32,050 nucleotides of DNA from Candidatus Aerophobetes bacterium Ae_b3b (GTDB taxonomy: Bacteria; Aerophobota; Aerophobia; Aerophobales; AE-B3A). Positions 1 to 32,050 of the stretch are shown here, in pieces. The stretch spans positions 1 through 32,050 of the forward strand of contig NJBP01000022.1 of NCBI GenBank assembly GCA_005223085.1, written 5' to 3'. Every line of letters begins with the position of its first letter. Position 1 is the first letter of the stretch. A program made the translations under genes and the position numbers. The notes beneath the pieces were generated by a model that did not search any database, was not told the origin of the DNA, and saw nothing but the letters and a program-made list of their open reading frames with translations.

Positions 1-58
1 TCTCCACTTCCCGGAGCTTGTTGATGATTCTCTCTGGCGTGTAGCTTCTTCTGGTCAT
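1..58 (-). CDS. IS3-like transposase OrfA, N-terminal fragment at window edge
   Basis: Reading leftwards from the ATG at 58, the frame gives MTRRSYTPERIINKLREVE and runs off the window edge. This is the typical opening of IS3-family OrfA proteins, whose first helices form a DNA-binding helix-turn-helix. A terminal inverted repeat lies 38 bases upstream (96-126), so this is the 5' end of the element. A degenerate copy of the same 5' end, including the start of the same protein, lies at 12530-12692. Whether the copy at this edge is intact cannot be told from 19 codons. Confidence 0.6.
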   Translation of the reverse strand, partial: MTRRSYTPERIINKLREVE

Positions 59-95
59 TTATATCCCCCCTTTTTTTGATCCCTAGTCTAACATA

Positions 96-126
96 ATAAC
101 TGGACCGATTCTAGGGGGGCAGGTCA
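96..126 (-). repeat. Terminal inverted repeat of the IS3-like element
   Basis: The 31 bases at 96-126 match the reverse complement of 12530-12560 at 29 of 31 positions. Read outward-in, the end begins TGACCTGCCCCCCTAG. It lies just upstream of a transposase start codon at both places, which is the layout of the left end of an IS3-type element. The outer boundary of the element is therefore near base 126. Confidence 0.7.
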
Positions 127-410
127 CCCGGAACATCATTTTGCTTCCCACACAAAGGACGAAATTATGGGAAAGCACAGGGAAGAAGCTTGGAGCAAGG
201 CACAGAGTATGGGAAGATCCATACCGTTAAAGGGGCTTGCTAGTCGACACACAATGCTCTGCAAAAGCATCCAGCGGAGGAGAAAGATTTTCTACTTGCT
301 CACAATCACAAGAACATCTGGGACTGTGCAGATCGTGCCCTAACTTACAAAGCGGTATGTTGTAGATGGGTCATAAGTCAATCTTACGCCAGGGCGTTCC
401 TGTTTTTTTA
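127..410. other. Non-coding stretch between IS end and the 264-aa gene
   Basis: About 280 bases with no gene I can support. A 57-codon open frame starts at 167 on the + strand, but it has no clear ribosome binding site and its Arg/Lys/Ser-rich product resembles nothing I recognise. It may be debris of an older insertion. Confidence 0.4.
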
Positions 411-1205
411 TTAGAAATCCTTTCCGTGAATCTGCCACTCATCTTGAAATCTGTATGGAGCAACTTCTCTTTCTAGGACTGAACAGATATTTGGCCAAAT
501 CGCGTTAGTAGCTTGGTTTAGGTTTCTCAAAAGTTTATTGGGATCTATGGTTTCATCGGCAGTACAGTATTTCAGTAAGGGAGAATACTTATGCTTTTCT
601 GGGTTAAGAAATTTATCCTCGTATATCTTGAGAATGCCCTCGTAGTCTAGCATGAATTTCCACATTTCCTTTCCTTCGCCTAACTGTCTTATTTTGTCAA
701 AGAAATACCTTTTCTTGCTTCGTCTTTTGGTAATGACTTTTATCATCTTTCCGTCTTCGTACGTATAGGTCACCTCTTCGTCCAAGTGTGTATTCCCATC
801 CAGCTTTTTATGGAATATAACAAAATATATTAGATTCAGGAGCCTTTCCCACAAGATACCAGTCTTTAGGACGATGCTTTGCTGCTGAGAATATAGGAGA
901 AATGATTTATCATTATAGTGCCTTGCATCTTCAAATTTGATGAACGGATACAATTTAATATCTAGTATGATTATATAGTACTCTAACTTTATTCCTACAG
1001 CCATAGCAAGTATTTTTTCTATCTCTCTCTTATCGAATTCTCTGCTACGTAGCAGAGCTTTATACAAGTTTTCCAGACTAAAGATTCCTAACCTTCTGAG
1101 ATCGGCCCTTTCAACCCTCTTGTACCTTGTGGGAGTTTGCCGAATATAGTCTAATTCAAATTTGATAAACTTGTTCTCGATCTCCGATACTTGTTTAAAA
1201 TGCAT
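411..1205 (-). CDS. Unrecognised 264-aa helical protein
   Basis: I do not recognise this protein. It has no signal peptide and is rich in Lys, Arg, Tyr and Phe. A hydrophobic segment near residues 118-132 (around LLNLIYFVIF) is flanked by predicted helices and could be a buried helix rather than a membrane span. Alternating long amphipathic helices leave open a HEPN-like fold, but I see no convincing RxxxxH active site. The start is supported by a GGAG sequence just upstream of ATG and by a near-consensus promoter at 1259-1286. It lies downstream of the Zot-like ATPase on the same strand, separated by 285 bases that contain an iteron array. Its neighbours suggest an element-borne accessory protein; no function is assigned. 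Confidence 0.6.
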   Translation of the reverse strand: MHFKQVSEIENKFIKFELDYIRQTPTRYKRVERADLRRLGIFSLENLYKALLRSREFDKREIEKILAMAVGIKLEYYIIILDIKLYPFIKFEDARHYNDKSFLLYSQQQSIVLKTGILWERLLNLIYFVIFHKKLDGNTHLDEEVTYTYEDGKMIKVITKRRSKKRYFFDKIRQLGEGKEMWKFMLDYEGILKIYEDKFLNPEKHKYSPLLKYCTADETIDPNKLLRNLNQATNAIWPNICSVLEREVAPYRFQDEWQIHGKDF

Positions 1206-1258
1206 ATTTTATCTCCGTCGAAGACTTTGCCACAGAGCGAAATTCTATTACACTGGCA

Positions 1259-1286
1259 ATTATATGTATGATTCTGGTCCAGTCAA
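1259..1286 (-). promoter_or_regulatory. Sigma-70-type promoter for the 264-aa gene
   Basis: On the minus strand a TTGACT -35 box (1286-1281) is followed after 16 bases by a perfect TATAAT -10 box (1264-1259). Transcription would start near 1252, giving a leader of about 45 bases before the ATG at 1205. The gene therefore need not depend on readthrough from the ATPase gene. Confidence 0.65.
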
Positions 1287-1413
1287 ATTTTCGATGGGGA
1301 ATAGCAATAATGAATTCTGCTTTGTTTTCGAACTATTTTCAGCAGTTTTCTTGATATCTCCTAAGATGAAATGTGGAGAATGTCCATTGTTGCATTAAAT
1401 ATCAATTTAAAAT

Positions 1414-1465
1414 TTGGACACGGGGTGTCCAATCTGTGTCCAAGTACTGTCCAAGAAGCATCCAA
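1414..1465. repeat. Iteron array: TGTCCAA units at 11-bp spacing plus one inverted copy
   Basis: TGTCCAA occurs at 1426, 1437 and 1448, and a degenerate CATCCAA at 1459, all exactly 11 bases apart and so on the same face of the helix. An inverted copy, TTGGACA, starts at 1414; with the first direct unit it forms TTGGACAC-GGG-GTGTCCAA (1414-1432). Another inverted partial copy (CTGGACA) lies at 1476. The array sits between the ATPase stop codon and the promoter of the 264-aa gene. Such arrays are typical of replication origins of iteron plasmids or of multi-subunit repressor operators. No Rep protein is recognised nearby. Confidence 0.7.
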
Positions 1466-1490
1466 TTGGGCGGATCTGGACAGTAAAATG

Positions 1491-2849
1491 CTACATTTCA
1501 AGGACTTTTTGCTCATTTTTTCCTTGTGTGTCCAGACTCGGAAATTGTTGAAAAAAGAATCGTAATGCCTCATCTCGCTCTCGTTCATGTTGCTGGATCC
1601 AGTTCCAAACCGTTGACTTACTCACTCCTAGCTCAATGGCAATCTCTCTTACCGATTTTCCTTCCTCATGATGCTCCCATGCTAGCTTGATCTTTTCTGC
1701 TCTGGTGAGAGTTTTTGCTGCCCTTTTTAATCCAAGGTCAATTCCCGAAGCATAAGCCTTACTCAGCTTCTCATTCCAGTAGCTTGCCTTAGGAATAGGG
1801 ATCATCCCAGTGAACTGCGATGGGGAAAAGGCTACGTAACAGAAGCCTCTTTTGTCGTGCTCGATTTGGTTCAAGGCCCGGGCAGCTTTTTCGAGGAAAG
1901 CTCTTATCTCTGGTCTATCCATCTTTACTTGCAGAGGAGCAGGCTCTTTGATGATGAGCGTGTCGATGGATCTCAAAACATTTTTGTCAATGTAGGAGCT
2001 ATCCTGGGTTACGATAATAAGGGTGTGTCCTCTCTGTCGTGCCAGAACAATATCCGATAGAAGTTTTCGGTTCCGCAGGCTCATTGATTCCTTGGAAGAG
2101 AAAAGAAGGGGTCCTTCGTCTAAGAGAATAGTTGCCCCAGGAGGAGCTTCCCCAATCTCGGAAATAACCCCCACCCATTGAGGAAGTTCTTTCTGGGCCT
2201 GTCTCGGGAATCCTACTACATGACAAGCCCCTCGAAAACGGGTATACTCCAGCATCTTGTGTCCGGCACTACTTTTTCCCGATCCCCTTCTTCCGGTGAT
2301 CAAGTTGACTGAACCTGGTTTGAGAATCCTCAGCCAGTTATTTCCCGTCTGATCAATGTTATCTTTTCGGTCATGGTGTTGTTTAGCGAGTCCCACATCA
2401 GATTGGCCTACATTAAGTATCCGCTTCACCTCCTCTAGTGCCTGGCGAACTAGCTGTGCATTGCCTTCGTTTACAGACGGAGTAGGGAGTACAGGAGGCA
2501 GAGTTTCCGGGGATGAGGACACTGATCGATCCACTTGGGAAGTGCTTTCCGGCCCAGTAGCATTCCCTGTCCGGAAGTGGGCATCGCTCACAGTTGCCAC
2601 TTGCCAGAAAGAACAGGGTGCCTCAGCCTGCTTTTCCATTTCTATGAGCTTGGGGACTCCCCAAACGGCCAAGGGTGTGCTTATGCCTCCTGCCACTCCG
2701 GAAGCGATTACTCCCTTCACCGTAGGCTTCTCCTTCTTTGCGACTCTTACAATGGTGTAGAAGAGGGAAGTGACACCAAAACCCAAAAGTGCCTCGAGCC
2801 AATAGTTTGTCTTTGCCTGTTTTTTAGGATCCTTACCTTCTTTTTCCAT
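1491..2849 (-). CDS. Membrane-anchored Zot/HerA-like P-loop ATPase with C-terminal helix-turn-helix
   Basis: This 452-aa protein has two N-terminal hydrophobic segments (about residues 17-34 and 46-64), a low-complexity Ser/Pro/Thr linker (about 95-128), an ATPase core and a DNA-binding tail. The core shows a Walker A motif GRRGSGKS (186-193), a Walker B ILLDEG (241-246, D244-E245), and then LARQRGHTLIIVTQD (269-283) followed by YIDKN. That order, with a glutamine after the strand (Q282), resembles Zot/gpI-type filamentous-phage assembly ATPases and the wider HerA/FtsK packaging ATPases. Residues 397-420 form a helix-turn-helix (KSVREIAIELGVSKSTVWNW) of the kind found in transposases and sigma region 4. 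AGGAGG upstream of ATG supports the start. Membrane anchor plus ATPase plus HTH suggests DNA capture and translocation at the membrane; this role is inferred. Iterons lie just past its 3' end. Confidence 0.65.
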   Translation of the reverse strand: MEKEGKDPKKQAKTNYWLEALLGFGVTSLFYTIVRVAKKEKPTVKGVIASGVAGGISTPLAVWGVPKLIEMEKQAEAPCSFWQVATVSDAHFRTGNATGPESTSQVDRSVSSSPETLPPVLPTPSVNEGNAQLVRQALEEVKRILNVGQSDVGLAKQHHDRKDNIDQTGNNWLRILKPGSVNLITGRRGSGKSSAGHKMLEYTRFRGACHVVGFPRQAQKELPQWVGVISEIGEAPPGATILLDEGPLLFSSKESMSLRNRKLLSDIVLARQRGHTLIIVTQDSSYIDKNVLRSIDTLIIKEPAPLQVKMDRPEIRAFLEKAARALNQIEHDKRGFCYVAFSPSQFTGMIPIPKASYWNEKLSKAYASGIDLGLKRAAKTLTRAEKIKLAWEHHEEGKSVREIAIELGVSKSTVWNWIQQHERERDEALRFFFQQFPSLDTQGKNEQKVLEM

Positions 2850-3026
2850 GTTTTTACCTCCTAGTTAAGTGTTTGACTTCTTGGTCCTGGGATAGATTGA
2901 TTGTAGGACCTTTAATGATTATCTCTGGTTGGTTCGTATTATGGTGGGTCCGGGGAGCCAAATCACCACTAAGAAAACTTATTTTCCCCTTAAGTCAACC
3001 AGAGTAGAATTTTAGGTGGTCGCCGG

Positions 3027-3044
3027 TTTACTCTATAGAGTAAA
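3027..3044. promoter_or_regulatory. 18-bp perfect palindrome, candidate operator
   Basis: TTTACTCTATAGAGTAAA is a perfect two-fold symmetric site about 180 bases upstream of the ATPase start. Its size and symmetry fit binding by a dimeric regulator or a recombinase. The ribbon-helix-helix protein encoded at 3712-3870 is one possible binder; this is inference from proximity only. Confidence 0.4.
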
Positions 3045-3349
3045 TCAAAGATGAATTTAGGAAATATCTAAATGCCGTTTTTATCTCAAGGCCTCACCAG
3101 ACCAGCCTACCAGAGAGGCTACTTTGTCACGGGTTTGGCCTTTCTGTTGAGGAAATTTTTCCTGTAGGTTTTCGCTAAGCAGGATGATCAGATGCACACA
3201 GCCTATCAGCAGAGAGAAGGACTTGAGTAGAAAGCACCGGACTCTATCAATCCAAAAGTCGCAAAGCAATATGGATAGATGCAGAGCGGCGAGTTGGAAA
3301 AATTATCTTTGAGTTTTGTAAGAAGGTAAAGGATGGCTGAAAAGTCTGG

Positions 3350-3447
3350 AAAACAAGACAAACACAAGCAAAAAGAACTAGGCCGACTAAAGCTTAGCCA
3401 CAATCAAGAGCTTATTGCCACCCTGTGCTTGTGCTTGTCTTGGTTTT
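3350..3447. repeat. Imperfect long inverted repeat
   Basis: The arm at 3350-3369 (AAAACAAGACAAACACAAGC) is the reverse complement of 3427-3447 apart from one mismatch and one extra base. The arms enclose 57 bases that can fold further (CTAA/TTAG around AAGC). There is no T-run after the second arm, so it is not an ordinary terminator. It could form a cruciform or a stable RNA hairpin, or mark the ends of a small non-autonomous element. Confidence 0.5.
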
Positions 3448-3656
3448 GCTCTCTCTGCAAATAGGTGCCAAATCTTAGCCGTTAATAAATGGACGCTCAG
3501 GTAAGCAGCATTCATAGCTTGCCCATAAACTCAAATTTCGCATTCCATATACAAAGACGAAAACCTATAGCTCTTGTCTCCCGCCAGGCTAAAGGAAAAA
3601 ACATATATAACATAGAACTATCTAGGGTTTAGACATTTTGGTAAGATCGAGGGGGG

Positions 3657-3684
3657 TTGACACTTATATAAAATAATATAAAAT
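3657..3684 (+). promoter_or_regulatory. Promoter of the small RHH gene
   Basis: A perfect TTGACA -35 box at 3657-3662 is followed after 16 bases by TAAAAT at 3679-3684 (five of six matches to TATAAT) in very AT-rich DNA. Transcription would begin around 3691, about 20 bases before the start of the ribbon-helix-helix gene. Confidence 0.65.
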
Positions 3685-3711
3685 AAATTAAAACTAAAAG
3701 GAAAATTTTCA

Positions 3712-3870
3712 GTGGTAATTAAAACCTTTAGCATAGAGAAAGAAAAATTAGAAACACTAAGAAAGCTATCAAAAGAAACAGGTCTCTCTCAAAGTTTATT
3801 AATTAAAATGACTATAGCTGAGCTAATTGAGGATAAAAAGAAGCTAAAGAAGAAATTATTTCCTCATTAA
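3712..3870 (+). CDS. Small ribbon-helix-helix (CopG/Arc-like) DNA-binding protein
   Basis: A 52-aa frame starts with GTG at 3712, eight bases after an AAAGGA ribosome binding site. The N-terminal VVIKTFSIEKEKLETLRKLS gives the beta strand (VIKTFSI) and first helix, ETGLSQ the turn, and SLLIKMTIAELIEDKKK the second helix, which is the layout of MetJ/Arc-type ribbon-helix-helix proteins. The C-terminus is Lys-rich. A strong promoter upstream and a terminator downstream make it a monocistronic unit. Proteins of this type act as dimers, often as repressors of plasmids, phages or toxin-antitoxin pairs. No toxin partner is visible next to it. Confidence 0.7.
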   Translation: MVIKTFSIEKEKLETLRKLSKETGLSQSLLIKMTIAELIEDKKKLKKKLFPH

Positions 3871-3966
3871 AGGGAACGTAAGAGTGGAAAGAGTGTCCAA
3901 CTCTCTCTGTCTCTGGATATTTTCAGCTTTTTCTTGTAAGAAAGACAGCTCTAATAAGGTAAATCT

Positions 3967-4007
3967 AAAGGGATAGGTAATGGTTCTGCGTTGCCTATCC
4001 CTTTTTT
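3967..4007 (+). terminator. Rho-independent terminator after the RHH gene
   Basis: A 14-bp stem with one G-T pair is formed by AAAGGGATAGGTAA (3967-3980) and TTGCCTATCCCTTT (3991-4004), with a 10-base loop. The second arm runs into a T6 tract. It closes a transcript that starts near 3691, giving an RNA of about 315 bases, half of it 3' untranslated. Confidence 0.8.
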
Positions 4008-4035
4008 ATTATTTTGCAAAGGAGCTTATGGGAAT

Positions 4036-4096
4036 ATCAGGGACAAGGCGGTAGCAGTATCCGCGGACAATCCCGTGCCCTGATGGTCTGGTCCGC
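4036..4096 (+). other. Possible structured RNA leader upstream of the sugar ABC operon
   Basis: ATCAGGG (4036-4042) pairs with CCCTGAT (4078-4084), enclosing a GCGG/CCGC hairpin (4048-4051 with 4061-4064). A competing pairing joins GCGGAC (4063-4068) with GTCCGC (4091-4096). Two exclusive folds upstream of an operon suggest a regulatory leader. I matched it to no riboswitch class; GGTCTGGTCCG loosely recalls guanidine-I riboswitches, but their other conserved blocks are absent. The rest of the 3871-4271 gap holds the terminator above, a tandem AATAGATATTT repeat (4122-4143) and an unused-looking AAGGAGGTGA at about 4178. Confidence 0.3.
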
Positions 4097-4271
4097 AGGC
4101 TCTTTTGTTTACTTAAGGAAAAATAGATATTTAATAGATATTTATAAGAAAATTAGGGAGCTAAAAATAAGGCCAGAAGGAGGTGAGAGTTAGGTAGGCT
4201 GGTTAGTTGGAAAAAGGAAAGCTTTTAAAGAGAGTGTTACAAGCAAAAGGATTTTCAGGAAAAAGTAAAAG

Positions 4272-5102
4272 ATGATAAAAAAACGAATTATCATAACGTT
4301 TATTGCAGTGTGCATCGCTCTGGTTTTTCTTTTTCCGTTTTTTTGGGTAATAGTAACTGGCTTCAAAACTTCGCCCGAAGCATCAGCTTGGCCCCCGACA
4401 ATCTTACCAGCCGCTCCTACTTTGTCAGCGTATCACGAGGTGTGGAAAACTTTCCCTTTCCCTCGATGGTTTTTTAACTCAATAGTAATAGCAGGAGGAA
4501 CGACCTTGGCGATTCTTTTTTTGACAAGCTTAGCAGCCTATGCATTTGCTTACTATCGTTTCCCAGGACACACAGTTATATTTTTTCTTATACTATCTGG
4601 TCTGATAGTTCCTATGCATCTCCGTATGATTCCTACATTTCTTTTAATAAAATCATTGAATTTATTGGACAGTTACCAAGGTCTTATTATACCTCAAATA
4701 GCTAGTAACTGCGCATTGGGTATCTTTTTATTGACACAATATAACAAATATATACCGGAGGAGTTAATAGCTGCTGCTCGCATTGATGGTTGTGGAGAAT
4801 TTCGCATTTATGCAAGTATAATTCTACCTCTTACCAAGCCAGCATTAGTAACACTAGGAATTTTCGTATTTCTGTATTCGTGGAATAATTTTTTATGGCC
4901 TTTGATTGTTGTGCAAGAGGAAACTATGAAGACATTACCTGTGGGACTCTTAGATCTTGCTCCAATAGCTCTCACTCATAAGATGACATGGCCTCAACGC
5001 ATGGCTGGAACTTCCATCGTGATTGTACCAATTGTGACTGTATTTTTCCTCTTCAGAAATCTATTTATTAAAAGTTTTGTTATCTCTGGACTTAAAGGAT
5101 AG
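4272..5102 (+). CDS. Sugar ABC transporter permease, MalG/CUT1 type
   Basis: This 276-aa inner-membrane protein has about six transmembrane helices and the EAA loop of ABC importers (EELIAAARIDGCGEFRIYAS, about residues 163-182), which contacts the ATPase subunit. Length, N-terminal pattern (FPFFWVIVTGFKTSPEA) and the SWNNFLWPL segment near the C-terminus are those of MalG-type permeases of carbohydrate uptake (CUT1) systems. It is the first gene of a four-gene operon; the partner permease is at 6736-7650 and the binding protein at 5268-6599. Substrate is not predictable from sequence. No ATPase gene accompanies it, so a shared MsmX-like ATPase encoded elsewhere is likely. Confidence 0.9.
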   Translation: MIKKRIIITFIAVCIALVFLFPFFWVIVTGFKTSPEASAWPPTILPAAPTLSAYHEVWKTFPFPRWFFNSIVIAGGTTLAILFLTSLAAYAFAYYRFPGHTVIFFLILSGLIVPMHLRMIPTFLLIKSLNLLDSYQGLIIPQIASNCALGIFLLTQYNKYIPEELIAAARIDGCGEFRIYASIILPLTKPALVTLGIFVFLYSWNNFLWPLIVVQEETMKTLPVGLLDLAPIALTHKMTWPQRMAGTSIVIVPIVTVFFLFRNLFIKSFVISGLKG

Positions 5103-5267
5103 GCTATTTTTGTTTGCACTGATGTACATTAAATGAGAGCTGAAGTGAGTGAGCTCTATTTAGAGTTTTCGTTAAAGGCACAAAATCAGGTAGAGGAGGT
5201 GATGATATTTCTTACGAGGTAAGTGCCTTATTATATAACACACATTAACACAAAAAAGGAGAGTTAG

Positions 5268-6599
5268 ATGACTTCTATTCGACAAAAAAGTGTGTGTCTT
5301 ATGGCGGTTTTGGTGATTCTTTTTAGTGGAGCCGTCATGGCACAAGGGCAAGTGGAAATACAGTTATCCGTATGGGGTATGCCTTGGGAGGATCAAATAT
5401 ATACAAAATATGCAATACCTCAATTTGAGGCAGAGAACCCGGGCATAAAAGTAAAATTCATGAGGCTTGAAAACTATTGGGAATTGCTATTAACAAGACA
5501 TGCAGCAGGTGAGGCACCAGATGTTCAGCGCAACCTAGATATGTTTTATGGAAGGATGCGGATAAGAGGAGCTTTGACACCCCTTACTGAATATGTAAAA
5601 GGACCTGAGGGAGTATCTCTGGATGATTTTTATGATGTGGCTATTAAGTCCCTCTCCAGAGAAGGAGAAATATGGGCATTACCCCAAGATATATGTCTAC
5701 GTAACGGCCTCTACTACAATATGAGAATGTTTGACGAGGCAGGTATTTCCTATCCTACAGCTGATTGGACAATAGATAAGATGATTGAGGTAGCCAAGAA
5801 ACTCACTAAAGGTAAACGACCTCGGGTTGAACAATATGGAATCGTTGGACTTAGTCGTGATTTTCCCTTCTGGTTTATCCACAATTATGGGGGGTCTTTA
5901 TGGAGTGAAGACGGCAAAAGATGTACTGTAAACTCAGATGCAGCTGTAGAGGGGGTTAGACGCCTTCAAGATCTAATATATGAAGATAAAGCAGCACCTA
6001 CTACAGCAGAATATACAATTGCAGCCGTGGAGGACCTCTTTAAGGCAGAAAAAGTAGCCATGTTTCTGGGTGGCGGATGGTTCATTCCTGCTGTGACCAG
6101 AGATGTTCCTGATCTGAAATTTGGTGTAGCCCATACGCCAATCGGCCCACAAGGGAAGAGAATCTGTGCGTGTCATCAATGTATTTTCGAAATGAGTTCC
6201 CAAACAAAACATCCTGATGCCTCATGGAAGCTAATAAAACATCTCGTCTCTCCTCAAGTACTGAAGGAGTATTGGCAACGCACTTGGGTAGCTGCTCCAT
6301 CTCGTAAATCCATGCTCAAAGATCCAGAAATTTTCGAGACTATTGTAGGGATTCCTGGCCATGTACCAGCTATAACAGATCCAGAGGAGTTCCAAAGAAA
6401 ATTAGGTTGGATAAGAGACACAATCTTGAACGAAGAATTCATCACAATCGGAAATGACTTTTTCGTTGAGTTCTTTTTCCACAATTTCTTCGACGAGGAA
6501 GATAACCTTTTTGGCATGCGCAGAGGAGACGCGAAAGTAATTCTGGACCGAATAGCTAAGAAACAGAACGAGCTTATGGAAGGATTCTATAAGAAGTAA
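5268..6599 (+). CDS. Extracellular carbohydrate-binding protein (family 1 SBP)
   Basis: This 443-aa exported protein begins with a signal peptide (MTSIRQKSVCLMAVLVILFS, cleavage probably after VMA near residue 25). No lipobox cysteine follows, so it is probably soluble. The mature part starts with VEIQLSVWGMPWEDQ and FEAENPGIKVKF, the usual first lobe of family 1 solute-binding proteins, with GLYYNMRMFDEAGI and a Trp/Phe-rich C-terminal lobe. It delivers an oligosaccharide to the permease pair encoded on either side. AAAGGAG upstream supports the start. It lies between the two permease genes, whereas the binding protein gene usually comes first. A stable hairpin after its stop (6615-6669) probably protects its mRNA. 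Confidence 0.9.
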   Translation: MTSIRQKSVCLMAVLVILFSGAVMAQGQVEIQLSVWGMPWEDQIYTKYAIPQFEAENPGIKVKFMRLENYWELLLTRHAAGEAPDVQRNLDMFYGRMRIRGALTPLTEYVKGPEGVSLDDFYDVAIKSLSREGEIWALPQDICLRNGLYYNMRMFDEAGISYPTADWTIDKMIEVAKKLTKGKRPRVEQYGIVGLSRDFPFWFIHNYGGSLWSEDGKRCTVNSDAAVEGVRRLQDLIYEDKAAPTTAEYTIAAVEDLFKAEKVAMFLGGGWFIPAVTRDVPDLKFGVAHTPIGPQGKRICACHQCIFEMSSQTKHPDASWKLIKHLVSPQVLKEYWQRTWVAAPSRKSMLKDPEIFETIVGIPGHVPAITDPEEFQRKLGWIRDTILNEEFITIGNDFFVEFFFHNFFDEEDNLFGMRRGDAKVILDRIAKKQNELMEGFYKK

Positions 6600-6614
6600 G
6601 GTAGTATGGTTTTT

Positions 6615-6669
6615 TTAGTCTTGGATTCGGCGACTCTCTATTTAAAGAGCTTGCCGAATTCAAGACTAA
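6615..6669 (+). other. Strong intercistronic hairpin after the binding-protein gene
   Basis: Arms 6615-6633 and 6651-6669 pair over 19 positions, two of them G-T. The loop can extend the stem by CTCT/AGAG. No T-run follows on the + strand (it precedes the hairpin), so full termination is unlikely. Such structures between the binding-protein gene and the next permease gene are known, as in malE-malF of E. coli, to stabilise the upstream message. That role is inferred here. Confidence 0.65.
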
Positions 6670-6735
6670 CCAGGTCATCTAAAAACTGAATCACGTCGAA
6701 AGCAATTTTTTTTACTGAGGCCAAAAGAGGCTCTT

Positions 6736-7650
6736 ATGAAGTTTATTTCAAGAAAATTAAAGCAAAGAGGGTATAATCCACAATTAGTTATAAATGCGTA
6801 TTTATTTATTTTGCCCTGTTTAGTTTTAGTGATGATTTTTGTTCTACTCCCTATATTGATTACATTGGGCCTGGGTTTTTTTAGATACGATGCCATTCGT
6901 CCTCCTACATTTGTAAAATGGAGTCAGTACTCTAAGATAATCCATGACCCAATTGCTTGGAAGAGTTTGTACATAACCATATATTACTTAATTGGTACTC
7001 TTCCCCCAACGATAATCTTAGCTTTTGGCCTCGCTTTGTTGTTAACTGAACGATGGTTCAAAAAATTGCGCAGCCTTTTCCTTCCTTTTTATTTTTTTCC
7101 TTTCGTGATTGCATACGTTGCAGTCGGATATATATGGGCATGGATTCTCGATCCTCTATCGGGAGTTCTTAACTATCTTCTTATTCTTTTAGATTTGGAT
7201 CCTTTGTACTGGCTCCGTGACCCAGCTATGGCCATGCCTAGTATCTGGCTTATTGCTAATTGGAAACACTTAGGATTCTTTCTACTACTTTACATCGCTG
7301 GGATAGCCTCTTTACCAGAGGAATATTACGATGCAGCAAAGATTGACGGTGTTTCTACGAAATGGCAGGAAATTAGGTATATAACATGGCCACTACTTCG
7401 CCCTACAACTTTTTTTCTCGTGATTATGGGTTCTATCGGCGCTTTAAGTGTCTTTGACATTGTTTATGTGACTACTCAAGGAGGTCCAGCGAATGCCACG
7501 CAGGTTATTGTTCTGTACATCTGGAAGAAAGCGTTCTATCTGTTGAAATTCGGCGAGGGTTCAGCTTTAACCACCTTTTTATTCTTCATGTCGCTTGGTG
7601 TCATTTGGATGCAGTGGAAGTACTATACTAGCATTACGAAAGAAACATAA
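6736..7650 (+). CDS. Sugar ABC transporter permease, MalF/UgpA-like CUT1 type
   Basis: This 304-aa polytopic membrane protein has an N-terminal helix (about residues 18-48), five further helices, and the EAA loop PEEYYDAAKIDGVSTKWQEI (about 194-213). Size and motifs match the MalF/UgpA/LacF half of carbohydrate importers. It pairs with the MalG-type permease encoded at the start of the operon. Downstream, 41 bases away, follows a GH172 glycosidase. Confidence in the family is high; the transported sugar is unknown. Confidence 0.9.
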   Translation: MKFISRKLKQRGYNPQLVINAYLFILPCLVLVMIFVLLPILITLGLGFFRYDAIRPPTFVKWSQYSKIIHDPIAWKSLYITIYYLIGTLPPTIILAFGLALLLTERWFKKLRSLFLPFYFFPFVIAYVAVGYIWAWILDPLSGVLNYLLILLDLDPLYWLRDPAMAMPSIWLIANWKHLGFFLLLYIAGIASLPEEYYDAAKIDGVSTKWQEIRYITWPLLRPTTFFLVIMGSIGALSVFDIVYVTTQGGPANATQVIVLYIWKKAFYLLKFGEGSALTTFLFFMSLGVIWMQWKYYTSITKET

Positions 7651-7691
7651 AGCTTTCTTTTCGCTAGAAATACCTGTAAAGGAGGATTCTT

Positions 7692-8750
7692 ATGATAGGA
7701 AGTTCACTACGTGAGTTGCCTAAATTGAGAGATTATAAAAGAAAAAGGGAGTCAAGCTGGGACAGAACCGGCGGAAACAATGATAGAATTTTTATAAAAC
7801 CGGTAAGTGGACAAATCATCGCAGACGTAAAGGGTATTGGTTGTATAACGCATATATGGATAACTATGGACTGTAAAGAAAAACACTTCTTAAGGAAAGT
7901 TCTGCTAAAAATGTGGTGGGATAATGAAGAAGAACCAAGTGTTGAAGTTCCCATAGGAGATTTCTTTGGAATAGGCCATGCCAAAACAAAAAATTTTATC
8001 TCTTTGCCACTGTGCATGAGTCCTCAAGATGGAAAAGCTTTTAATTGTTTCTTCCCTATGCCCTTTTCTAAGAGAGCCAAAATTAGTGTAACCAATGAAT
8101 GTGAGAAATCAGGTTTGATTCTTTACTACTATATAGATTATGAACTTTATAAAAAAGTGGAAGAGATAGGAAAAATGGGAAGATTTCATGCTCAATGGCG
8201 AAGAGAAAATCCCTGTCAGGGACTAGAGCATTCTGAAGAAACTCTACATGAACCTGGTTTTAAAGGATATAATTTAACAGGGAAGGATAATTATGTTATT
8301 TTAGAGGCAGAAGGAAGGGGCCATTATGTCGGCTGTGTTCTAAATATTGAGAACTTAGGAAAACCCTTGGAATGGAACTGGTATGGAGAGGGAGATGACA
8401 TGATTTTTATTGATGGAGAAAAGTGGCCTCCTTCTCTTCATGGAACCGGGACAGAAGATTATTTTAATACAGCCTGGTGTCCTACCCAAGAGTTTGCCGG
8501 TCCGTATCATGGTCTTTTACTAGGTGGTGGTCCTAACTGGTCCGGAAAAATAGCTCTCTATCGATTCCATATCGAAGATCCTATCTATTTCCAAAAGTCA
8601 ATAAAAGTTACCATTGAGCATGGCCATGCTAATAATAGATCAGATGATTATTCGAGTGTAGCTTATTGGTATCAAACGGAGCCTCATAAAAAATTCCCAC
8701 TTATGTTCTCCATAAAGGAGAGAATGCCCCGGAAGAAGCATGTAGAGTAA
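7692..8750 (+). CDS. GH172 (DUF2961) glycoside hydrolase
   Basis: This 352-aa protein has no signal peptide, so it probably acts in the cytoplasm on an imported sugar. It carries the DUF2961 pattern: an N-terminal jelly-roll (GGNNDRIFI, GCITHIWITM, VPIGDFFG), then YGEGDDMIFIDGE (about residues 231-243) and HGTGTEDYF (250-258). DUF2961 proteins now form family GH172, whose known members act on fructofuranose anhydrides and D-arabinofuranose. Glu233 and Glu255 are placed like the two catalytic glutamates described for that family. AAAGGAGG upstream of ATG fixes the start. As last gene of the ABC operon it suggests the imported substrate contains a furanosidic pentose or fructose; this is inference. 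Confidence 0.85.
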   Translation: MIGSSLRELPKLRDYKRKRESSWDRTGGNNDRIFIKPVSGQIIADVKGIGCITHIWITMDCKEKHFLRKVLLKMWWDNEEEPSVEVPIGDFFGIGHAKTKNFISLPLCMSPQDGKAFNCFFPMPFSKRAKISVTNECEKSGLILYYYIDYELYKKVEEIGKMGRFHAQWRRENPCQGLEHSEETLHEPGFKGYNLTGKDNYVILEAEGRGHYVGCVLNIENLGKPLEWNWYGEGDDMIFIDGEKWPPSLHGTGTEDYFNTAWCPTQEFAGPYHGLLLGGGPNWSGKIALYRFHIEDPIYFQKSIKVTIEHGHANNRSDDYSSVAYWYQTEPHKKFPLMFSIKERMPRKKHVE

Positions 8751-9519
8751 TACAGATTTAATCCATACCAAGAGCTTCATGCCTGGTGGTTGCAGGAAGT
8801 GATGATAAAAATAGGCATACAGATTTTAATTAAAAAATATTATGGTTCACTGAGGAGGGCCATTATCCGATTTAATCCCCTACTTTGAATAACCTATCCT
8901 TATTTTGTCGTCTTCTATGTAAAAGCATGACATTGACTACTTTCCTCTAAACTAAAATCCTTGTTTTATCGATATTCTAGATTATAGATTGACGACACTT
9001 TGTCGTCTTTTTTACTAAATGCTGACAACTCCTTTGGAAGTCGTCAATCTGAATGGAACTCTGAGAAGAGACTGCAGTATTTTCTACAATGATCTCTCGT
9101 TAACATATGAAGAGGATGACGACGAGAAGCTATTAGAAGAGATTTACTTGTTATCAACATCGTCCAATCCGGGGAGCCAATCTGAAGCATCGTTATTCGT
9201 TTATTTACTCATAAAACGTTATATTTTCATTTAGTAAACTGCATCAAAGAAGAAATCTCCACCACAGCCCTCCAAACAGATTGACAAGTGCTGAATTTTT
9301 GCTTAAGTTATCCCCAGTGCTAGCCAGACCTGCGCATCCTCCAAATTCACCAAAAAGGAATTTTTTGCACGACTGAACTATGCACCGCAATGCGTTTGTT
9401 CTCTCAGAAAAAATCGACTCATCCTCTGGTAGAGTACGGCGCGGCGCTTGTATCTCATCCATCGACCAGTAATTGAAATAGCACTTAACATATTATTGTT
9501 CAAAGAAATAAACGTCTCC
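8751..9519. other. Non-coding stretch between GH172 and ATL genes
   Basis: About 770 bases. It contains a terminator (8991-9013) and two copies of TGTCGTCTT (8906 region and 9001). Open frames at 9019-9234 (+, 71 codons) and 9244-9462 (-, 72 codons) lack convincing ribosome binding sites and I recognise neither product. The second contains FGEFGGCAGLASTGDNLS and might be a decayed gene fragment. Confidence 0.4.
8991..9013 (+). terminator. Rho-independent terminator of the sugar operon
   Basis: GACGACA (8991-8997), a CTT loop and TGTCGTC (9001-9007) form a 7-bp stem with a three-base loop followed by T6. It lies 240 bases past the GH172 stop codon and is the first clear terminator downstream of the operon. 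Confidence 0.75.
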
Positions 9520-9843
9520 ATGAATACGTCATTTCACCAGAAAGTAAAATACGTCATTAAGAAAATTCCCAGGGGGAAGGTAGCAACCTATGGACAGATT
9601 GCTGCTTTTGCTGGCAATCATCGTGCTGCTCGTCAAGTAGCTTGGGTACTACATTCGTCTTCTCGAAAAGACAAGTTGCCATGGCATCGGGTCGTTAATA
9701 GTGAGGGCAGGATTTCACTAAGACCAAATTACGGCTACGAAACACAAAAAGAGTTATTGAAAAAGGAAGGCATAAAGTTTGATGAAAATGATCGTATAGA
9801 TTTTAAGAATTATCTTTGGGACCCATGGATGATGCTACAGTAA
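9520..9843 (+). CDS. Alkyltransferase-like protein (ATL), O6-alkylguanine recognition without transferase cysteine
   Basis: This 107-aa protein matches the C-terminal DNA-binding domain of O6-methylguanine-DNA methyltransferases: IPRGKVATYGQIA, then NHRAARQVAWVL with the arginine finger (about Arg38), and LPWHRVVNSEGRIS. The active-site PCHR of the transferases is replaced by PWHR (54-57), which defines ATL proteins. These bind O6-alkylguanine and hand the lesion to nucleotide excision repair instead of repairing it. The ATG at 9520 begins the conserved domain; an upstream in-frame ATG at 9448 would add 24 unrelated residues and is rejected. It stands alone, with non-coding DNA on both sides. 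Confidence 0.85.
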   Translation: MNTSFHQKVKYVIKKIPRGKVATYGQIAAFAGNHRAARQVAWVLHSSSRKDKLPWHRVVNSEGRISLRPNYGYETQKELLKKEGIKFDENDRIDFKNYLWDPWMMLQ

Positions 9844-10109
9844 TATTGAACATTAATCAGCTGATAGACTGCTGTACAAGAGAAAGGCATTACAACTTAT
9901 TGCTGGACATCATGGGGTCGCTTGTTACGCCCCCGCACGGGTGAAATATCACTCATGGTATGCGCTCGTGTTGCAGAACGCTTGATCATCCCGCCGAATT
10001 CTTGCTGGGGCTCAAGGGAGAAGGATTATACTTCCCTCCCGTAGATACTAACAGGACTCTTCTCGAAGCACTGTTGCTGAATAGTCTGGTGTCGGTGAGT
10101 GGTTTTGAC

Positions 10110-11837
10110 CTACCACGATCCTCCTCCTCCCCCTCCAAATCCTCCACCACTGAACCCTCCGCTGAAACCGCTTCCTCCGGATGCTGCGGAGGTTCGCGAC
10201 GGCGAGGATGAGAATGTAGCACCCATGGTTCGCAGCCCTTCACCCAGATCTGCTACCAGAAGTGCAGTATAGAATCCAGTTACTGGCCAGGCTGAAGATT
10301 CATACCAGCCGGGTGGTTCTCTATACAGATCCTTGAAGGCCTCGGCCCATTCATCAGCTACTCCCATTACCATGGCATAGGGGAGAACTCGATCGAATAC
10401 CGTAGGATCTTCCTTGGATAGTCTTTCCAGACGATCCTTCTCGGCCCTATTGATGAACTCCTTCAGACCAAGCAATTCATAAAGCATCAATACCCCTTTT
10501 ACACTCAGTCGAGGCATTATGAAGGAGAAAGCTATGACGATAGCTCCTGAAAGAGGAAAGGATATCATTAGATCCAGTCTGCCAAAGGAACGGGTCAAGA
10601 AAATACCACCTATTATCAGCGCCATGCCGAAACCCAGATAGGCCTTTCTCATCTTATCCGGACGAGCAGAAAAATAGCCATTTCTTGTCAGTCCTTGATA
10701 GAGGGAGTTTCTGATGGATGGAAGATGAAGGTGGAATTTGTTTTTCAAAGACGAAAGGGCCACTTCCGTTTTTCCGCTTTCAAAGATTCCCATGAGAAAT
10801 GACAGTTCGTGTTTTTTCAAATCGCGGTCGCTAGCATAATCCTTTTTCAGAAGAGTAAAATAGTAATCTTTCTTGGACAGAAAGAGCAGTTTGGTCGAGG
10901 TTGTCTGCCTAATCTTCATGTAGCCTCTTACCGCAAGGTCAATAGCCATGGCGGTGATATCGGTTAGATCGGCTCGCTCATCCATCAAGGTGCCTGCCTC
11001 CGAAGGGGTAAGCTCCGGCGGGGGACGGTATTTGACCATTATCGAACGCTCGACTTTGGGGTTCCTGCCACGGGTGAACCAGAGCAGGAACATCAGGACG
11101 AAGACTATCACCGGAACAAGAAAGAATCCGTTATCTTGAACTAGCCAAAGGATCCGGAGGAAGATGCCGGGTTGAATCAGGTATCCTTTAGGAATAGAAA
11201 CAACAATGGTCAGGCCTTCCCTTGGTCCTATATTATCCAGGGTAGCCACCAGGCGTGAACCCTCCCAATAAACTCGGGCCTTGGAACTGGTCGAGCCCCT
11301 GGGACCAGTGAAACTCTTCCATGTTACCTCTTTTTGATCAATTTCATCGGGAAGATTGATCAAGGCTTTCGCCTCACCGATGGTGACATCCCACTCATCC
11401 CCGGTCACATTCCAGTAGAGCTCATCATGGTCATTGAAATAGTTGATGCCTCGCTCAACCTGGTAAGAAACGTTATAGGTTTGAATTCCTCGAACATATC
11501 GGGAAGGGTCACCGATTCTTATACTTGTGTAGGTTCCCTTTCTGGAGGTTTCGTAGGGGTGATCAGTTCCATTTCCATCGGTTACTGAGATAACTTTCAG
11601 GCGAAGATTATAGTTGACAGATCCTCTCTTGTACCTGACGGGAATGTCCCGGTAGATTCCGTGTTTGGATTCCAATTGAAAATCTACGGTGATGTGTTCA
11701 TTGACGGTAAGAGTACTGTCGTTGCCAAGGGTTATTTCGGAGGTGAAGTTCTCAATTGTCCAGCCCCAGGCTCTAGACGTGAAGAAACAGACCAGCAAAA
11801 GACAACTCAGGCCAATAAACTTGCTTGTCTTCTTCAT
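10110..11837 (-). CDS. DUF2207 predicted membrane protein, partner of LemA
   Basis: This 575-aa protein starts with a signal peptide (residues 1-25) and an exported beta-rich domain (WTIENFTSEITLGNDSTLTV, YRDIPVRYKRG) typical of DUF2207/YciQ proteins. A transmembrane helix lies near 230-255, a cytoplasmic region follows, and a pair of helices near 405-455. The C-terminus is a Ser/Gly-rich tail ending in GGGGGGSW. GGAGGGC upstream of ATG supports the start. It lies 22 bases downstream of lemA, an arrangement common in bacteria. Molecular function is unknown; an envelope role is likely from topology. Confidence 0.85.
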   Translation of the reverse strand: MKKTSKFIGLSCLLLVCFFTSRAWGWTIENFTSEITLGNDSTLTVNEHITVDFQLESKHGIYRDIPVRYKRGSVNYNLRLKVISVTDGNGTDHPYETSRKGTYTSIRIGDPSRYVRGIQTYNVSYQVERGINYFNDHDELYWNVTGDEWDVTIGEAKALINLPDEIDQKEVTWKSFTGPRGSTSSKARVYWEGSRLVATLDNIGPREGLTIVVSIPKGYLIQPGIFLRILWLVQDNGFFLVPVIVFVLMFLLWFTRGRNPKVERSIMVKYRPPPELTPSEAGTLMDERADLTDITAMAIDLAVRGYMKIRQTTSTKLLFLSKKDYYFTLLKKDYASDRDLKKHELSFLMGIFESGKTEVALSSLKNKFHLHLPSIRNSLYQGLTRNGYFSARPDKMRKAYLGFGMALIIGGIFLTRSFGRLDLMISFPLSGAIVIAFSFIMPRLSVKGVLMLYELLGLKEFINRAEKDRLERLSKEDPTVFDRVLPYAMVMGVADEWAEAFKDLYREPPGWYESSAWPVTGFYTALLVADLGEGLRTMGATFSSSPSRTSAASGGSGFSGGFSGGGFGGGGGGSW

Positions 11838-11859
11838 GTGCCCTCCGTTCTTACTTTGA

Positions 11860-12426
11860 TCAAAACTTTACCTTGACTACATCTCTTTCTGATTCTGAAG
11901 GAAGCAAGAAGTATTCAGTCCTCTTGAATCCGAATCGCCCTGCAATTAAGTTGCTGGGGAAAGCTTCGGTCATTATGTTCATATCCCTGACTACCGCGTT
12001 GTAGTATCTGCGAGAAAGCTGGATAGCCTCCTCCAGCTTTGACAATGTCGACTGCAGGTCCATGAAGTTTTGATTAGCTTTGAGATCAGGGTAGCTTTCG
12101 GATATAGCGAACAGACTCTTGAGCGTCGAGGAAAGAAAATTCTCTGCCTCACCTTTTTTTTGGCCAGGCTCAGTCACCTGCATGGCCATGCTCCTGGCTT
12201 TTGTTACTTCCTCCAGGGTTTTCTTCTCATGGGAGGCGTATCCTTTAACTGTTTCTACTAGATTAGGGACCAAATCATATCTTCTCTTGAGCTGTACATC
12301 CACGTCCGACCAAGCTTGCCCGACTCGAAATTTAAGACCCACCAATTTGTTGTAAATAGCAATCATCCATATTGCTATACTTACAACCACTACAACCATG
12401 ATTCCTAATAACACCCATCCTATCAT
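11860..12426 (-). CDS. lemA: LemA family protein
   Basis: This 188-aa protein has one N-terminal transmembrane helix (residues 2-26) followed by the LemA signature: YNKLVGLKFRVGQAWSDVDV, QLKRRYDLVPNLVETVKGYA and LEEVTKARSMAM. The remainder is a long helical bundle (FAISESYPDLKANQNFMDLQ) ending with ARFGFKRTEYF-like residues. LemA proteins are anchored in the membrane with the helical part outside or in the periplasm; their role is unclear. It is the first gene of a two-gene unit with the DUF2207 protein. Confidence 0.92.
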   Translation of the reverse strand: MIGWVLLGIMVVVVVSIAIWMIAIYNKLVGLKFRVGQAWSDVDVQLKRRYDLVPNLVETVKGYASHEKKTLEEVTKARSMAMQVTEPGQKKGEAENFLSSTLKSLFAISESYPDLKANQNFMDLQSTLSKLEEAIQLSRRYYNAVVRDMNIMTEAFPSNLIAGRFGFKRTEYFLLPSESERDVVKVKF

Positions 12427-12529
12427 TTATTTCACCTCACTGTGCAATGTTGGTAAGACGCATCCATACTATCTCATCTACGGAAATAGTCAAGCATGCG
12501 ATTTGAATCAGCTAGAATGTAACCGAAAT

Positions 12530-12897
12530 TGACCTGCCCCCCTAGAATCGGCCCAGCTATCATTTTAGAGTATGAAATGAGGAAAGGACGAGGATTTGAA
12601 TGGCCAGGAGAAGCTACATCTCTCATGATATCATCAATAAGCTAAGCGGAGCAGAGGTTCGTCTGAGCGAGGTCTCCCTGAATAGATTCTGATTAATGAA
12701 TGGGGTTTCTGACGTTTCTGGTACTCCTGACGTTTTGTGCAAGCTGTGGGATGGAGGTTCCTCATTTTGAGGGAGGGGTGATTAGTAGGCCTCGCAAACA
12801 AAACCATCCCCTTTTATGCCTTGCTCTTGTTTTACGAAGAGAAAGATTTTGGCGAAGGTTTCCCTTATGACGATTCATTATGACTGGATCGATTCTA
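12530..12897 (+). mobile_element. Degenerate IS3-like element remnant
   Basis: The left end at 12530-12560 matches the IS end at 96-126 in 29 of 31 positions, in inverted orientation relative to it. It is followed at the same kind of distance by the start of a transposase frame (12600-12692). A right-end remnant at about 12883-12897 (ACTGGATCGATTCTA) matches the inner part of the repeat at 14 of 15 positions but lacks the outer GGGGGGCAGGTCA. Only about 370 bases remain, so most of the element has been deleted. It fills most of the gene-free stretch 12427-13079; the rest (12898-13079) holds a 9-bp hairpin at 12928-12953 and no gene. Confidence 0.65.
12600..12692 (+). pseudogene. Transposase OrfA remnant (IS3-like)
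   Basis: The frame MARRSYISHDIINKLSGAEV followed by ten more residues is a decayed copy of the OrfA beginning seen at bases 58-1 (shared RRSY and IINKL). It stops after 30 codons at TGA, far short of the roughly 90-100 residues of OrfA. No OrfB remnant is visible after it. Confidence 0.6.
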
Positions 12898-13079
12898 ATT
12901 CTTACAAAACTGGAGTCTTGTAGACTGGAATGTGAATATTCTCTTTCACATTCTCAAAAAAAGTTCTAATAACGTCCTGCCCGGGAAGCCAAACTGAACA
13001 ATTCAAATTGAGAATTTCTGTTTTTCGTGACAAAAGTTCTCTTTCTGGATTGAGATTTTCCTGTGCTTCAAAATCTTTT

Positions 13080-14261
13080 TTACCCTTGTTGACGCCATTT
13101 CAAGTCCAACCTAATATAGAGCCCGCTAATCAGGGTCGCTATTGCCGCTAAAATCCCCAGAAGGGTAAATCCACTCTGAAATCCATAATTGTCGATAAGG
13201 TAACCGACCCCGGGTAAGGTAAGAGCTGATAATACCATTCCCCCACCAAGAACAAGTCCTACTGAAGTTCCCACTCTTTCACCGCGGGTTAGTTCAGCAG
13301 AGAGGGCAAGTCCCACAGGAAAGGTGACAAAAATACAAAAACCTATTCCCACAAGAAGAGCAATGAGCACTTCATAATTCAATGTGGATTCTTCTACGAC
13401 TGATGCCACTGTAAACTGGAAAAAGAAAAAAAATATAGTTAGCCCCACAAGACTTAAAAAGATTATCTTTCCTTTGGAAACTCTATCCCCCATGATGCCA
13501 CCCAGAGGCTGAGCAATCAAACCTATTCCCAGCATTATCCCCGTGAGCAGTCCTGCTATGTTAATAGACGAACCTTTCTCCATAAGAAAAGAAGGTAAGA
13601 AAGAGATAAGTCCCTGGAATACCGCACCCCTCAGGCCAAGGATTAAGATTAAAAGAAAGATGGGTAGGGTTATTACTCCTGCAAGACCTTTGTCTCCTCT
13701 TTGCCTGGGTTCTCTCAAAGCTGACCAACACAAAATAAGAGCTGCAAATGCGGGTAGGATAAGAACTATTGCTGCTAATCTCCACTTCAATCTGGAGATA
13801 AGCCAGGCAATAAGAATAGGAGAGATGAATCTACCAAGCTGACCCCCTGCTCCATAAATACCTAGAGCCCGACCTTTCCTGGTAAACTCTTTGGTGATGA
13901 GGTTGGTGCTCTGAGGGTGATAAGTTGTGGTGGCAAGTCCTATAAAAAAAGAGGAGAGGAGAAGAACACTGAATCCGTTACTTAAACCAAGGATAATCGC
14001 TCCCAGAGCATAAAATATAAAACCCATAGCTATAAAAGTAACCCTTTTCCGGTAACGATCCGCCCAGTATCCAACTGGAGACTGCAGTATGGCACCAATT
14101 ATAGCCACGGAGGCGACCAAAATACCAGCCTCAAAGTAGTCTATGCCAAGCTGGAGAACCAGGACAGGAATAAAAATGGGTAACAGAAGAGAGTAAAAAT
14201 CATTGACAAAATGAGTGAATGATAAAACCACCAAGGTGTGTGTCTTTATGAACTGTCCCAT
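13080..14261 (-). CDS. MFS transporter, fosmidomycin-resistance (FSR)-like
   Basis: This 393-aa protein has 12 predicted transmembrane helices. The N-terminus (FTHFVNDFYSLLLPIFIPVL) and the TTYHPQSTNLITKEF segment after helix 4 are characteristic of the FSR branch of the major facilitator superfamily, which exports fosmidomycin and other small molecules. The A-motif-like GYWADRYRKR lies between helices 2 and 3. A role as exporter is likely; substrate unknown. It is preceded on the same strand by a glycosyltransferase gene 183 bases upstream. Confidence 0.8.
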   Translation of the reverse strand: MGQFIKTHTLVVLSFTHFVNDFYSLLLPIFIPVLVLQLGIDYFEAGILVASVAIIGAILQSPVGYWADRYRKRVTFIAMGFIFYALGAIILGLSNGFSVLLLSSFFIGLATTTYHPQSTNLITKEFTRKGRALGIYGAGGQLGRFISPILIAWLISRLKWRLAAIVLILPAFAALILCWSALREPRQRGDKGLAGVITLPIFLLILILGLRGAVFQGLISFLPSFLMEKGSSINIAGLLTGIMLGIGLIAQPLGGIMGDRVSKGKIIFLSLVGLTIFFFFFQFTVASVVEESTLNYEVLIALLVGIGFCIFVTFPVGLALSAELTRGERVGTSVGLVLGGGMVLSALTLPGVGYLIDNYGFQSGFTLLGILAAIATLISGLYIRLDLKWRQQG

Positions 14262-14385
14262 TTCTGCAGTGCTCCAAAAATAGCTTTTTACAGATCATAT
14301 AAAAATGGCCGCTTCTGTAAATTATTACCCCTCCAGCCAAGGAACAAAAAAGTCGGACGCTCTGGCCAAATAAGGGCATGTGTGT

Positions 14386-14428
14386 GGTCAAATTTGACCC
14401 TTTGGCTATCAAGTCAAAGGGATTTTTT
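14386..14428 (+). other. Palindrome and terminator-like hairpin between MFS and glycosyltransferase genes
   Basis: GGTCAAATTTGACC (14386-14399) is a perfect 14-bp palindrome. It overlaps a 7-bp stem CCCTTTG (14398-14404) / CAAAGGG (14415-14421) followed by A and T6, which would terminate + strand transcripts. No + strand gene precedes it, so the palindrome is more likely an operator for the minus-strand MFS gene, whose start is 125 bases away. Confidence 0.4.
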
Positions 14429-14444
14429 ATGAATTGATTCTTTT

Positions 14445-15695
14445 CTATACCCCAAAACAATTAGATAACAGAGCCTTAAGTTTTTGCCGCAGAACAGAAT
14501 AAGAATAGTATCTTATCCCCAGCTCATAGTTATGTTCAACCATCTCTTTTGCCAGGACTGGGGTTTCAAGAACCTTTTTAGTAAGCTCAACTGCTTGGGA
14601 ATCGACATAATCGTTCAATTCGATAACCTTAAATCCCTTGGGTTTAATGTCTATGGCATATATAGAATAATTGTTAACTACGATAGGCCTTCGAAAGTAT
14701 ATGGCCTCCAGAAAGGCATTGCCAAAACCTTCAAAATTGGAAGGATAGGTTACCAGATCTGCGTGATGATAGATATCCTGAGGACTATATACCTTCCTTC
14801 CATCAGAGGTTTTCCCTCGATAAGGCTTGATAATATCAGAGATAAACAATGTATCCACATTCATGATTGAAGAATACTCACGCACTCTCTTCTCATACTC
14901 ATAGCCTTCATCTCCTGAAGCATAGGAGATGATCAGTTTTGCCTTTAGCCCCAACCGACTCACCAGCTCTACCGAATGTTCAACGCCTTTGCGTTTAACC
15001 ACTCTTGTCGGCTGAAGGATCAAAAGCTCATCTGCTTCAAGACCAAGAGATTCTCTTATATCAGAAGAATAATCATCAAAAGAGGGAGGATTCTCAAAAT
15101 CCATAACATTGGGAACTATGTTTGCCGAGATACCTGTTCTAAGACTTAACTGGTTATCTTGGGAGGAGTTTATGACGACATGCTGAATAGATGGTAGGTG
15201 AGGTGGAAAAGCCATATTAAGATAATCCCAGACAGCATTTGTTAGAAATCGTTTGCGTTCCCAGAAAAAATCGTGGTGATGAGCAATGGTGGGAATCCGT
15301 GTCTCGGCGATTACCTCAGTAATAGCAACTCCCAGAGGAATATTCAAGGGGATAGCAAGGACGTTTTCTGGCACCAGAAGATTAATTCTAAAGCCTCTGA
15401 TAAATTCATAGATGTGCTTTTTAAGCTTATCTTTTATCTGGTGGATCTTTTTGGTGGTAGATGGCGGTCTGGTTTTAACGCCGAAACATCCACGAGAGAT
15501 CTCTTGAACTGGAGGATACTTAAAATGCGCCTCTTCTGCTAGGAGCGATCTTTGATTGGGTTTATCTTTATCGAATTCGCCAGCCATATAAAAGCAGAGA
15601 TGGCCCTCACTTTCAAAGATGCTGGCCCACTTTGCTGTCTCCAGGGAAACTCCATCGGTTCCGGCAAGCCTGGTGGAAATAAATCCGATATTCAT
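14445..15695 (-). CDS. GT4-type glycosyltransferase
   Basis: This 416-aa protein has a GT-B fold pattern: an N-terminal Rossmann start (MNIGFISTRLAGTDGVSLET), a central IVPNVMDF, then the donor-domain strand ILQPTRVVKRKG and the family 4 signature FEGFGNAFLEAIYFRRP with the EX7E pair. Such enzymes retain the anomeric configuration and use nucleotide-activated sugars. The GTDGVSLE start occurs in enzymes that make small soluble glycosides or envelope glycans; the acceptor here is unknown. AAAGGAGAGG upstream of ATG supports the start. It follows the alpha/beta hydrolase by 13 bases, probably in one operon. Confidence 0.85.
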   Translation of the reverse strand: MNIGFISTRLAGTDGVSLETAKWASIFESEGHLCFYMAGEFDKDKPNQRSLLAEEAHFKYPPVQEISRGCFGVKTRPPSTTKKIHQIKDKLKKHIYEFIRGFRINLLVPENVLAIPLNIPLGVAITEVIAETRIPTIAHHHDFFWERKRFLTNAVWDYLNMAFPPHLPSIQHVVINSSQDNQLSLRTGISANIVPNVMDFENPPSFDDYSSDIRESLGLEADELLILQPTRVVKRKGVEHSVELVSRLGLKAKLIISYASGDEGYEYEKRVREYSSIMNVDTLFISDIIKPYRGKTSDGRKVYSPQDIYHHADLVTYPSNFEGFGNAFLEAIYFRRPIVVNNYSIYAIDIKPKGFKVIELNDYVDSQAVELTKKVLETPVLAKEMVEHNYELGIRYYSYSVLRQKLKALLSNCFGV

Positions 15696-15708
15696 TGCCT
15701 CTCCTTTT

Positions 15709-16470
15709 TTAAGAATTTTTGATAATAAATTCGGAAATCAAACCCAACATCCTTTCAAAATCTTCCGGTTTAGAATATCTATGATCTGCACCTTCGATAA
15801 TTTCCAACCTGCTGTTCTCCATTAAACCTGCTATTTTTTTACTTTGTTCAATGGGAACAGCCTCATCATTATCCCCGTGGACAATTAAGGCTGGAATTTT
15901 TATTTTCTTGACAGCTTCATATCCATTAACTTTTTTATCATCCTCAAAAAAGGAATAGTTCAACGTAAATTTTCTCCCATCGCTACTTGTATAATAAATA
16001 AAACCTTTTTCTTTCCAGGTTTTAATTTCCTGTTTGCTTTCCTGAGCAACTAATTTGCCCAAATCATCTGAAACTGGAGATTTCAACGCTAAAATAAATA
16101 AATAATCTGTTTTTGAAGCCGCTATAACACTTGCTATTCCACCAAAGCTTGAACCCACCAGACCGATTTTTGAATATCCCAATTCTTTCAGAAACCTAAT
16201 TGCATTTAGAATGTCGTCCACAGCTTCAGAAATTGTTATATCTTCAAACTCCCCCTCACTTTCTCCATGAGCGAAAAAATCAAATCTAAAGGCAGAAATT
16301 CCCTTTCCATTCAGAATTTTTTCCAACCTAATATAGGTGTAGCTATCTTTACTGGAAGTAAACCCATGACATAAAATCATAATTGGCCTGTCTTTGTTGG
16401 GCGTTGGATTTGCTAGTATTCCACAAAGTCTATTTCCTTTAGTGTTTTCAAAAAATAGTTTTTCTTGCAT
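15709..16470 (-). CDS. Alpha/beta hydrolase (esterase or acylaminopeptidase-like)
   Basis: This 253-aa cytoplasmic protein has the alpha/beta hydrolase layout: oxyanion-hole loop LCHGFTSSKDS (about 33-43), nucleophile elbow GSSFG with Ser108, acid VHGDNDEAVP and base GADHRYSKPEDF (His near 237). It looks like the YqkD/FrsA-like single-domain esterases. No Shine-Dalgarno sequence is evident before the ATG. It is probably the first gene of a unit with the glycosyltransferase that follows after 13 bases. Substrate unknown. Confidence 0.85.
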   Translation of the reverse strand: MQEKLFFENTKGNRLCGILANPTPNKDRPIMILCHGFTSSKDSYTYIRLEKILNGKGISAFRFDFFAHGESEGEFEDITISEAVDDILNAIRFLKELGYSKIGLVGSSFGGIASVIAASKTDYLFILALKSPVSDDLGKLVAQESKQEIKTWKEKGFIYYTSSDGRKFTLNYSFFEDDKKVNGYEAVKKIKIPALIVHGDNDEAVPIEQSKKIAGLMENSRLEIIEGADHRYSKPEDFERMLGLISEFIIKNS

Positions 16471-16546
16471 ATTACTGATTAAAAGTTAAATTATTTAGGC
16501 ATTTTACTAAATCGGTGGACTTGTGGCAAGTCGGTGAGGTGATGTC

Positions 16547-16589
16547 AAAAAAAATCCTCCGCCTGAGGGTAAGGTAGTCAGGCGGAGGA
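16547..16589 (-). terminator. Rho-independent terminator of the redox cluster
   Basis: TCCTCCGCCTGA (16555-16566) and TCAGGCGGAGGA (16578-16589) form a perfect 12-bp GC-rich stem with an 11-base loop. On the minus strand it is followed by T8 (16554-16547). It lies 21 bases past the stop codon of the DUF2680-like gene. Confidence 0.9.
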
Positions 16590-16609
16590 AGTAAATCTAC
16601 AGGTTTTGT

Positions 16610-17080
16610 CTAGTCCATCTCACCTAAGTCTCTACCCATTCTTCCCCACCGCGGTTTATCATGATCTTCATCGGTTCCGTCACAATTTTCGTCACAGTCA
16701 CAGTCCGCGTAATACTGCTCCATGAGTCGGACTCGTGTTTCCAGCTGCTCCGGGGTTAGGACACCAGCTTTAACCAGATTCCCTAGATGTATCTTTTTGG
16801 CGGCCAGCATCTTCTGGTGAAACTCTTCTGAGGTGAGGCCTTTTTCTTTGGCAATATCACCCATGCTTTTCCCGGCATCGAGTTCTCTTTGTAGTTCCTC
16901 AGTGCTGATTCCCAAAATTTGGGCTCTGGTCTCCAGCATCTGGGTGTATCCAGATCTTGGCCCGGACCACGAATTTAGTCCTTGGCCCCTTCCTCCCTGA
17001 GCATAGACGCCCGCTGCGTACCAAGCAACAGTCCCGGCTATGAGTGAGCCCATAACCACAACGACGATTATCTTCTTCAT
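16610..17080 (-). CDS. Exported DUF2680-like protein with acidic, Cys-containing tail
   Basis: The start at 17080 is chosen because AAAGGAGG lies eight bases before it; a longer frame from 17155 has no such site. The 156-aa product has a signal peptide (MKKIIVVVVMGSLIAGTVAW), then a helical part with LGISTEELQRELDAGKSM, GDIAKEKGLTSEEF and AGVLTPEQLETRV, the spacing seen in DUF2680-type proteins. Residues after about 123 form an Asp/Glu-rich tail with Cys in DCDCDENCDGTDEDHD, plausible for metal binding. Function unknown; it may be a periplasmic metal- or stress-responsive protein. A palindrome (17110-17128) and an ECF-like promoter (17139-17168) lie upstream. Confidence 0.75.
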   Translation of the reverse strand: MKKIIVVVVMGSLIAGTVAWYAAGVYAQGGRGQGLNSWSGPRSGYTQMLETRAQILGISTEELQRELDAGKSMGDIAKEKGLTSEEFHQKMLAAKKIHLGNLVKAGVLTPEQLETRVRLMEQYYADCDCDENCDGTDEDHDKPRWGRMGRDLGEMD

Positions 17081-17109
17081 CGTCTTTACCTCCTTTAACT
17101 GGTATTTTT

Positions 17110-17128
17110 GGTGAAATATTATTTCACC
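17110..17128. promoter_or_regulatory. Palindromic operator or leader hairpin before the DUF2680-like gene
   Basis: GGTGAAAT-ATT-ATTTCACC is a perfect inverted repeat with 8-bp arms. It lies between the putative promoter and the start codon, 30 bases upstream of ATG, so it could be a repressor site or an RNA hairpin in the leader. Confidence 0.5.
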
Positions 17129-17138
17129 TTTCAATAAG

Positions 17139-17168
17139 TAATACATTTCTCTCATTAATTTATTTCAA
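17139..17168 (-). promoter_or_regulatory. ECF-like promoter upstream of the DUF2680-like gene
   Basis: On the minus strand, TTGAAATAAAT (17168-17158) is followed after 10 bases by AATGTATTA (17147-17139). The same two blocks occur 11 bases apart at 18834-18804, upstream of the 135-aa secreted protein. TGAAAT and TGTA spaced by 16-17 bases resemble ECF promoters (for example TGAAAC and CGTA of sigma W), and an ECF sigma factor is encoded at 19697-20263. TTGAAA could also serve as an ordinary -35 box. Confidence 0.5.
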
Positions 17169-17184
17169 GTAAATGGAAAAGAAA

Positions 17185-18195
17185 CTAGTTAGTCATCTTT
17201 TGCGGGTTCTTCTCTGCGATTGGCACCGGACACAGTCCAGCCCCAGAGATATCCCAGATTTTGGTTCTTTCTGTAACAATTGCTTTCTTCGGACATTTTT
17301 CCAGACAGTCTCCACAGAGGATACACTCTGAGGAGTCTATTCTAGGAGGCTTGCCAGCTATGGTCCGAGACTTACATACTTTCTGGCAAAGCCCGCAATT
17401 TACACAATTAGAACTGACCCTAACTTTAAAGAGGGAAAAACGGGAAAGTAGTGCCAGGAACGCACCTAGTGGGCACACATAGCGGCAAAAAGGACGGTAC
17501 ATTATTATGGATAGGATACCGAACGTTAAACCAAGACCGATGGATAAGGGAGTTCCACCCCAGGTAAACAATGCCTTGAAAGGGGTATAATCCTGGAGAA
17601 TAACCTGACCAGTGACTAAAACTCTCACTACCAGATATCCCAGTAAAACGTATTTAACTTTGGTAAGGTAGCGGTTCCAAACAGAGGGGATTATTCGGGA
17701 GATCCTCTTGAAGTGCAAAAGCTCCTGTAAGGCTCCAAAAGGACAGATATAACCACAGAAAATTCTGCTCCATAAAAGAGCGGGAATAAGAACTGTTAGA
17801 AAGAGGAGCAGGTAACCGGTTTGCCATTTTATAAACAGATTCTGTATAGCAGTGAGCGGGCAAAGGAATCCTCCTAGATAGAGCCCCAGCACCGCTACCG
17901 AAGCTATCAAAATGATTTTTCGATACTTATAACGGGAACGTATGATTATGAGCGCGGTAACTCCCATAAATACTAAAAGAAGGATTAGTTTGATCAATTG
18001 ATCATGAATAAAGTAGGGTTTTTCTCTATCTTGTGTAGTGGTCGGCAGACTAAAACTCTTTTCAACCTCAGGAGCATTGAATTTAGCTCCCGAGCCAAAA
18101 TCACTGGCCCGAGCTGGTAGAACCGTAAGCAAAAGACTCGCAAGAAGGACCAGGATTATTACTCCCGCCAAAAAAGCTTTTTTGTTTCTTCTCAT
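17185..18195 (-). CDS. NapH/YccM-type polyferredoxin membrane protein
   Basis: This 336-aa protein has a signal-anchor-like N-terminus, then about five further transmembrane helices. Two CX3CP motifs (CGYICP, about residue 147, and CRYVCP, about 238) lie at helix ends, and two [4Fe-4S] ferredoxin sites follow (CVNCGLCQKVCKS and CILCGDCLEKCPK). This is the layout of NapH, NosR C-terminal and YccM proteins, which move electrons from the quinone pool or cytoplasm across the membrane. No terminal reductase is encoded beside it, so its partner is unknown; the exported DUF2680-like protein follows 104 bases downstream. AAAGGA precedes the ATG. Confidence 0.85.
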   Translation of the reverse strand: MRRNKKAFLAGVIILVLLASLLLTVLPARASDFGSGAKFNAPEVEKSFSLPTTTQDREKPYFIHDQLIKLILLLVFMGVTALIIIRSRYKYRKIILIASVAVLGLYLGGFLCPLTAIQNLFIKWQTGYLLLFLTVLIPALLWSRIFCGYICPFGALQELLHFKRISRIIPSVWNRYLTKVKYVLLGYLVVRVLVTGQVILQDYTPFKALFTWGGTPLSIGLGLTFGILSIIMYRPFCRYVCPLGAFLALLSRFSLFKVRVSSNCVNCGLCQKVCKSRTIAGKPPRIDSSECILCGDCLEKCPKKAIVTERTKIWDISGAGLCPVPIAEKNPQKMTN

Positions 18196-18295
18196 TTTTT
18201 GCCCTGTCCTTTCTGAAAATCTACCAGGCAGCTAGAAAATAACCTCTAATTTCTCAAACTGGTCAAAGCGACAGAAAAAATTAGTACGCCTAAAC

Positions 18296-18703
18296 TCAGT
18301 CCTCGTCTCCCTCTGTTACTGTGATAGACAGCACTGCCTCCTCATACCCCTCCTTGGAGCAATCCTTGGAAATCTTCAAAAATCCCTCACCGATAGAGCT
18401 AAGAGACACCTGAAACCACTTCTCATAGAGCTGGGGGCCAATTTCTTCCCAGTCAGTCTCACCCAGGATTTGGATACCCTCCCAGTTAAACTGATAGTCA
18501 AGAGAATCATCCATGGTACACCTACGGTGAGTCCTTTCCACTCGCACCCCTATCTCGCCCACCGTACCTATAGGAGCTTCTATTCGATCATAGTTAAAGC
18601 TAAATTCACAGGCCAGTGCGGGGAAAGAAACTATAGCCATCCCCATCAAACTGAGAATGAGAGAAAAGATGAGTAGCTTTACTCTTTTTTTCACCATCTT
18701 CAT
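18296..18703 (-). CDS. Secreted protein of unknown function
   Basis: The AAAGGAG site touches a first ATG at 18712 but lies nine bases from the next ATG at 18703, so the second start (135 aa) is preferred. A signal peptide (LLIFSLILSLMGMAIVSFPA) is cleaved before LACEFSF. The mature part is beta-rich with RCTMDDSLDYQFNWEG and ISKDCSKEGYEE; its three cysteines after cleavage, including the one beside the signal-peptide end, might form a disulfide or hold metal. The pattern recalls an Ig-like beta sandwich. I do not recognise the family. It has its own ECF-like promoter (18804-18834) and lies between the sigma-factor unit and the NapH-type gene. Confidence 0.65.
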   Translation of the reverse strand: MKMVKKRVKLLIFSLILSLMGMAIVSFPALACEFSFNYDRIEAPIGTVGEIGVRVERTHRRCTMDDSLDYQFNWEGIQILGETDWEEIGPQLYEKWFQVSLSSIGEGFLKISKDCSKEGYEEAVLSITVTEGDED

Positions 18704-18803
18704 TTGTTTCATCTCCTTTGAGTAAAATTAAGCGTCGATCCTGCAATGAACTGGTTTCCATCTTTCATATTTTTGGTAGAAAATCATTCTCTCTTTCACT
18801 TAT

Positions 18804-18834
18804 TAATACATTTAATAGCAACGATTTATTTCAA
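18804..18834 (-). promoter_or_regulatory. ECF-like promoter upstream of the secreted 135-aa protein
   Basis: Minus-strand TTGAAATAAAT (18834-18824) and AATGTATTA (18812-18804) are separated by 11 bases. Both blocks are identical to those at 17139-17168, and flanking bases (TCCATTT before, TGAAAG after) are also similar. Transcription would start about 95 bases before the gene. Confidence 0.5.
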
Positions 18835-18927
18835 ATGGAGGGCAAAAATTGGCTGGATTCTCTTTTGGAAATTTTGTTGAGTGGATGGTTTTGACTAAAA
18901 GGACGAGTTTTTGATTATTGGACAGGA

Positions 18928-19695
18928 TTACCGGTGAGTTCGCAGGAGGGAGGTTGGAGCTCCTTCCTTTTCCTTTCTCGGTCCCCTCATAGGTCTTCTC
19001 CATTTACGGGTGAGTCTGAGTGCAGAAGCACGGAAATTTTCTCCATCCCATTTCCCCACTGCCCGGATGCGCTCCCCAACTTTAAAATCGGATCCTGTTG
19101 GAAAAAAAGTATTCTTGGTGAGTTCAACAAACACTTTCTGTTTGTGCCTGGTTTCTACCACCAGTCCACCGCTTCTGATTTCAATCACCTCTCCTACTAA
19201 GCTGTTTTTCCATATTCCCCTCCCTCTTCCGTAGAAAGATCGTAGGAGAGGGATCTTACCTTGAGCGACCTTCTCTTCCATTGCTTCGTTGATTCCGCTA
19301 ATAGCTAAGGCTGTACTAGCAACAAAAATGAGTAGAAGAAGAACAGCCAGAAGTTTCTTGAATGGTTTTTTATAGGAAATGTCGTATCGGGAAAGAATGG
19401 TGCTAGCAACAACAAAGAATATGAGCCCAATTAAAATCCAGTGATAGGGAAAGGATTCCAGGAAAGCCAAAATACCTATCATACCAAAGGAAAGAAATTC
19501 TAAACTTCCTGAGATCTTCATGGTAAAGAAAGCAAGATTGAGAAAAAGAATAGCCAGCAGGAGGGAAAGTGCCAGTCCTCCCCCGAATCCTAATTTTCGG
19601 GCCAGAAAAACATACTTAGAGCGAAAGTTAATCTTCTCATCCTTAATTTTCTTCATTATTTTTGTTTCCAGATGTACCTCTTTATCTTGGTTCAT
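18928..19695 (-). CDS. Membrane protein with DUF5666-like domain, probable partner of the ECF sigma factor
   Basis: This 255-aa protein has a basic cytoplasmic N-terminus (about 1-32), four transmembrane helices between about residues 33 and 132, and a C-terminal beta-barrel-like domain (LVGEVIEIRSGGLVVET, VFVELTKNTFFPTG, FKVGERIRAVGKWDGENFRA) similar to DUF5666 modules. Its start lies one base after the sigma-factor stop codon, so translation is almost certainly coupled. That position is where anti-sigma factors are usually encoded, but no zinc anti-sigma motif is visible. An anti-sigma or signal-sensing role is inferred from context. Confidence 0.6.
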   Translation of the reverse strand: MNQDKEVHLETKIMKKIKDEKINFRSKYVFLARKLGFGGGLALSLLLAILFLNLAFFTMKISGSLEFLSFGMIGILAFLESFPYHWILIGLIFFVVASTILSRYDISYKKPFKKLLAVLLLLIFVASTALAISGINEAMEEKVAQGKIPLLRSFYGRGRGIWKNSLVGEVIEIRSGGLVVETRHKQKVFVELTKNTFFPTGSDFKVGERIRAVGKWDGENFRASALRLTRKWRRPMRGPRKEKEGAPTSLLRTHR

Positions 19696-19696
19696 A

Positions 19697-20263
19697 TTAG
19701 TGAATTATCTCCTTTTTCTTGCATATTGTTTTCAAAATCCGTTTTCCCCTGAAAATAAAAGTTCCCACCGTCTTGACAGGGATTCGCAATATATCACTAA
19801 TTTCCCGGTAGGATTTATCTTCAAAGTAATATAAGACTAACGGTTCTCGATATTTAGCCTCCAATTCATCCAAACATTGTTTCATCTTTTCTCGTATTTC
19901 TTCCTTGATAAAGGCATCCTCCATTGAATCACCTTCATTCCCCGGGGAAAAGTTAATTTTCTCTAAGTTGTCTAAAGAAACCTGTTTTCCCCTGCTTGCC
20001 CTCTTCACGAAATTTACTCCCTCATTATGAGCAATCCGATAAATCCAAGGGGAAAATTTCCGCTTGGTATCAAAGCCAAATAGATTTCGGTAGGCTTTAA
20101 TAAACACATCCTGCACCAAATCCTCCGCTTCGTCGGGGCGATTCGTCAGGTACCGCAGATAACGATAGAGTTTTTGCTGATAGCGCCCAACTATTTCTGC
20201 ATACAGTTCGTTGTTTTCGCTGCGAATCTTTTCCACTAACTCTTCATCAGATAGGTCTTTCAT
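19697..20263 (-). CDS. ECF-type RNA polymerase sigma factor
   Basis: This 188-aa protein has sigma region 2 (about residues 20-90: YLTNRPDEAEDLVQDVFIKA, RKFSPWIYRIAHNEGVNFVK) and region 4 (about 128-178: EAKYREPLVLYYFEDKSYRE, ISDILRIPVKTVGTFIFRGK). It lacks region 3, as expected for ECF factors. It directs RNA polymerase to a small regulon. It is followed with one base between by a membrane protein and preceded by two ferritin-like genes, so the regulon may concern metal or oxidative stress. Two matching upstream motifs at 17139 and 18804 are candidate targets. Confidence 0.93.
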   Translation of the reverse strand: MKDLSDEELVEKIRSENNELYAEIVGRYQQKLYRYLRYLTNRPDEAEDLVQDVFIKAYRNLFGFDTKRKFSPWIYRIAHNEGVNFVKRASRGKQVSLDNLEKINFSPGNEGDSMEDAFIKEEIREKMKQCLDELEAKYREPLVLYYFEDKSYREISDILRIPVKTVGTFIFRGKRILKTICKKKEIIH

Positions 20264-20279
20264 AAAAGGATAATTAGTT

Positions 20280-20762
20280 TTAGGTTTCTTTGCCTTTCAT
20301 GGTGGAAAGTCTGCGGATATGCTTCTTTTCCTCCCCGATTATCTTTTTAACCAGGTCACGATCCCCAGGTTTAACTACTTCCAGCATCTCGTAGAAGAAG
20401 AGAAGCGTGTCCTTTTCGAAGTTAATGGCTGAATTGATAGCCTCCAGTTCATCTTTTGCCTCCCTGGCCAGGTTGATGGCCGTATCGGGACCGGTGAAGA
20501 ATCTGGAATCTACCAGAGCCTTAAGATAGAGTTTTGCCTCCTCCCAGTTGTAGGGGGTTGTTTCCGGTCCTTCCTTGAGGGTGTCATAGAAACCCTGGAA
20601 GGTCTTGAGATGTTTTTCTTCCTCCTCTGCCAGACCCCGGAAAAGCTCTTCAAGGCTCTTTTCCCTGGCTAGCTTTGAGGCAGCCTGATAAAAAGCCTGA
20701 CCACTTCTTTCTGTACTTATAGCCATTTCTACTGCTTCCCGCACCGAAAAAAAGATACTCAT
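20280..20762 (-). CDS. Ferritin-like di-iron protein (rubrerythrin superfamily), first copy
   Basis: This 160-aa four-helix-bundle protein carries ferritin-like metal motifs: AISTERSGQAFYQAA (Glu near 18), LAEEEEKHLKTF (E-x-x-H), AKDELEAINSAINFEKDTLLFF and GEEKKHIRRL (E-x-x-H near the C-terminus). There is no rubredoxin domain. Such proteins are rubrerythrin-like oxidases or peroxidases with a di-iron centre. It lies 17 bases before the sigma-factor gene and 71 bases after a paralogue of the same type. AAAGGAGTG before the ATG supports the start. Confidence 0.85.
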   Translation of the reverse strand: MSIFFSVREAVEMAISTERSGQAFYQAASKLAREKSLEELFRGLAEEEEKHLKTFQGFYDTLKEGPETTPYNWEEAKLYLKALVDSRFFTGPDTAINLAREAKDELEAINSAINFEKDTLLFFYEMLEVVKPGDRDLVKKIIGEEKKHIRRLSTMKGKET

Positions 20763-20833
20763 TGATACACTCCTTTCTCTTCCTGAATCTTTCTTAGTTC
20801 TGATTTTTAGCTGGATTTTCCTTTACTATCTTT

Positions 20834-21349
20834 TCATCCTCCATCGAGCAGAGCCTTTTCTTCCCAGAGAAACCATTCTCCAGAATCTTTAAGGTAAGAG
20901 CGGGTGTTTTGCAGAAGCTCGTAGTGTTCTTTTTCTTCATCAATCAACCTATTGAAAAAAGCCTTTTGATGGGAATCCTGGGTCTTTTCTACAGCGCCCT
21001 GGTAAAACTCAACGCTTTTCGATTCCATATCCATGCCAATTTTTAATGCCTCTAGTTCGTCAGAATTTGCGGCAATTCTTTCCTTAATCTCACTCTTAAC
21101 TTCCCCAAAGATGGTTTTGATTTTCTCTCTGGGTTTTTTTTCTTCGAAGAATCGGTCGAAGTCTGAGAATTTAAGGTCAGAAAGGATTTCCTTGAGGATA
21201 GTTAAGTGCCTTTTCTCATCCTCGGCAAAGGATAAAAACATCTTCTTACCAAAAGGATGGGAAGTTTTCTCGGATGCTTTTTGATAGAAATCCATACCGT
21301 CTTCTTCCAACTTAATGGCTGTTTTAATTGCCTTAGAAAGATTATTCAT
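20834..21349 (-). CDS. Ferritin-like di-iron protein (rubrerythrin superfamily), second copy
   Basis: This 171-aa protein has the same plan as its neighbour: KLEEDGMDFYQKA, FAEDEKRHLTIL, MDMESKSVEFYQGA and LIDEEKEHYELL, giving two E and two E-x-x-H helix motifs for a di-iron site. There is no rubredoxin domain. It is first in a run of minus-strand genes leading into the ECF sigma factor. The two copies probably arose by an old duplication. AAGGAGAG precedes the ATG. Electron donor and substrate are unknown; a role in peroxide or iron handling is inferred from the family. Confidence 0.85.
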   Translation of the reverse strand: MNNLSKAIKTAIKLEEDGMDFYQKASEKTSHPFGKKMFLSFAEDEKRHLTILKEILSDLKFSDFDRFFEEKKPREKIKTIFGEVKSEIKERIAANSDELEALKIGMDMESKSVEFYQGAVEKTQDSHQKAFFNRLIDEEKEHYELLQNTRSYLKDSGEWFLWEEKALLDGG

Positions 21350-21579
21350 TTCGCTCTCCTTGCCTATTCATAGTTTCTCAAAAACATATTTTTTTCTGCT
21401 CCACACCAATCATCCTCAAATATCGAACAATCATATCTCTCTGCAAATCCTAGCATTCTAAAAGTGTATCAAAAATGAGTTAGCAGTCAAATCATTCTCT
21501 GGTGGATGGGCCGGGAGATTGCTACCAGAGGAATCTCCACTACCCGTCTACTATTCTCTGCCTGAAAACCTCGCAAACT

Positions 21580-22698
21580 TCACACTCCAAGTTCCGAACG
21601 AAGATGTAGAAATCTAAGCACGTCAGCCCGGCAAAGAATTCCCTGGACCTTCCCCTCTTCTATTACCGGAAGTTGATGAATGTTCCGACGGCTCAGTTTT
21701 GAGAGAACCTCATTACCGTTATCTTCGGGAGAGGTAATCTCCAGTTTTTCCCTGGGAGTCATAATGTCTTTGACCTTGGTCGAGCTCCGCCTGTCTGGTG
21801 CAACAGTCTTAATATCCTCTAAGCAGACAATACCTCTAAGCTCTCCAGCATCAGAAACTAAAAAGGCTCGTTCTCTTCTTTTGAGAACATAGTCTTCCAC
21901 AAGCTCCTGAACACTAAGATCGCTACTTACAGTCTCAAAGTCTGGATTCATTAGGTCCTTGGCTCTCAGGTCCTTGAGCATATCTTTCATGAGGACCTGT
22001 TGGTAGCCTCTGGTTGCAGCACTGTGGATAAACCAGCCAATCAGAGCAATCCACATACCGTTGAAAAAGAAACCCCTAAGAATCTGCCAGATGCCGAAAA
22101 ATATCATAAGGAAGGCGATAGCCTGTCCAGTTATAGAGGCAACTCGAGTGGCCTTTCTTAAGTTTCCTGTGATCTTCCAGATCGCGGCTCGTAGAATCCT
22201 GCCTCCATCCATAGGGAAACCGGGAATGAGATTGAAAATACCGAGGATAAAGTTAATGAGAGCTAGGTAGCGGCATAGTGCACCCAAGGGCTGGCTGATG
22301 TTGCGAAGCCAGTACCATAGTGCCAAAAAGACCAAAGCAATGGCCAGGCTGGATAGGGGACCAACAAAGGCCATATAGAATTCCCGGGAAGGCTTTCTTG
22401 GTTCATCCGCAATTTCAGCTACTCCACCAAGGATAAAAAGGGTGATGCTACGAACTTCCTCTCCCTGCTTCAAGGCTACCAGCGAGTGAGCCAACTCGTG
22501 GAGCAAAACCGAGGCAAAAAAGAGGAGGCTAGTTGTGGCTCCTATTAACAGATATTGCCAGAGAGGCCAATTTGCATATTGACTGGGAAAGTAATAGCCG
22601 GCTAACATCCAGGTGACAAAAGCAAAAATGATGATCCAACTGGAATCAATTCTAATATCGATTCCGAACAAACGTCCTATACTCCATGAAGTTCGCAT
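21580..22698 (-). CDS. Site-2 protease family (M50) membrane metallopeptidase with two CBS domains
   Basis: This 372-aa protein has about six transmembrane helices with the zinc site HELAHS (67-72) and the downstream NLIPGFPMDGGR (156-167) supplying the third ligand. Two CBS domains fill the C-terminus (about 247-305 and 309-368), with DLMNPDFETVSSDLSV and DIMTPREKLEITSP starts; CBS pairs bind adenosine nucleotides. SpoIVFB-like members of this architecture cut membrane-bound regulators under control of cellular energy state. Target unknown; the nearby ECF system would be one guess. AAAGGAG precedes the ATG. Confidence 0.9.
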   Translation of the reverse strand: MRTSWSIGRLFGIDIRIDSSWIIIFAFVTWMLAGYYFPSQYANWPLWQYLLIGATTSLLFFASVLLHELAHSLVALKQGEEVRSITLFILGGVAEIADEPRKPSREFYMAFVGPLSSLAIALVFLALWYWLRNISQPLGALCRYLALINFILGIFNLIPGFPMDGGRILRAAIWKITGNLRKATRVASITGQAIAFLMIFFGIWQILRGFFFNGMWIALIGWFIHSAATRGYQQVLMKDMLKDLRAKDLMNPDFETVSSDLSVQELVEDYVLKRRERAFLVSDAGELRGIVCLEDIKTVAPDRRSSTKVKDIMTPREKLEITSPEDNGNEVLSKLSRRNIHQLPVIEEGKVQGILCRADVLRFLHLRSELGV

Positions 22699-22701
22699 GA
22701 C

Positions 22702-22842
22702 TTATCTCCTTTCTTTAATTTTGTTTGTTACCTTCCTCTGCTCGACCTCAATCTCTTTTATCTCGGCTTTAGCTGGCTCATCCTTGGGAAGAGCTATTTC
22801 CGGAGTTATACCCTCATAGTTGGCTTTAATTCGATCTGACTT
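22702..22842 (-). pseudogene. Start-less 46-codon frame between nth and the M50 protease
   Basis: Directly after the endonuclease III stop codon the same frame stays open for 46 codons, giving a Lys/Glu-rich sequence that includes YEGITPEIALPKDEPAKAEI and ends in TAA just before the protease start. It has no start codon. The PEIALPKDEP segment loosely recalls C-terminal parts of Gfo/Idh/MocA-type dehydrogenases, but this is weak. It may be a relic of a deleted gene or a lost C-terminal extension. Confidence 0.3.
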
Positions 22843-23487
22843 TTACACTCCTACCTTGCCACAAAATTTCTCCAAAGAACAAAGGTTACATTTAGGCGAG
22901 ATGGGACGACAAAGGTTTTGACCCAAGGTGACTAGAAGATCGTTAAATTCAATCCAGAATTGAGGTGGAAGCTTCTTTCGAAGAGTAAATTCCGTTTTCT
23001 CGGGAGTTGATGTCTTCACATAACCCCACCGGTTACAAATTCGATGAACATGAGTATCTACACAGATTCCCGGTTTTGCATAACCCAGCGTAATTACTAA
23101 GTTAGCTGTTTTTCTTCCTACTCCTTTGAATTTCAGAAGTTCGTCCACTTGGTCAGGAACCTGACAGTGGTATTTTTGTACCAGCTGCTCGCATATTCGG
23201 AGAATGACACGAGCTTTGTTTCGGTAGAATCCAACCGGATAAATCGCTTTTTCAATTTGCTGGCAAGTCAGCCTCAGCATTGATTGGGGATGGTCAGCCA
23301 ACTGAAAAAGCCTTCTTGCTGCCTGATTGGTGGTCCTATCCTGGGTTCGAAGACTTAAGATACAGGAAATAAGAACTTTAAAGGGATCGGGGGGAGATCC
23401 TGAAACTCGGCCTACCACGGGAACTTTCCATTGAGGCACCAGTTGACGTAGTATCTGCATTACTCTATGGATATCGCTGTTCTTCAC
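22843..23487 (-). CDS. nth: Endonuclease III (DNA glycosylase/AP lyase)
   Basis: This 214-aa protein excises oxidised pyrimidines and cuts the abasic strand in base excision repair. It shows the helix-hairpin-helix LLKFKGVGRKTANLVI with the catalytic lysine in GRKTA, the catalytic Asp in VDTHVHRICNRW, and the C-terminal [4Fe-4S] ligands C193-x6-C200-x2-C203-x5-C209. Spacing of the cysteines equals that of E. coli Nth. The listed start is GTG; an ATG at 23460, nine codons in, is an alternative and neither has a clear Shine-Dalgarno sequence. Confidence 0.92.
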   Translation of the reverse strand: MKNSDIHRVMQILRQLVPQWKVPVVGRVSGSPPDPFKVLISCILSLRTQDRTTNQAARRLFQLADHPQSMLRLTCQQIEKAIYPVGFYRNKARVILRICEQLVQKYHCQVPDQVDELLKFKGVGRKTANLVITLGYAKPGICVDTHVHRICNRWGYVKTSTPEKTEFTLRKKLPPQFWIEFNDLLVTLGQNLCRPISPKCNLCSLEKFCGKVGV

Positions 23488-23612
23488 GGCTGAACTACGG
23501 CTCTATTTTTTCCGAAAACAAGCAAAAAGCTATTTTCGAGAAAAGTTTGGGTTTATCCCTGTCCTGGGGAGAAAATCCCCCCGGGCCTACCTTCTGGAGA
23601 GAAATGGGTAAC

Positions 23613-24578
23613 TCAGGTTCTAGCCAGAACTAACAGAATTATTCCCATCACTCCCATAATCAATCCAGCAAACATCTTAGTTCTTTGTTGTCTAATGGAG
23701 ATTTCCTTTAGCACCAGACTAGAATAGACAACGGTGACGATGGTATTGAGATTAGCTATAGGCCAGGCTGTGGCCATCCCGAGAAGTTTTAGACTACTGG
23801 CCAGGCTAGCAAAAGCCACCACCCATAGTAGCCCGGCAAGCATAGCCAGCAAATGGTCCTTTCGAGAAACCTTGGTCCAGCCTTTGTCTTTACCTATAAT
23901 AAAGTAGCAGGCTAGTGCTCCTACCAATGTGCCCTGTCCCATGACCATAAAATAGGGCCAGACCGAATCCATACTTTCCATAACTAACTTCCCTGGTATG
24001 CCAAATAGGCTGTAAAAAAGAGCAGCACTGAGGGCAAATCCAAATCCTACCACCGAATACTGACTAGCTTTTTTCAGTTTTGGTTTTATCAAATGAATTG
24101 GACAGGAGGACCTGGCCAGTCCGGTGACAGTAACTAATTTACCCAAAAGGATCGTTGAAAGAAGAACAAGTGCAGTGGCTCCTCCTAGTAAAACCAGGGG
24201 GAGTTTGTTTTGCCAGGAAAATTCTTTAAAGATAAAAACCCCGAAAATTACTCCCAGAATAACGGTAAGATTCTTCACGGGAGTTGCTCTTCCTACCCCC
24301 ACACAATCTACCGAATAGATGTAGCAAACAGTTCCCATACACCAGAGTAGTCCACTCAGATAAGAAAGTGCTATCTGCGGTAAAGAGATTGTCAGCCATC
24401 CGGGGAAGAAAACTCCACTAAGACTGGTGCAAATCGCAACAGTGATACACATTGTCAAGAGAAATTCCAGACTGGGAGAGGAAGCATACCGTCGGGGAGT
24501 GACATAGAGTCCAAAGAAGATAATACACAGAATGCCATACCCCAGGCCCGACCATAAGATATTACCCATACCTGGCAC
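23613..24578 (-). CDS. DMT-superfamily transporter, GRP sugar-porter type
   Basis: This 321-aa protein has ten predicted transmembrane helices and no soluble domain. The N-terminus (GYGILCIIFFGLYVTPRRY), SVDCVGVGRATPVKNLTVIL in the middle and WPIANLNTIVTVVYSSLVLK near the end fit the glucose/ribose porter (GRP/RhaT-like) branch of the drug/metabolite transporter superfamily. Substrate is not predictable. Translation could begin at GTG 24578 or ATG 24569. Neighbouring genes do not form an obvious pathway with it. Confidence 0.75.
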   Translation of the reverse strand: MPGMGNILWSGLGYGILCIIFFGLYVTPRRYASSPSLEFLLTMCITVAICTSLSGVFFPGWLTISLPQIALSYLSGLLWCMGTVCYIYSVDCVGVGRATPVKNLTVILGVIFGVFIFKEFSWQNKLPLVLLGGATALVLLSTILLGKLVTVTGLARSSCPIHLIKPKLKKASQYSVVGFGFALSAALFYSLFGIPGKLVMESMDSVWPYFMVMGQGTLVGALACYFIIGKDKGWTKVSRKDHLLAMLAGLLWVVAFASLASSLKLLGMATAWPIANLNTIVTVVYSSLVLKEISIRQQRTKMFAGLIMGVMGIILLVLART

Positions 24579-24634
24579 CTACACCCAACACCAGAACTTA
24601 GTTGCCTTCCTGTAAATTATTATACCATCCGATC

Positions 24635-24871
24635 TCAAGAACTTTCCAATATCCCCACTACCTTGAATTTTTCCAGGAGCTCTGGACCATGGGGTGCCTC
24701 AGCCAGAGAACCACTAAGCTCCTTTCCTGCGGAATGAAGTACCTGGTGTCTACCATCTTGCCAGAGAAAACTCTGGGAGACGTCGTATACCTTCCCCCTA
24801 TAAGCAACGTAGGTTCTAGTTCCGCCTTTGCCATCGTATTGGGCGAGTTCCTTTTTGGTAAATTTCCTCAT
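24635..24871 (-). CDS. Small cytochrome b5-like heme/steroid-binding domain protein
   Basis: This 78-aa protein consists of one cytochrome b5-type domain: FTKKELAQYDGKGGTRTYVA, YRGKVYDVSQSFLWQDGRHQ, and HSAGKELSGSLAEAPHGPEL. The tandem DGRHQ and APHG segments supply candidate histidines for heme. Small stand-alone members occur in anaerobes, some binding heme with one or two His ligands. It lacks a signal peptide, so it is cytoplasmic. It lies downstream of the DPS-like gene after a hairpin and may be read in part from the PerR-controlled unit. Confidence 0.75.
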   Translation of the reverse strand: MRKFTKKELAQYDGKGGTRTYVAYRGKVYDVSQSFLWQDGRHQVLHSAGKELSGSLAEAPHGPELLEKFKVVGILESS

Positions 24872-24912
24872 TTTGAAGGCTCCACTACATAACTAATTCA
24901 AAAAGGGAAGAG

Positions 24913-24944
24913 TAAGGGGGGTCCCTGGGCATGGACCCCCCTTA
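24913..24944 (-). terminator. GC-rich hairpin after the DPS-like gene
   Basis: TAAGGGGGGTCC (24913-24924) and GGACCCCCCTTA (24933-24944) form a perfect 12-bp stem with an 8-base loop, just past the DPS-like stop codon. On the minus strand the T-run comes only eight bases later (CTCTTCCCTTTTT), so it may act as a partial terminator or as a 3'-end stabiliser. Confidence 0.6.
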
Positions 24945-24952
24945 TGTCTTTC

Positions 24953-25504
24953 TTACCTTAGAAACTTGGAGACAAAGGGAGAAGTCTCACCTCTTCTCAG
25001 GAAGTGACCGGAAGGCCCCTCTCCCAAGAACTCGGAAAACCAGGATTCGTGCTCAATTTCTTCATTGAGGATCGCTTGAGACAAGTCGTAGGTTCGATGA
25101 TCCTTACCGGCAGTCAAATTGCAGAGGTGGGTATATCCCCGCACTGCGCATCTTTCTGCCTCCACCAGCACCCTGAGCATTGCCTGGATGTCCCTGGGGT
25201 CCTCTGGCAAGCTGGCGGGTGGACAGGCCGAGGTATCATGGAAAGACTTCATGTCCTCTGGCAGTTTCCCGTCGAGTTCGTAGATGCGGGGAACCAGAGC
25301 CTCAAAGTGATTGCGATCTTCAACGCGAGCAGTCTCAGCAATTTCTTTGATCGTCTCCCCCTCCAGTCCAATCAGGTTCACTCGCAGAATCGTGTAGTAA
25401 TAGTAGGTGGTGAGTTCGGCGGCAGCGTTCTTGACCAGAAGTTCCACTAGTTGGTCAAGGTTGACTCCTGCCTTTTCCACCACTTCCCGGGCTACTTTGG
25501 CCAT
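24953..25504 (-). CDS. DPS-like (DPSL/bacterioferritin-like) di-iron protein
   Basis: This 183-aa four-helix-bundle protein has di-iron ligands in LVKNAAAELTTYYYY (Glu30), ARVEDRNHFEAL (Glu62, His66), VEAERCAVRGYTHLC and LNEEIEHESWF (Glu149, His152). The cysteines at 119 and 128 beside the third helix recall the paired cysteines of DPSL proteins (thioferritins), which use hydrogen peroxide to oxidise iron and form Dps-sized cages. AAAGGAGG precedes the ATG. It lies in the leftward arm of the PerR locus with superoxide reductase, after a ferritin relic. A role in peroxide removal and iron storage fits the context. Confidence 0.8.
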   Translation of the reverse strand: MAKVAREVVEKAGVNLDQLVELLVKNAAAELTTYYYYTILRVNLIGLEGETIKEIAETARVEDRNHFEALVPRIYELDGKLPEDMKSFHDTSACPPASLPEDPRDIQAMLRVLVEAERCAVRGYTHLCNLTAGKDHRTYDLSQAILNEEIEHESWFSEFLGEGPSGHFLRRGETSPFVSKFLR

Positions 25505-25565
25505 AGTATTACCTCCTTTTTTAGGTTTCTGGCGTCGTCGCTGGCATGGTGAAGGTTCGAGTGCC

Positions 25566-25619
25566 CAGCTCGTGCTTGATCTATTCGTTCATCGCATCTT
25601 GCATCTTCTTGCCGATCAT
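25566..25619 (-). pseudogene. Ferritin N-terminus remnant
   Basis: An ATG at 25619 overlaps the superoxide reductase stop codon by ATGA, as in coupled genes. The frame reads [12 protein letters not shown], a TAG stop, then IKHEL, which is the standard beginning of bacterial non-heme ferritins (usual form NEQIKHEL) with the glutamine codon turned into TAG. After HEL the similarity ends; 15 more codons reach a stop just before the ribosome binding site of the DPS-like gene. About 150 residues of ferritin have been lost, so the gene is dead. Confidence 0.65.
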
Positions 25620-26002
25620 TGGTTCTCTCTTTCTTTCCATAACCCGTGCAGGTTGCAGTACTCACGGGCTGTAATTTTCTCAGGCTTGACATCAAACACC
25701 GCCTCCGGGGTATCTCCCGGCTTGAGAAACTGGCGGTAGGCTTTCTCTTTAGCTTCTAACTCTATCCACTCGATGTAGTGTTTCTCTTCCATGGGATGGG
25801 GGATGCTGCCCACTTTCACCTTAACTTTATTTTCCATTTTCTCTATTACTGGTAGATGTTTTTCCTGGCCCACATCCTCTCTCTTTTCTTCCATAAGCTG
25901 CATAGCCTCTCCGCAACAGACTAATTTTCCTACGCCTGTATGCAGAACCTCGACAATATTTCCACATACATTGCACTTATAGATCTGTTTTAACTTGGTC
26001 AT
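25616..26002 (-). CDS. dfx: Desulfoferrodoxin (2Fe superoxide reductase)
   Basis: This 128-aa protein reduces superoxide to hydrogen peroxide in the cytoplasm. The N-terminal desulforedoxin domain holds the FeS4 site Cys10, Cys13, Cys29 and Cys30 (YKCNVCG, VCCGE). The catalytic domain has EKHLPVIEK (Glu47, His49), [14 protein letters not shown] (His69, His75) and EYCNLHG (Cys116, His119), the full Fe(His)4Cys set. The start at 26002 is preferred over an upstream ATG at 26047 because GGGGG lies just before it and the family begins here. It is the main gene of the leftward PerR-controlled unit; electrons would come from a rubredoxin. Confidence 0.95.
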
Positions 26003-26174
26003 CTTTTCCCCCTTCAATTTTTTCTCGTCCCAATTTAGTAGCAGCATACTTTCCCTCTTCTTTTTCTACTAAACCAGCCTCAAGCATTTCTCGAATACTG
26101 CTTCTTATCCTGAAAAGCGGTAATCCCGTGGATTTAGCGACTTCTTCTAAGGCGAGCGGTGAGGTTGATGAAAC
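25977..26174 (-). pseudogene. Winged-helix DNA-binding protein frame without a start codon
   Basis: A 65-codon frame contains [40 protein letters not shown] and [13 protein letters not shown], a typical small winged helix-turn-helix. It overlaps the start of desulfoferrodoxin by 26 bases. A good GGAGGG site lies nine bases before codon 1, but that codon is GTT; no ATG, GTG or TTG is available before residue 31 and an in-frame TAA lies eight codons upstream. Either the start was mutated, or a rare start codon is used, or there is a sequence error. It lies first after the divergent PerR promoter. Confidence 0.5.
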
Positions 26175-26190
26175 TTTCTTTTCCCTCCTC

Positions 26191-26247
26191 TTGACTTAAT
26201 TTTTTATTATATTATAATAATTATAAACTAATAATCGATATTGTCAA
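26191..26247. promoter_or_regulatory. Divergent promoters with a perfect PerR box
   Basis: Rightward promoter: TTGACT (26191-26196), 16 bases, TATAAT (26213-26218). Leftward promoter on the minus strand: TTGACA (26247-26242), 16 bases, TATAAT (26225-26220). Between and over both -10 boxes lies TTATAATAATTATAA (26212-26226), a perfect 7-1-7 match to the PerR box known from Bacillus subtilis. One bound dimer would block both promoters, so perR-rbr and the superoxide reductase unit should be induced together by peroxide. Confidence 0.85.
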
Positions 26248-26252
26248 GTGCT

Positions 26253-26690
26253 ATGAATGAAAAAATTGAGAGGCTGAAAAGAAAAGGAGTGGTCATGACT
26301 CTCCAAAGACTGGCTGTCTTAGAGTTTTTGGAGGGTAACACTAATCATCCTTCCGTAGAAGAGATCTACCGAAACTTGAAGAAAAAATATCCTACTCTGT
26401 CTCAGGCTACTATCTATACCAGCTTACAGGTCCTCAGAAAGACAGGAGAGATTCAAGAGCTAAGCATCAGAAAGGAAAAGACCTGTTTTGACCCGAACCC
26501 CAAACCCCACCACCATTTTTACTGCCAGGAGTGCAAAAAGATTTTGGATATTGAGATTAGCTGTCCAGTAGCTGAAAAACAATGGGTAGATGGACATAAA
26601 GTAAAAGAAGTACAAGCATACTTTTACGGAATTTGTAATTATTGCTTAAAAAAGACAAAAAATAAACGAAGGATAGGAGGTATTACATGA
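26253..26690 (+). CDS. perR: PerR-type peroxide-sensing repressor (Fur family)
   Basis: This 145-aa protein has the Fur-family winged helix (residues 15-70: [33 protein letters not shown]) and C-terminal metal sites. Counting from the ATG at 26253, His32, Asp80, His86, His88 and Asp99 occupy the positions of H37, D85, H91, H93 and D104 of B. subtilis PerR, each shifted by exactly five. Asp99 rather than Glu favours PerR over Fur. Cys91, Cys94, Cys128 and Cys131 form the structural zinc site. In the family, peroxide oxidises the sensing histidines and releases the repressor. A TTG four codons upstream is an unlikely start. The gene overlaps rubrerythrin by four bases and is controlled by its own box. 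Confidence 0.9.
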
Positions 26691-27262
26691 AAACTCTAAA
26701 AGGAACAAAGACGGAAAAGAATCTCCTGACAGCCTTTGCCGGAGAGTCGCAGGCGAGAAATCGCTATACCTACTTTAGCTCTCAGGCACGGAAGGAAAGC
26801 TACCAGCAGATAATGGGTGTGTTTCTAGAGACCGCGGACAATGAAAAGGAACACGCCAAAGGACTCTTTAAATTCTTGGAAGGCGGGGAGGTAGAGATTG
26901 AGGCTTCCTTTCCTGCGGGTTTGATCGGAGATACAAAGGAAAATCTCAAGGCAGCCGCTGCGGGAGAAAACTATGAGCATACCAAAATGTACCCTGAGTT
27001 TGCTATTGTGGCAGAAAAAGAAGGTTTCCAGGAAATAGCCTCCGTATTCAGAGCAATAGCAGTTGCGGAAAGACAGCACGAGAAGCGGTATTTGAATCTC
27101 CTTGAGAATATGGAGAAGGATAGAGTTTTCAAGCGAGAAAGAGTGGTAAAGTGGAAATGCAGGAACTGCGGATACATACATGAAGGAACCGAAGCACCAG
27201 AGGAATGTCCAGCATGTGCGCATCCGAGAGAGTATTTTGAACTTCTGGGTGAGAATTATTAG
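26687..27262 (+). CDS. rbr: Rubrerythrin
   Basis: This 191-aa cytoplasmic protein reduces hydrogen peroxide to water using NADH-derived electrons passed through rubredoxin. The ferritin-like domain carries the di-iron ligands Glu20 ([11 protein letters not shown]), Glu53 ([10 protein letters not shown]), Glu94/Glu97 ([10 protein letters not shown]), Glu128 and His131 (AERQHEKRY). The C-terminal rubredoxin domain has [10 protein letters not shown] and CPACAHP (Cys158, 161, 174, 177). Length is standard. Its start overlaps the perR stop by ATGA, so the two are translated together and repressed by PerR. Confidence 0.96.
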
Positions 27263-27406
27263 AGGTGGCAATGTCGCCTAAAGTTGTGCACAAACAATAT
27301 AGTACGTAGATTTTAAGTTAGGTTAAATTGAAACGGTGAATGAAGGGGTAATTAGGAAGAGAATTGATTATTCTAGCAAAAAGAATGATAAAAAGCCAAC
27401 GTAGTG

Positions 27407-27808
27407 ATGGTTCCAACAGAACAAACAAAGCTACCCAGTAGTTTGAGTAGATGGGTATTGACTATTGCGGGAACCTTCTCTTTAGGGCTTGGGATTGTGG
27501 GGATACTTTTGCCTCTTTTGCCTACCACTCCTTTTCTCTTGCTTGCTGCTGCATGCTATGCTAGAAGTTCAGAAAGACTTAACAATTGGCTCTTAAATAA
27601 TCCCTGGTTTGGGAATTATCTTAGGAATTATTGGAAGGGCAAAGGGATTCCACTAAAGGTAAAGGTCCTATCCATTTCTTTTTTATGGATAACAATAGGA
27701 TATTCAGCCCTTTTTGTAGTTCAGATTCTTCTAGGCAAGATCATTTTGGTTATAATAGCTATTGGAGTTACTATACATATCCTCTCTATTCGGGTTTTAA
27801 AACGGTGA
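27407..27808 (+). CDS. DUF454 (YbaN family) inner-membrane protein
   Basis: This 133-aa protein has three to four transmembrane helices with the family signature GIVGILLPLLPTTPFLLLAA, then CYARSSERLNNWLLNNPWFG and a basic loop before the last helices. Function of the family is unknown. Translation may begin at ATG 27407 or at the GTG three bases before; no Shine-Dalgarno sequence is evident. It is a separate unit after rubrerythrin. Confidence 0.85.
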   Translation: MVPTEQTKLPSSLSRWVLTIAGTFSLGLGIVGILLPLLPTTPFLLLAAACYARSSERLNNWLLNNPWFGNYLRNYWKGKGIPLKVKVLSISFLWITIGYSALFVVQILLGKIILVIIAIGVTIHILSIRVLKR

Positions 27809-28029
27809 CAACAGGATGATAACAATGGTTAACAAATGTCCAGGAGCATCTAACATACGAATACTTACGATTAATAGGAAGATGGGAGAATTTTTTCCCA
27901 CTAGGTAAGGGTAACGACTGTGGGTTTAGGGGGTATAATAATCTAGGATCAAGCATATAACAGCGTGAATAATTCGGAAATGCGTTGGGTACGAACTTCA
28001 CAAAAAGCAAAAAAAAACGAGGTGATATC

Positions 28030-29253
28030 ATGAGTGAGGTAGGGGGAAAGGAAAATAAAAAACAGATGATTAAGGATTTGATCAGGAAGTTACATGCAGG
28101 AGCAAGACCTGATGAGGTAAAAGAGAAATTTAAAGAGGTTTTGAAAGGTATGGGGCCGGCTGATATATCCCGGATAGAAGAAGAACTCATAAAAGAAGGT
28201 ATGCCGAGGGAAGAAATTCACCGACTTTGTGATGTTCACATTGCCGTATTCAAAGAGTCGCTTGAAAGAGAAAAAACTTTAGCCTCACCGGGACATCCAA
28301 TCCATACCCTTATGGAAGAGCACAAAATTCTTCTTCAGTTTGCTGATAAACTGAAAAATGTGGTAGGTGAGATAAAGGGGGCTAAAGAGTTTGATTCCGT
28401 TAGGGAAAATATGAAACAATTAAACCATATTGCCGAGCATTTCAAGGAATCAGAAAAACATTATCTGCGGGAGGAAAATGTTCTCTTTCCTTATCTTGAA
28501 AAACATGGAATTACCCAACCTCCAGCAATTATGTGGTCTGAACATAATGAGATAAGGAAGAAAAAGGGGGAACTCTATCAACTTTTAGATACCCATAGAA
28601 GTATGAATTTTCAGGAGTTTACAAAAACACTTAGGGGTGTGGCCATCGCCATAGGGGATGTACTTTCAAGTCACTTTTACAAAGAGAACAACATCCTTTT
28701 TCCCACAGCATTGAAGGTAATTTCTGAAAACGAGTGGAGAGAGATCAGGGGGCAATGCGATGAACTTGGCTACTGCTGTTTTACACCTGAGCACGCAAAA
28801 GAAGTCGCCGAACCGGTAGGAAAGCCTGCATCCGAACCACCACCGGTGGAGAAGGGAAAAATCCTATTTGAAACAGGGGAACTCTCAACAGAAGAGCTCG
28901 AAACAGTTCTCAACACCTTACCTGTTGATATCACCTTTGTGGACAAAGAAGATGGAGTTCGGTACTTCAGCCAGTCCAAAGAGAGAATTTTTCCCAGAAC
29001 GAAGGCCGTTATTGGCCGTAAGGTTCAGCAATGCCATCCCCAAAGGAGCTTGCACGTAGTGGAGCAGATTTTGAATGATTTTAAGAAAAATAAGGGGGAT
29101 GCAGCAGAGTTCTGGATTAATTTAAAGGGACGGCTTATTTACATCCGGTACTTTGCCGTCCGCGATAAAAACGAAGAGTATCTCGGATGTTTAGAAGTAA
29201 CCCAAGACATCACCGATATAAAAAAGATTGAAGGAGAAAAAAGGCTATTATGA
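28030..29253 (+). CDS. DUF438-hemerythrin-PAS sensor protein
   Basis: From the ATG at 28030, chosen for the GAGGTGA before it rather than the ATG at 27985, the protein has 407 residues. Domains in order: a DUF438 helical domain (about 10-80, LIRKLHAGARPDEVKEKFKE), a hemerythrin HHE domain (about 85-230) with HPIHTLMEEH, HIAEHFKESEKHYLREENVL, WSEHNEI and HFYKENNILF as di-iron ligands, and a PAS-like domain (about 275-400, LPVDITFVDKEDGVRYFS). It has no kinase or output domain, so it may sense oxygen or NO and signal through a partner. It is cytoplasmic. A decayed frame follows with a start overlapping its stop. Confidence 0.88.
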   Translation: MSEVGGKENKKQMIKDLIRKLHAGARPDEVKEKFKEVLKGMGPADISRIEEELIKEGMPREEIHRLCDVHIAVFKESLEREKTLASPGHPIHTLMEEHKILLQFADKLKNVVGEIKGAKEFDSVRENMKQLNHIAEHFKESEKHYLREENVLFPYLEKHGITQPPAIMWSEHNEIRKKKGELYQLLDTHRSMNFQEFTKTLRGVAIAIGDVLSSHFYKENNILFPTALKVISENEWREIRGQCDELGYCCFTPEHAKEVAEPVGKPASEPPPVEKGKILFETGELSTEELETVLNTLPVDITFVDKEDGVRYFSQSKERIFPRTKAVIGRKVQQCHPQRSLHVVEQILNDFKKNKGDAAEFWINLKGRLIYIRYFAVRDKNEEYLGCLEVTQDITDIKKIEGEKRLL

Positions 29254-29547
29254 TGAAAACTCTCATCATCTATGAAAGACTAAAGCTCAAGACTCCCCGC
29301 CTAGTGTTAGGATCTTCGGGAAGGCATTGATAAATTTATGAATTGCTAAAATCCAGAACCATCAAGAGACGGAAAAAGGGCAGTCAGGATTCGAGTAATA
29401 GCTAGTGGCTTTGATTATCAGGGTTTTTCAAGGAGATATTCCTTTGGAGCCGACGGAAAACCCGTTGCAGCAGAGAAGTTCTTCGATCTTTTTGCCCTTT
29501 TAAGAGAAATAATGAGAATGTTAAAGTGTGAAGGAGTACTGAAATGA
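29250..29547 (+). pseudogene. Decayed cistron between the DUF438 and Mo-cofactor genes
   Basis: An ATG at 29250 overlaps the DUF438 stop codon and gives MMKTLIIYERLKLKTPRLVL plus six residues, ending at 29330; MKTLIIYE is a common opening of flavodoxin-fold proteins. From 29350 an open frame of 65 codons without start runs to a TGA at 29545-29547 that overlaps the next gene by ATGA; it contains VIASGFDYQGFSRRYSFGAD and AAEKFFDLFALLREIMRMLK. Coupled ends on both sides suggest one former gene, now broken. The identity of the second part is unknown. Confidence 0.4.
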
Positions 29548-30155
29548 AAATGCGAAGTTTGATGTTAGTTGTCAGTGGGATAGCAGCATTATCGGTAGCA
29601 GCTTTAAGTACTTCAGCCAGTGAGAGAATAAAGCTCACCCCCGAGATGTCCGAGAAGGAGATTGCTCGTTTGCATCCTAAGGACGTAGAGCCTTCGCTTC
29701 TGCCGCTTGACTCTATAGAAGAGCTCCATACAACTGGAACTCCTCAAGAGGTGAATGTCGCCACCTGGCGTCTAAGGGTAAAAGGAGAAAAAGTGAATGC
29801 CTCTCTTTCTCTTACGTATGAGGAGCTTTCGCAGATGGAAATGATAGAGAAGAAAGTTATCCTCATCTGTCCAGGATTTTTTGTGGATTATGCCGAATGG
29901 GAAGGAGTCCCTCTTTCCACCATATTTGAAAAAGCAAAAGTGGAAGAAGGCTACGAGACTATTACCTTTTATGCCCTTGATGGATACTCCAGTCGCTTTT
30001 CGCGGGAAGAGGTCGAGAATAACCTTCTCTTTCTGGCTTTGAAGGTAAATGGGGAAACGCTTCCCAAAGAACATGGGTTTCCAGTGAGACTGGTTGCCGA
30101 GGATATCTTGGGGGGACGATGGGTGAAGTGGATTTCCGCTATTGACTTGAAGTAA
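29544..30155 (+). CDS. Exported molybdopterin-binding oxidoreductase-like domain protein
   Basis: This 203-aa protein has a signal peptide (MKMRSLMLVVSGIAALSVAA, cleavage near residue 25) and one sulfite-oxidase-type Mo-cofactor domain: LTYEELSQMEMIEKKVILIC, with the likely Mo-ligand Cys109 in ICPGFF, then AEWEGVPLSTIFEKAKV, YALDGYSSRFSREEV and HGFPVRLVAEDILGGRWVKW. Stand-alone short forms of this domain occur in anaerobes. The signal peptide has no twin-arginine motif, which is unusual for a cofactor-loaded export protein, so it may bind something else or bind cofactor outside. AAGGAG before the ATG supports the start. Confidence 0.82.
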   Translation: MKMRSLMLVVSGIAALSVAALSTSASERIKLTPEMSEKEIARLHPKDVEPSLLPLDSIEELHTTGTPQEVNVATWRLRVKGEKVNASLSLTYEELSQMEMIEKKVILICPGFFVDYAEWEGVPLSTIFEKAKVEEGYETITFYALDGYSSRFSREEVENNLLFLALKVNGETLPKEHGFPVRLVAEDILGGRWVKWISAIDLK

Positions 30156-30368
30156 AAAGCGAATATGAGACAATAGTTCAGGCAGAATGCAGCATTTATG
30201 GTTCCTCAAAGAAAAAAATGACCCTACAAAGTCATGATGAGAAGACAAAAAATGATCTTTAAGACCAAAGAGAGACCACTGGAATTTTTTTACAGGGAAT
30301 CCCCAGTCCGAAATTATCCCTCGGCTCGACCAAGACATACAAACTGTTGAGATAGATAATATTCTACC

Positions 30369-32050
30369 ATGAGACTTACACGAAGAAGATGTTCGGTTGG
30401 GTTATTGTTAGCATTTGGTATTGGGGTTATAGGATTAATAATATTCCTGGCAGGCGAGCGCACAATGTCGCAGGAATCTAAATCAAAAACAGGTGAGAAA
30501 CACCATAACAGACTCATATTTGAGAAGAGCCCCTATCTACTTCAGCACGCAGACAACCCCGTGGATTGGTACCCATGGGGACCCGAGGCATTTGAGAAGG
30601 CTCGGAAGGAAAATAAACCTGTATTTCTATCCATTGGATATTCAACCTGCCACTGGTGCCATGTGATGGCACGTGAATCATTCGAGGATTCTGAAGTGGC
30701 CAGACTGATGAATGAGGTCTTTGTCTCCATAAAGGTAGATCGCGAAGAGCGACCTGACATAGATAACGTCTACATGATGGTCTGTCAAATGATAACGGGC
30801 AGTGGAGGATGGCCTCTTACTATCATTATGACGCCAGACCAAAAACCTTTCTTTGCCGCTACTTATATCCCCAAGGAGAGACGGTTTGGACGGATGGGAA
30901 TGCTAGAGCTGATCCCACGCATTAAGGAGCTTTGGACAACACGACGAGATGAAGTTTTGAGTTCAGCCAATGAAATTACCGCTGCTCTCCAACAGGTGTC
31001 GCAGGATGCACCCGGTGAAGAACTGGACGAGACAACACTAGATCTTGCCTATGAGCAGCTTGCCAAGCGCTTTGATGAGCAGCACGGTGGTTTCGGTGGT
31101 GCTCCAAAGTTTCCCACCCCGCACAACTTCCTTTTCTTGCTTCGCTACTGGAAGCGCACCAATACGGAGAGGGCCTTGCAAATGGTCGAAAAAACCCTTC
31201 AAGCGATGCGACGCGGTGGCATCTATGACCACATCGGGTTTGGCTTTCACCGCTATTCCACAGATTCCCATTGGTTTGTGCCACACTTTGAAAAAATGCT
31301 CTATGATCAGGCAACGCTAGCAATAGTCTACACAGAAGCTTATCAGGCAACCGGAAAAGAAGAGTATGCACAAACGGCACGGGAGATTTTCACATATGTT
31401 TTGCGGGATATGACGGCGCCGGAAGGTGGATTCTACGCTGCCGAGGACGCTGAGAGCGAAGGTGAAGAAGGGAAGTTTTACCTCTGGACCGAGGAGGAAA
31501 TCCGACAGGTACTCGGAAGTGAAGAAGCAGCTCTAATCGTTAAGATATTCAACATCGAAGAAGGGGGCAATTTCATAGAACAGGTAACTGGAAGGAGAAC
31601 AGCAAGGAACGTTTTGCATCTAACAAAATCAGTTAAAGAACTCGCCTCTGAGCTGAAGATGTCCGACTACGACCTTCAAAAGCGGCTGCAAGCAATGCGA
31701 CAGAAACTATTCACTTATCGTGAGAAACGCATTCATCCCCATAGAGACGACAAAATTTTAACCGATTGGAATGGTCTCATGATCGCTGCATTCGCAAAAG
31801 GGGCACGGGTCTTTGATGAACCGAGGTATGCTGAAGCCGCCAGAGGGGCTGTAGATTTCATCCTTAAGAATATGTGTACTTCTGATGGGGAACTTCTTCA
31901 TCGTTATCGAGATGAACAAGCCGCCCTACCAGCTCAGGTAGATGATTATGCTTTCCTGATTTGGGGAATGCTAGAACTATATGAAACCATCTTTGAGGTG
32001 CGTTACCTTCAAATCGCACTCGACTTGAACAGGGATTTAATAGAACACTT
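30369..32050 (+). CDS. DUF255/YyaL thioredoxin-domain protein, 3' end beyond the window
   Basis: The frame is open from ATG 30369 to the right edge (560 codons) and so is a partial gene. An N-terminal membrane anchor (about residues 10-29) precedes the conserved domain: [38 protein letters not shown] (CxxC at 94-97) and [15 protein letters not shown] thioredoxin-like fold with an alpha/alpha-barrel (six-hairpin glycosidase-like, [13 protein letters not shown] onward) is typical for the family. Bacterial members are usually about 600-700 residues, so roughly the last 100 residues are missing. The membrane anchor is not common in the family. Function uncertain. Confidence 0.9.

What the first reader, a model, noticed from the sequence alone, without database searches (positions are those of the whole stretch)
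1414..1482. Iterons phased at 11 bp between ATPase and 264-aa gene
TGTCCAA at 1426, 1437 and 1448 and CATCCAA at 1459 are exactly one helical turn apart, with inverted copies at 1414 and 1476. Such regularity is not expected by chance and points to cooperative protein binding: an origin of replication, a partition site or an operator.
Basis: seen in the sequence. Interest (0 to 1): 0.6.

Follow-up and report, generated by a model that had tools for sequence, protein, structure and literature searches.

The report
Phased binding-site array beside mobile-element ATPase
Next to the gene of a probable DNA-pumping protein in an integrated mobile element of an uncultured bacterium lies a short row of near-identical protein-binding sites, one DNA turn apart, and the same row sits at the same place in two related bacteria, so it is very probably where the element's own machinery grips its DNA to move or copy it.

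Summary
TGTCCAA stands at 1426, 1437 and 1448 and CATCCAA at 1459, with inverted copies at 1414 and 1476. It is the only exact heptamer triplet at any period of 8-40 bp in the window, and 0 of 2000 shuffles of the intergenic region reproduce it. A fourth copy lies elsewhere in this genome, near a broken serine-recombinase gene. All four lie 1.5-2.6 kb inside an att-like junction (A[TC]AATACGAACC); in three of them this follows tRNA 3'-end sequence. So the array belongs to a small family of integrative elements, not to the 264-aa gene, which is an orphan. Two mechanisms remain. One is a loading site for the adjacent membrane-anchored ATPase with a C-terminal HTH, laid out like Streptomyces TraB/TraA with clt. 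The other is an iteron replication origin: TTGGACA-N4 arrays occur in replication-initiator genes of lambdoid and streptococcal phages. I favour the first slightly. Binding is untested.

The parts
1414..1482 (-). The array: seven 7-bp sites of consensus TTGGACA. Read on the - strand (ATPase direction): two inverted sites, palindromic core, then direct repeats at 11-bp steps, then one inverted site.
   Evidence: same register (offsets 0, 10/11, 17, 28, 39, 50, 62) in the G004 locus, largely the same in G002, and truncated after offset 39 in C41
1426..1465 (+). Four phased sites, 11-bp steps: TGTCCAA 1426, 1437, 1448; CATCCAA 1459
1414..1420 (-). Inverted flanking site (TTGGACA on +), hairpin partner of 1426-1432
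1459..1472 (.). Palindromic core CATCCAATTGGGCG: junction of the phased repeats and the inverted sites
   Evidence: core CCA(A/T)TTGG present in all four loci
1476..1482 (-). Inverted flanking site CTGGACA on +
1393..1413 (.). A+T-rich stretch next to the array on the side away from att (25 bp at 88% A+T in the window); part of the conserved block in window and G004 (AAATTGATATTTAA)
1491..2849 (-). 452-aa protein: two N-terminal hydrophobic segments (about 18-36 and 47-65), P-loop ATPase resembling Zot/M13 gpI (FtsK-HerA class, weak), C-terminal HTH_23 (380-429)
2850..2930 (-). Conserved leader upstream of the ATPase gene
   Evidence: about 0.76-0.85 identity to G004
2931..2942 (-). att-like junction motif ATAATACGAACC, shared with the other three array loci (one mismatch in G004)
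411..1205 (-). 264-aa orphan ORF following the array; probably cargo, not part of the conserved unit

Best explanation
The array is the cis-acting loading site of a tRNA-associated integrative element of Aerophobota. The protein that most likely reads it is the element's own ATPase, encoded directly beside it. That protein is inferred to sit in the membrane by two N-terminal helices, to form a DNA-pumping ring of the FtsK-HerA class, and to carry a C-terminal HTH. Several copies would bind TTGGACA sites on one face of the helix (11-bp steps). The uniform orientation of the direct repeats would set the direction in which the excised element is pumped, so the array works like the clt site of Streptomyces TraB/TraA conjugation proteins. 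SHOWN: array, its phasing, its conservation beside the ATPase, fixed orientation relative to att, and the domain signatures. INFERRED: membrane location, ring, binding of the HTH to the sites, DNA transfer. A second element in the same genome that carries the array but not the ATPase (C41) would then be mobilised in trans.
For: (1) All three ATPase genes found (window, G004, G002) have the array 3' of the stop, 8 to about 70 bp away, in the same orientation; among 17 Aerophobota genomes the array occurs only in the three genomes that have the ATPase. (2) The array DNA is 84% (G004) and 80% (G002) identical to the window's against 64% for the coding sequence; conservation peaks at the att side and at the array and falls to background just beyond; site columns are more conserved than spacer columns (0.86 vs 0.60). 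(3) All four arrays lie 1.5-2.6 kb from an att-like junction that occurs, with tRNA 3'-end sequence in front, at three places in the phylum, all of them array loci; the window's junction carries the same 12-mer. (4) The layout matches pWTY27 TraA/clt: two N-terminal TM segments, and a clt that takes in 16 bp of the gene plus adjacent DNA, with four 7-bp direct repeats and inverted repeats (PMC3583192). (5) G002, whose ATPase HTH is the most diverged, has also lost base 1 of the heptamer in 6 of 8 sites, against 2 of 21 in the others; sites in one array are not independent, so this is a hint only.
Against: No binding or transfer data. The C41 locus has the array without the ATPase. The ATPase assignment is weak (Zot Pfam E=1.9e-5; AlphaFold model mean pLDDT 54.6; no Foldseek match below E=0.001). 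The HTH is of the HTH_23 type, not a TraB winged helix. The heptamer and its spacing match iterons of phage replication origins, which this reading does not explain. Only three ATPase loci are known.
Confidence: 0.42

Rival explanations
1. The array is an iteron-type replication origin of phage kind. A winged-helix replication initiator (lambda O-like, DnaD-like or replisome organiser), supplied by a helper phage or by an unassembled part of the element, binds the 11-bp-phased TTGGACA iterons and opens the neighbouring A+T-rich DNA. The element would be a satellite or plasmid-like element that borrows a replication protein.
For: 115 of 120 are read through by an ORF, nearly all in initiator genes just after the winged-helix domain, in two large unrelated clusters (87 and 21 loci) and a few singletons. 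Nearest annotated phages are HK106, mEp234 (DNA replication protein O) and Streptococcus Javan phages. Some of these arrays also end in an inverted copy. An accidental control, the reversed heptamer, found 11-bp-phased DnaA-box arrays. A DnaD-like initiator with an 11-bp repeat in its own gene exists in another Aerophobota genome, G011. An A+T-rich stretch adjoins the array, most clearly in the window.
Against: No initiator lies near any of the four arrays, and none was found in G000, G002 or G004 with PF09681 or phrog_2514, though the bins are incomplete and three element copies run to or towards contig ends. The A+T-rich side is opposite in polarity to the phage arrays. Two scrambled heptamers gave 1 and 32 hits; the 32 are themselves 11-bp arrays, so many heptamers occur in such arrays and the match could be coincidence. 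The viral hits are dominated by one over-sampled enterobacterial gene.
Confidence: 0.35
2. The array is a partition or operator site: a dedicated DNA-binding protein (an RHH protein, the wHTH protein of C41, or an unknown one) binds the phased sites to segregate the element or to repress the gene 3' of the array.
For: Phased short repeats with inverted copies are typical of partition sites and some operators (general knowledge). In C41 the array lies 268 bp 5' of a wHTH-TM gene, in the window 5' of the 264-aa gene.
Against: The gene 3' of the array differs at each locus and the 264-aa gene is an orphan. The RHH gene (3712-3870) lies outside the att-to-array unit. No ParA-like gene was seen.
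Confidence: 0.13
3. The array acts as a folded nucleic acid: a terminator, mRNA 3' structure or single-strand packaging hairpin, in line with the Zot/gpI likeness of the ATPase.
For: Single-strand folds are more stable than shuffles (z -2.5 to -4.7).
Against: The stems pair different repeats in each locus, so no common structure is kept. Direct repeats at one helical turn are a double-strand protein-binding signature. No Rfam match here and no coat-protein genes nearby.
Confidence: 0.05

Closest known systems
[quoted passage not shown] PMC3583192, PMC5365140)
   Same: Membrane-anchored P-loop ATPase with a C-terminal helix-turn-helix domain; non-coding array of 7-8-bp direct repeats plus inverted repeats at the 3' end of the gene.
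   Different: Different ATPase branch (Zot/gpI-like rather than FtsK/TraB sequence family), HTH_23-type HTH, strict 11-bp phasing, non-actinobacterial host; transfer and binding not shown.
Iteron origins inside O-like / replisome-organiser genes of temperate phages (HK106, mEp234, Streptococcus Javan phages)
   Same: Same heptamer TTGGACA, same 11-bp step, 3 or more direct copies, sometimes an inverted copy at the end.
   Different: There the array is inside the initiator gene; here it is intergenic beside an ATPase and no initiator is found. The strict Aerophobota core pattern (palindrome plus direct repeats) has 0 exact hits in viral contigs.
ICEth1 with TdtA of Thermus thermophilus (PMC5365140)
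   Same: tRNA-associated integrative element with an orphan FtsK-HerA-class ATPase.
   Different: TdtA has no detected DNA-binding domain; ICEth1 is 14.9 kb with 47-bp att repeats and a NurA nuclease; no phased array is described in the passages read.
PICMI minimal phage satellites (PMC10803314)
   Same: Small integrated element with a replication origin, if rival 1 is true.
   Different: PICMIs encode integrase, AlpA, primase and Fis-like genes; none of these except a broken serine recombinase in C41 was seen here.

Membership tests
TraB/clt-type conjugation module | P-loop ATPase with N-terminal membrane segments | tested here: inconclusive
   P-loop GxRGSGKS present; two hydrophobic segments with Kyte-Doolittle 1.2-1.5, below the usual 1.6
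TraB/clt-type conjugation module | ATPase belongs to the FtsK/TraB sequence family | tested here: not met
   Best Pfam match for the ATPase part is Zot (E=1.9e-5), no FtsK_SpoIIIE hit among the rows shown; weak structural likeness to STIV2 B204 and TcpA only
TraB/clt-type conjugation module | C-terminal helix-turn-helix DNA-binding domain | tested here: met
   HTH_23, E=2e-10, residues 380-429; an HTH, not the winged helix of TraB
TraB/clt-type conjugation module | Repeat array at the 3' end of the ATPase gene | tested here: met
   3 of 3 loci
TraB/clt-type conjugation module | The ATPase binds the repeats and transfers the DNA | not testable with these tools
   needs gel shift and mating assay
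Phage-type iteron replication origin | Three or more direct repeats at a constant helical step | tested here: met
Phage-type iteron replication origin | Cognate initiator gene containing or adjoining the array | tested here: not met
   none near the four arrays; PF09681 and phrog_2514 absent from G000, G002, G004; bins are incomplete
Phage-type iteron replication origin | A+T-rich unwinding region beside the iterons | tested here: inconclusive
   25 bp at 64-88% A+T beside the array, but on the opposite side from the phage arrays
Phage-type iteron replication origin | Supports autonomous replication | not testable with these tools
   needs a replication assay
Filamentous phage (Inoviridae) provirus | Zot/gpI with coat and replication genes | tested here: not met
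   Zot-like ATPase only; no coat or Rep genes within the flanks read
Serine-integrase integrative element | Large serine recombinase beside att | tested here: inconclusive
   present in C41 next to tRNA-Asn and the junction motif but interrupted by an in-frame stop; not seen in the ATPase loci, whose contigs end 0.2-10 kb past the array

The most novel reading that the evidence does not exclude
A single-protein DNA-transfer module outside Actinobacteria: a Zot/gpI-like membrane ATPase with its own DNA-reading HTH and a helically phased loading array at the end of its gene, carried by tRNA-associated integrative elements of the uncultured phylum Aerophobota, and able to mobilise a second element in the same genome that carries only the array.
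Probability: 0.27. Interest if true: 0.72.

Novelty: new variant of a known kind. Interest (0 to 1): 0.47.

Why it matters
If the ATPase reads the array, this would be a transfer system of the one-protein kind (dsDNA pump plus recognition repeats), known best from Streptomyces, built from a different ATPase branch and found in an uncultured phylum; it would tie Zot/gpI-like pumps to sequence-specific DNA loading. If instead the array is a borrowed phage origin, it identifies TTGGACA at an 11-bp step as an iteron code shared by initiator genes of phages of Gram-negative and Gram-positive hosts, used by initiator-less elements that would depend on such phages. A gel shift with two proteins separates the two.

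Tried and rejected
Operator for the 264-aa gene: rejected as the main reading, since the gene is an orphan and the genes 3' of the array differ between loci. RHH protein as conserved binder: outside the conserved unit. RNA or ssDNA structure: folds not shared between loci, no Rfam match. Filamentous prophage: only a Zot-like ATPase, no partner genes. Reversed heptamer as a neutral control for viral contigs: failed as a control because it is part of DnaA-box arrays; two scrambles used instead (1 and 32 hits), which weakened the argument from motif identity. TP901-1 as a characterised example of the TTGGACA origin: its rep gene has no such array. G043 array-like hit in an unrelated 9-Mb genome: two mismatches, TGTCCAC-rich region, not pursued. 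ATPase relatives in viral contigs, phages and plasmids: none. Intact tRNA from which the G002/G004 tRNA-like ends derive: not found. AlphaFold model from three sequences: too poor for a firm fold. Literature on the heptamer: nothing found.

Full report
OBSERVATION. Within 1206-1490 three exact heptamers at period 11 occur in 0 of 2000 dinucleotide shuffles, and in the whole window this is the only non-simple heptamer repeated three times at any constant period of 8-40 bp.

SURROUNDINGS. The window is a complete contig (C84) of an 88.6%-complete genome bin; homologues of the ATPase lie in Candidatus Aerophobetes MAGs. The ATPase gene (1491-2849, - strand) codes for 452 aa with two N-terminal hydrophobic segments, a P-loop region resembling Zot/M13 gpI and, weakly, the STIV B204 packaging ATPase, and a C-terminal HTH_23 domain. 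The array starts 8 bp after its stop codon. The 264-aa gene beyond it has no family and no relatives.

CONSERVATION. Of 98 genomes searched, 17 of them Aerophobota, only G004 and G002 (same family, other genera) have a clear ATPase homologue (45% and 35% identity), and both have the array 3' of it in the same orientation. A three-mismatch search of the 17 Aerophobota genomes finds the array at four places only: window, G004, G002 and a second locus in the window's own genome, C41. Pairwise array identity between window, G004 and G002 is 80-84%, against 64% for the coding sequence; along the window/G004 alignment, identity is high at the att side (0.76-0.85) and at the array (0.79-0.86) and near background elsewhere, including just past the array. 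Site columns are more conserved than spacers (0.86 vs 0.60 over four loci). The array is therefore under selection, and is tied to the ATPase unit rather than to what follows it.

THE ELEMENT. All four loci carry the 12-mer A[TC]AATACGAACC, 1.5-2.6 kb from the array, with the array always in the same orientation relative to it. In C41 the 12-mer follows an intact tRNA-Asn and a large serine recombinase gene that is broken by an in-frame stop; in G002 and G004 it follows a tRNA 3'-end-like fragment at exactly the same distance (43 bp from TTCGA to ACC). That composite pattern has only these three matches in 17 genomes. In the window the flank before the 12-mer differs. The simplest reading is an attachment junction of a family of tRNA-associated integrative elements. 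What lies past the array differs between loci: an orphan gene and a contig end in the window, a contig end in G002, and NHL-repeat, SIR2-like and DUF1670 genes in G004. Because contigs end, absence of further element genes is not established.

MECHANISM. Two readings fit. (A) Loading site for the ATPase. The layout (membrane-anchored pump, C-terminal HTH, short direct plus inverted repeats at the 3' end of its gene) is that of Streptomyces TraA/TraB with clt; in pWTY27 the clt has four 7-bp direct repeats and inverted repeats, and TraA has two TM segments (PMC3583192). It also explains why array and ATPase travel together, the fixed polarity, and possibly the joint divergence of HTH and site base 1 in G002 (three loci only). 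(B) Replication origin. The weight of this match is limited: the viral set is dominated by one over-sampled gene, and of two scrambled heptamers one gave 1 hit and the other 32, themselves 11-bp arrays. No initiator of the tested families is in the three genomes that carry the array. I put A at 0.42 and B at 0.35; both make it a loading site of a mobile element, which I hold at about 0.8.

WHAT IS SHOWN AND WHAT IS NOT. Shown: the array, its statistics, its conservation, the att-like motif, domain signatures. Inferred: binding protein, membrane ring, pumping or replication, mobility. The AlphaFold model (three sequences, mean pLDDT 54.6) and its Foldseek matches (none below E=0.001) are too weak to carry an argument.

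NOVELTY. No paper on this heptamer or on such elements in Aerophobota was found in the held library, which is not the whole literature. I file it as a new variant of a known kind (a mobile-element loading array), not as a member of the TraB/clt family, since the ATPase fails the FtsK/TraB sequence-family test, nor as a phage origin, since no cognate initiator was found.

Noticed in passing
viral contigs L024-L143: The same heptamer TTGGACA at an 11-bp step recurs inside replication-initiator genes of phages from Gram-negative and Gram-positive hosts, in at least two large unrelated clusters; other heptamers (TGACGAT, L251-L282) form similar 11-bp arrays, some with 7-bp extra copies.
   Followed up: partly
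L146-L247: Phage contigs carry DnaA-box arrays (CCACAGGTTAT) phased at exactly 11 bp.
   Followed up: no
L005:5793-7310, - strand: Large serine recombinase next to tRNA-Asn, interrupted by one in-frame stop codon near its N-terminus; beside it small Zn-ribbon and wHTH-TM genes.
   Followed up: partly
L019:2378-9159: Past the array in G004 lie a 1191-aa SIR2-like/DUF4020 protein and two DUF1670 genes, possibly a defence island.
   Followed up: no
window 1-60: The contig ends in what looks by eye like the start of an IS3-type transposase gene on the - strand (MTRRSYTPERIINKLREVE), a likely assembly break.
   Followed up: no
L249 (G011 C130): Aerophobota DnaD-like initiator whose gene contains an 11-bp repeat ACTGCTTTTTT just after the winged-helix domain.
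   Followed up: partly
L036:1600-1925 (viral contig): Two divergent TTGGACA arrays flank an A+T-rich, gene-free stretch upstream of an RHH gene and a large ORF: looks like a complete intergenic origin.
   Followed up: no
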